From NCBI GenBank assembly GCA_024279915.1, contig JAJRRB010000048.1, positions 1 through 47,388 on the forward strand: a DNA stretch of 47,388 nucleotides. The letters run 5' to 3'. The notes beneath the pieces are model-generated. The model saw nothing but the letters and a program-made list of their open reading frames with translations. It was not told where the DNA came from and did no database searches. Every line of letters begins with the position of its first letter. The first letter of the stretch is position 1. The translations under genes were made by a program, and so were the position numbers. Positions 1 to 47,388 of the stretch are shown piece after piece. The DNA is from Deltaproteobacteria bacterium. GTDB taxonomy: Bacteria > Desulfobacterota > Desulfuromonadia > Desulfuromonadales > BM103.

Positions 1-360
1 GACGAGCTCAGGAAGAGTTGACCAAATCTTCTGTTGGTTGATGAACTGGAGGCGTGGATTCCAGACTTCGTTCAAACCACGAGTGATTTCAGTTAGGTTG
101 TCGTGGGCAAGACGAGGATCATGCCAATGGAGTTCTAAATATATATTCGCATCGAAACTCTGGCTGGCACTGTTGACTTCATCGACATCAAGGACAAAGA
201 CAGCGATAGTCACCTCGGTTGGCCCCTCTAAGGCAAGAGGCCGACCGAAGTTGGCCGCAGATACCGAGGAGGTTGACATGGTCAGTGACAAACAGACAAA
301 AAAAATCAGACTAAGAATTTTACTTCCTACGTGAAGAGGCATTTGGTAATACTTTGTCAT
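1..360 (-). CDS. Pentameric ligand-gated ion channel, N-terminal part (cut by window edge)
   Basis: The minus-strand frame is open from an ATG at 360 to the window edge, giving 120 residues. The N-terminus has a hydrophobic signal peptide (about residues 14-35, ending SVSA). Then follows a beta-rich segment typical of the extracellular ligand-binding domain of prokaryotic Cys-loop-like channels: VTIAVFVLDVDEVN, then SQSFDANIYLELHWHDPRL, then VWNPRLQFIN. The WxDPRL and (I/V)WxPxLxFxN signatures are the strongest evidence. Family members form homopentameric cation or anion channels in the inner membrane and are gated by protons or small molecules. The four-helix pore domain would lie outside the window, so ion selectivity cannot be judged. 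An internal ATG seven codons in is an alternative start; neither has a strong ribosome binding site. Confidence 0.8.
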   Translation of the reverse strand, partial: MTKYYQMPLHVGSKILSLIFFVCLSLTMSTSSVSAANFGRPLALEGPTEVTIAVFVLDVDEVNSASQSFDANIYLELHWHDPRLAHDNLTEITRGLNEVWNPRLQFINQQKIWSTLPELV

Positions 361-398
361 ATCAATAGCATAACAGCTTGTCAGGACATTTCTGGGAA

Positions 399-552
399 GT
401 TGTCGGACTATCCATGACCCGGCTGCAAATCCGGCTGTCTGGCCCATATTTCAGCTCCTTTTCGACCAATAGCTACGGCTATTCCTCTCAAACGAGCCAA
501 AATCTGGTCTCAAACTTCCGAATTTTCGCTTCGGCCCGTATAGTCCGACAAC
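399..552. repeat. MITE-like element with 13-bp perfect terminal inverted repeats
   Basis: GTTGTCGGACTAT at 399-411 is the exact reverse complement of ATAGTCCGACAAC at 540-552. The 128-bp interior contains further short hairpins, for example AATAGC/GCTATT around a TACG loop and CCGAA/TTCGG near the right end. It has no credible coding frame. Size, termini and lack of coding fit a non-autonomous miniature element or long REP-type repeat. It sits between the channel gene and the sulfatase. No second copy is visible in this window, so its repetitive nature is inferred from structure. Confidence 0.5.
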
Positions 553-632
553 CTCCTGGGTAGATTAGATTCGTACTGGGAGAAAAAATCGCTACACCAT
601 CATGTTTTGTTACCGATCCCGGCTCTACTTCA

Positions 633-662
633 AAGCTCTCCCACCATACAGTAGGAGAGCTT
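633..662 (-). other. Perfect 9-bp hairpin downstream of the sulfatase
   Basis: AAGCTCTCC (633-641) and GGAGAGCTT (654-662) form a perfect stem around a 12-nt loop, about 30 bp beyond the sulfatase stop on its strand. It may end the sulfatase transcript, but the sequence after the stem lacks a clear T-run, so it is not called an intrinsic terminator. Confidence 0.35.
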
Positions 663-693
663 GATTAAATCCTACTCTTTCTGTTTCCTCATC

Positions 694-2366
694 TTATTTT
701 TGGGGCAGCCCAAGCATAAAGATTTCGACGATCTTCTTGCTCTCAGGTCTGAGGTTATCAATTCCACCGTAGGGCATATCATGAACTGGCGGCCTGTCTG
801 GGTATTTTTGCTTATACGCCAGATGACGCTTGACCATAGCGGCGAACTGACCACCACCCCACGGACCATATTTGATCGAGTCAATAGGACGCAACTCCCT
901 TGGATCACGATAAAGGTCAAATATATGAGCGGCAATCGGGTTTGAACCTGGAGGAGGCAAATGCATCTTGTACTTATTCTTTACGATGGACTTGAGTACT
1001 GGCCCCTCATAAATATGCACATAATCACGACGACCATGGGTTTCACCCAGAAGCAACACACCGCTTTGATCCACACCGTCGATAACCCGGTCCCGGGGGA
1101 CTCCGTCCGTGGCATCAGCCAGGCGGGCAAAAGTTGTGAACAGGTCGCTTACGTGGATAATATCCTCGGCTGAACTACCTGCTTCGATAACACCCTTCCA
1201 TTTCATCCAGGCATTAACGCGTACGCCACCTTCCAGATGATCGGCTTTACCACCGCGATAAATCCGGTCGGTCTGTCCGGTCGGACCTTGGTATTGCAAG
1301 AAGGGTCCGTTGTCTCCCATCACCATAATAATCGTGTTTTCGGCAATCCCCAGTTTGTCCACTTCGTCGATAATCTCACCAATCCATTCGTCGACCTCAA
1401 CCAGAATGTCGGCCATCGTGCCACCGTTGAGGGTGTTGTATTCGCTCCTGAACTCCTGAACAAACGAGAGAGGAAATAGCGGCCAATAGTTAAGAAAAAA
1501 GGCTTGTCCTGTTTGGAGAGCGTGCGAAGCTGCTCCAGCGCATTCTTTTGATAACGCTCATTCATTTCCCGGTATTTTTTCTGCGTCCAGGCCTCTCCGG
1601 GCTCCATTTCAACCTCGTAGAGCTTGCCATCGCGCAGCTCGACACTGGTAACCATGTGGGCAGGATCCGGGGTGAAGAGCTTGTCCAGAGTGAAGGTCTG
1701 CTTCTGTCGACTGGCATCCACACCACGAATGATATCTGCGGACTCCATGTCTCTCCCCATTATGGCAAGCTGTCCCTGCTGGTGAATGGGGAATTCGGCA
1801 TGCATGAAACCCTGATTGCTGGCATAAGCCTGCTCGATATCTCCCATATGCCATTTACCTACGTGAGAGGTATAATAGCCCGCGTCCCTGAGCACCTCCG
1901 CAAGAGTAATTTCTTCAGCATGTAAGCCATCACCGGCAAGAGTCGCCTTGGCTTCTGTTGTCCCCGTGCGCGTTGGATAGCGACCGGTCATCATGGCCAC
2001 GCGAGTTGGCGTACAGGAAGGTTCGGTGTACATGCGTTGGAGGCTGATACCTTCTTTTGCCAAGGCATCCATTCGAGGCGTCTTGTAACCGCGGATGACG
2101 CTGAGATTATCCATGCCGATTTCGCCGAAGCCGACATCATCAAGCAGGATATAGACAATATTGGGCGGCTTCCCGCCATTTTTCTTGCGGAGGTCAGCCA
2201 GCTTCTTGTCAATCTGTTTGTCGTCGGCAGCCCATCTTTCACCGTTCTGGGCCTCAATAATATAATACTCGGCGTCGTGAATGATCTTGCCTTCAGCAGC
2301 CAAAGTGACTGTTGCAGGGGCCAAACAAAGGATAAAGAGAAGAATTAACCGTGCTGCCTTGTGCAT
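694..2366 (-). pseudogene. Secreted arylsulfatase, split by a -1 frameshift
   Basis: A sulfatase of about 557 residues is read in two frames. The first part (2366 to about 1495) has a signal peptide (residues 1-24), the metal-binding DD pair near residue 76 and the formylglycine motif C118-T-P-T-R122, followed by the usual MMTGRYP. The second part (to 694) carries the GDNGP metal-binding motif and the normal C-terminus. The frames join at a T6 run (coding strand CCTTTTTTC); one more T restores NYWPLFPLSFVQEF, as expected for the family. Active members use Ca2+ and formylglycine to hydrolyse sulfate esters in the periplasm. A good AAGGAG ribosome binding site precedes the ATG. The break may be a real mutation, a homopolymer sequencing error, or slippage at U-UUU-UUC; the sequence alone cannot decide. 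Confidence 0.85.
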
Positions 2367-2641
2367 TGTCGTCTCCTTCGCATTTTCAATTGAACGATTG
2401 GTGATGAACCCGAATCCGAGTTCTTATGTCATTGATTTTACAATCATATTTATGGAAGTCAATCACGCACCTTTACATCGTAGGTCTAGTCGTTGATAGG
2501 GACCTCAACTACTGTTTCATTTCTCATGGTGGCAAATAACTTGAAGGGGAGGTCCTCACGACTGAAGCATTTGACAGAGAAAAACAATTCCGTCATGTTA
2601 CAATTTAAGATCGAAACCGTTACCCATAGTGAGGTTGGAAC

Positions 2642-3415
2642 ATGCGTTGTTTTGTTAGTTTTTTGATGTTGATAAGCTTTGCCCTATGTAGCCCGGTTCA
2701 TAGCGAAGCGGAGTCAGAACAGCAGCTTAATGCCGAAGCCATGGCCACCTTAGAAAAGGCGATCACCTTCCTCGAAGGCATGGATCGCTTCGAAATTAAG
2801 GGGTAGACCATTTTTGATGTCGTCCAGGAGAATGGTCAGCGGCTACAGTTCGAAAAGAAAATACACCTGGTGCAACAACGCCCGGATAAACTCTACGCTG
2901 AGCAACTCCGTGACGACGGTGAGATCCGTAAGCTCTGGTACGATGGCAACCAGGTCTCGATTCTGAACGTTGGCAAAAACGCCTATGCTCAGTTCCATAC
3001 ACCGGCAACCATTGACGGCATGCTCGATATGCTCGAAGGTCTGTTGAAAGAACCATATCCCTTGGCTGACCTGCTTTACAGTGATCTCAGTTTCCTTTTG
3101 AATATGCCTGATGATGCAGTTTATGTCGGCTCAAGTTCGGTAGCCGGTGTCTCTTGCAAACACCTGGCCTTCCGAAATGCCAATGTCGACTGGCAGCTTT
3201 GGGTAGAACAAGGAGAAACCCCGTTCATTCGCAAAGTGGTTATTACTTACCGCAACCAGCCGGGAGTACCCCAGTTTGTTGCCTACCTGCATGGGTGGCA
3301 AAGACCCGCAGAATCGAGCGAGGCTCTTTTTTCTTTTAGCCCGTCTGATGATGCCGAAAGACTGTCAATACTGCTTCCACCAACGGTTCAGGCTGTTGAA
3401 GGAGGTGAGCAATGA
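2642..3415 (+). pseudogene. DUF2092-type periplasmic protein interrupted by an in-frame TAG
   Basis: The frame starts at ATG 2642 with a signal peptide (MRCFVSFLMLISFALCSPVHS) and runs to 3415, 257 sense codons plus one internal TAG at 2804-2806 (codon 55). Homology-like sequence continues without a shift on both sides of the TAG: FEIKG before it, then DVVQENGQRLQFEKK, RPDKLYAE, WYDGNQVSILN, and PLADLLYSDL. These are hallmarks of the DUF2092 family of predicted periplasmic proteins related to lipoprotein-carrier folds. A single C-to-T change from CAG would explain the stop. Translation could restart internally, for example at 2870, but without the signal peptide. The stop overlaps the next gene's start by four bases (ATGA), so the pair was built for coupled translation. 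Its substrate is unknown. Confidence 0.7.
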
Positions 3416-4401
3416 TTCGGTCCTGGTTCATCTTCACCATAATGTTTCTCTTCGCCTTTGTTATATTGACACCTGAACCGGTTGAAGCCCGCGGTGGTCG
3501 AGGCGGTGGATCTCGTATCTCTCGGGGAGGAGGTGGCTCCTTCGGCTCGATCCGTAACAGCGGCACCCCCTCTAGGGTGTCCTCTCCGAGTGGTTCCATA
3601 TCACGTCCATCGCAACCAGGCCAGGGAGGACCCGCCGACCAGGCTCAAGTACCTGCGCGCCAGGACTCTGTTCAGAGTGGCGAAGCTGAGGCACGTCGGC
3701 AGGACTGGCAGAACCAAACACCGGGCCAGCAGCAGAAGGTTCAGGACCGGGCCGAGCACGTGGAGCAACGTCAGGATGGAACCCTGGAAGACAACAAGGA
3801 GGATCGAGGGGACCGTTGGGAAGAGCGTGAAGATGCCCGTGAGGACTGGCAGGATTGGCGGGATGAGGCTCGCGAGGACTGGCAGGATTGGGCGGATGAT
3901 CGCTATGATGACTACAGGGCCAGTCACTGGCACTCCCACTGGTGGTATGGTGGCCATCATCACAGTAGTCTTACGGTTACATATTATGTGAGTAGCTCAC
4001 CGCCCTGCACGACCACAATTGTTCATACCAATGGCTACACCTATTACCACTGTGGGGCCACCTGGTATCAATCGACCTATTATCAGGGTGAGGTTAAATA
4101 CGTCCTTGTCTCAGCCCCTGCCGGTGTGGAGACCACCTCTCTTGATAATCATGAAATTGTTGTCGTTGACGGCAAGACCTACTATTTAAGTGAGCATACC
4201 TTCTATACGCGCATCACGCGCGACAAGAAGCATGTCTATGTGGTGGTTGATCCACCTTATGGCGCTCAGGTCATTGCCATTCCGGAATATGCCATAAAAG
4301 TAGAAAACAACGGTCAGACGTTCTATCGCGCGGACAAAATCTACTATCAGAAATCAACTGCGGTAACTGGTGGATATGTTGTTGTCAGGATGCCGTCTTA
4401 G
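3412..4401 (+). CDS. Secreted Gly/Ser-rich and Tyr-rich protein, DUF6515-like
   Basis: 329 residues with a clear signal peptide (about 1-26, ending PVEA). The mature protein starts with a Gly/Arg/Ser-rich stretch. A charged Gln/Glu/Asp/Arg region (about residues 75-165) follows, with a repeated EDWQDW block. Next comes a His/Trp-rich spot (HWHSHWWYGGHHH) and a Tyr/Val-rich C-terminal half with recurring short motifs such as GYTYYHCGATWYQ, GKTYYLSEHTFYTR and GQTFYRADKIYYQ. These three similar beta-hairpin-like units resemble the DUF6515 family. It is translationally coupled to the interrupted DUF2092 gene, with AAGGAGG just upstream of its ATG. An envelope or cell-surface role is likely; the His cluster could bind metal. 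No enzymatic motif is visible. Confidence 0.7.
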   Translation: MIRSWFIFTIMFLFAFVILTPEPVEARGGRGGGSRISRGGGGSFGSIRNSGTPSRVSSPSGSISRPSQPGQGGPADQAQVPARQDSVQSGEAEARRQDWQNQTPGQQQKVQDRAEHVEQRQDGTLEDNKEDRGDRWEEREDAREDWQDWRDEAREDWQDWADDRYDDYRASHWHSHWWYGGHHHSSLTVTYYVSSSPPCTTTIVHTNGYTYYHCGATWYQSTYYQGEVKYVLVSAPAGVETTSLDNHEIVVVDGKTYYLSEHTFYTRITRDKKHVYVVVDPPYGAQVIAIPEYAIKVENNGQTFYRADKIYYQKSTAVTGGYVVVRMPS

Positions 4402-4512
4402 AAGCCAGAAATTGAGGCTGATTCTATGTAAAGTCGCTTGGAAGACAGGTTGATAAGGCAGGGTTTTAGATAAAATTGCATAAGTGATAATCTCATATCC
4501 CAGAGCCGTGGT

Positions 4513-5673
4513 TCATGGGACACCTTTTTCAGATTTCATCTTGAGAAGCTTCGTTTCAGGGAACCAGTGGCTCCAGACCATCCAGAAAACCCCAGGAAAG
4601 GTATTAAGCCGCTCTAGCTTTCCTTCCGGGGTCTGACCGTAGGGGTCGACTTGGTTTACCATAACCGGCTTGCCATTCAACTCCCCTTTAAAAACTCCAT
4701 AGGTTTCATATTCTGGGAACCAGGCCAAAACAATATTTTCACCACCCAATTGAATCATGTGAAGAGTGTTGGCCTCAATAAAACTTTTCGTCACGGCAAG
4801 ATATTCTCCACCTGCCTTTATACCAAGTACATGTTCACCCTGTGGAAGGCGATCGTCCTTGAGATCCAGGGTAGGAAAGAGCGGTTTGCCCGCGTAGTGG
4901 TCTACGAGCTCCCTGTCAAACAGGTAGGTGGAGATTCGATCCAACAGGTTGAAATCAGGATATGCCAGAACCATCCCGTCAGGATATAGTGAGCGGAATG
5001 CATGCCACGGCATTCTCTGTACCGGATATTGTTTCAAATCCTGGTTGCCATATACTCCTTTTCCCGTAATCTGCTGAAAGAGCTCCCCACTGTTCCGGTC
5101 GACAAAAACCAGGTTGTTATGAACTTGGGCAATAACCTTGTAGTCCGTAATCTGGCCTTCATACTCCGAGGTGAAGCCGATCGGCAGGTCACTCAAAACG
5201 CAGTAGGACATGCTGACCTTCCCCCCGGCAAAATCGTCGCCAGCTAGATGCGGCAGCCTCATCCACTGACGCGGAAAAGCACGGGCAACGCCATTGACCA
5301 CAAGCACGAGGACTTCGTCACCACCTTGAAGAAACTCGTCACCGACCTGAATGGAGGTATATTGCGCCGTATGTTGTATAGAACGGAGAAAAACGTCTGG
5401 GACAAACGTGTGGGTCAGGAAAAGGCTGCCAGCGACCACGAGAAGCAAAACAGCCATCACGGACTTTTTGGCCACCTTATGGATATGCTGATAAATGACC
5501 AAGAGAATGGCTAATATGCATGCAGCTATACTTATCTGAATGCGATAATAGTAGAAATTGAAGACCCAGGACGTGGGCAAATTGAACAACTGCCCGACAT
5601 CATTCAACAACAACGCACCGAGCACAAGCGGCAGGATCGTGACCAGCGTCAACAAGATAAATAGCGTTCTCAC
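4513..5673 (-). CDS. DUF3179 domain membrane protein
   Basis: 386 residues starting from GTG at 5673; the frame is closed by a TGA nine codons upstream, so no longer start exists. Three hydrophobic segments occupy the first 110 residues (about 1-23, 47-63 and 73-93). The rest matches the DUF3179 pattern: VNGVARAFPRQWMRLPHLAGDDFAG, then SYCVLSDLPIGF with its single conserved Cys, VHNNLVFVDRNSGELFQQITGKGVYG, and a PWHAFRSLYPDGMVL segment. Family members are membrane-anchored proteins of unknown activity with an exported globular domain, sometimes likened to thiol or protease-like folds. It stands alone between a plus-strand pair and another minus-strand gene. A short motif resembling the 3' half of a GEMM riboswitch lies about 60 nt upstream (see findings). 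Confidence 0.75.
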   Translation of the reverse strand: MRTLFILLTLVTILPLVLGALLLNDVGQLFNLPTSWVFNFYYYRIQISIAACILAILLVIYQHIHKVAKKSVMAVLLLVVAGSLFLTHTFVPDVFLRSIQHTAQYTSIQVGDEFLQGGDEVLVLVVNGVARAFPRQWMRLPHLAGDDFAGGKVSMSYCVLSDLPIGFTSEYEGQITDYKVIAQVHNNLVFVDRNSGELFQQITGKGVYGNQDLKQYPVQRMPWHAFRSLYPDGMVLAYPDFNLLDRISTYLFDRELVDHYAGKPLFPTLDLKDDRLPQGEHVLGIKAGGEYLAVTKSFIEANTLHMIQLGGENIVLAWFPEYETYGVFKGELNGKPVMVNQVDPYGQTPEGKLERLNTFPGVFWMVWSHWFPETKLLKMKSEKGVP

Positions 5674-5945
5674 TCCGCTCGACTTCTGCTTCCCTTTTCA
5701 CTCCATATCATTTCCATACCCCTGTTTCAGAATCCGTGGCTTTGCGTCATCAAGTTGTGTCAGCAATTTTCTGGAGTCAAAATCGGCTGATCGAAGCGAT
5801 TCCTAGAAACCCTCCGACTGACACATGGCCCTTCGTGTTCCTGGACCGTGATTTATGAGAATTACACAATCGACTAACTTGGCCGAGAGAGTCCAAAAAA
5901 GTAGGGAAGATCCACAATACATTATAGGCCCCGAGAATAAACAGG

Positions 5946-6992
5946 TTACTTAACTACTACAGGGTGATCCTTAATTATCCCTTTAACGCTAATCACCCTA
6001 ACCGCGATGTCTTCGCCCACTATATTGTCAACAATATCATCCAACTCAGACGGGAGATTTTCTGAAATCTCCATTGGGCTGACCAAAAGGATATGGATGC
6101 CCGTGTCCGGCTCAACCCCAAGGCGGGCAACCGTCAACACCTTCACGTTTTTTTCTGTTGCAACGCGCTCCTTGACTGCATTACGAAGCTTCAAAGAGGC
6201 CGGATACGTACTAGGACGGGCTTGCCCGACCCGAGCCTGCTTGAGAGCACGATCTCCAAGAGGAAAAACCATCATGCCGACGACCAGAACAAGTGACAGG
6301 AACATCCGCCGCGCCCAGAGTGGCCGTTGGGAACCGGCAAGAGATCCATGGACTCCCAAAAGCCGAAAAATTATCGCAGCACCCAGAACAATGGCAATCA
6401 GGTTCGTTATTAACAGAACCGCTGCTGCCCCCGCCAACCAGAACACACCTGCGGCCGCGGCCATCCCAACAACCGCCAATGGCGGAACCAACGCGGCGGC
6501 AATGGCCACTCCGGCCACCGTGGCAAATAGATCTGGCCGGCCCATGGAGTAAGCGGCGGCCATCCCTGATAGCACTGCGACTCCGAGATCGACCAGATTG
6601 ACATTGCCCCTGGCCATGATCTCCAAGGTTGGTTCATACTGCGGGGTAAGAAAACCGAGAACGAGTGAGATCAATAACCCTCCGGCGACGCCAAAGAGCA
6701 TAGCCTTAATTGAATCTTTGAACAGGTTGACGTTCCCTTGCACCAACGCGAAACCCGCTCCGATCAGCGGAGACATTAAGGGTGCTACTAACATCGCACC
6801 AATTATTACTGGAGTCGAGTCCTGCATCAAGCCTAGAGCCGCTAGTGCTGTGGATAGACCCATCATTACAATGAAGTCAATGTTCCAGCAGGCACTCTTC
6901 TCGAAATGCTGGACCAATTCGATGCGTCCCCCGCGATCGAGCGTAGGGAAGAGGGGCAGCTTTTTCTGATCGGTTGTATTATTCACAGACAA
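5946..6992 (-). CDS. DUF389 family integral membrane protein
   Basis: 348 residues. A short polar N-terminus is followed by about seven to eight hydrophobic helices (residues 40-250) rich in Gly and Ala. Typical DUF389 signatures are present: MGLSTALAALGLMQDSTPVIIGAMLVAPLMSPL, then RGNVNLVDLGVAVLSGMAAAYS, then ALVPPLAVVGMA and ITNLIAIVLGAAIIF. The last about 90 residues are soluble. The function of the family is not established; a transport role is only a guess. The gene is monocistronic, with no close neighbour on its strand. A GTGTC-T-GACAC palindrome at 7060-7070 lies about 70 bp upstream of the start and could be an operator, but this is weak evidence. Confidence 0.8.
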   Translation of the reverse strand: MSVNNTTDQKKLPLFPTLDRGGRIELVQHFEKSACWNIDFIVMMGLSTALAALGLMQDSTPVIIGAMLVAPLMSPLIGAGFALVQGNVNLFKDSIKAMLFGVAGGLLISLVLGFLTPQYEPTLEIMARGNVNLVDLGVAVLSGMAAAYSMGRPDLFATVAGVAIAAALVPPLAVVGMAAAAGVFWLAGAAAVLLITNLIAIVLGAAIIFRLLGVHGSLAGSQRPLWARRMFLSLVLVVGMMVFPLGDRALKQARVGQARPSTYPASLKLRNAVKERVATEKNVKVLTVARLGVEPDTGIHILLVSPMEISENLPSELDDIVDNIVGEDIAVRVISVKGIIKDHPVVVK

Positions 6993-7295
6993 AACCTTTA
7001 TCCCTTTCTATTGCTTTGTTCTCGAATCGTTGACTTTTTAAGAAGTCCTAACCACTTTGGTGTCTGACACATCTAAAATACGTCCCAACAGCGTGACTTT
7101 TACGATGCCACTTAGATATTCATTATTGCGCGGACACTTCTAATAACCATTGAAATACTTGGCAAAATACAGTAATCGGTCGAAAACGTCAAAACTATGG
7201 GGTACTAAAAGTTGTTCCAGCATCTGGCCGATCAAAATCGGCTTTGTTAGATTCCTGTTTTTGCTGGAGCTGAAGCTGTATTAAGAGTCTTTTGA
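6993..7295. other. Intergenic region between DUF389 gene and recJ
   Basis: A 303-bp gap without a credible gene. It holds the short palindrome GTGTCTGACAC (7060-7070) on the DUF389 promoter side, and a small plus-strand hairpin GCCGAT-CAAA-ATCGGC (7227-7242) followed by TTTGTT, which is too weak to call a terminator with confidence. Nothing else is seen. Confidence 0.5.
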
Positions 7296-9038
7296 CTACC
7301 ACTTCTCACCACGCGCCTCTGAACTGGACCTGACATCCGTAACCCTCAACTGCACCATTTCACGACCACGGAAACGATTGATCTGTGGCGCTACCAACAA
7401 GTCGACTTCGCCCAGAAATTCCTCGCGTCTTTCAAGCATACCAAAAGCAATCGCCGAATGGCTGAAAGCCCCCTGGCAAACGGTAAAACGCAGGTGATTA
7501 TCACCAACGGTCTTTACCTGCATGGCCCGCACCGATTCAACAACCAATAACGGCTCAGGATTGCCCATGCCAAAGGGAGCCAGTCCCTCCATCTGCCGCA
7601 GAACTTCAATATCAATTTCTTCAAGTATCACCACTCCATCATGACGAAGTTTCGGCGTCAGATCATCATCGTCGAGTTTTGCTCTGGCATCTGCTTCCAG
7701 AGCCGCAGCAAAAGCTGGCAGTTGCAATTTGCTTAAGCTCATCCCGGCAGCCATTTCATGACCACCAAATGCACCGAGGTGCTCGGCACAGTCTTGAAGC
7801 CCATGGTAGAGATGATAGCCGTTTATTGAACGCGCCGAGCCTTTACCGCTATCACCATCTAACGCGATCAACACGGTTGGACGACAGTAACGGTCAACCA
7901 ATCGGCTCGCAACGATACCAATTACCCCCGGATGCCAGCCCACACCGCCAAGAACAATTGTGTGTGTATGCTCTTTTGAAAGCGCTGCAACTGCTGCTTC
8001 AGCCTCTTGCAGTGTCTGTTTCTCAAGCTCCCGACGCTCACGATTACATTGATCCAGGTAACGTGCCGTGCTTAATGCACGCACCATATCCTGCTCCAGA
8101 AGGAGTTCAACACCGAGGCTGGCGTCCTCCATGCGCCCGGCAGCGTTCAAACGAGGTGCCAGTTGGAAACCAACAACTCCACAACTAACCTCTTTAACTC
8201 CGGCTACCTGCTTGAGCGCTTTGACACCGGCACGATGGTTACTATCAAGAAGCGTCAGACCATATCGAGTCAGAGTGCGATTGATTCCCTGCAATGGGAC
8301 CAGATCAGCGATAGTTCCCAGCGCTACCAGATCAAGAAAGTGACGCAAGTCAGGTTCTGGGCGGTCGTTGAACCAACCATCTTCCCGTAAACGCTTACGT
8401 AGAGCAACCAGCAGGAAAAAGGCCACACCAACACCAGCCAGATTCTGAAAAGGAAACTTTGAATCCTGACGTTGTGGATTGATCACAGCCAAAGCATCAG
8501 GCAATGTAGAGGGCGGTTGATGATGGTCAGTAATAATCAGATCGAGACCGTGCTCTTTAGCCAGGTCAGCCTCAGCATGGGCCGAGACACCACAGTCGAC
8601 AGAGACAATGATCTTCGTCCCATTCTCTGCTGCTTTTTTTATAGCCTCCGCCGAAAGTCCGTAGCCATCACGCAGACGTAAAGGGATGTGATAGTCGATT
8701 TCAGTCCCACCCAGATCACGTATACCTGCAAAGAGCAGAACAGTACCAGTGATACCGTCAACATCGTAGTCGCCGTGGATGGCAATCTTTTCGCCTTTTT
8801 CAATAGCGGCCTGGAGACGGTCAACAGCGAGTTCCATATCTGGCAACAGAAAAGGATCAGGGAGATCAGTAAGGCGAGCGGCAAGAAACTGACGCGCAGA
8901 CTCAAGGGAATAGTTTCGACCGACCAGCAGACGGGCAACAAGAGGTGAGAGTTGCAGTTGTTGTTCGAATTCACCTATTGCAGAGGGATCAAATATCTCA
9001 TTACGTAGCACCCAAAGGCGCTCGGCTACGGGTTCCAC
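7296..9038 (-). CDS. recJ: Single-stranded-DNA-specific 5'-3' exonuclease RecJ
   Basis: 580 residues, normal for RecJ. DHH-phosphoesterase motifs are intact: HGDYDVDG (D90, D92, D94), VSVDCGVS, and ITDHHQPP (D171-H172-H173). Then come LAGVGVAFFL, GTIADLVPL and APRLNAAGRM. The DHHA1 part follows with GVGWHPGVIGIVASRL and FGGHEMAAGMSL, and there is a C-terminal OB-like domain. RecJ degrades single-stranded DNA 5' to 3' with Mn2+ or Mg2+ in RecFOR recombination, mismatch repair and base excision repair. The start is GTG at 9038, which overlaps the end of the upstream beta-helix lipoprotein gene by 13 bp; no ATG fits better. The overlap suggests coupled translation with the lipoprotein gene, and the tight association with secDF is common in this group. 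Confidence 0.95.
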   Translation of the reverse strand: MEPVAERLWVLRNEIFDPSAIGEFEQQLQLSPLVARLLVGRNYSLESARQFLAARLTDLPDPFLLPDMELAVDRLQAAIEKGEKIAIHGDYDVDGITGTVLLFAGIRDLGGTEIDYHIPLRLRDGYGLSAEAIKKAAENGTKIIVSVDCGVSAHAEADLAKEHGLDLIITDHHQPPSTLPDALAVINPQRQDSKFPFQNLAGVGVAFFLLVALRKRLREDGWFNDRPEPDLRHFLDLVALGTIADLVPLQGINRTLTRYGLTLLDSNHRAGVKALKQVAGVKEVSCGVVGFQLAPRLNAAGRMEDASLGVELLLEQDMVRALSTARYLDQCNRERRELEKQTLQEAEAAVAALSKEHTHTIVLGGVGWHPGVIGIVASRLVDRYCRPTVLIALDGDSGKGSARSINGYHLYHGLQDCAEHLGAFGGHEMAAGMSLSKLQLPAFAAALEADARAKLDDDDLTPKLRHDGVVILEEIDIEVLRQMEGLAPFGMGNPEPLLVVESVRAMQVKTVGDNHLRFTVCQGAFSHSAIAFGMLERREEFLGEVDLLVAPQINRFRGREMVQLRVTDVRSSSEARGEKW

Positions 9039-9907
9039 GATAAGCCGACTTTGGATGAAGGTGCTGTACGTGGCGGTTCAATCAGTGCTCGGCCAAGATA
9101 AGGGCTGCGTCGGCCGTCGTAAAAAAAACGTTCACCTGAAACGTCATACGGGTAAAGCCAGAAATTGCGCGACAGGATGACATCTTCTGGAACGTTTTCT
9201 CCAAGCACCACATGATATTCTGCGGGTACTCCGAATGAGTTGTTTTCGATATGGTAATCGCGGGGATGAGAGGTGATAAAGAGGTTGACGTTGTTGCCAA
9301 CAAATTTGTTTTCGCAAATCACCGGGGAGCCGAAATGAAAGCGAATGCCGGTGTTATTGTTACGCAAAAGGTTACGCTCAATAAGGATTTCAGACTCATT
9401 GAAACGAATACCAACCAGATTATCTTCAAATAGAGACTGTTCGATATAAACCTGAGAGCCCCAGCTATGTATCGCGCTGTCCGCCTGCCGGAAAACACAA
9501 TATTCAAAGACAGCTTCTTTGCTGTTAAACAGATTGATTGCTCCCCAGAACCCGGCTGTCGCGTCAGGATCAACCGCCTCAAAGAGAATTGGTTCAGATG
9601 GAGTTCCTATCGCATATATCTGTCCTTTAATGATCAGTTCATTACCCGGAAAGTGTGGATGATCAACAAAATCGCCAGGACCGGCACCGGCAGCCATGAA
9701 ACGGACTCTGGTTCCCGGCAGAATGGTCAATTTGACATCTTCCTCCAGGACGACATCACCGGCAACCAGGACATCTCCCTGCCATATCAAATCGCCATGC
9801 AGGACGCCGCTCACGACCACTTTTCGTTCAGCAAGGCAACCAGTGAGCATCAAACAAAGTGCGCCCAAAATCATAGTACAGGTGAAGATATGGGATAAAC
9901 GCAGCAT
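9026..9907 (-). CDS. Lipoprotein with right-handed parallel beta-helix
   Basis: The preferred start is ATG at 9907, giving 293 residues with a lipoprotein signal peptide and lipobox LTGC (Cys 24). A more upstream ATG at 9943 lies inside the stem of the preceding transcription terminator and would place 12 extra residues before the signal, so it is unlikely. The mature protein has repeating short strands of the pectate-lyase/NosD type: LTILPGTRVRF, then ELIIKGQIYAIGTP, FEYCVFRQADSAIH, IEQSLFEDNLVGIRF and IERNLLRNNNTGIRF. Such right-handed beta-helix lipoproteins bind or process polysaccharide or act as surface scaffolds. No catalytic residues can be assigned. It is separated from secDF by a terminator and overlaps recJ. 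Confidence 0.8.
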   Translation of the reverse strand: MLRLSHIFTCTMILGALCLMLTGCLAERKVVVSGVLHGDLIWQGDVLVAGDVVLEEDVKLTILPGTRVRFMAAGAGPGDFVDHPHFPGNELIIKGQIYAIGTPSEPILFEAVDPDATAGFWGAINLFNSKEAVFEYCVFRQADSAIHSWGSQVYIEQSLFEDNLVGIRFNESEILIERNLLRNNNTGIRFHFGSPVICENKFVGNNVNLFITSHPRDYHIENNSFGVPAEYHVVLGENVPEDVILSRNFWLYPYDVSGERFFYDGRRSPYLGRALIEPPRTAPSSKVGLSWNP

Positions 9908-9920
9908 AGGAGAGTACCCT

Positions 9921-9956
9921 AAAAGAAATCGGGCCGGAAGCAAGCTCCGGCCCGAT
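9921..9956 (-). terminator. Intrinsic terminator after the secDF-TPR operon
   Basis: ATCGGGCCGGA and TCCGGCCCGAT (9928-9956) form an 11-bp GC-rich stem with a 7-nt loop. On the minus strand it is followed by TTCTTTT. It lies 11 bp beyond the TPR gene stop and just before the lipoprotein gene start. Confidence 0.85.
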
Positions 9957-9966
9957 GATGAACATG

Positions 9967-10539
9967 TTACTTTTTTTCAGTCTGTGGGTGAGACCGCAAA
10001 AACTCAAGATCCTGGCGAACCCGGTCTGAACCTGGGCCGGTCGGACTGATTTCCAGAAAAAGCGTCCAGGCCTTCTCGGCTTTGGCAAAGTCCTGTAAAT
10101 CGTAACGGTAGACAATACCAAGATTGTAAACACTCGTAGCATGAGTCGGGTCGATGTCATTGGCTTTATTAAAGCTTTGAATGGCCCGGTCAAACCAGCC
10201 CAGACGTTTGAACATGACGCCCTGGTCAGTGAGAACATCCGGCGAGTTCGGCTGAATTTCAAGTGCCTTGTCGTAGGCCTCGATAGAATCCATAAACTGG
10301 TTGCTGTCAAAGTACTCATTACCGAGAGCGACCCAGGCCTGGAAATTAGCCGGATCAGCAGCGACAATACTTTTCAATTCGGTGAGCTTCTGCTGCAAGT
10401 TCACGGTTGGTGCCGACCCTACCGGAGCACTGGATGCTACCTGAGCACTCGTCCCGGAGCCCTTCTGGCCTGCGATATAACCAATGATGCAACCAGCAAT
10501 CAGTGTCACAACGGCAATCAGCAATGTCTCTTTTTTCAT
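9967..10539 (-). CDS. Membrane-anchored TPR protein
   Basis: 190 residues. An N-terminal transmembrane anchor (about 5-23) is followed by a Ser/Ala/Gly-rich linker. Three to four tetratricopeptide repeats then cover about residues 48-170, for example AWVALGNEYFDSNQFMDSIE, VLTDQGVMFKRLGWFDRAI and SVYNLGIVYRYDLQDFAKAE. It overlaps secF by four bases (ATGA), with GGAGG in the secF end as its ribosome binding site, so the two are translationally coupled. TPR proteins mediate protein-protein contacts, and here a role near the Sec translocon or in envelope assembly is inferred from context only. It is the last gene of the operon before a strong terminator. Confidence 0.85.
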   Translation of the reverse strand: MKKETLLIAVVTLIAGCIIGYIAGQKGSGTSAQVASSAPVGSAPTVNLQQKLTELKSIVAADPANFQAWVALGNEYFDSNQFMDSIEAYDKALEIQPNSPDVLTDQGVMFKRLGWFDRAIQSFNKANDIDPTHATSVYNLGIVYRYDLQDFAKAEKAWTLFLEISPTGPGSDRVRQDLEFLRSHPQTEKK

Positions 10540-11468
10540 TTGGCGCCCTCCTCTGCAGTCACCTTTTTCTGTCCACCGGAACGATAATCATCCCAGAAGA
10601 TCAACACCGGGCTGGCAACAAAGATAGAAGAGTAGGTACCGACCAGAATACCAATAAGCAATGCGAAGGCAAAATTGTGAATCACCCCGCCACCAAAGAT
10701 AAAGAGGGCGAGCACAACCATCAAGGTCGTTCCCGAAGTCAATATGGTACGTGACAGAGTTTCATTGATGGAACGATTCACAACCTCGCTGAAACCCTTT
10801 TTCTTATGCTTGCCGTAGTTTTCACGAATCCGGTCATAAACAATGATCGTGTCGTTCAGCGAATAACCGATAATGGCCAGGAAAGCAGCGATAATTGGCA
10901 AATCAATTTCCCGACCAGTGAGGGAAAACGCACCAAGTGTGATGAGGACATCGTGCATCAGAGCAATAATCGCCCCGATTGCAAAACGCAGCTCAAATCG
11001 CCAGGCGATATAGATCATAATGCCGATCATAGCGTAGACAAGCGAAAGGATACCTTTTTGACGCAGGTCTTTGCCGACCTGTGGGCCAACCATCTCCACG
11101 CGACGGATATCTACCATTCCCTCGCCGTAGACCATGTTAAGGCTGCCAGAAATCATACCAGAAAGCTGCTGGCCTTTGCCTGTCTCCTGGACACGGATCA
11201 GAAATTCATTGGTGTCGTCACCAAAACGCTGAACAACCACCGTACCGAGGTCCATTGAGGCAAGACTGTCCTTAATTTTAGCTGCATCGGTATTCTCGAC
11301 AAACTTGACCTGAACAAGTGTACCGCCGACAAAATCAATGCCGTAATTCGGACCGCCTTTAACAACCAGCGACACCAGACCGATCAGGATGACAACAGCG
11401 GACAGAATCAAGGCAATCTTCCGCTTGCCGGTAAAATTAATATTAATATCATGTTTGATAATCTGCAT
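10536..11468 (-). CDS. secF: Protein translocase subunit SecF
   Basis: 310 residues, normal length. It starts with a polar segment and TM1 (ALILSAVVILIGLVSL), followed by GGPNYGIDFVGGTLVQVKF, a classical SecF periplasmic start. The C-terminal five-helix RND-like bundle includes the segment around YSLNDTIIVYDRIREN with its conserved Asp and Arg, and a late FGGGVIHNFAFALLIGILVGTYSSIF helix. SecF works with SecD and YajC to use the proton-motive force to complete translocation through SecYEG in the inner membrane. It lies 9 bp after secD. Confidence 0.97.
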   Translation of the reverse strand: MQIIKHDININFTGKRKIALILSAVVILIGLVSLVVKGGPNYGIDFVGGTLVQVKFVENTDAAKIKDSLASMDLGTVVVQRFGDDTNEFLIRVQETGKGQQLSGMISGSLNMVYGEGMVDIRRVEMVGPQVGKDLRQKGILSLVYAMIGIMIYIAWRFELRFAIGAIIALMHDVLITLGAFSLTGREIDLPIIAAFLAIIGYSLNDTIIVYDRIRENYGKHKKKGFSEVVNRSINETLSRTILTSGTTLMVVLALFIFGGGVIHNFAFALLIGILVGTYSSIFVASPVLIFWDDYRSGGQKKVTAEEGAK

Positions 11469-11477
11469 TGAGAACTC

Positions 11478-13076
11478 CTAAATACTCAAACGGTCCACTT
11501 TACCGCGCGACAGGTAAAGATCGAAAATCAATCGCGAAACCACAACAGCGGTAAAGAGTGAAGAGAGGATGCCCACTGATAAGGTGACAGCGAAACCTTT
11601 AACCGGTCCGGTGCCAAACTGAAATAGCACCAGAGCTGCAATCAGTGTCGTAACATTGGCATCGATGATCGTCAGCTTTGCTTTTTCAAAGCCAGCTTCC
11701 ATTGCAGCCCGTGCTGTACGTCCCAAGCGAATTTCTTCACGAATACGCTCAAAAATCAGGACATTGGCGTCAACCGCCATACCAATGGTCAGAACGATAC
11801 CGGCGATTCCGGGCAGGGTCAGGGTTGCACCGAATATAGACAACATGGCCATGATGAAGACAATGTTCAGAATCAGCACAAAATTGGCCACCAGGCCGGA
11901 CAGCTTGTAATAGATCAACATGGCCACAATCACCAACAGGCCACCGATCAGCACAGAAAGAACCCCCTGGTTGATCGAATCCTGACCTAGAGACGGGCCT
12001 ACTGTACGGTTTTCGAGGATATCAACTGGCGCTGGCAGAGAACCGGCGCGCAGAACAATTGCCAGGTCGGTAGCTTCCTGCTCGGTGAAACTGCCACTGA
12101 CCTGAGCACTGCCGCCAGAGATACGTTCTCGAATAACCGGAGCTGAGTAGACGGTGTCATCAAGAACGATCGCCATACGTCTGCCGACGTTAGCCGCGGT
12201 AATCTGATCAAAACGTTTGGCACCAACGGAATTGAAATCGATGGCGACATAAGGGTCATTAAAGCGGGTATCGATACGCACCTGAGCATTGGAGAGCAGG
12301 TCACCGGTCAGGATGGTTTTATTCTCGACCACAAGTGGAGTCTCGGTGACCGCACCAGAGCGAGGATCGACGTTGCGCTCGTAGAGGAGTTGCCCACCCG
12401 GGGGTATATTGCCAGCGATAGCATCTTGCGGATTGACATCCTCCATGACCATCTTGAACTCAAGGAGTGCCGTTTTGCCAAGCAGGTCGATGGCGCGTTG
12501 AGGATCTTTGATCCCCGGCAACTGACTCAGAATGCGATTATCTGCCTGGCGTTGCAGAGTCGGTTCACTAACGCCAAACTCGTCCACGCGGTTACGCAAA
12601 GTTTCCAGAGCCTGACGAACAGCATAGTCACGCACTTCTTCGATTTCATTGTCGCTCATGCGGTAGTTCTTCTGAACATAACCGCCTTCGGCTGACAAAG
12701 TTATCGTTTCCAGACTAGGGAATGTATCAGCCATAATGGCATCAACTTGCTCACCGGCTTCCTTGTCATAGACGGTGATGACGATGCGTTCACCGGAAGA
12801 ACGATCTACGCGTTTGAAAATCACATCCTTTTCACGCAGCAAGCCTTCAGTCTGGTCGACAATTGTATCAAGACGACTTTCCACGGCTTTATCAACATCG
12901 ACGCCAAGGACCAGGTGCATGCCACCTTGCAGGTCGAGACCAAGGTGAATTGGATCAAAGGCCTTGCGCCACCAGTCCGGCAAATTGCTGCCGAAGAGTG
13001 TTGGTCCAAGTGAAACCAGGGCTAGCACGAGACAGCCCAGCACGAGACCAGTCCGAATCTTGAGGCTATTGGACAT
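11478..13076 (-). CDS. secD: Protein translocase subunit SecD
   Basis: 532 residues. TM1 (about 9-28) is followed by the SecD hallmark GLDLQGGMHLVLGVDVDKA and the large periplasmic P1 region. That region includes LRNRVDEFGVSEPTLQRQ and a head subdomain ending in GSFTEQEATDLAIVLRAGSLPAP. The C-terminal five helices include AGIVLTIGMAVDANVLIFERIREE, carrying the conserved Asp of the proton path. An AAAGGAGA ribosome binding site precedes the ATG. It is followed by secF and preceded, after 119 bp, by yajC. The gap to yajC holds a small hairpin (CGACCCG/CGGGTCG) without a T-run. Confidence 0.97.
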   Translation of the reverse strand: MSNSLKIRTGLVLGCLVLALVSLGPTLFGSNLPDWWRKAFDPIHLGLDLQGGMHLVLGVDVDKAVESRLDTIVDQTEGLLREKDVIFKRVDRSSGERIVITVYDKEAGEQVDAIMADTFPSLETITLSAEGGYVQKNYRMSDNEIEEVRDYAVRQALETLRNRVDEFGVSEPTLQRQADNRILSQLPGIKDPQRAIDLLGKTALLEFKMVMEDVNPQDAIAGNIPPGGQLLYERNVDPRSGAVTETPLVVENKTILTGDLLSNAQVRIDTRFNDPYVAIDFNSVGAKRFDQITAANVGRRMAIVLDDTVYSAPVIRERISGGSAQVSGSFTEQEATDLAIVLRAGSLPAPVDILENRTVGPSLGQDSINQGVLSVLIGGLLVIVAMLIYYKLSGLVANFVLILNIVFIMAMLSIFGATLTLPGIAGIVLTIGMAVDANVLIFERIREEIRLGRTARAAMEAGFEKAKLTIIDANVTTLIAALVLFQFGTGPVKGFAVTLSVGILSSLFTAVVVSRLIFDLYLSRGKVDRLSI

Positions 13077-13195
13077 TCTGTTGCATCTCCTTTCAACCGA
13101 CCCGATTGACGGGTCGTCCGGTTCTTATATGGGAGGCTGTTGAACTAGCAAGCCGGACTATCAATGAGCTGGCTGCCAACATTCCCCTACAGCGA

Positions 13196-13519
13196 CTACT
13201 CTTCCAGTTGGTCAGTCCTGGTACCAACGATGGAACTGCGGTTGACCTTGACACGCACGTTGCTGGCAATTTCCAGAGTCGCGATGGTGTCCTGAACGGC
13301 TACAATTTTGCCATGCATTCCACCGGCGGTTACCACCTGATCGCCTGTTTTAAGGTTATTAATTAATTCCTTGTGCTGTTTAGCGCGCTTCTGCTGTGGG
13401 CGAATCAGCAAGAAGTAGAAAATCGCGAACATGATAACCAGCATGACAATTCCTTCCATACCGGAACCACCCTCTTGAGTAGAACCACCAGCCATTGCGG
13501 ATGCATTGGTTGCAAACAT
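13196..13519 (-). CDS. yajC: Preprotein translocase subunit YajC
   Basis: 107 residues. A short N-terminus is followed by one transmembrane helix (about 25-40, IVMLVIMFAIFYFLLIRPQQKR) ending in the conserved RPQQKRAKQH motif. The soluble domain carries LKTGDQVVTAGGMHGKIVAV. YajC associates with SecDF in the inner membrane. GGAGG lies nine bases before the ATG. The placement tgt-yajC-secD-secF is the classical bacterial order. Confidence 0.96.
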   Translation of the reverse strand: MFATNASAMAGGSTQEGGSGMEGIVMLVIMFAIFYFLLIRPQQKRAKQHKELINNLKTGDQVVTAGGMHGKIVAVQDTIATLEIASNVRVKVNRSSIVGTRTDQLEE

Positions 13520-13586
13520 GTGTTTCCTCCTTAGTATCAGTCACTTAAAGTTTTAGTAGTTAATCATACGGAACCGGTGAGAGCCT

Positions 13587-14813
<1,227 letters not shown>

Positions 14814-14817
14814 TCAA

Positions 14818-15840
14818 TCAACATACAATCGCCATAGCTAAAAAACGATAGCCATGCTCAACCGCCTGCCGATAAGCTTCCAGAATAAAATCTCTGCCAG
14901 CAAAAGCTGAGACCAACACGAGCAGTGTAGACTTGGGAAGATGAAAATTGGTAATCAGGGCATCGACCATGCGGAAGTTGAATCCCGGCAGAATGAAAAG
15001 ATCCGTTTCACCCTGCCCTGCCTGCAATAGGCCCTGATCGTCTACCGCATGTTCAAGAGTGCGGGTCACCGTCGTCCCCAAAGCAACGATGCGACGGCCA
15101 TCAGCACGTGCAACATTGATCTGCTCTGCAGTTGTCTGCGGAATCTCATAGGCCTCTGAATGCATGCGATGCTCACGCAGGTTCTCGGTACGAACCGGCA
15201 AGAAGGTGCCCGGGCCAACATGTAGGGTAACGCCACAGACATCGATATTGCGGGCGGCCAAAGCGGCGAAAGTCTCTTCGGTAAAATGCAGTCCAGCCGT
15301 CGGTGCTGCCACTGCGCCAGGATTGTTGGCAAACACCGTCTGATAGCGATCCTTGTCAAAATCGTGATCTTCGCGACGGATGTACGGCGGCAAAGGCATA
15401 TGGCCTGCCCGTTCCAGCACTTCGAGGAATTCACCGGGACAGTTAAAGTGTATCAGTCGCTGTCCGTCTTCTTCAACTGCGACGACTTCACCACAAATCT
15501 CTTCCGGGAACTCAAGCAGATTGCCTATTCGCACCGGCTTGGAACTTCGAGTCATACAACGCCAAACATTCTTTATAGGATCGATTTGGCGGACCAGTAA
15601 AGCTTCCACCTGTCCGCCGCTCTGTTTTTTACCAAGGAGTCGAGCAGGCAACACACGGGTTTCATTGCGCACCAGCAGGTCACCCTCGCGAAGAAGTTCG
15701 GGCAAAGAGTCAAAGTTTCGGTGAGTAATTCGCGCGCGCTCTCTATTCAGGAGTAGCAGGCGTGAAGCAGAACGATCGCTAAGGGGCTGTTGTGCAATCA
15801 GCTCTTGCGGAAGATCATAATTATATTCTGTCAACTTCAT
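14818..15840 (-). CDS. queA: S-adenosylmethionine:tRNA ribosyltransferase-isomerase
   Basis: 340 residues, normal length. Recognisable QueA blocks: YNYDLPQELIAQQPLSDRSASRLL at the start, RNETRVLPARL, GAVAAPTAGLHFTEE, and FILPGFNFRMVDALITNFHLPKSTLL followed by LVSAFAGRD. The enzyme transfers and isomerises the ribosyl part of SAM onto preQ1-modified tRNA to give epoxyqueuosine in the cytoplasm. It heads the queA-tgt-yajC-secDF run on the minus strand. Confidence 0.97.
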   Translation of the reverse strand: MKLTEYNYDLPQELIAQQPLSDRSASRLLLLNRERARITHRNFDSLPELLREGDLLVRNETRVLPARLLGKKQSGGQVEALLVRQIDPIKNVWRCMTRSSKPVRIGNLLEFPEEICGEVVAVEEDGQRLIHFNCPGEFLEVLERAGHMPLPPYIRREDHDFDKDRYQTVFANNPGAVAAPTAGLHFTEETFAALAARNIDVCGVTLHVGPGTFLPVRTENLREHRMHSEAYEIPQTTAEQINVARADGRRIVALGTTVTRTLEHAVDDQGLLQAGQGETDLFILPGFNFRMVDALITNFHLPKSTLLVLVSAFAGRDFILEAYRQAVEHGYRFLAMAIVC

Positions 15841-15880
15841 AGAGCATTAACACTTGCAATTATATGCTTATGCATATACA

Positions 15881-16075
15881 TTAACTTGTCTTAACTAGGT
15901 AAACGAGAAAGAGACCCGCCAGCATAAAAAAAAGGCCGATTCCACGCAATGAGCTATCATTCAACTGGGAGAGTTCAATCAGCATACGCTTGGTTCCACG
16001 CGGCGAAAGAAACCATGGAACGCCTTCAATAATCAAGACAACGCCGAGCACAACAACCAAAGGTTCAAGGGACAT
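15881..16075 (-). CDS. DUF2065 small membrane protein
   Basis: 64 residues with two hydrophobic segments (about 5-23 and 43-61) separated by a short polar loop. The pattern LVVVLGVVLIIEGVPWFLSPRGTKRML followed by LRGIGLFFMLAGLFLVYLV is typical of the DUF2065 (YjeT-like) family of inner-membrane proteins of unknown function. The gene is 40 bp upstream of queA on the same strand and may be the first gene of that transcript. No clear ribosome binding site is seen before the ATG. Confidence 0.8.
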   Translation of the reverse strand: MSLEPLVVVLGVVLIIEGVPWFLSPRGTKRMLIELSQLNDSSLRGIGLFFMLAGLFLVYLVKTS

Positions 16076-16379
16076 GAGCAGAAGATAATATCCTTAAGAT
16101 GTTTTATGGTGTGTTTTTTGCAAAATTTATAGTATCTAGATTGGCCTATCCGCCAATCTAATGACACGGGCCAAATCAAATGTTGCTGGAATGACGATTT
16201 TCTTACATCGTCAAACCAAATAAAATATAGAGATATGCGAAAAGTGTCAAGTTAAGACGTTATTGTTATCTAAAAGATGGTGACAGCGCCATGGGTAGGC
16301 TAACGCCATATGGCGACGTTTCAGTGTAATGACGTAATTCTGAAGGGTTTATGCTCACAGGACTCCTTAAAAGCTAACT
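16076..16379. promoter_or_regulatory. Divergent intergenic region with hairpin and palindrome
   Basis: A 304-bp AT-rich divergent region between DUF2065/queA and the HD-GYP gene. It contains a perfect 8-bp inverted repeat AGATTGGC/GCCAATCT around a 6-nt spacer (16138-16159) and the 12-bp palindrome CGCCATATGGCG (16304-16315). Neither is followed by a T-run, so operator use is more likely than termination. No promoter can be assigned with confidence. Confidence 0.4.
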
Positions 16380-18419
16380 ATGAATTCACTCAAAATAAAA
16401 TTTCTTGGTTTGTGCTGCATTATCCTGATGGTCGCTATTGGCCTGACGACCTGGTACAACCTGCAGACGCAAAAAGCCATGCTCAGCAAACTGGCGACAG
16501 AACACGGTCGCATGCTGGCCGAAACAATTCGCAACAGCATTATCACAGATATGGCCAATGGCAAGAATGACCGTGTCGGCCACATCCTTGGCAAGATCAA
16601 CAGTGAGCCTGCCATTGATAACGTGCGCATTTTCGATGAATCCGGGCGCATCCTGATGGCAGCAAGCCCTGATGAGATTGGTGATCTGGTCTCCACATCA
16701 GAGCTGATGGCTTATCGTAATGGTAATTTCAATTTTTCCAGTTCGACGGTAGAAAGTGATCATTGCAATTCAATTGTACCGATCTACAACCAACAGATTT
16801 GCAACCCCTGCCATGATGAATCAATCAAGGTACTGGGCGTCCTGAATCTGCAGCTTTCCCTTGATGAACTGTCCAACATGCAGAACAGCGGACGCAACGC
16901 GACGATGATCGCATCTGGCGTCATGCTGGTTATCCTTATTCTGACAATCACAGCGTTCCTGCTCGTCTATGTTGATGCGCCAATCCGTAAGCTGGTCTCT
17001 GCCATGGATCATGTTGAGAAAGGCCAGTTTGATAAGGCCCATACATCAGTCAGCAGCTCCGACGAGATGACCCTGCTCTCTTCCAAGTTCAACTACATGG
17101 TACAGCGCCTGCGCGAGCTTATGGAAAGCACGGTCAAAAATGAACGTGAACTTGCAATCAGTCAGGAAAAACTCGCTCACAGTGAAGAGCTTCATGCCAT
17201 GAACATGACCCTTGAGGATCGCCTTAAGGAGATTGAATACCTCAACATCAACCTCGAGGAACGTATCGAGGAAATTGAGGAAGCCAACTACAAGATCGCC
17301 GACCTCGCCAGCGAACTTGAAGAAAAGGACATTGGTCTTACCCAGGCGGTCGATCGACTTCAGGCACTTTACAAAATGGGCCTGGCGGTCAATGCCACCG
17401 TGGACCTTGGCAAGTTGCTGGACCTGCTCAGCCAGAAGAGTATGGAAACCATGCGAGCCCAGGTTGGGTATATCCTCATGCTCAACGAGAAAACCGGCAA
17501 TCTTATCGTTGGCGGCGCTGGCGGTATTTCCGAGGATTTTGATCTCGAGTTGGAAATCCCACTCAAACCAGGTGGTGTCTCTTACTGGGTTATGAACAAT
17601 AACCAGCCGAAGCTTGTTGACGATGTCGACAAGGCACGTGAGTTCAGTAAAATGAGCCGACTGGGCTTTATCCGTGAATCAGTTATCTGTGCACCGTTAA
17701 CCGACCAGGAAAAAGTCATCGGCACAATTACTATCGCCGATCCTGTCGATGGCTCCAGCTTTGGCCCTGCAGATATTGAGCTGCTCACAACCATCGCTGC
17801 TCAGGCAAGTATTGTAATCCGCAATGCCCGGCTCTATGAAGCGCAGGAGAGTACCTATCTCAACACCGTTCAGGCACTCGTCTCCGCCATCGAGGCAAGC
17901 GACGCGTATACGCGTGGTCATTCAGAGCGGGTCACCCGTTACAGCGTGGCTCTGGCGAAGAGGATGGGGATGTCAGACGATCCTCTCAAACAACTCGAAC
18001 AGGCGGCTATCCTGCACGATATAGGTAAAATTGGCATTGATGTGGCACTCCTTCATAAGAAAGAAAAGCTGACTGCCGCAGATATTGATGTTCTTAAATT
18101 GCATCCTTCAATCGGTGTGCGTATACTAGAGCCGATTCATTTCTTGGGACCAGTCCGTGATATTATCGAACAGCACCACGAGCGGTATGACGGCAATGGC
18201 TACCCGAATGGCTTAAACGGTGATGAATGGCGTCTGGAAGGAAAAATTCTGGCTGTTTGCGATACTTACGATGCCATGACCTCTGATCGTCCCTACCGTA
18301 AAGCATTGTCTCATGAGATTGCCACACAGGAGATTCATGATCATTCTGGCACTCAGTTTGACCCGGAAGTGGCTGCAGAATTTCTTGCAATGTGCAACGA
18401 GGGTCAACTTCCTCAATAA
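16380..18419 (+). CDS. Sensor HD-GYP phosphodiesterase with periplasmic haem-c motif
   Basis: 679 residues. TM1 (about 8-26), a periplasmic sensor domain (27-172), TM2 (about 173-197), HAMP (198-250) and a long coiled coil (250-330) are followed by a GAF domain (about 335-480) and HD-GYP (about 500-665). The HD-GYP part has intact motifs: LHDIGKIGI (H546-D547), HHERYDGNGYP (G607-Y608-P609) and CDTYDAMTSDRPYR. Such domains hydrolyse c-di-GMP, and some prefer cGAMP. The periplasmic domain contains C141-N-P-C144-H145, a CxxCH covalent haem-attachment motif, as in haem-c PAS-like sensors of Geobacter chemoreceptors. It probably reports redox state, oxygen or NO to cyclic-dinucleotide turnover. 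It lies 33 bp upstream of the next signalling gene and was probably co-transcribed with it. Confidence 0.9.
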   Translation: MNSLKIKFLGLCCIILMVAIGLTTWYNLQTQKAMLSKLATEHGRMLAETIRNSIITDMANGKNDRVGHILGKINSEPAIDNVRIFDESGRILMAASPDEIGDLVSTSELMAYRNGNFNFSSSTVESDHCNSIVPIYNQQICNPCHDESIKVLGVLNLQLSLDELSNMQNSGRNATMIASGVMLVILILTITAFLLVYVDAPIRKLVSAMDHVEKGQFDKAHTSVSSSDEMTLLSSKFNYMVQRLRELMESTVKNERELAISQEKLAHSEELHAMNMTLEDRLKEIEYLNINLEERIEEIEEANYKIADLASELEEKDIGLTQAVDRLQALYKMGLAVNATVDLGKLLDLLSQKSMETMRAQVGYILMLNEKTGNLIVGGAGGISEDFDLELEIPLKPGGVSYWVMNNNQPKLVDDVDKAREFSKMSRLGFIRESVICAPLTDQEKVIGTITIADPVDGSSFGPADIELLTTIAAQASIVIRNARLYEAQESTYLNTVQALVSAIEASDAYTRGHSERVTRYSVALAKRMGMSDDPLKQLEQAAILHDIGKIGIDVALLHKKEKLTAADIDVLKLHPSIGVRILEPIHFLGPVRDIIEQHHERYDGNGYPNGLNGDEWRLEGKILAVCDTYDAMTSDRPYRKALSHEIATQEIHDHSGTQFDPEVAAEFLAMCNEGQLPQ

Positions 18420-18452
18420 CCAAATCATCCTGAGCAACAATCGAAGCCTCCT

Positions 18453-20654
18453 ATGAAAGCAGCGGATCTGCCACAAAGTTCACCCAAGCCCCAACGCTTT
18501 CGCTCCCTGCGCAGCAAAGTTTTACTCCCTTTCTTTCTCTTAATCGCTGCTCTTTGTGCCTCTGCAATCTGGGGTTCTTTCCACTTGGCAGACCGTTCCT
18601 TCAAAAATAGTGTTGATGAACGTCTGGCCGCCACCCAGGAAGTCCTGTATCGCGAATTCAAAAAACAGGAGCTTATTCTTCAGACTTACGCTGTTATCAT
18701 GCAGCAATTCCAGTCCCTCTCCGAGCGTTTTCAAAGTGAAGCCGAAATCGGTATCCTGCAGGATCGTCTATACAACACCCTGGAGGATTCCAACATCTCT
18801 ACAGCGTTTTACCCGGCAGATATCCGTGGTCTAGTGCCACAGAAAAGTCTGGTAGCACTCTTCGACCAGGTTCGTCGCAGTAACAAAGCCCGCTTTCGTT
18901 ACAGCAACGAATTCGGCACTGTGCCTGTCCTTATGGTTGCGGCCCCACTCCACGATCGGGGAAGAATCACTAAAATACTCCTGTTGCGAACAACTATGGG
19001 TGAAGCCTTTTTACGTAACGTGTCTTCGTCGCTGAATGTTAACGTCACTTTGATGACGATTGACGGTCAAATCATGGCCAAAAGCAACGATAAAAGCACT
19101 GAACTCGTTTTAACTCCGGCCCAAATCAATCAGATCGGCAACGGTCAACCACTTTACCTCGACCACGACACTGGTAAAACTCCTGAGCGTCATCTCTTCT
19201 CGATGGTTCCGCTCGGCAGTAGCGACATGGTTCTGCTTTCCCTGGAAGCATCCCTTGATGGGAAAACAGACCTTCAGAACTCGACCATTTTACGCATGGT
19301 TGCGATCATGATCGCAGTTATCATCTTCGGTACCATCTTTTCCTTCCGCAGGATCAGCGCCATTACCAGGCCAGCGAGAGACTTATACAACGCAACCGAA
19401 GCCATCAGCCGCGGCAACCTGAACCACCGGATTCAAGATATTTCCAATGATGAATTAGGCCAGATTGCCATGTCATTCAATCAGATGGCCGCTGATCTTG
19501 AAAATTCGTATCAGATGCGCACGAATCAAGATATTGCAATCGCGCTTGATCGAGAGGCCGCCAGTACAAAAAAGATTTTGGAGAAGATGGAACGTGAACG
19601 TGACAAGATCAACGAAGAGTTAAACATCATCCAACGTGAGTCAAAAGCGATCTATCAGCTGAATCAGGCGATGACATCGTCAATCGAACTGAGTGTACTC
19701 TTCGACAGGATTCTGCAAGTATTAAATGAAATTCTGGTCTGTGATCATATTGTTTTACTGGCTCACAACCTTGGTGACAGTGTCCTTGAAGTTGTGCGGA
19801 CAACCGGCTTGGATGTCGACGCTTTGAGTAAAGTTCGCTTTACTTTTAACCAGGGAGTTACTGGTGAGGCTGCGCAGAGCCAACGAACAATTTATGTGAA
19901 AGACATCGATAAAGACAACCGCAACTTGAGTTACCATGGCCAGGTGGTCACACGCGGAGCGATGATTTCCGTACCGCTGGTTGTCAAAGGACGTCTGGTG
20001 GGTGTCATCAATCTGCACAAGAGGCAGATCGATGCTTTTTCCACCTCAGAGCAAAGACTGATTCAGGCTATCGCCAATCAGACTGCGCTGACGATAGACA
20101 ACGCTCAACTGATGGAGAAAAGTCGGGATTTAAGTAATACCGACGAGTTAACCGGGCTTTCCAATCGACGCCACTTTCAGGAGATTCTCAAACGTGAAGT
20201 CGCACAAGCCCGTCGTTTCAACTCGATCTTCTCCATTGTCATGTGTGATATCGACGGATTCATGAAGCACAAAAAGATCTTGGGGAACATACACTCTGAT
20301 GCTTTGCTGCGCCAAGTAGGCCAGTCGCTACTAAAAAATACGCGTGGCATCGACCTGGTCTCTCGCTTTGGTAACGATCAGTTTATTATTCTTCTGCCTA
20401 AAACTGACAAAAAAGGCGGTATTGCCGCGGCAGAGAAACTACGCAAACACATCAGTGATGAAGACTTCTCCCGGCATATTGATTACGATACGACCTTCAA
20501 GATGACAGTTTCCTTAGGCGTCACTGAATTCCCGGGCGACAGTAAAAACATCTATGAGCTCCTGAATTTAGCCGATCGTGCCCTGTACGCAGCGAAACAG
20601 GACGGCTGCAATTGTACCGTTGGCTGGGAAGGCCCTGCACCTGGACCTGAATGA
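18453..20654 (+). CDS. HAMP-GAF protein with degenerate GGDEF domain and intact I-site
   Basis: 733 residues. TM1 (about 23-43), an extracytoplasmic sensor domain (to about 280), TM2 (about 283-303), HAMP (304-357), a coiled coil, GAF (about 400-550) and a C-terminal GGDEF domain (about 565-725). The signature reads G640-N-D-Q-F644 instead of GGDEF/GGEEF. The guanine-contacting Asn of the FKxxND motif is Lys607, and the next Asp is Lys608. The metal-site D599-I-D601 and the later Asp616 remain. The product-inhibition site RxxD is kept (R631-G-I-D634) at the normal distance from the signature. Loss of catalytic residues with a kept I-site is known from c-di-GMP receptors such as PopA. I infer a c-di-GMP-binding effector rather than a cyclase. 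It follows the HD-GYP gene, and a strong hairpin terminator follows. Confidence 0.85.
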   Translation: MKAADLPQSSPKPQRFRSLRSKVLLPFFLLIAALCASAIWGSFHLADRSFKNSVDERLAATQEVLYREFKKQELILQTYAVIMQQFQSLSERFQSEAEIGILQDRLYNTLEDSNISTAFYPADIRGLVPQKSLVALFDQVRRSNKARFRYSNEFGTVPVLMVAAPLHDRGRITKILLLRTTMGEAFLRNVSSSLNVNVTLMTIDGQIMAKSNDKSTELVLTPAQINQIGNGQPLYLDHDTGKTPERHLFSMVPLGSSDMVLLSLEASLDGKTDLQNSTILRMVAIMIAVIIFGTIFSFRRISAITRPARDLYNATEAISRGNLNHRIQDISNDELGQIAMSFNQMAADLENSYQMRTNQDIAIALDREAASTKKILEKMERERDKINEELNIIQRESKAIYQLNQAMTSSIELSVLFDRILQVLNEILVCDHIVLLAHNLGDSVLEVVRTTGLDVDALSKVRFTFNQGVTGEAAQSQRTIYVKDIDKDNRNLSYHGQVVTRGAMISVPLVVKGRLVGVINLHKRQIDAFSTSEQRLIQAIANQTALTIDNAQLMEKSRDLSNTDELTGLSNRRHFQEILKREVAQARRFNSIFSIVMCDIDGFMKHKKILGNIHSDALLRQVGQSLLKNTRGIDLVSRFGNDQFIILLPKTDKKGGIAAAEKLRKHISDEDFSRHIDYDTTFKMTVSLGVTEFPGDSKNIYELLNLADRALYAAKQDGCNCTVGWEGPAPGPE

Positions 20655-20683
20655 GTGCCTGTAGCGCGTGGTGCGAAGTGAGA

Positions 20684-20727
20684 AAATCAAAGAAGGCCAC
20701 CTGTTTGCAGGTGGCCTTCTTTGATTT
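20684..20727. terminator. Bidirectional intrinsic terminator between convergent genes
   Basis: A 20-bp perfect stem with a TTTG loop; its ends are AAATCAAAGAAGG and CCTTCTTTGATTT, so A-runs and T-runs flank the GC core on both strands. It separates the plus-strand signalling gene (stop 20654) from convergent argC (stop 20747). Confidence 0.92.
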
Positions 20728-20746
20728 CGCAGAGGATTGAGTTCTA

Positions 20747-21784
20747 TCAAGGAAACACGGGCGGTATCATCAAGCCTGTATTTTCGGGTAGAGACAACAT
20801 GAGATTCATATTCTGTATTGCCTGCCCGGCTGCACCTTTAACCAGATTATCAATTGCACCAAGAGCAATCACTCTGCCAGTCCGATCATCAACAGCCAAA
20901 CCAATATCGCAATAGTTACTGCCACGGACCTGTGAGACATTCGGCAGTTGGCCTTTCGGCAGAACCCTGACAAATGTTTCGGACGCATATCTATCCTGAT
21001 AAAGATCATGTAGTGCATCTAGAGTGAGTTGGCTAGACAAGCTTGCATAACAGGTACTGAGAATACCTCTGTTTATCGGCAGCAAGTGTGGTGTAAAGCT
21101 GATGGTCACGCCGCTTCCCGACAAAAGACCAAGCGTCTGCTCAATCTCCGGAGTATGGCGGTGCCTGGGCAGACTGTATGCTTTGAAGCCTTCATTGACC
21201 TCACAGTAGAGCGTATCCACTTTTGCCGCACGACCAGCACCACTGGTCCCAGATTTACTGTCAACGATAATCGTTGTTGGATCGATCAAATCATTTTCAA
21301 GTAAAGGTGCCAATGCCAGGGCCACACTGGTTGGATAGCAACCAGGGTTGGCAATTAACCGGGCAGTAGGGATCTGCTCACGAAAGAGCTCAGGAAGCCC
21401 GTAAACAGCCTCAGAGAGTAACTCTTTAGCAGTATGTTCCTGATACCAGGCTTCGTAGACAGAGACATCGCTGATACGGAAATCCGCAGAGAGATCGACG
21501 ACACGACAGCCAGCATCAAGAAGCTCTGGAATCATCCCCATCGCTGTCTGGTGAGGAACTGCGGTGAAAACCAGATCTGCACACTCCGCCAGTCGCTTTG
21601 GATTGACATCCTCAAAAACGAGGTCAAGACTTCCTTGCAGAGAAGGGAAAACCTCGCACACCAATTGACCGGCATATTGACGCGACGTAACAGAGACCAA
21701 CTCCGTATCAGGGTGCAATGAAAGTAGCCTGAGTAATTCAACGCCGGTATAACCACTGGCACCAATAACTGCTATCCGATGCAT
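20747..21784 (-). CDS. argC: N-acetyl-gamma-glutamyl-phosphate reductase
   Basis: 345 residues, normal for ArgC. The N-terminal NAD(P)-binding motif is [16 protein letters not shown]. The catalytic Cys is C149 in ANPGCYPTS, followed by [12 protein letters not shown] and [14 protein letters not shown] with the catalytic His. The C-terminal [25 protein letters not shown] block is typical. It reduces N-acetylglutamyl phosphate to the semialdehyde in arginine synthesis. It lies 120 bp after rpsI, separated by a terminator, so it may have its own promoter. Confidence 0.96.
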
Positions 21785-21834
21785 ATTCGCTCCTTAAACT
21801 TATTTCAGTACATTCCAGAGAAACAGTTCACAAA

Positions 21835-21865
21835 CGACAAAAGGGAAGCCCGCAGGCTTCCCTTT
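21835..21865 (-). terminator. Intrinsic terminator after rplM-rpsI
   Basis: AAAGGGAAGCC and GGCTTCCCTTT form an 11-bp stem with a 4-nt loop (21840-21865). The minus strand continues TTTGTCGTTTG. It lies about 40 bp after the rpsI stop and before argC. Confidence 0.85.
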
Positions 21866-21904
21866 CCAACCAAATATCCAAGCGACCCAAAGAGCCGCAA
21901 GGGG

Positions 21905-22297
21905 TTAACGCTTGGAGAACTGGAAGCTACGACGAGCGCCGCGCTTACCGTACTTCTTACGTTCCTTGATTCGACTGTCGCGGGTAATGAAGCCAGCCTT
22001 CTTGAGCGATGCACGAAGCTCTGGATCAACTGCGAGCAGGGCTTTAGTGATGCCATGTTTAATTGCACCAGCTTGACCGGAAGGGCCGTCGCCACAAACA
22101 TTCACGGTAATATCGAACTTGCCGATATTCTCGGTCAGTTCGAGAGGCTGACGCACAACCATCTTGGATGTCGGGCGACCGAAATACTCATCAATCGTCC
22201 GCTTGTTAATAGTTATCTCACCAGTACCCGGCTTCATCCAGACACGGGCAATAGAGGTTTTTCTCTTACCGGTGGCGTAAATTCTCTGATCTGCCAT
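21905..22297 (-). CDS. rpsI: 30S ribosomal protein uS9
   Basis: 130 residues. Contains [20 protein letters not shown] at the start and the uS9 C-terminal tail ending [12 protein letters not shown], which reaches the P-site tRNA. It lies 22 bp after rplM, in the universal L13-S9 order, with an AGGAGAT ribosome binding site. Confidence 0.98.
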
Positions 22298-22319
22298 CGT
22301 CTATATCTCCTGAATTCCC

Positions 22320-22748
22320 TTAAACCTGAAGTTCTTTGGGCTGCTGTGCCTGATGCGGATGGTCTGAACCGCAATAGACTCTAAGTTTACTGTACATCTG
22401 ACGTCCGAGTTTATTCTTCGGCAACATACCCTTGACCGCTTTCTTGATCAGTTCTTCGGGTTTTTTCTCAAGCATCTTGCCAGCTGGAGTCGCAGTCAGA
22501 CCACCGGTATAACCACTATGGCGGTAATACATCTTCTGGCTCAGCTTGTTACCGGTCAGACGAACCTTCTCAGCATTGAGAACGATGACAAAATCACCTG
22601 TGTCAACGCTTGGCGTATAAATAGCCTTATGCTTACCGCGTAAGATCGTAGCTATTTGGGTAGCTGCCCGGCCCAGAACTTTGCCTTCCAGGTCAACAAC
22701 GTACCAGTCTTTCTGGAGATCTTCTTTTTTTGCAACGGGAGTACTCAT
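22320..22748 (-). CDS. rplM: 50S ribosomal protein uL13
   Basis: 142 residues. Signatures [50 protein letters not shown] and [12 protein letters not shown] identify uL13. AGAGAGGATAG precedes the ATG. A near-consensus promoter lies about 55 bp upstream and drives rplM-rpsI. Confidence 0.98.
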
Positions 22749-22801
22749 TACTATCCTCTCTATATAAAATCTGTGGGTTTACGGGGCTCACAGAAACTCG
22801 A

Positions 22802-22830
22802 AATTTAGTCAAAAGGGCTTGGGTTGTCAA
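22802..22830 (-). promoter_or_regulatory. Sigma-70 promoter of rplM-rpsI
   Basis: On the minus strand TTGACA (22830-22825) and TAAATT (22807-22802) are separated by 17 bp, matching the housekeeping consensus. Transcription would start near 22795, giving a leader of about 45 nt before rplM. Confidence 0.75.
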
Positions 22831-22854
22831 GCTTTTTCTTAGCTTTCCTGGCAC

Positions 22855-23940
22855 TTAGCTTGGTACGAAGGTGTGCTTTCCTGTAATTCTGTTACAGAGC
22901 GCCGAAAGAAGCTTCACGGCTCCTTCCAAATCGGTCCAATCAAGCACTTCCACAGGGGTGTGCATGTAGCGTAACGGGATACTGATCAACGCAGTAGCCA
23001 CACCACCGTGGACAAGTTGCATAACATTAGCATCAGTCCCTGTAGCGCGCGGAATGCCCATGACCTGGCAGGGGATATTCTCTTCTTCAGCGGTCGTCAT
23101 CAGAAGGTCAAAAAGCACTGGGTTGATATTGGGACCACGAGCAATGACCGGCCCTTTTCCCAAACATACTTCACCAAGGTCTTTATGATCAGCACCAGGA
23201 TAGTCGCTGGCAAAACCAACTTCAACAGCAATCCCGAGATCTGGCTGCACACCATAAGCACTGGTTGCTCCACCACGTAAGCCAACCTCTTCCTGTACGG
23301 TAGAGACTCCGTAGAGATCAACAGACAAACTATCATTCCGGCGAACTTCACGTAGCACCTGGGCTACGATAAAGGCACCCATTTTGTCATCGAGAGCTCG
23401 TGAGGTGAGCCGGGTTCCTTGTAGACGTTCGACACCGACGTTGAAAGTCACAGGGTCACCAATCGACACCAGCTTGACGGCTTCCGCTTTATCCGTGCAG
23501 CCGATATCAATGAATTGGCTCTTGAAAGGGACCACCTTGTCGCGATCTTTAGGTTCAATCTGGTGAATCGGGCGTTTGCCAACCACGCCAAGTACTGGTC
23601 CGCCTGAAGTGTGAACAGTGACTCTCTGTCCAGGCACAAGGTGCGCATCGACACCGCCAATCGGTGCAAAGAAGAGATAACCTTGATCGTCGACATACTT
23701 GACCATGAAGCCGATCTCATCACAATGACCGGCCAGCATCAAACGCGGAGCTCCCGCAGGTCCTTCAATATGAGCGATCACATTGCCCATAACATCGGTG
23801 CGAATATCATCAACAACATCAGTGAGTGCTTTGCGAATCACGCGCTGTGCAGGCTGTTCAACGCCAGACGGACTCGGCGCTTCGATCAGTTCTTTAAAAA
23901 ACTTAAAATCTTGTTTATTCATAGTTGACTGGTCCTTCAT
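22855..23940 (-). CDS. M42 family glutamyl/leucyl aminopeptidase
   Basis: 361 residues. M42 signatures: LMLAGHCDEIGFMV (first zinc ligand), TSRALDDKMGAF (bridging Asp), VSTVQEEVGLRGG (catalytic and metal Glu pair) and RYMHTPVEV near the C-terminus (last zinc His). The family forms large dodecameric cytosolic aminopeptidases that trim peptides; FrvX, YsdC and PepA-like M42 enzymes belong here. A second in-frame ATG seven codons in (MNKQDFKFF) is also possible. It stands just downstream of a dispersed repeat and is transcribed in the same direction as miaB. Confidence 0.9.
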   Translation of the reverse strand: MKDQSTMNKQDFKFFKELIEAPSPSGVEQPAQRVIRKALTDVVDDIRTDVMGNVIAHIEGPAGAPRLMLAGHCDEIGFMVKYVDDQGYLFFAPIGGVDAHLVPGQRVTVHTSGGPVLGVVGKRPIHQIEPKDRDKVVPFKSQFIDIGCTDKAEAVKLVSIGDPVTFNVGVERLQGTRLTSRALDDKMGAFIVAQVLREVRRNDSLSVDLYGVSTVQEEVGLRGGATSAYGVQPDLGIAVEVGFASDYPGADHKDLGEVCLGKGPVIARGPNINPVLFDLLMTTAEEENIPCQVMGIPRATGTDANVMQLVHGGVATALISIPLRYMHTPVEVLDWTDLEGAVKLLSALCNRITGKHTFVPS

Positions 23941-23979
23941 TTTTAGTGAGCGTTTAACTTGAGGACTTTGGGCAAAACA

Positions 23980-24104
23980 TTTTAACGCCCGCTTGCTTCG
24001 CTAGCTCAAGACGCCAAGATGTTAAGCAAGACGCAGATAAAATCCAATAGTTGATTTTTCCTTCTTTGCGGCTTTCATTTACACCTTGCGACTTTGCGTT
24101 AAAA
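23980..24104. repeat. Dispersed palindromic repeat, copy A (TTTTAACGC ends)
   Basis: A 125-bp non-coding element bounded by TTTTAACGC (23980-23988) and its inverse GCGTTAAAA (24096-24104). The interior is rich in GACGC and CTTTGCG words. It shares ends and left-half sequence with copy B at 46438-46575. It fills the gap between miaB and the M42 peptidase gene. Confidence 0.7.
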
Positions 24105-24150
24105 AGCTACCAGCACCCAGGCAAAACAAACCCTATTCCTGAAGCGAGGT

Positions 24151-25482
24151 TCACATTGATGGCTCAACAAGTTCACCCAGCAAGGAGTTGCGGAAAGCTT
24201 TCGTAATTTTTACCGACACCCAAGTTCCGGCAAGCTCTTCAGGTCCGGAGAAATTAACAATCCGGTTCCAGGTAGAACGACCGAACAGCTGCCCTGCCCC
24301 CTTTTTGCTCTCACCTTCAACCAGCACTTCCTGAACAGTGCCGACATCGGCTTCCCATATCTGGCGGCTGATTTCCTGCTGCGTATCGAGCATGCGATTG
24401 AAGCGTTTCTGTTTTGCCTCAGCAGTAAATTCATCCGTCATATCAGCAGCTGTTGTTCCACTGCGCGGCGAGTAGATAAAAGAGTATATTTCCGTATAAC
24501 GCACCTTTTCGAGCAGCGACATGGTCTCGGCAAAGTCCTCTTCGGTTTCGCCTGGGAAACCAACGATAACATCAGAGCTCAGACGAATATCGGGACAGAC
24601 CTGGTGCAAGCGGGAAACAATATTCAAGTAACGTTCACGGGAATAGCCGCGGTTCATGGTTTTGAGAATATTATCAGAACCGCACTGTACCGGCAGGTGC
24701 AGATGCTTACAGAGTTTATCAAGTCGACCAAAACAATCGATCAGCTCATCAGAAAGGTCTTTCGGGTGTGACGTGGTAAAGCGAATCCGATCAATACCAT
24801 CGATACCATTGACCTGTTCAAGAAGTGCAGGAAAACTGATTTCCTCCTCTTTGGTACCGTAAGAATTGACATTTTGGCCAATCAGGGTTACCTCGCGCAC
24901 ACCCTGCTCCGCAAGTTCACGGATTTCAGCAAGGATTTCTGCGCTTGGACGGCTGATCTCACGTCCACGCACATAGGGCACTACGCAATAGCTGCAGAAG
25001 TTATCGCAACCTTGCATAATCGTGACGAACCGTGTGAAGGCTTCCTGCCCAGTACGTGACGGGAAAAGCTGCAAACGGGTCTCACGGTCAAGAAAGTCCG
25101 TTTCCTCGCAGCGCACATGTTTCTCTGCAACCTGTTGCACCATTTCAGGGAGCCTATGAACGTTGTGGGTGCCAAAGACCAGGTCCAGATAGGGGAATTC
25201 TTCCAGGAGCTGTTTGCCCTCCTGCTGAGCGATGCAGCCACCCATGCCGATAATCAATTCCGGGTTACGTTCTTTAAGAGGTTTGAAACGCCCCAGGTGA
25301 CCGTAAGCCTTGCGTACAGCCTTATCGCGCACAGCACAGGTGTGTAACAAAACCAGACCAGCCTGCTCCGGTTCATCGGTCTGCTGATAACCAATCCCGG
25401 CAAGCAGATCAATGATCCGCTCCGAGTCGACCACATTCATCTGGCAGCCAAAGGTTTCCAGGTAAAAGGTTTTATTATTCAT
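24151..25482 (-). CDS. miaB: tRNA-2-methylthio-N6-dimethylallyladenosine synthase MiaB
   Basis: 443 residues from ATG 25482, which has GGAAG at a good distance and begins with the conserved FYLETFGCQMN; an upstream ATG at 25572 would add 30 unrelated residues. Cluster ligands: C13, C49 and C83 for the auxiliary [4Fe-4S] cluster, and C159-x3-C163-x2-C166 in GCDNFCSYCVVPYVRG for the radical-SAM cluster. The rest of the radical-SAM barrel includes VTLIGQNVNSYG and LHLPVQCGSD. A C-terminal TRAM-like domain follows. MiaB methylthiolates i6A-37 of tRNAs that read UNN codons. Five bases separate the upstream long frame from the PH-domain gene, so they may form one transcript. Confidence 0.96.
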   Translation of the reverse strand: MNNKTFYLETFGCQMNVVDSERIIDLLAGIGYQQTDEPEQAGLVLLHTCAVRDKAVRKAYGHLGRFKPLKERNPELIIGMGGCIAQQEGKQLLEEFPYLDLVFGTHNVHRLPEMVQQVAEKHVRCEETDFLDRETRLQLFPSRTGQEAFTRFVTIMQGCDNFCSYCVVPYVRGREISRPSAEILAEIRELAEQGVREVTLIGQNVNSYGTKEEEISFPALLEQVNGIDGIDRIRFTTSHPKDLSDELIDCFGRLDKLCKHLHLPVQCGSDNILKTMNRGYSRERYLNIVSRLHQVCPDIRLSSDVIVGFPGETEEDFAETMSLLEKVRYTEIYSFIYSPRSGTTAADMTDEFTAEAKQKRFNRMLDTQQEISRQIWEADVGTVQEVLVEGESKKGAGQLFGRSTWNRIVNFSGPEELAGTWVSVKITKAFRNSLLGELVEPSM

Positions 25483-25576
25483 AAACTTACTTCCATAAGG
25501 GTTAATGTTGAGGCCAGCATCCCTGAGAGTCTGACGGGCTACGAGACTAATCAAAGAAGAGATTGAAGGCAACAGA

Positions 25577-26104
25577 TTAAGAGTCTGTGCTCAGGGATGG
25601 TTGCTTAGCCTTGTCACCTATCGCTTTTTCCAGAAGGTCTGTTGCCTGACGCGGATGCTCGACGCAATGCAGCGTCAATCGCTTCTCCTCTCCCTTATGA
25701 ACCCGTAGCGTACCAAGCTGTTTACCGTGAGGTGTTAGACAGAAGTAAGTAATATCCTGAAGTTCCAGAGACTCGATACGGCGCGTTAACAGACCACGCT
25801 GAATCATCAGACGACGATCCGTAATCGCATAGTAGATGTGATTCCACTCCAGGCGAGCCTGAAGAAAATGACCAAGTGTCAGGTAAAGCGCCACCAGTAG
25901 GAAAGGTAGTGGCAACCAGGCCAACCAGAAGATTTCATACTCCTCAGCAAAATCAATACCGGAGTATTGCCAGTAACTGCAAACAGGTATAAGGACGAGG
26001 CCGAAAAACGAATGTCGCCAATTTCTGAAGGTGTAGCAGCGTGGGGCTGGACGCCCTTCCCAGCAAATTTCTTCACCAACATCCAGGGTAAATTCCCGCT
26101 TCAT
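25577..26104 (-). CDS. Membrane PH-domain (DUF304/YdbS-like) protein
   Basis: 175 residues. Two adjacent transmembrane segments (about 32-47 and 57-82) are followed by a bacterial PH-like domain with the usual pattern: HIYYAITDRRLMIQRGLLTRRIESLELQDITYF, then LGTLRVH. The N-terminal FTLDVGEEICWEGRPAPR also fits this family. Such proteins are membrane-bound and of unknown function. Its ATG overlaps the stop of the upstream lipoprotein by four bases, which indicates translational coupling and perhaps a functional pair. Confidence 0.8.
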   Translation of the reverse strand: MKREFTLDVGEEICWEGRPAPRCYTFRNWRHSFFGLVLIPVCSYWQYSGIDFAEEYEIFWLAWLPLPFLLVALYLTLGHFLQARLEWNHIYYAITDRRLMIQRGLLTRRIESLELQDITYFCLTPHGKQLGTLRVHKGEEKRLTLHCVEHPRQATDLLEKAIGDKAKQPSLSTDS

Positions 26105-27180
26105 TGTACACCTGCCGATTGTTTCAGACGTTTGGTAGCAGTCCGACCCAATTTACTGTCGTGATCAGACTCCGCAACGAGGTGATAAAGCAATCTGGCA
26201 CCCTTTACATCGCCGCTTTGCTCCCTGGCCTCAGCAAGCAGGAAGAGATTTTCTGTCACTGGCAACAGACCAACACTCCTGGCCAAAGCTTGATTTGCCT
26301 GGCGGAATTTGCTCTGTTGCAGATAAAGATAACCAAGTCCCATTTGGGTTCGGTAGTAATCAGGCTGCAATTTGACAGCCTTTTGCAGATGCAAGCGAGC
26401 CGGTTGCAACTGGCCTGCTCGCAGGTATGCCAAGCCAAGAGAACCCAGGATTCGAGGTTCATCAGCTGCTGTTGTAGCAGCCTGTAGATAAAGTGCAATG
26501 GCTTTTGCCTGATCATCAGTTTTCTCAGCCTTTCTTGCTCTGGCAGCCAGTTCATAGCCCGGTTGTAAGCCTGAAAGCCGTTTGACCGATTCTGGCAAGC
26601 CTGTCGACCCGGTTTTATCATCTACTACAGCAACGGGTTGAGTTGTCGGCAGACAATCCTGCACACAAGCTTGGCGTTTAAAGAGTCGGGCCAGGCGTAT
26701 TGCCGCAGAGTCAGGATCATAAGTTGAGCCCGATACGGACAAAACTTCTTCTGTCGCTTCAGCCATACCACGACTCACACGATCTTCATAAATGTTATTC
26801 GACACGCGAACCGCGTACTTCATGACAGCTTTCAGCTCTGCCCGGCTTTTCATCTTAGCCAGAAGACCTCTGGTTATAATGACTCGACCGCCCGGTAGCG
26901 GATAAAAGGCTGAGGAACTCCGGTCAGCGACCGAGACCTTGAAAGGATGATCACTCTGGACATAATGGCTGAGATCATTAGTGAGAGTCTTATCGTAATA
27001 TGACCCGCCAAGCATCTGTATCAGTGGCCCTTCGACAACAGAACCCACCCGAGCTTCATCCACAGCTTTCAAGTGTGGCGGTGCCACTCGGGTTAAGCCA
27101 CTGCAACCACCTAACCAGCCCAGCACAACAAACAGGTAGATAATCTTCAATCTGCTTCTATAATTAGGCATGATCATCAT
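26101..27180 (-). CDS. Lipoprotein with degenerate M48 (BepA-like) domain and TPR repeats
   Basis: 359 residues with a lipoprotein signal (lipobox LGGC, Cys 26). Residues about 60-130 follow the M48 metallopeptidase pattern: FKVSVADRSSSAFYPLPGGRVIITRGLLAKMKSRAELKAVM. Where the zinc motif HExxH should follow, the protein has KYAVR (121-125), so it cannot bind zinc in the usual way. The C-terminal half (about 215-350) is made of TPR repeats (LGSLGLAYLRAGQLQPARLHLQKAVKLQPDYY and others), as in BepA/LoiP-type outer-membrane quality-control proteases. I infer a non-proteolytic relative acting as periplasmic chaperone or scaffold. It is coupled to the PH-domain gene. The start is uncertain among three close ATGs. 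Confidence 0.75.
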   Translation of the reverse strand: MMIMPNYRSRLKIIYLFVVLGWLGGCSGLTRVAPPHLKAVDEARVGSVVEGPLIQMLGGSYYDKTLTNDLSHYVQSDHPFKVSVADRSSSAFYPLPGGRVIITRGLLAKMKSRAELKAVMKYAVRVSNNIYEDRVSRGMAEATEEVLSVSGSTYDPDSAAIRLARLFKRQACVQDCLPTTQPVAVVDDKTGSTGLPESVKRLSGLQPGYELAARARKAEKTDDQAKAIALYLQAATTAADEPRILGSLGLAYLRAGQLQPARLHLQKAVKLQPDYYRTQMGLGYLYLQQSKFRQANQALARSVGLLPVTENLFLLAEAREQSGDVKGARLLYHLVAESDHDSKLGRTATKRLKQSAGVQ

Positions 27181-27320
27181 TTTGGTTCATCTGATTTCGG
27201 TTGAAGATGTGCATCTTAGGCCATGCCTGCAAATCAGACAAGTCCGAGCGTTAATTGGCTGTATTCTTGATGTGGACAATACAATCCAACGACAAAACAG
27301 AGGTATCAGAAAAAAGCTGC

Positions 27321-27348
27321 TTGCATTTCCCTGTCAAGCGACTATTAT
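27321..27348 (+). promoter_or_regulatory. Putative promoter of typA
   Basis: TTGCAT (27321-27326) and TATTAT (27343-27348) are separated by 16 bp, about 50 bp before the typA ATG, in the divergent region upstream of the lipoprotein gene. The match is moderate. Confidence 0.5.
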
Positions 27349-27400
27349 ACCTCGCCCAAACAACCGCAGAGCAATTGTATATAAATAAAGGTATCAAATC

Positions 27401-29212
27401 ATGACACGCAATCTACGCAACATCGCTATTATCGCTCACGTCGACCACGGCAAAACCACTCTGGTCGATGCCATGCTTAAACAATCCGGCGTCTTCCGCG
27501 AAAACCAAGTGATCACCGAACGGGTGATGGACAGCAACGATATTGAGAAAGAACGCGGCATTACCATCCTTTCGAAAAATCTGTCGATTCACCATGGTGA
27601 CATCAAAATCAATATTGTTGACACCCCGGGCCATGCTGATTTTGGTGGTGAAGTGGAACGAGTGCTCAAGATGGTTGACTCAGTTCTGCTACTGGTCGAC
27701 GCCTTTGACGGGCCGATGCCACAAACCCGCTTCGTCCTGAAGAAGTCCCTCGACCTCGGTCTACGCCCCATTGTTGTCATTAACAAAATTGACCGACCAG
27801 GCTCACGTCCGGAAAAAGTAGTCGATATGGTCTTCGACCTCTTTTGCGAGCTCGATGCCGACGAGCATCAGCTTGATTTCCCCTTTATTTTCACGAGCGC
27901 CAAACTGGGTATTGCCAAGCGTGAGCTGGAGGATGATTCCGACAACCTCAATCCGCTCTTTGAGATGATCCGTGAAAGGGTGGCACCACCAACTGCTGAT
28001 GCTGAGGCACCCTTCCAGTTGCTGGTCACCTCAATCGACTACAACGATTACCTCGGCCGTATCGCCACTGGCAAAATTTTTAATGGTAAAATTCGCACTG
28101 GTGAAACAGTGGCGTTGATCAAGAAAGATGGAGAGATTTCCAAAAGTCGCATCACTAAGCTACTTGGCTATGAAGGTCTCAAGCAAGTTGAGCTCACAGA
28201 GGCAACCGCTGGCGATATCGTCACCATTGCAGGCTTTGAGAACATCGGTATCAGTGAAACCCTGGCTTGCGCCGAAAATCCAAAATCGCTCCCCTACCTC
28301 GCCATCGACGAGCCGACGCTGGCGATGAACTTCATCGTTAATTCGTCACCGTTCGCTGGTCGCGAAGGCAAATACGTCACCTCACGCAACATTCGTGACC
28401 GACTATTCAAAGAGCTAAGGACCAATGTCTCCCTACGAGTGGAGGAGACTGCGAACACAGACACCTTCAGAGTTTCCGGTCGTGGCGAATTACACCTGTC
28501 AATCCTGATTGAGAACATGCGTCGTGAAGGCTTCGAATTGGCAGTTTCCAAGCCAGAAGTCATTTGCCGCGAAATTGACGGCAAACAGTGCGAGCCGATG
28601 GAGTACCTGGTTATCGACGTCCCTGAAGAATTCCAAGGCACAGTGATCGAAAAGCTTGGTCCCCGTAAAGCTGAAATGGCTGCGATGAACGCCCTCGATG
28701 GTTTCAACCGCCTGGAGTTTGTGATTCCTGCCCGAGGTCTGATAGGTTTCCGCAATGAGTTCCTCACAGACACCCGTGGAACTGGCGTCATGAACCATAC
28801 CTTCCAAGGCTATGCGCCCTGGAAAGGTACTATCCCAGGCCGTAAAAACGGCGTCCTGGTTGCTATGGCGACCGCAGAAACCGTTGCTTACTCGCTCTTC
28901 AACCTGCAGGATCGCGGCACTCTTTTCGTGCAACCCGGCGTTAGAGTCTACGAGGGAATGATCCTCGGTCAGCATGCCAAGGAAAACGATCTGGTCATCA
29001 ATGCCTGTAGAGGAAAGAAATTGACCAACGTGCGCGCTTCGGGCACCGATGAGTCAATCCGCCTGACGCCACCACGGGATTTGACCCTTGAGCAGGCTCT
29101 GGAATTTATTGACAACGATGAACTGGTTGAGGTTACGCCTCAATCAATTCGTCTACGCAAACGGCTACTCACCGAAAACGACCGGAAAAAATCTCAAAAG
29201 AAAGCCAAATGA
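27401..29212 (+). CDS. typA: Ribosome-associated GTPase TypA/BipA
   Basis: 603 residues, normal length. The G domain starts [19 protein letters not shown] (P-loop). It continues with [10 protein letters not shown] (switch 1), [16 protein letters not shown] (G3) and [11 protein letters not shown] (G4). Elongation-factor-like domains II, III and V follow, and the C-terminal BipA-specific domain contains [20 protein letters not shown] and the conserved [10 protein letters not shown]. BipA binds ribosomes and aids 50S assembly and stress adaptation. AAAGG lies before the ATG. A REP-like repeat and a strong terminator follow, so the gene is monocistronic. Confidence 0.97.
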
Positions 29213-29280
29213 ACTACCTCGCAGCAAGCTACGAGGTATCAACAGCCTGCAACCTTTGCAAAATCACGCAGCAAGCTGCG
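29213..29280 (+). repeat. REP-like hairpin pair after typA
   Basis: Two small hairpins in tandem: TACCTCG/CGAGGTA (29215-29238) and CGCAG-CAAG-CTGCG (29267-29280). The first unit and its flank (about 41 nt) match 34993-35033 at 36 of 41 positions. The words CAGCAAGCT(A/G)CG recur in both hairpins, which is typical of REP/BIME elements. It starts one base after the typA stop codon. Confidence 0.6.
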
Positions 29281-29310
29281 GGGAATTAGACCCGCTCTTT
29301 TGATTAAATC

Positions 29311-29347
29311 AAAAGGTCAGTCCTCATACGGAGGCTGGCCTTTTTTT
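29311..29347 (+). terminator. Intrinsic terminator after typA
   Basis: AGGTCAGTCCTC pairs with GAGGCTGGCCT (two G-T wobbles) around a short loop and is followed by seven T. It lies about 100 bp after the typA stop, beyond the REP-like repeat. The remaining gap to 29598 shows only the promoter described separately. Confidence 0.88.
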
Positions 29348-29468
29348 CATCTGATATCCGACAGTGAATAGAGACAAAATTAATCCATTGAATCCCTCTT
29401 CCTTACCTTATCGATAAGCCGTAAAAACACTATCTTTGTAAATAAATACCAAAAGAGTGTCAGACGTC

Positions 29469-29497
29469 TTGAAAAAATAAGCGGATAGCACTATGAT
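29469..29497 (+). promoter_or_regulatory. Sigma-70 promoter of the AMMECR1 gene
   Basis: TTGAAA (29469-29474) and TATGAT (29492-29497) are separated by 17 bp. A start near 29504 would give a leader of about 95 nt before the GTG at 29599. No known riboswitch is recognised in the leader. Confidence 0.6.
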
Positions 29498-29598
29498 TGG
29501 CGCGTTCTTCTAGCAGCCAGTTTATCGATTATCCGACAGGCTACTAAAGCACCATCTATCCCTGATGCACTATTTATCCTTGTATAACCGGAGGAAGC

Positions 29599-30159
29599 GT
29601 GGACCGAGAGTTGAATGCTCATGAAAAGCAAACCCTCCTGGCCATTGCCCGCCAAGCGATCATTCAAGGTGTGCAAACTGGCCAGGAATACGTCGAGCCC
29701 CGCGAAGAAAAAGCCCTGAACCAACGCAACGGCTGCTTTGTTACCATCAAGCAGCAAGGCCAGTTGCGAGGCTGTATCGGCAACTTCCAGTCTGAGCTAC
29801 CACTCTTCAAAGAGGTTGCCCAGATGGCTCAAGCTTCGGCTGCGAAAGATCCACGTTTCTACCCCATCAAAGAGGAAGACCTCAGCGATTTCACTCTCGA
29901 AATTTCAGTACTCTCTTCGTTGCAGAAAGCTGAAGAGATCGAAGATATTGAAGTTGGCAAGCACGGCATCTACATCGAGAAAAGTTTTTACCGAGGTGTC
30001 TTGTTGCCACAGGTTGCAACGGAACACAAATGGGATCGTCAAACGTTCCTCAAACAGACATGTATTAAAGCTGGGGTACCTACTGACGCCTGGGAAGCAG
30101 ATGATGCTGACATCTATGTTTTTAGTGCCCAGGTCTTTGGTGAGGAAACAACAGAATAG
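29599..30159 (+). CDS. amrA: AMMECR1-domain protein (AmmeMemoRadiSam system protein A)
   Basis: 186 residues from GTG 29599, which has a perfect GGAGGAAGC ribosome binding site. The AMMECR1 signature LRGCIG is at residues 56-61, followed by FKEVAQMAQASAAKDPRF and DFTLEISVLS. Later GKHGIYIEKSFYRGVLLPQVATEHKWDRQTFLKQTCIKAG matches the rest of the domain. In many bacteria this protein is encoded beside a Memo-like dioxygenase and a radical-SAM protein; neither partner is in this window. The biochemical function is unproven. It faces the GGDEF gene convergently with a shared terminator. Confidence 0.9.
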   Translation: MDRELNAHEKQTLLAIARQAIIQGVQTGQEYVEPREEKALNQRNGCFVTIKQQGQLRGCIGNFQSELPLFKEVAQMAQASAAKDPRFYPIKEEDLSDFTLEISVLSSLQKAEEIEDIEVGKHGIYIEKSFYRGVLLPQVATEHKWDRQTFLKQTCIKAGVPTDAWEADDADIYVFSAQVFGEETTE

Positions 30160-30181
30160 TCTGCCACACAAATAATGAAAT

Positions 30182-30214
30182 AAAAACGGGAAGGCAAATG
30201 CCTTCCCATTTTTA
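30182..30214. terminator. Bidirectional intrinsic terminator
   Basis: GGGAAGGCA and TGCCTTCCC (30188-30207) form a 9-bp stem with a 2-nt loop. It has TAAAAA on the left and ATTTTTA on the right, so it works on both strands between the convergent AMMECR1 and GGDEF genes. Confidence 0.9.
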
Positions 30215-30226
30215 TTGTCAAGACAC

Positions 30227-31186
30227 TCAAACATCCCAGCGTGTTATAATTCGTCGATCAATCAAGTAATTACTACCAGGAAGGCTCTTCACGTAATCTT
30301 TGATTTCCGTCGCAACTTTCGCTATTTCTATGGGTGATCTAAAGGAACGCTTTACATCTGAAACGACCGCTATCGAGATCGACATGATCGAGAAACTCCT
30401 CTTCACTCCATAACGATCGATCCCTTCTATAAAACCGTTTACACGATCCTCTTCAGCATAATATTCAGGGATTAGCCGATCAAATTCGCTTATGATCGCC
30501 TGACACACCTGCTCAGCTCCATCAGGAGATGTGATCAGAACAAAATCATCACCACCAATGTGGCCAACAAAATCCTGTTGCTCAGCATACTTATCCTTGG
30601 CACGGTAGAGGACTTCGCCTGTCATTTTGATCAGGTCACTGCCCTTGGCGTAGCCGTACTTGTCATTAAATGCCTTAAAATCATCCAGGTCGATATAACA
30701 TAGAGCAAATTTTTCCCCTTGATCCATTTTACCCTTGAGAACTTGTTCGATAGCCAGGTTACCTGGTAAGCGAGTCAATGGGCTGGCGTCAAGATAGCGC
30801 TGCTGACTGTCCTTGATTTTCAGCATCATCTCTTGAATCTCTCGACCAAGACCGTCACTCGCAGTCAGAAATTCACTTGGCGTCATCTCGTCAAGAACAA
30901 CATCGCCCAGATGCTTTGTTGCCTGACGCAAACGGTCTACGATTCTGGCTGCCTGATGTGCAGCAAACGCCATGCCGACCAAACCGCCAAATAGGCCGGT
31001 CAAACCAAGGGCCATAACCACAAACTGACGGCTACGAATTAGCCCCAAGGTCGCAACAATGTCAGATTTCTCCAGTTGCGCAGCAACTTGTTCGAGAGAC
31101 GAGAGAGCGACCAGACACGCCAACATAAAACCAGCAGTTACCACCAGAAAGCTGATCAGAATGTAACGAATGAGATTAAAATGCAT
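30227..31186 (-). CDS. GGDEF cyclase with hybrid-promiscuous (cGAMP-type) Ser signature
   Basis: 319 residues. Two membrane helices (about 8-28 and 54-77) enclose a short periplasmic loop; a HAMP-like linker leads to a GGDEF domain (about 130-310). Active-site parts are kept: YIDLDDF (D166, D168), FNDKYG (N174-D175) and GGDDF (211-215). At the base-selecting position, where canonical cyclases have Asp (PleD D344), it has Ser183 in AKGSDLIK. The same Asp-to-Ser change defines Hypr enzymes such as GacA of Geobacter sulfurreducens, which make 3',3'-cGAMP alongside c-di-GMP. The RxxD inhibitory site is absent (EQQD at 202-205), so product inhibition at that site is unlikely. The alignment was done by eye. 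Confidence 0.85.
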   Translation of the reverse strand: MHFNLIRYILISFLVVTAGFMLACLVALSSLEQVAAQLEKSDIVATLGLIRSRQFVVMALGLTGLFGGLVGMAFAAHQAARIVDRLRQATKHLGDVVLDEMTPSEFLTASDGLGREIQEMMLKIKDSQQRYLDASPLTRLPGNLAIEQVLKGKMDQGEKFALCYIDLDDFKAFNDKYGYAKGSDLIKMTGEVLYRAKDKYAEQQDFVGHIGGDDFVLITSPDGAEQVCQAIISEFDRLIPEYYAEEDRVNGFIEGIDRYGVKRSFSIMSISIAVVSDVKRSFRSPIEIAKVATEIKDYVKSLPGSNYLIDRRIITRWDV

Positions 31187-31225
31187 ATCAATCCTAACGA
31201 AGACTTGTCAGATTTATCAAAAGGT

Positions 31226-31540
31226 TCAAGAGCTTTCTGCGGTATCTTCTGTTTCTTTAAACCAGCGGTCAAACCATGTTCGGTGATCTTTTTCAGAGAG
31301 GATTCTCAGATCATTAGGCCCTAGCCAAACGCCCCCACACCCAAAGCATTTATCCATGGGAACCTCTCTGAAATCGATTGGCTCAATCGGGTCACCACAC
31401 TTTGGACAACGACCAAGACAGTACTGTCTGATCAGTTTTTCACGGGTTGTTGCCTTGATCTTCTCAATCAGTTCCTTTTCTAGATCGTGAAAATATTTGT
31501 TTTCCAAAGCCTTTTTGCGTTCTTCCCATGCGTTTGTCAT
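31226..31540 (-). CDS. TFIIB-type zinc-ribbon protein
   Basis: 104 residues. The N-terminus (1-40) is a charged helix (ENKYFHDLEKELIEKIKATTREK). A zinc ribbon follows: C45-P-K-C48 and C65-F-G-C68-GGVWLGP, matching the bacterial zf-TFIIB family. A short acidic tail closes the protein. The function is unknown; such small proteins may bind nucleic acid or protein. It has an ideal AGGAGG ribosome binding site. The stretch ATCCAGGAGG there is exactly complementary to ten bases of the putative small RNA at 34692-34776 (see findings). Confidence 0.85.
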   Translation of the reverse strand: MTNAWEERKKALENKYFHDLEKELIEKIKATTREKLIRQYCLGRCPKCGDPIEPIDFREVPMDKCFGCGGVWLGPNDLRILSEKDHRTWFDRWFKETEDTAESS

Positions 31541-31570
31541 AACAGCACCTCCTGGATTCCAGTAGTTTAC

Positions 31571-32566
31571 CTAATTATAACAGCCATTTGGATGCCAGCA
31601 ACAGCACTTAGTAACTAAGGACAAATCTTCCAGCGCCATAAGTTGCCCCTTTACCAATACCAAAGAGAGAAGCGACTGCGAAGACCCAAAAACCTCATCT
31701 AACGATTGACCCTCAAGGATCATTTCCCCCATAAAGCCACCGACAACCAGCCCCTGACGCCCGGCTAAAGGCCGCCAGTCATGCCAGGAGAGTTTGGATT
31801 CGACGACCTGCAGTCCACGAACCAGCGCAAGCAGCTCTGATGGGTCGTCAAGGACTTCAATGCCGCTATGAGCATAAAGCATAGACGTCGCCCGACGCAG
31901 CATGAACGGGAATACCTGTGTAAAATGTGGTTTTCTGAGCGGCTTTCCCTCAACGATAAGCCGAGTCGGTGTTACAAAATTTAGTTTCACGTTGCCTGCA
32001 ATGCGTTCTTCCTGTAATAACCAGGTCAAGGACTGCACAGAGCAGCTTAATGACTCCAGAGGTTCACCTTGACGCCAAGCCAGACTTTCTGAGTTACCAG
32101 CGCCCACGCTGTACACCTCAGCAACCTCAAAGTGCCCCTTGCCAGCAACTAACCCCAGATGGCCAAGATGAACCAGACTACGCAGGAAATCGTGGATTAA
32201 CGGTATGCTGGTGACGAGAAAAAGCACTTCCAGGCCGAGTTGATCTCCCGCCTTAACCATTTTTTTCTGCATAAGCGGCATGGTAACAACAAACGCTGGT
32301 GCCGGGTTCTGGAACTTGCGCCGCGCAACCGGGTCATCACTCAAGGCAGGTTGAAAGAGAGCCTGCCACTGTTGAATTGCTGCGGTATCACGTGAATCAA
32401 GCGATTGTCGCCCGGCAAGGCGTAAAGCACGTCCAACTTCCAGAAAATCTGCAGGCTGCGCCTGGCATGAAGAGACAAAGTTGAGAATGAAACGTACCTT
32501 GACAACATCGACATGTTGCAGCACCTCCGGCCAGGCCGGTATCAAAAAATCATTCTCAGCAACCAT
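31571..32566 (-). CDS. Orphan Cas6-like RAMP endoribonuclease, frameshifted near its C-terminus
   Basis: The C-terminal half matches the Cas6 pfam pattern: LNFVTPTRLIVEGKPLRKPHF (195-215), FPFMLRRATSMLYAH (219-233), LSWHDWRPLAGRQGLVVGGFMGE (259-281). As read, the last 35 residues are foreign (ending CCCWHPNGCYN). In the neighbouring frame the end reads GIGKGATYGAGRF and stops at 31608. That is the Gly-rich RAMP loop that ends Cas6 proteins. Adding one T to the T5 run (31688-31692 on the plus strand as A5) restores a 319-residue protein. Cas6 cuts CRISPR precursor RNA, but there is no array or other cas gene in the window. It lies between a zinc-ribbon gene and a divergent tgt. The break may be an assembly indel or a real lesion. 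Confidence 0.75.
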   Translation of the reverse strand: MVAENDFLIPAWPEVLQHVDVVKVRFILNFVSSCQAQPADFLEVGRALRLAGRQSLDSRDTAAIQQWQALFQPALSDDPVARRKFQNPAPAFVVTMPLMQKKMVKAGDQLGLEVLFLVTSIPLIHDFLRSLVHLGHLGLVAGKGHFEVAEVYSVGAGNSESLAWRQGEPLESLSCSVQSLTWLLQEERIAGNVKLNFVTPTRLIVEGKPLRKPHFTQVFPFMLRRATSMLYAHSGIEVLDDPSELLALVRGLQVVESKLSWHDWRPLAGRQGLVVGGFMGEMILEGQSLDEVFGSSQSLLSLVLVKGQLMALEDLSLVTKCCCWHPNGCYN

Positions 32567-32703
32567 TGCGGTATGTTGTAGTCCTTGTACACTTCTGTTA
32601 AAGTCCGTCAGTCAACGATTAGTAATCAATTGAAACCTGTTGCTTTAATACCTGTTTCATCAAAGCAGGCTGCAACCTTTGCGCCAGAAAAGCCTACCAT
32701 ACC

Positions 32704-33828
32704 ATGCTGAAATTTGAACTGCTCGCCAAAGATCAAAAAACCCGCGCCCGCCGTGGCCGCGTAACTACACCACACGGCGTTATAGAAACACCGATTTTCA
32801 TGCCAGTGGGGACTCATGGCGCTCTTAAGGCGATGACTCCTGCACAAGTCGATGATGCTGGCGCCCAGATTATTCTCTCCAACACCTATCACCTGCACCT
32901 TAAACCAGGTGAAAGTCTGGTCGAGAAAGCTGGTGGCTTGCATAAATTCATGAACTGGCCCAAGCCGATTCTGACTGATAGCGGCGGCTTCCAGGTCTTC
33001 TCATTACCCAAAAAAGAAATCACCGACACAGGGGTCTTTTTTAAGCATGAAATTAATGGAGACCGGGTCTTTCTCGGTCCAGGCGAGGCGACCAGTATCC
33101 AGAACCGTCTTGGGGCCGACATCATCATGGCTTTCGATGAGTGCATTCCCTATCCTGCCACCCATGATTATGCACGCAAATCAATTGGTAAGACCCTGCG
33201 TTGGGCAGAACAATGCCTTAAGGCACATAAACGCGAGGATCAGGCTCTTTTTGGCATAGTCCAGGGGAGTGTTTATGATGATCTGCGCCGCGATTGCGCA
33301 CAGGCTCTCACAGAGATGAACTTCCCCGGTTACGCTGTCGGCGGTGTCAGTGTCGGCGAAGGGTTGGAACTTCTCAAAAAGGTCGTTGACTACACAGAGC
33401 CCTTCTTGCCTGAGGACAAACCCAGGTACCTGATGGGCGTTGGTCTGCCCGAGGACATCCTGGAAAGCATTGAGCGCGGCATGGATATGTTCGACTGCGT
33501 CATCCCGACCCGTTACGCCCGCAGCGCCACTCTCTTTACCAGCCGCGGCAAGATTCGGTTGACCAATAAACGCTATCGGCGCGACCTCTATCCCGTTGAC
33601 ACCTCATGCAGTTGCTACTGCTGCAGTAACTTCACCAGAGCCTATCTACACCACCTTTTTAATGCCAATGAAGTTCTTTCGGCGACTCTGGCGGCAATCC
33701 ACAATGTGCGTTTTTATCTCGACATGGTCGCTGGGGCGCGTGCCGCCATCGAAGCCAACGACTACACCAGCTTCAAGGCAGACTTTCTCGGTGAGTATCT
33801 ACGCAACGATGGTATCCCAGGTCATTGA
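32704..33828 (+). CDS. tgt: Second tRNA-guanine transglycosylase paralogue
   Basis: 374 residues, complete. Catalytic and structural motifs are present: [11 protein letters not shown] (D92), AFDECIPYPATH, GIVQGS, VGGVSVGEG, nucleophile D264 in DMFDCVIPTR, and zinc ligands C302, C304, C307 and H333. It differs from the queA-linked copy at the segment right after the nucleophile: TRYARSATLF instead of the near-invariant TRNARNG. It is divergent from the Cas6-like gene and followed after 32 bp by a conserved unknown gene. A TGT acting on another deazaguanine base or another tRNA set is possible; a redundant preQ1 enzyme is the simpler reading. Confidence 0.92.
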   Translation: MLKFELLAKDQKTRARRGRVTTPHGVIETPIFMPVGTHGALKAMTPAQVDDAGAQIILSNTYHLHLKPGESLVEKAGGLHKFMNWPKPILTDSGGFQVFSLPKKEITDTGVFFKHEINGDRVFLGPGEATSIQNRLGADIIMAFDECIPYPATHDYARKSIGKTLRWAEQCLKAHKREDQALFGIVQGSVYDDLRRDCAQALTEMNFPGYAVGGVSVGEGLELLKKVVDYTEPFLPEDKPRYLMGVGLPEDILESIERGMDMFDCVIPTRYARSATLFTSRGKIRLTNKRYRRDLYPVDTSCSCYCCSNFTRAYLHHLFNANEVLSATLAAIHNVRFYLDMVAGARAAIEANDYTSFKADFLGEYLRNDGIPGH

Positions 33829-33860
33829 CGGGGCCCTCATTCAGGCTGCACTACTAAAAT

Positions 33861-34658
33861 ATGGCCGAAGAATTCCGTTCAGCTAAAATTGATGTTGAAC
33901 AGGGCAAGCGTCTCTACAAGGCTCTGACCGCAACCAGTGATGAGCTCTTTCAGGTTCTACTGGACCCGGAGATGCAGGTTCTGCGCTCAATCTTGAAGAA
34001 CCAGAGTCTGAGTGAAGATCATCTCCTGACTCTGCTCAAACGCCGTGACCTTACCGAAGACCTTCTCAAAGCCATATACCAATTGGAAATGGTTAAGGGC
34101 AGTCATCGTCTACAAGTTGCTCTGGTCAAAAATCCCGGTACGCCCGGACCGGTTGTACTTGCCCTGCTCCCATTCCTCCATCTGTTCGAACTGGTTGACC
34201 TCTGTCTGATCCCGGGCGTAACGCCGGATCAGAAGTTCGCTGCCGAACGGGCGATTCTACAGCGACTGCCGACCATTGAACTGGGCAACAAGATGACCCT
34301 GGCTCGCCGGGCAACAGCGACTGTCGTTGGTGAAATTCTTAAAGGAGGAGAAACCCGTCTGGTGGAAATTTGCCTTAGCAGTCCACGATTACGTGAAGTC
34401 GCAATACTGCAGTTTATCAACGGAGCCACTTCTTCAGCAGAGACCATTTCCATCATAGCAAGGCATTCTAAATGGAAATTGCGACCCAACTTAAGGCTCG
34501 CAATTCTCAAAAACCGACGAACCCCTGCCATCTGGTTCACTTTATTCCTTCCACAGCTGCGCACAGCAGATGTACGCAACCTGCTAACCTCCAGGAGCCT
34601 CAACCAAGCACAAAAAAAGCTCGTCCAAGACGAGCTAAAAAAACGTGGGTCTGGCTGA
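33861..34658 (+). CDS. Conserved hypothetical HEAT-like helical protein
   Basis: 265 residues, almost all alpha-helical, with no signal peptide or membrane segment. It has recurring units such as VLRSILKNQSLSEDHLLTLL, LQVALVKNPGTPGPVVLALLPF, EICLSSPRLREVAILQFI and LRLAILKNRRTPAIWF. The pattern L-x-LVKNPxTP followed by a helix pair suggests HEAT-like repeats that bind protein or RNA. I recognise it as a type of protein common in Geobacter relatives, of unknown function. It follows the second tgt by 32 bp and is probably co-transcribed with it. Confidence 0.75.
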   Translation: MAEEFRSAKIDVEQGKRLYKALTATSDELFQVLLDPEMQVLRSILKNQSLSEDHLLTLLKRRDLTEDLLKAIYQLEMVKGSHRLQVALVKNPGTPGPVVLALLPFLHLFELVDLCLIPGVTPDQKFAAERAILQRLPTIELGNKMTLARRATATVVGEILKGGETRLVEICLSSPRLREVAILQFINGATSSAETISIIARHSKWKLRPNLRLAILKNRRTPAIWFTLFLPQLRTADVRNLLTSRSLNQAQKKLVQDELKKRGSG

Positions 34659-34691
34659 AAGGAAAGTCACAAAGACAACACATGATTTTTC

Positions 34692-34776
34692 ACAAAAAAA
34701 CCCCGCAGCCTAAGGAGGAAGAAGAGGTCTACGGGGCAATGTTATCCAGGAGGCAAACAGTTATTTGTTCACCATG
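34692..34776 (-). ncRNA. Putative small RNA 2 with anti-Shine-Dalgarno motifs
   Basis: Minus-strand unit of about 85 nt. It begins after an extended -10 box and contains TGTTTGCCTCCTGGAT in an unpaired region (34760-34744). It ends in a hairpin CCCCGTAG/CTGCGGGG (34736-34729 with 34708-34701, 8 bp) extended by CCT/AGG. The loop shows TTCCTCCTT, and the stem is followed by seven T (34700-34694). Both exposed CCTCC words could pair with ribosome binding sites. It is a sequence and structure paralogue of the unit at 34851-34941. No reading frame with a start signal is present. Alternative reading: only a terminator for transcripts from rlpA. Confidence 0.5.
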
Positions 34777-34781
34777 TCTAC

Positions 34782-34790
34782 ATTTTACCA
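34782..34790 (-). promoter_or_regulatory. Extended -10 promoter of putative small RNA 2
   Basis: TGGTAAAAT on the minus strand is an extended -10 element (TG-N-TAAAAT). A half-match -35 (CCTACA) lies 18 bp upstream. The start would be near 34776. Confidence 0.4.
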
Positions 34791-34850
34791 CTTTACGTAG
34801 TCTTTTGTAGGCTCTGGCAATTAAAAAACCTGCTTCTAATCCCATGAATC

Positions 34851-34941
34851 GGCAAAAAAGGCCCCACAGCCAGGAGGGTGACTGCAGGGCAAATGTTTTG
34901 GGTTTCTCTTAGGAGGTAAACATGAAGGATCATGTTCTGTT
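34851..34941 (-). ncRNA. Putative small RNA 1 with anti-Shine-Dalgarno motifs
   Basis: Minus-strand unit of about 90 nt following a near-consensus promoter. It has an unpaired 5' part with CATGTTTACCTCCTAAG, the complement of an ideal ribosome binding site plus ATG. A 9-bp hairpin follows, GCCCTGCAG/CTGTGGGGC (34890-34882 with 34869-34861, two wobbles), with loop TCACCCTCCTGG. Six T end it (34859-34854). Shared features with the unit at 34692-34776 are the TGTTT(A/G)CCTCCT word, the GC-rich hairpin with CCTCC in its loop, and the T-run. I infer trans-acting RNAs that bind ribosome binding sites. Alternatively it is the terminator of rlpA, whose stop is about 150 bp upstream. Confidence 0.55.
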
Positions 34942-34947
34942 GTCTAT

Positions 34948-34975
34948 ATATTACTTTTATTGTTATATATGTCAA
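34948..34975 (-). promoter_or_regulatory. Sigma-70 promoter of putative small RNA 1
   Basis: TTGACA (34975-34970) is followed after 16 bp by TAATAT (34953-34948), in a very AT-rich spacer. It points away from rlpA toward the two hairpin units and no protein gene, which supports a small-RNA function. Confidence 0.6.
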
Positions 34976-34992
34976 GAGAGAAAATGAAAATA

Positions 34993-35033
34993 AACTGCCT
35001 CGCCGCAAGCAACGGGGTATCAACAGCCTTCAA
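34993..35033. repeat. REP-like repeat, second copy
   Basis: 41 nt matching 29213-29252 at 36 of 41 positions, including CCTCG, GCAAGC, GGTATCAACAGCCT. It ends three bases before the rlpA stop codon; as at typA, the repeat abuts a gene's 3' end. Confidence 0.6.
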
Positions 35034-35035
35034 AG

Positions 35036-35803
35036 TCACTTGGCAACAATAAAACTACTCGGATAACCATTACTTTCGATCTGCATCAGGGCATCATCGG
35101 CCAACACCATGGAAGTATAAAGACCGACACGAACCCGGTAAAACTTCTGACCATTCACCCAGCCTTCAACCACAGCCGAGCGGCCATACTGACTTTTGAG
35201 TTTATCTGCCAAACGATAGGCGTTCTCTTTAACCGTAAATGCACCGATCTGGACCATGAATGGACCAACATCGTAGCTGACCAGTTGTCGATATTGAGGT
35301 GTCGCTCCACTGCGAACTTCATCGCGGTAGCCTAGGGCTTCAATACGAACCGGCGCTGTACCAGGACCGACCACACCTAACTCCTTGGCTGCGGAATAAG
35401 AGAGATCAATAATCCTGCTCCTGACGAATGGACCGCGATCATTGACCCGCACCACCGTCGAACGGCCATTATCCAGATTGGTGACCTTAAGATGGACATT
35501 CATCGGCAATGTTTTATGTGCCGCTGTCATCGCATACATGTCGTAGGTTTCGCCATTGCTGGTCTTACGACCGTGGAATTTCTTACCGTACCAGCTGGCA
35601 AGACCCTTCTCGGAATAACCATCTGCGGAAGGTATCGGCTGATAACGTTCGCCGTTAATCTCATAAGCTCTTTGAGTCGGTTTCTTCTCAGTCTGAGAGG
35701 GTGCATCAGAGACTCTGACCTTATAGGTAGGGGTCGGAGTACTGCAAGCGGCAAGCAGTAGTATCAGTACGAAAAAAGAAAAGTCTTTAATAAATTTCAT
35801 CAT
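35036..35803 (-). CDS. rlpA: Septal ring lytic transglycosylase RlpA with SPOR domain
   Basis: 255 residues. A lipoprotein signal has its lipobox at residue 20 (LLAAC). After a linker comes the double-psi beta-barrel domain (about 65-155): GLASWYGKKFHGRKTSNGE, then AMTAAHKTLPMNVHLKVTN and VRVNDRGPFV. The catalytic Glu, His and Asp positions of RlpA are present. A C-terminal SPOR domain (about 180-255, PFMVQIGAFTVKENAYRLADKL) targets denuded glycan at division septa. RlpA cleaves stem-free peptidoglycan strands during daughter-cell separation. It follows the PfkB gene by 48 bp. Confidence 0.95.
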   Translation of the reverse strand: MMKFIKDFSFFVLILLLAACSTPTPTYKVRVSDAPSQTEKKPTQRAYEINGERYQPIPSADGYSEKGLASWYGKKFHGRKTSNGETYDMYAMTAAHKTLPMNVHLKVTNLDNGRSTVVRVNDRGPFVRSRIIDLSYSAAKELGVVGPGTAPVRIEALGYRDEVRSGATPQYRQLVSYDVGPFMVQIGAFTVKENAYRLADKLKSQYGRSAVVEGWVNGQKFYRVRVGLYTSMVLADDALMQIESNGYPSSFIVAK

Positions 35804-35851
35804 ATAGACATTGATAATAGAAGCAGGTTATTAAGTCAACAGGATCAATTC

Positions 35852-36772
35852 TCAGGTACTTTCATTTGTTTGATCACGCAGATAGTTCTCCACCTCTTGC
35901 AGTGCTGGAATCGCTGTCCTGCCACCCAAAGCACGGGTTTTGAGTGCAGCACAAGCAGAAGCAAAACGAACGGTTTGCGGCAGCGGCCAACCCTGCAACA
36001 AACCAAAGATATAACCACCATGGAAGACATCCCCACAACCGGTGGTATCAATGGCGTCAACCTTAAATGCTGGCTGACTAAAGGTCTGGCCGTCAGTGCT
36101 CCTGCTCAGACTCCCTGATTTGCCCAGGGTAATAGTGATTGCCTGCGCGCCATAGTCAGCCAACTGCTTCAGGGCCACTTCCAGATCATCATTAGTCTGA
36201 CGAGCGAATTTTTCACTCACGACCAGATGATCGATCAACGGCAGTAATCTTTCCATACCAGGGCGCAAGGTCCCGGCATCGAGCACAGTGATAACATCCA
36301 GGCTGCGGGCCATTTCTGCGGCAGCAATCGTCGCCTCAAGATGCAGACCATCCAGATGCAGAATGCGTATAGAATTGGAAAGTATGGCTTGGAATGACTT
36401 CGGCACAACAGGGGAAGCTGTGCCGCGATGCCAGAAGATATTGCGATGTCCATCATCATCGACAGAGATAAAGGCCACTTGACTGGAAGCGCCGGAAGAT
36501 TGCGCGAGGTAGGTGCAGTCAACGCCTTCATTCAGCAGTCCTTCTCTAATTTGCCTGCCGAACTCGTCATCGCCCACAGCACCAACCATTGTCACCGGCA
36601 CGCCCAACCGGGACAGGGTCACCAAAGCCGTGCCTACCGGTCCCCCACCCTGCACAAGAAGTGAGTTTAATTCGGCCTTCTGATCAAGTTCAGGATAGCT
36701 GCTTGTCTGCCCCAGAATATCCAGACAACATTGTCCAAATCCTATTACTTGCGGATTTATGGTGTCAGGCAT
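35852..36772 (-). CDS. PfkB (ribokinase) family carbohydrate kinase
   Basis: 306 residues. N-terminal GFGQCCLDILGQTSSYP is followed by GGGPVGTALVTLSRLG and AVGDDEFGRQIREGL, the first PfkB signature. DTTGCGDVFHGGYIFGLLQG near residue 240 is the second signature, with the catalytic Asp and anion hole. The substrate cannot be told from sequence; sugars or nucleosides are phosphorylated by relatives. It lies between the accA terminator and rlpA and probably has its own promoter. Confidence 0.9.
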   Translation of the reverse strand: MPDTINPQVIGFGQCCLDILGQTSSYPELDQKAELNSLLVQGGGPVGTALVTLSRLGVPVTMVGAVGDDEFGRQIREGLLNEGVDCTYLAQSSGASSQVAFISVDDDGHRNIFWHRGTASPVVPKSFQAILSNSIRILHLDGLHLEATIAAAEMARSLDVITVLDAGTLRPGMERLLPLIDHLVVSEKFARQTNDDLEVALKQLADYGAQAITITLGKSGSLSRSTDGQTFSQPAFKVDAIDTTGCGDVFHGGYIFGLLQGWPLPQTVRFASACAALKTRALGGRTAIPALQEVENYLRDQTNEST

Positions 36773-36818
36773 AGCTACTTATCCCACGTGCTTATACATC
36801 AATCTGGTGTAAAAACAG

Positions 36819-36850
36819 TAAGGGGGCAGAATACCAATTCTGCCCCCTTA
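36819..36850 (-). terminator. Intrinsic terminator after accA
   Basis: TAAGGGGGCAGAA and TTCTGCCCCCTTA form a 13-bp stem with a 6-nt loop. The minus strand then reads CTGTTTTTA. It lies about 32 bp beyond the accA stop. Confidence 0.85.
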
Positions 36851-36881
36851 GTTTCATATCTTACTGTCTCAACAAGTCGAA

Positions 36882-37835
36882 TTATTTTTCAATAACAGCC
36901 ATGGCACGGAATTTCTGGTAACGCTGCTCAACCAGTTCCTCGGCTGAAAGCTTCTTCAGTTCATCCAGATGCTTTTTGAGATATCCCTTCAAGGTTGCAG
37001 CTGCAGCAACATGGTCATTATGCGCGCCACCATCTGGTTCTGGGATAACATCATCGATAATCATTCCCAGAGCATCGATATCCATGGACGTCAGCTTGAG
37101 AGCTTCAGCGGCTTCAGGGCCACGGGCACCGTCGTTCCAGAGAATTGCGGCACAACCTTCCGGTGAGATGACTGCATAGACAGAGTATTGCATCATCATC
37201 ACCTTGTTGCCGACAGCAATCGCCAGAGCACCACCGGAACCACCTTCACCAGTAACGGTAACGATAATTGGTACGGTCAGGGCCGCCATCTCGCGTAGAT
37301 TACGGGCTATGGCCTCCGCCTGGCCGCGTTCCTCGGCACCAATACCAGGGAAAGCACCCGGCGTATCGACAAAGGTAAAGACTGGCAACCCAAACTGCTC
37401 AGCCATCTTCATAATACGTAAGGCCTTACGATAACCTTCCGGATTCGGCATACCAAAATTGCGATAAACCTTTTCCTTGGTATCACGACCCTTTTGGTGA
37501 CCGATGATCACGCACGGCTCACCATCCAGACGGGCAAAGCCACAGACCAATGCCGGATCATCGCGATAATTGCGGTCACCATGGACTTCAAACCAGTCGG
37601 TAAAAATATGTTTGATGTAATCGTGAGTGTGAGGTCGAGCCTGATGACGGGCTAGCTGGGTACGCTGCCAGCGGGTCAAGTTGGAGAAAATTTCATCACG
37701 TAACTTATTAGACTTCTTTTCCAACTTCTTGATATCAGAGGAGAAGTCAACACTATCTGTTGAATAGTCCCGAAGTTCCCTGATTTTCTGATCAAGCTCT
37801 ACCAGGGGTTTTTCAAAATCTAAAAAAAACTGCAT
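36882..37835 (-). CDS. accA: Acetyl-CoA carboxylase carboxyltransferase subunit alpha
   Basis: 317 residues, normal length. Signatures: [18 protein letters not shown] at the start, [28 protein letters not shown]-like [65 protein letters not shown] and [17 protein letters not shown]. With AccD it transfers CO2 from carboxybiotin to acetyl-CoA for fatty-acid synthesis. It follows dnaE by 41 bp, a common gene order, and has AGGAG before its ATG. Confidence 0.97.
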
Positions 37836-37876
37836 TTACAGGCTCCTGTCAATTCGGCGGTGACCAGATCAAGTGG

Positions 37877-40800
37877 TCAAACGTATTCAAAAGTGACGAC
37901 ATTATAGCCGAACAACTTCTCGACGTCATCCATCATTTCATCACTGGCCTGAAGGCGTAGTGTATCGGGCAATGATATCACGGTTTCGCTACGATTGGGT
38001 ACAACCAGATGAATCAGTGCTTCGCACTCACCGCGATATCGCGTCATTATTTCTTTAAGAGAGCGCAGCTGTCGATCATCCAGGCCGGGAGACGTCAAAC
38101 GAAAGTGAACCAACTTAGTCATGCGCTGTTGAACATCCTTAAGAGCCAGCACCTCGTTAACCAGTATTTTACAAGCGTCTTCACCGACATCTACAGCACC
38201 TTTTACCAGTAGAGGCTCTTCGCTGTTCAGAAGATCAGCAGCCTGGGTGTAGATCTCCGGAAAAACCACCATCTCCACAAAACCGTTAAGATCTTCCAGA
38301 GTCACAAAAGCCATCCGATCACCTTTACGAGTGTTCAAAAGCTTAATACCGGTGACAATGCCACAGACACTGACTTCTTCCTTATCAGCGCGCTCAATCA
38401 GGCCAGCGGTATCACAGGTACTGAAGCGCTTGATAGCATCACTGTGTCGCGCCAGGGGATGCCCTGTAATATAAAAACCGAGTGATTCCTTCTCGTTGGT
38501 CAACAGAACATTTTCAGGCCATTCCTCGAGGTCCGGGAGTTGGCCGTATGCTTGCCCACTCTGAGTAACAATTTGATCTAGTCCAAAGAGGGACTCCTGT
38601 CCAGATTCTTTCTCGCGCTGGAGTTTCTGGCCATACTCCATCGCCTCTTCAAGCGCTGCCATAAATTGCGCACGTTTGCTCTGCAACGAATCTAAGGCAC
38701 CGCACTTGATTAACGCTTCGACAACGCGTTTGTTGACACGTCGCATGTCAACACGCTCACAGAAATTATGCAGGGATTCAAAAGGGCCTTCTGCCCGGGC
38801 TTCGACAATCGCCTCAACCGCTCCACCACCGATGCCTTTGACCGCCCCCAGCCCAAAACGGATATCCTTGGCATGAACGGTAAAATCGCAATTCGACTCG
38901 TTGATATCTGGTGGCAGAATCGCAATCTCCATGTTGCGGATTTCATTGATGTTTTTGATGACTTTGTCGGTGTTTTCCATGTCTTCGGTTAAGAGTGCAG
39001 CCATGAATTCCACCGGGTAGTGGGCTTTGAGATAAGCAGTCTGGTAGGCAATGTAAGCATATGCAGCCGAGGGGGATTTGTTGAAGCCGTATTCGGCAAA
39101 CTTTTCCATCTGGTCGAAAACCACTTCGGCCTTTTTGGTGTCCAGCTTGTTCTCTTTGGCACCGTTGAGAAAAAGTTTTTTCTGTTTGGCCATCTCCTCG
39201 GGCTTCTTCTTGCCCATGGCACGACGCAACAAGTCAGCACCACCGAGACTATAATTGCCTAGAACCTGCGCGATCTGCATGACCTGTTCCTGATAAACAA
39301 TGACCCCGTAGGTATCTTTCAGGAGCGGCTCAAGTTGCGGGAAGTCATAACCAAAAGTTTCAACACCATGCTTACGCTTGATGAAAGAGTCGACCATGCC
39401 CGAACCAAGTGGACCGGGCCGGTAGAGGGCCACCATTGCGATCAAATCTTCGAAACAGGTTGGTTTGAGTTTGATCAGGTACTCTTTCATCCCTGATGAC
39501 TCCAGCTGAAAAACACCGGTTGTCTCTCCACGACTGAGTAACTGATAGGAGATCTCATCATCGTCAGGGATCAGATCAAGATCAAAATCGGGATTCTTCC
39601 CTTCTCGAATCAATCGCACCGCATTGTCAATAACAGTCAGAGTCTTCAGACCGAGGAAGTCAAACTTGACCAGACCGATCTTCTCAACAAAACCCATATC
39701 AAACTGGGTCACCTGCCCCTTTGACTTGGGATCAACATAAAGTGGCAGATACTCGGTCAGTGGTTTGGGAGTCACCACAACACCTGCGGCATGAGTCGAA
39801 GCATGGCGTGTCAGACCTTCGAGCGAGAGGGCGACATCGAATAGTTTTTTGACCCGACTGTCCTTCTCGACCAACTCACGCAGACGCGGTTCCTGTCTCA
39901 GTGCATCTTTAAGCGTAACCTTCTTGCCGGTCGGGTTGGGAATCAGTTTGGCGATCGTATCGACTTCACCATAAGGCATCCCCATACCGCGTCCGACATC
40001 GCGGATAACCGCGCGAGCCATCATGGAACCAAAAGTGATGATCTGAGCGACGTTTTCCCTGCCATATTTATCCCGCACATAGTTGATGACATCTTCGCGA
40101 CCATTAATGCAGAAGTCGACGTCGATATCAGGCATGGAGACACGTTCCGGGTTGAGGAAACGTTCAAAGAGCAGATTATAGGGAATGGGGTCGATATCGG
40201 TGATTTTCAGGGCGTAGGCAACCAGACTTCCAGCGGCACTACCGCGTCCTGGTCCAACAGGGATATCGTGATCCTTGGCCCAATTGATGAAGTCGGCAAC
40301 AATCAGAAAGTAATCAGGAAAGCCCATCTGGTTGATGATGCCTAATTCCTCTTCAAGACGAGCCTTGTAGGCTTCAACATCTTCAGTAGAGAAGTCTGGA
40401 CGAAGCTTACGGATTTCGACAAAGCGTTCTTCAAGCCCTTCGTAAGAATCTTTTTCCAGAGCCTGAGCCGGAGTCAGGCCCTCTCCCAGCTCCAAGGTGG
40501 GGAAATGGTAGTTCTTGCCGGAGACATCGAGTTCCAGATTGCAGCGCTCGGCGATCTCTACTGTATTGCTGATGGCCTCAGGGACATGCTTGAACAGTTC
40601 CGCCATCTCATCGGGTGTTTTGACATAAAATTCTTCATTGGCAAAACGCATCCGGTTCGGATCGTCCATTGTCTTGCCGGTCTGAATGCAGAGCAATACT
40701 TCATGCGCGAAAGCATCGTTGCGCGTCAGGTAATGGCAATCGTTGGTCGCAACCAACGGCAGGCCGAGTTCCGTGCCGAGTTCGATCAAGCCTTTGTTGG

Positions 40801-41368
40801 CAACCTCCTGATCAGAAAGAAAGTTTTCCTGTAACTCAAGATAGAGACGATTGTTGTCGAAGATCTTGGACATTTCTATAACCCGCTGACGGGCATGGTC
40901 CATACGTCCACGGGTAATCAGGCTTGGGATTTCACCACCAAGACAAGCGGTGAGGGCAATTAAGCCTTCATTATGCTGGCTGAGAAGATCCCAGTCGATT
41001 CTGGGTTTATAATAGAATCCATCTTGGTAAGCCGTTGAAACCATACGACAGAGATTGCGGTAACCAGTACGATTTTTACAGAGCAAAATAAAGTGCCCTG
41101 ACGCATCGCTGGAGGATGCTGCTCCGCTCTTGGTGTGACGTGAACCAGAGGCAACATAAACTTCGCAGCCAATGATTGGCTTAACGCCTGCGGCATGGGC
41201 CTTGGAGTAAAATTCCAAAGCACCAAACATGTTGCCATGGTCACTAATCGCCATAGCAGGCATTCGATACTCTTTGGCCCGGTCTACCAGGTCACCGACG
41301 CGAATTGCACCATCAAGCAGGCTGTATTGGGTGTGAACATGCAAGTGAACAAAATTGGCGTGATGCAT
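37877..41368 (-). CDS. dnaE: DNA polymerase III alpha subunit
   Basis: 1163 residues, normal for DnaE1. The N-terminal PHP domain starts FVHLHVHTQYSLLDGAI and continues AISDHGNMFGALEFY. Palm motifs include GPGRGSAAGSLVAY and MPDIDVDFCINGREDVI with the catalytic Asp pair, and a later Asp in LVKFDFLGLKTLTVID. Then come VALYRPGPLGSGMVDSFI, GVIVYQEQVMQIAQ, FNKSPSAAYAYIAYQTAYLKAHYP and a helix-hairpin-helix. The OB domain contains VCGIVTGIKLLNTRKGDRMAFVTLED. It is the replicative polymerase. A promoter and two hairpins lie in its 200-bp upstream region (see findings). Confidence 0.98.
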   Translation of the reverse strand: MHHANFVHLHVHTQYSLLDGAIRVGDLVDRAKEYRMPAMAISDHGNMFGALEFYSKAHAAGVKPIIGCEVYVASGSRHTKSGAASSSDASGHFILLCKNRTGYRNLCRMVSTAYQDGFYYKPRIDWDLLSQHNEGLIALTACLGGEIPSLITRGRMDHARQRVIEMSKIFDNNRLYLELQENFLSDQEVANKGLIELGTELGLPLVATNDCHYLTRNDAFAHEVLLCIQTGKTMDDPNRMRFANEEFYVKTPDEMAELFKHVPEAISNTVEIAERCNLELDVSGKNYHFPTLELGEGLTPAQALEKDSYEGLEERFVEIRKLRPDFSTEDVEAYKARLEEELGIINQMGFPDYFLIVADFINWAKDHDIPVGPGRGSAAGSLVAYALKITDIDPIPYNLLFERFLNPERVSMPDIDVDFCINGREDVINYVRDKYGRENVAQIITFGSMMARAVIRDVGRGMGMPYGEVDTIAKLIPNPTGKKVTLKDALRQEPRLRELVEKDSRVKKLFDVALSLEGLTRHASTHAAGVVVTPKPLTEYLPLYVDPKSKGQVTQFDMGFVEKIGLVKFDFLGLKTLTVIDNAVRLIREGKNPDFDLDLIPDDDEISYQLLSRGETTGVFQLESSGMKEYLIKLKPTCFEDLIAMVALYRPGPLGSGMVDSFIKRKHGVETFGYDFPQLEPLLKDTYGVIVYQEQVMQIAQVLGNYSLGGADLLRRAMGKKKPEEMAKQKKLFLNGAKENKLDTKKAEVVFDQMEKFAEYGFNKSPSAAYAYIAYQTAYLKAHYPVEFMAALLTEDMENTDKVIKNINEIRNMEIAILPPDINESNCDFTVHAKDIRFGLGAVKGIGGGAVEAIVEARAEGPFESLHNFCERVDMRRVNKRVVEALIKCGALDSLQSKRAQFMAALEEAMEYGQKLQREKESGQESLFGLDQIVTQSGQAYGQLPDLEEWPENVLLTNEKESLGFYITGHPLARHSDAIKRFSTCDTAGLIERADKEEVSVCGIVTGIKLLNTRKGDRMAFVTLEDLNGFVEMVVFPEIYTQAADLLNSEEPLLVKGAVDVGEDACKILVNEVLALKDVQQRMTKLVHFRLTSPGLDDRQLRSLKEIMTRYRGECEALIHLVVPNRSETVISLPDTLRLQASDEMMDDVEKLFGYNVVTFEYV

Positions 41369-41470
41369 CTGTTAAAAAGTACCTTTAAGACAAGAGATGA
41401 AAAGGGGTTGCTCGAGAAAGAGCCTAATAATAACAGCACCTTGTCGCACGACAAGGTATAAATAAAACGA

Positions 41471-41505
41471 GAAAAACCGATGGGAAGCAGAGGGCGTTCC
41501 ATCGG
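41471..41505 (-). terminator. Hairpin terminator between maf and dnaE
   Basis: CCGATGG and CCATCGG (41477-41505) form the stem core and are followed on the minus strand by TTTTTCTCG. It may end maf transcription, but it also lies within the likely dnaE leader and could act as an attenuator. A second hairpin ACCTTGTC/GACAAGGT follows at 41438-41457. Confidence 0.65.
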
Positions 41506-41521
41506 CCTTTGACTCTTAAAG

Positions 41522-41551
41522 ATACTAGCACTGTCACCAGAAAAGGGTCAA
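41522..41551 (-). promoter_or_regulatory. Putative promoter upstream of dnaE
   Basis: TTGACC (41551-41546) and TAGTAT (41527-41522) with an 18-bp spacer on the minus strand, between the maf stop and the hairpin terminator. Transcripts would start near 41515 and meet the hairpin after about 10-40 nt before reaching dnaE at 41368. Confidence 0.45.
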
Positions 41552-41583
41552 GAATACTCAGGAGGTTTAATCAGAAGTTTTCT

Positions 41584-42165
41584 TCAAAGGACCTCGACAT
41601 CGAAATGACTTAACATGTTAACCAAGAGGATCAGCGGCAGACCGATCAGGCTGTTGTAATCATTACCAGCCATCTTCTCCATCAAAGCGATTCCCAAACC
41701 TTCGATCTTGAACGAACCTGCGCAATCAACCGGGTTCTCTTTAGCGACATAATGCTTGATCTGCTCTTCGGTCAGCTTCCGCATGGACACCGAGAAGGTA
41801 TCGAATTCTGTCAGGGTCTCACCACTGGCACTGTCATAGACAGCTAAACCTGTATAAAAGGTATGTTTACGCCCTTGCATTTCCAACAACTGCTCAATGG
41901 CCTTTTCTGGCGTTCCCGGCTTACCCAGGACACGGTGACGGGCATCAACGAAAACCTGATCAGAACCAATAATCAGGGCATTGTCATATTTCGTAGCAAT
42001 GCTTTTCGCCTTCTGCAACGCCTGATGCTTAACCAGCAGCTCTGCAGAGACGCTGGGATCCATCTTTTCCCTGTACAGCGGAGCCGCAACATGAAAATTC
42101 AGCTCAAGTTGACGCATTAATTGCAAGCGATAGGGACTGGTTGAAGCAAGGACCAAGGTGCGCAT
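41584..42165 (-). CDS. maf: Maf/YceF-type nucleotide pyrophosphatase
   Basis: 193 residues. LASTSPYRLQLMRQLELNF at the start and IIGSDQVFVDARHRVLGKPG match the YceF branch (SDQV rather than ADTVV). The C-terminal GSFKIEGLGIALMEKMAGNDYNSLIGLPLILL is also typical. YceF-type enzymes hydrolyse non-canonical nucleotides such as 7-methyl-GTP, releasing pyrophosphate, and so sanitise the nucleotide pool. The subfamily assignment comes from motifs only. Confidence 0.9.
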   Translation of the reverse strand: MRTLVLASTSPYRLQLMRQLELNFHVAAPLYREKMDPSVSAELLVKHQALQKAKSIATKYDNALIIGSDQVFVDARHRVLGKPGTPEKAIEQLLEMQGRKHTFYTGLAVYDSASGETLTEFDTFSVSMRKLTEEQIKHYVAKENPVDCAGSFKIEGLGIALMEKMAGNDYNSLIGLPLILLVNMLSHFDVEVL

Positions 42166-42230
42166 GAATACCTTCCAAGAATAGAATGTGTTGCACCCTT
42201 TTACCTCATCATGTCATCGCAATGCAATCA

Positions 42231-42596
42231 TCAGCTACCAATATTCCATAAAGGTAAAGATTCGGAAACAAACTCGCCAACGCAAGGTAGCGAATGTGTA
42301 TGCGGTTGACTGATACGAGGGTGAAAAATCGGCAATTCGCGAACCGAGTCAAGTAACGCCCGTTCCAGCAGATCAGAACGACATCGACTCATAAATTCAC
42401 GGAATCCCGAGCCACCGAGCCAAGCGTCCGCAAAGGTCACAGAATCATCACGACCAACTTCCACAAGAACTTCACCTTCATAACAACCGTCTCCGATCGT
42501 TCCTGAGATCCTCATTCCCCTTCCCTGACGCTCTGCAGAGTAAATATCAAAATAGATGGCGCTGCCGTTATCCTCTGTCGTTCCGATGTAGATCAT
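42231..42596 (-). CDS. Small hypothetical protein
   Basis: 121 residues; not recognised. It starts MIYIGTTEDNGSAIYFDIYS and has a beta-rich first half (MRISGTIGDGCYEGEVLVEV), a helical middle (FMSRCRSDLLERALLDSVREL) and a His/Pro/Ser-rich tail. There is no signal peptide or membrane segment. A perfect AAGGAGG ribosome binding site supports that it is a real gene. It lies between maf and the nitrate operon terminator on the same strand. Confidence 0.65.
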   Translation of the reverse strand: MIYIGTTEDNGSAIYFDIYSAERQGRGMRISGTIGDGCYEGEVLVEVGRDDSVTFADAWLGGSGFREFMSRCRSDLLERALLDSVRELPIFHPRISQPHTHSLPCVGEFVSESLPLWNIGS

Positions 42597-42699
42597 AATC
42601 GCCTCCTTGCTGGATTTGATTTTATCTTAACAGCACGAAAGACAGAATATGTCACACAGCCATTTTGACATTCTCTTCAGGCAAAACAAGATGCGGTAA

Positions 42700-42743
42700 G
42701 TTTAAAAATAAAGAGGAGCGCCGCCACTGCAGCACTCCTCTTT
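42700..42743 (-). terminator. Intrinsic terminator at the end of the nitrate operon
   Basis: AAAGAGGAG and CTCCTCTTT (42710-42743) form a 9-bp stem with a 16-nt loop that can pair further (TGC/GCG-type). The minus strand continues ATTTTTA. It lies 25 bp after the PAS gene stop and ends the nar transcript. Confidence 0.85.
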
Positions 42744-42767
42744 CTTCCAACTATGTTAGATTGAACG

Positions 42768-43208
42768 TTAGCCTTCTTTGCCAGCCTCAAACTCCGCCAA
42801 GCGATCACGCAACTCTTTTTCCTGCTGCCTTCTCTCAGTGATGTCACGCATGATAGCAGCAACACCGAGTGGCTTACCGTCATCATCCGACAACAGTACA
42901 ATTGAAAACTCAGTAGATAGACGCGATCCATCCTGATGCAAGGCAGGCACTGCCAACATCTCAGTTCCATAGCGTGTTTCACCTGTTGCCATGGTTTTGT
43001 GAAAACCATCCCAGTGACGCCCTCGAAGTTTTTCAGGGATAATCAGATCAAGAGATTGGCCAATCGCTTTCTCAGCTGAGCAACCGAAGATACGTTCAGC
43101 GCCCTTATTCCATAAGCGGATGATTCCTTCGCGATCGGCAAAGAGGATCGCATCTGGAGCCAGGGCCAAAATCTGTTGACTAAGAGATGTGTTGTCGAAA
43201 CTTGTCAT
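42768..43208 (-). CDS. Single-domain PAS protein
   Basis: 146 residues from ATG 43208, which has AAGGAC upstream; an earlier in-frame ATG at 43262 lies inside the preceding transporter gene. Residues about 10-125 are one PAS domain (ILALAPDAILFADREGIIRLWNKGAERIFG, then IIPEKLRGRHWDGFHKTMATGETRYG, then VAAIMRDITERR). A short coiled coil follows. There is no kinase, GGDEF or DNA-binding domain. Lone PAS proteins near narK genes are seen in other denitrifying or nitrate-reducing bacteria. It may sense redox or NO through a bound cofactor and act by contact with another protein; this is inference. It is the last gene of the nar operon. Confidence 0.85.
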   Translation of the reverse strand: MTSFDNTSLSQQILALAPDAILFADREGIIRLWNKGAERIFGCSAEKAIGQSLDLIIPEKLRGRHWDGFHKTMATGETRYGTEMLAVPALHQDGSRLSTEFSIVLLSDDDGKPLGVAAIMRDITERRQQEKELRDRLAEFEAGKEG

Positions 43209-43239
43209 ATTAAATGTCCTTGTTTTTCTGAATAATTCG

Positions 43240-44844
43240 TTACGGATTTTGGATATATGCATTCTTCCTGGTATAGAACCACCAGTTGATCACCAGACAG
43301 ACAAAATAGAATACGGCAAAACCATAAAGTGCATATTCCGGAGTCGTTGCCTTGATCTGCTCACCAAAGACCTTGGGAATGATAAATGCGCCGTAGGCCG
43401 CAATTGCTGACGTCCAACCCAGAACAGGACCAGCCTGCTCGGCATTAAAAATCATAGCAACGGAGCGGAAGGTAGAACCGTTGCCAACGCCAGTCGCCGC
43501 AAACAGGACGATAAAGAGAATCAAAAACGGTACGAAAACTGTCTCTGGAGTCGCGGAAGCATAAGCGGCCTTCATGAAGTAGGCGCAGCCTAGCGCAGAA
43601 ACAATCATGACAATGGAAACCCACTGAGTAACGATAGCCCCACCCATTTTATCGGCGATTTTGCCACCAATGGGGCGGATCAACGCACCAATGAAAGGGC
43701 CCATCCAGGCAAACATCAGGGCGCTGGGGCCATTCGGGTTGATTGTGTTGTGGGTCATGACACCATCGACCATGATATGTGAAAAACCGAAGATGATCTT
43801 GATCGACAGGGCAAAGGCTGCTGAGTAGCCAATGAATGAACCGAAGGTCATTGTGTAGATAATGGTCATGGCCCAGGTATGTTTATTGTTGAAAATCTGG
43901 TATTGCCGGTCGAGGTTTTCACGCAATCCGCCTTTAGTCAGGTACTTCATACCGAAGACCGTGGCGGCAATGACCAACGGCAACACCACCCATTTGCTGA
44001 GTAAACCGAGACCAACCGGCGCCGGTAACAACAGGTAGAGGCCGAGAGTGGCGGTGACGAAGGCGATCAGCAGCAGGCCGCTGATCATGGCAAAAGATTT
44101 TCCGGAGGAGCCAAGACCGGGGGTAACCGTCTTGGTGGTAATATTATTCATGCCGAAGAAACTAGCAAAAGCCAATGGGATCAGCAGTATCAGCCAGATA
44201 TAACCGGCATTGTGAATGTAGGTTTCAGAGCCAGCCGGAATCTTGCCAATCAGAGTGCCACTGGTGTTGATCAGTTTCTGCGAAGTGCCACCAAAGAGAC
44301 CAAAGGTCATCGACAGAGGAATCAGGATCTGCATGGTGGTGACACCAAAGTTGCCCAAGCCAGCGTTGAGACCAAGGGAAGTTCCCTGGACTTTTTTCGG
44401 GAAAAAGAAGCTGATGTTCGACATGGAAGAGGCGAAGTTTCCGCCGCCGAAACCGGAGAGCAGAGCAAGCAGGTAATAGACTTCTATCGGTGTGGCAGGA
44501 TTCTGCAAAGCAATGCCGGTGCCCAGCGCCGGTATCATCAACAGTGCCGTGGTGAAAAAGATCGTGTTACGGCCTCCGGCAATACGGATCATGAACGAAC
44601 TCGGTATCCGCAGGGTGGCACCGGTCAGACCGGCAATAGCCGACAAGGTGAAGAGCTGAGACGGGGTAAAAGGGTAACCGAGGTTGATCATCTGTACAGT
44701 GATGATCCCCCAGTAGAGCCAGACGGCAAAACCGCAGAGCAGGCTCGGGATCGAAATCCAGAGATTGCGGGTGGCAATTTTTTTACCCGTGGAGTTCCAG
44801 AATTCTTCGTCCTCAACGTCCCATTTATCCAGATTGATCGACAT
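43240..44844 (-). CDS. narK: NarK2-type nitrate/nitrite transporter (MFS)
   Basis: 534 residues with about twelve membrane helices. Two nitrate signature motifs are clear: SGFGGGNFASSMSNISFFFPKK with downstream GLNAGLGNFGVT, and GVGNGSTFRSVAMIFNAEQAGPVLGWTSAIAAYGAF. The long N-terminus (MSINLDKWDVEDEEFWNSTGKKIATRNLWISIP) is typical of the NarK2/NarU nitrate-nitrite antiporter group. It follows narK1 by about 108 bp with AAGGAGG before its ATG. Confidence 0.93.
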   Translation of the reverse strand: MSINLDKWDVEDEEFWNSTGKKIATRNLWISIPSLLCGFAVWLYWGIITVQMINLGYPFTPSQLFTLSAIAGLTGATLRIPSSFMIRIAGGRNTIFFTTALLMIPALGTGIALQNPATPIEVYYLLALLSGFGGGNFASSMSNISFFFPKKVQGTSLGLNAGLGNFGVTTMQILIPLSMTFGLFGGTSQKLINTSGTLIGKIPAGSETYIHNAGYIWLILLIPLAFASFFGMNNITTKTVTPGLGSSGKSFAMISGLLLIAFVTATLGLYLLLPAPVGLGLLSKWVVLPLVIAATVFGMKYLTKGGLRENLDRQYQIFNNKHTWAMTIIYTMTFGSFIGYSAAFALSIKIIFGFSHIMVDGVMTHNTINPNGPSALMFAWMGPFIGALIRPIGGKIADKMGGAIVTQWVSIVMIVSALGCAYFMKAAYASATPETVFVPFLILFIVLFAATGVGNGSTFRSVAMIFNAEQAGPVLGWTSAIAAYGAFIIPKVFGEQIKATTPEYALYGFAVFYFVCLVINWWFYTRKNAYIQNP

Positions 44845-44952
44845 GTACTACCTCCTTGCAGCCTATTGGTCGTCCGACAAGCTGATTTCTATCGAAAAAG
44901 TTATGTTATTTCGATTCAATTTTTTGCATATCTTCGGGATGTTTTTGTTTCA

Positions 44953-46395
44953 TCATTTCTGAGCGGTCAGATGTAACCAAAGCAGGCAAACCGCGGATAA
45001 GATGAGAATGAACATCCAGCAACTGGTCCATAACCCGGTATATTCGAGGAGATAGCCAAAGATGATCGGGCAGAAGAAACCGCCCAGACCACCAAGCACA
45101 CCGACCATTCCGCCGACGACTCCGACCTCTTCCGGGAAATAATCAGGGATCAGCTTATAGACCGCTGCCTTGCCAATCCCCCAGATACTGCCAAGCGCGA
45201 TAATAAAGACGGCAAAGATCCATACGTTTGCCTGGAAGAAAATCCGGGTCACACCTTTGGCCAGCAATTCCTTTTTCTTGACGGTCTGGCCAACCTCAAC
45301 CATAGGTTCCTGCCAGGCTTGTTTACTTGGCAGAATGAGCATCTGCTCGTCGAAATCCATTAACGGTTCAGGCTTGACATTGACGCTGTAGGACTTGTCA
45401 TCCACCACGATTGCACTGGCGGTCACCTCAGTGACGATTCCTGGCCGCTTTGCCATAATTCCACGCCCTGGAGAGTAGACATCCATCCTCGGGATGATAA
45501 CGAGGAAACTGATTGCCACTGAAGCACCGAGTACCCAGTACATAACCGTTCGGCCACCGAGTTTATCGGACATCCAGCCGCCCAGAGCTCGGATTATGCC
45601 GGAAGGAAGACTGAACATTGAGGCAAAGATGCCTGCCGTTACCAGAGGTAGATAGTAGACATTAACAAAGTAAGGGACGAGCCATTGTGAGAAGGCAACG
45701 AAGCAACCAAACACCAGAAAGTAGTAAAGACCAAACCGCCAGACGCGAATATTCTTCAAAGGAGTTAGCATTTCTCTGAATGACTTGCTCGAAGAGGCTG
45801 GCTTCCTGTTTTCGGAGAAGATGAAGAAGATCACGCCCATGACAACAAGCATGGCCGCGTAGTAAACCGGTAACTCACGCCAGGCTTCGATGTTGGCACC
45901 ATTATCGGTTAAACGATTAAGCATGGTTGGAGCAAAGAGGGTGGTCAGGGCTGCACCGGCATTACCGGCACCGAAGATCCCCAATGCCGTCCCTTGACGC
46001 TCGCGCGGATACCAGACCGATGTAAAGGCGATACCGATTGAGAAACTGACCCCGACCAGGCCAAAGCCGAAGCTACACAGGGCAAAGGTCGTGAAACTGT
46101 CTGCCATGGAAAGCAGATACATGGGAATGGCACAAACCAACAGCAACGTACCGTAAACTGGTTTGCCACCGAATTTGTCGGTCAACATCCCGGCAGGTAA
46201 TCGAAAGATAGAACCTGTCAGCACCGGGATCCCCATCAACCAGCCAATCTCGATTGGCCCCCAGTCGAAGACCTGATTATCGGCCAGGAAAGTCACCAGA
46301 ACGCCATTGAACATCCATACGGCAAAACAGACGGTAAAGGCCAGCGTGTTCAGGAAAAGAACTTTATGAGATTTTGCAGTTGCGACTTCTAACAT
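44953..46395 (-). CDS. narK: NarK1-type nitrate transporter with inserted soluble domain
   Basis: 480 residues, MFS fold with twelve predicted helices. Signature motifs are GIAFTSVWYPRERQGTALGIFGAGNAGAALTT and GIGKAAVYKLIPDYFPEEVGVVGGMVGVLGGLGGFF. Between about residues 303 and 385, where NarK proteins have a short loop, it has an extra soluble segment (GRGIMAKRPGIVTEV, then VDDKSYSVNV, then MVEVGQTVKKKELLAKG). This looks like a beta-rich barrel-sandwich or lipoyl-like hairpin. NarK1 proteins are usually nitrate/proton symporters. It lies about 200 bp after narI, separated by a dispersed repeat, and has GGAGGT before its ATG. Confidence 0.9.
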   Translation of the reverse strand: MLEVATAKSHKVLFLNTLAFTVCFAVWMFNGVLVTFLADNQVFDWGPIEIGWLMGIPVLTGSIFRLPAGMLTDKFGGKPVYGTLLLVCAIPMYLLSMADSFTTFALCSFGFGLVGVSFSIGIAFTSVWYPRERQGTALGIFGAGNAGAALTTLFAPTMLNRLTDNGANIEAWRELPVYYAAMLVVMGVIFFIFSENRKPASSSKSFREMLTPLKNIRVWRFGLYYFLVFGCFVAFSQWLVPYFVNVYYLPLVTAGIFASMFSLPSGIIRALGGWMSDKLGGRTVMYWVLGASVAISFLVIIPRMDVYSPGRGIMAKRPGIVTEVTASAIVVDDKSYSVNVKPEPLMDFDEQMLILPSKQAWQEPMVEVGQTVKKKELLAKGVTRIFFQANVWIFAVFIIALGSIWGIGKAAVYKLIPDYFPEEVGVVGGMVGVLGGLGGFFCPIIFGYLLEYTGLWTSCWMFILILSAVCLLWLHLTAQK

Positions 46396-46437
46396 CAGAC
46401 CTCCAGCATTAAATTGGATAAGTTAATCTGAAAAGCT

Positions 46438-46575
46438 TTTTAACGCCCGTTCGCTTTGCTCACTCATGACGCAAAGAGAACATGAGAAAGACGCAATGAG
46501 AACCTTGTTTTTGGTTTACCCCTAAAGCATTTCCTTTGCGTCTTTGAGTCTTACCTTTGCGTCTTTGCGTTAAAA
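46438..46575. repeat. Dispersed palindromic repeat, copy B (TTTTAACGC ends)
   Basis: A 138-bp non-coding element bounded by TTTTAACGC (46438-46446) and GCGTTAAAA (46567-46575). The interior has direct repeats of CTTTGCGTCTTTG and GACGCAA. It is related to copy A at 23980-24104 through its first 60 or so bases and its right end. It lies between narI and narK1, within the likely nar transcript. Confidence 0.75.
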
Positions 46576-46594
46576 TGGGTTTTACACAAAAAGC

Positions 46595-47272
46595 TCACCC
46601 GGCCCGTCTTTCCCGGTACCAGACCACAACCTGGTAAGGGCGTGACAAATAAGACAACGGCACACTGACGACATGGACCAGTCTTGAGAATGGAAAGAGT
46701 GCCAGAATAAAGAAAGCATTGAATGCGTGTAGTTTGACGACTCCCGGCAAGGCGGCAAGATAATGAACCTGGGGATCAAACTTGAGTAGTGACCAGAGCC
46801 ATGGTGTTGCCGTATGCAGGTACCAGACAGAGCCCCAGCGCAAAGTGAAGGCAATATAAACACCGGTCGCAACCTGCAGCAACAGAGCTGCCAACACAAA
46901 CCAGTCGACCACTGAGGTAACCGCTGAAACCCTGGCATTGTTAACCCGGCGGAAAATCAGCAAGGAAACCGCGATCACAGTGCTTAGGCCAAGAGCCATC
47001 CCGGTCACTTCAAGTAGATAGAGACGCAACGGATTACCGACCACCACAGCCCAACCGGATGGCACCAGGAAAGCTAGAAAATGTGCCAGCAGGATGAGCA
47101 GAATAGCGTAGTGCCAGGGGACTGATCCCCAGAAGAGCACACGGCTTTCCAGAAACTGTGAGGATTGCGATGACCAGGAGTAACGGTCAATACAGTATCG
47201 GTAAATACCGACGCCGACCATCAAGGCCACGGCGACATAAGGAAACACACCAAACAGAATCATGTCAGTCAT
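46595..47272 (-). CDS. narI: Respiratory nitrate reductase gamma subunit NarI
   Basis: 225 residues from ATG 47272, which has GGAG eight bases upstream; an in-frame GTG at 47281 has no room for a ribosome binding site. Five membrane helices. Haem-b ligands are in place: H54 and H64 (PWHYAILLILLAHF), H182 (VKLHAFNAF) and H200 (LVHVVSVPL), matching the spacing in E. coli NarI. NarI oxidises quinol and passes electrons to NarH and NarG, which are not in the window. Its ATG overlaps the narJ stop by four bases. Confidence 0.95.
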   Translation of the reverse strand: MTDMILFGVFPYVAVALMVGVGIYRYCIDRYSWSSQSSQFLESRVLFWGSVPWHYAILLILLAHFLAFLVPSGWAVVVGNPLRLYLLEVTGMALGLSTVIAVSLLIFRRVNNARVSAVTSVVDWFVLAALLLQVATGVYIAFTLRWGSVWYLHTATPWLWSLLKFDPQVHYLAALPGVVKLHAFNAFFILALFPFSRLVHVVSVPLSYLSRPYQVVVWYRERRAG

Positions 47273-47388
47273 GATAAACACTCCTTTTGCCGATCCTCTG
47301 GCTGTCGTTCGGTATCAGGTACAGCTGTCTCACGCAGAAAACTTTGCAGGGCATTGAGCAGTGCTACATAGGGATGATCTTCGCTCTC
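47269..47388 (-). CDS. narJ: Nitrate reductase assembly chaperone NarJ, C-terminal end
   Basis: The last 39 codons plus TGA of a gene cut by the window edge: HPYVALLNALQSFLRETAV, then a polar Gln/Glu/Asp-rich tail. The identity is inferred mainly from the four-base overlap with narI and the universal narGHJI order; the remaining sequence is short. NarJ helps insert the molybdenum cofactor into NarG. Confidence 0.75.
   Translation of the reverse strand, partial: ESEDHPYVALLNALQSFLRETAVPDTERQPEDRQKECLS

Follow-up and report, generated by a model that had tools for sequence, protein, structure and literature searches.

CcsR RNAs carry the CCUCCUCCC motif. CcsR1-4 of Rhodobacter sphaeroides are four neighbouring RNAs, which share a transcript with a DUF1127 gene and undergo RNase E cleavage (PMC10253847). 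For alpha-r14 (NfeR1) of the Alphaproteobacteria, three hairpins are described, each with CCUCCUCCC, in RNAs that act in trans and pair at ribosome binding sites (PMC10746234). The atoC RNA of delta-Proteobacteria is listed as a probable RNA and a probable cis-regulator (PMC2864571).

The two units described here are situated on the minus strand of the gap between rlpA and a plus-strand gene (34659-35035 of the window, i.e. of the whole 47,388-nt stretch of DNA that was analysed). The organism belongs to the Desulfuromonadales, which are metal- and sulfur-respiring bacteria. rlpA (35036-35803, minus strand) encodes lytic transglycolase and SPOR domains according to Pfam; the plus-strand gene (33861-34658), for which Pfam gave no match, is convergent to unit 2 and its next downstream feature in the window. 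A third terminator-like hairpin of 8 pairs, followed by six T, lies within the 3' end of this gene (34618-34636, minus strand). The fold z-scores of units 1 and 2 are -4.4 and -2.8, respectively. ARAGORN found no tRNA, and the Rfam scan of the window returned no family at the gathering score.

A first-pass annotation of the sequence had proposed a tandem pair of similar small RNAs. Both units are real and beyond chance in that each recurs as a family in relatives. When aligned globally with lenient settings, they are identical at 59 of 96 columns, but they are not close copies, BLAST with one missing the copies of the other. The pair is not a conserved tandem duplicate either: each unit is a single member of its own dispersed family, and a related genome (G010) has unit 1 alone.

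With alpha-r14 the units share constant unpaired anti-Shine-Dalgarno (anti-SD) words on variable stems (PMC10746234). In contrast to alpha-r14, they have two hairpins and shorter CCUCC words, occur in another phylum and show no Rfam cross-match at the gathering score; given the two hairpins and the lack of CCTCCTCCC in the window units, they are not counted among these RNAs. As with the CcsR or cuckoo RNAs, several homologous small RNAs are found per genome (PMC10253847), but the units are dispersed single genes, and unit 1 has its own promoter. The units are best read as working like alpha-r14 and CcsR RNAs in a lineage-specific, dispersed variant, and the anti-SD design of Desulfuromonadales would then probably have arisen by convergence with Alphaproteobacteria.

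Architecture of the two units

Unit 1 comprises a promoter and ~90 nt. The promoter (34948-34975, minus strand), previously read as TTGACA-N16-TAATAT, was confirmed by a promoter scan, which gave one site compared to a mean of 0.6 in shuffled sequences; the -35 box TTGACA (34975-34970) and the -10 box TAATAT (34953-34948), separated by a 16-nt spacer, match the consensus at 10 of 12 positions. Downstream follow a 5' hairpin (34918-34937), which has 8 bp in the window copy and shows covariation, and, 3' of it, the anti-SD word CCTCCT (34911-34916, within ACCTCCT). The intrinsic terminator (34854-34890) consists of a hairpin (34890-34861) that exposes the loop CCCTCC (34878-34873) and a run of six T (34859-34854). 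A near-palindrome overlaps the promoter (34946-34970, minus strand); across 40 copies, a mean of 7.1 of 10 positions are complementary, compared to 1.3-3.7 at shifted centres, and covariation gives no clear signal there. The palindrome is a tentative candidate for an operator, and a regulator bound to it would set the expression of unit 1.

Of the promoter-like element proposed for unit 2, the extended -10 element TGGTAAAAT (34782-34790, minus strand) is seen in the sequence and in the family alignment, whereas the scan found no -35 site. In the 5' hairpin (34751-34774, minus strand), the 3' arm continues into the first CCT of the anti-SD word CCTCCT (34748-34753), which is thus partly within the arm. 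The terminator (34694-34737) has arms at 34737-34729 and 34708-34700, a pyrimidine-rich loop with CCTCC (34718-34714) and seven T; it is missing from the terminator scan because its loop exceeds the length that the scan allows. Sequence and fold hence bear out, for both units, the hairpin with a CCTCC loop ahead of six or seven T. The adjoining TGTTT(A/G)CCTCCT, which had been taken as unpaired, fares less well: the fold places TGTTT in the 3' arm of the 5' hairpin of both units, and a conserved unpaired anti-SD word is found in unit 1, the word of unit 2 being partly paired.

Conservation and distribution of the unit 1 family

Family f1 contributes 22 of the 40 genomes searched by BLAST (<1e-3), and 18 of these 22 have unit 1 matches; outside the family, one genome (G037) does. 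Forty copies were aligned with MAFFT (alignment A1) and turned into the covariance model R1, which at E 0.01, weak matches counted in, has hits in 72 of the 136 genomes that represent the order and in 20 of the 22 in family f1. Of 395 genomes sampled from the phylum, seven are matched at E 1e-4. Six of these belong to the order; the seventh (G178), whose single copy comes from an assembly of 380 contigs, is perhaps a stray. The exact terminator pattern occurs in 29 stretches of a species-genome collection, titled Desulfuromonadales, Geobacteraceae or Deltaproteobacteria. With laxer filters, R1 matches reach 24 in each of two genomes (G001 and G006) and 13 in G012; the own genome has 11, of which six score above 100 bits, while the other five (33.9-49.2 bits) include at least one unit 2 copy. 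One copy in G006 (L285:2001-2157, i.e. G006:C89:122132-122288, minus strand) carries a run of ~30 C in the terminator loop, possibly a slippage or assembly artefact.

The first-pass annotation had suggested a covariance check of the units in relatives; for unit 1, homologues with compensatory changes were found in the order. The R1 search of 91 sources yielded 98 matches, 97 of them distinct, which were combined in a 98-row alignment fitted to the structure. Over the 97 distinct copies of this alignment, 94.7% of the cells pair, changes on both sides occur in 14 of the 16 pairs and in two helices (85 cells, compared to 13.2 in shuffles), and sliding the partners lowers pairing to 42-54%. The plain MAFFT alignment A1 of 40 copies is 93.7% paired and has two-sided changes in 5 of 16 pairs (9 cells, compared to 1.8 in shuffles); RNAalifold, applied to A1, predicts the terminator helix only and not the 5' hairpin.

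The anti-SD words rank among the most constant parts of the family. In 80 of 97 copies CCTCC precedes the terminator, and it is likewise present in 80 of 97 within the final 50 nt, which served as a proxy for the loop. The T-run is kept in 94 and TTGACA in 83; the 50-nt flanks contain CCTCC in 4 of 187 cases. Forty of the 97 copies trained R1. The remaining 57, which are not independent since they were found with a model containing the words, have CCTCC ahead of the terminator in 41 copies and in the last 50 nt in 47, the T-run in 54 and TTGACA in 43. Thirteen distant R1 matches have the terminator loop CCCTCC or CCCTC on differing stems; they were pre-screened for C-rich or CCTCC stretches and thus yield no proportion.

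Another reading sees in the units plain termination signals that serve rlpA and other genes and have CCTCC in the loop for structural reasons or by chance; the terminators are strong, and unit 1 does follow directly behind rlpA on the same strand. The conserved unit, however, has its own promoter and a covarying 5' hairpin, CCTCC recurs outside the terminator, and copies are found beside different genes; the earlier, weaker reading of two rlpA terminators is therefore not favoured, and we regard it as very improbable. Still further from likely is a small protein encoded on the plus strand, where the reverse complement reads AGGAGGT-spacer-ATG-AAG and 38 of 40 copies have an ATG at Shine-Dalgarno spacing. 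A stop codon interrupts the frame within the aligned unit in 20 of the 40 copies (in five after three codons); in 18 the frame continues beyond the unit, and two copies are without such an ATG; in view of the in-unit stops and of a promoter and T-run that face the opposite way, this small ORF was rejected.

Unit 2, the atoC RNA and other described families

Unit 2 copies were found by BLAST (<1e-3) in 7 of 26 genomes, every one in genus g1. At E 0.01, model R2, built from an alignment of 20 copies (A2), has hits in 37 of the order's 136 genomes and exceeds 50 bits in genus g1 only. Covariation is slight: 96.9% of the cells are paired, and a single pair has two-sided changes, the same as in most shuffles. 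Unit 1 copies, too, are recognised by R2; most score 29-37 bits, and one (G008:C561) reaches 52.3. Several places match both models at similar strength, among them G000:C56:96776-96893 of the own genome (R1 49.2 bits, R2 57.2 bits), and a unit 1-like loop is present in some unit 2 copies. The copies that match both models and the shared loop type point to a common descent of the two families, as we infer from these sequence comparisons.

Listeria LhrC, the Betaproteobacteria toxic small RNA and suhB/mmgR have pyrimidine-rich loops. Their models (RF00616, RF02278 and RF00519) score the units or their relatives at 14.8-33 bits, below the gathering scores of 110, 50 and 41, respectively, and come from unrelated hosts. 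Such sub-gathering Rfam matches were treated as chance or convergence, with the exception of atoC, which was followed up because its match is full-length and from the same group.

At E 0.001, the atoC RNA (RF01733) has hits in 59 of the order's 136 genomes, nine of them over the cut-off, and none in the own genome. It is found in the same order as the units and, like them, has a hairpin and then a terminator with a CCCTCC (CCCUCCU) loop and a T-run, the hairpin and CCCUCCU-loop terminator being evident in the consensus; RF01733 is filed as cis-regulatory. When ten of 12 fetched atoC loci, screened for CCTCC and hence giving no proportion, were folded, the terminator loop was CCCTCC or CCCTC on differing stems. 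Compared with the 50 bits set for membership, unit 2 reaches 23.3 bits in a full-length alignment, and unit 1 is not listed by the RF01733 model at E 5. A kinship of unit 2 with the atoC RNA is possible.

Genomic setting and proposed function

At the eight loci of the own genome, the neighbours differ and no gene recurs. Among all 98 copies, the downstream neighbour is on the same strand in 56, on the opposite strand in 33 and absent from the analysed stretch in 9; a same-strand ORF starts within 200 nt downstream in 24 of the 98, and 16 overlap a mechanically called ORF of at least 100 aa. The same-strand neighbours, in particular the 24 close ones, would be in line with a cis-acting leader or attenuator of the downstream gene, which is how RF01733 is annotated; the similarly built atoC RNA appears in the literature as a cis-regulatory element (PMC2864571). 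Such a role is conceivable for some copies, but as a general explanation we consider it unlikely in view of the opposite-strand and missing neighbours, the lack of a shared neighbour at the own-genome loci and the convergent gene that follows unit 2 in the window.

In G010, the outer genes on either side of unit 1 are orthologous to those in the window, each at 89% identity; a 487-codon ORF sits between rlpA and the unit, and unit 2 has no match at the locus. Unit 1 was not found at 23 other best rlpA loci, within up to 1.5 kb on each side, a negative that does not prove its absence near rlpA, as the G010 copy falls just beyond such a stretch. The many non-syntenic copies, this result and the proximity of many copies to another dispersed repeat could also be explained by a selfish or mobile intergenic element (REP- or MITE-like) that carries promoter and terminator by chance. 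Compensatory changes and kept single-stranded words argue against such an element, as does the lack of matches in plasmid and phage collections at E 1e-5, and we give it a low probability; the copies can, nevertheless, be both mobile and functional RNA.

The other repeat (~110-125 bp, ATAAGTCACGACTT ... GGCCACC-loop-GGTGGCC-T-run) lies 3' of many genes, on their strand and often several times per locus; many copies of units 1 and 2 also have it immediately upstream (seen at L053, L217, L288, L031 and others). At L031, in the own genome, it occupies 2061-2176, 4137-4243 and 4880-4975 (minus strand); a search for it did not match the unit copies of the window. Its identification as an integron attC site was not taken up; no attC-like ends were apparent by eye. 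An integron-integrase model is above the cut-off in 5 of 23 genomes. In the own genome it stays under it, the best match being a partial one with 236 of 265 bits, and it is not above it in G001 and G006, which hold several repeats. Downstream of the unit 1 copy at L031, a match to the c-di-GMP-I-UAU riboswitch (3615-3691, minus strand; 65.4 bits, gathering score 65.9) precedes a 387-codon ORF with a lipoprotein-like start.

At the sequence level, conserved promoter and intrinsic terminator signals delineate a free-standing RNA gene, and the units very probably belong to a family of small-RNA genes. We favour, as the probable reading, that units 1 and 2 encode short RNAs which end at an intrinsic terminator, act in trans by covering Shine-Dalgarno sequences and represent two related multicopy families of the Desulfuromonadales; anti-SD pairing as the mechanism is likely, albeit a little less so. 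Of the original proposal of trans-acting anti-SD RNAs, the small-RNA part is upheld by the compensatory changes, the lack of an Rfam family at the gathering score and the constant words; blocking of ribosome binding sites is plausible.

Pairing was modelled at 92 start sites, picked mechanically from the window and 11 own-genome loci. The predicted pairing of the free words of both units is best near -10 and beats 100 of 100 shuffles; for the terminator-loop segment of unit 1 it is not above shuffles, 29 of 100 being as good. A strong Shine-Dalgarno sequence is present at 26 of the 92 start sites and, at a control place, in none of the 92. The own genome carries an Hfq gene, and a search of 31 genomes detected one in 26. 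A 20-base probe for long antisense targets hit 23 places, 22 of which are the copies themselves and one of which lies elsewhere in G006, giving no clear target. GGA is the known CsrA motif, and a CsrA sponge was discarded as a candidate, the folded 93-nt unit 1 RNA containing no GGA.

The small RNAs could operate in the following manner: Transcription would start just below the -10 box and end at the T-run. The RNA, perhaps together with Hfq, may then pair via CCUCC(U) to the Shine-Dalgarno sequences of mRNAs and thereby block 30S binding, and the bases flanking CCUCC(U) would provide target choice. As a far more speculative and rather doubtful extension, unit 1, unit 2 and atoC might form one anti-SD superfamily that radiated in Desulfuromonadales and in some genomes reached roughly two dozen dispersed copies. 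Controlled by a common operator in their promoters, these copies would jointly slow Shine-Dalgarno-dependent translation in a dose-dependent manner; atoC would then be a misfiled small RNA instead of a cis-regulatory one.

A literature search, considered at the level of its result listings, gave no paper on such RNAs in Desulfuromonadales. If the favoured reading of trans-acting small RNAs is true, the anti-SD small-RNA design of Alphaproteobacteria exists in another lineage, where its genes are dispersed, and the annotation of RF01733 as cis-regulatory is put in question. These RNAs, of which a genome can have as many as 24 matches and which are matched in 72 of 136 genomes, would be a main candidate for post-transcriptional control in Desulfuromonadales.
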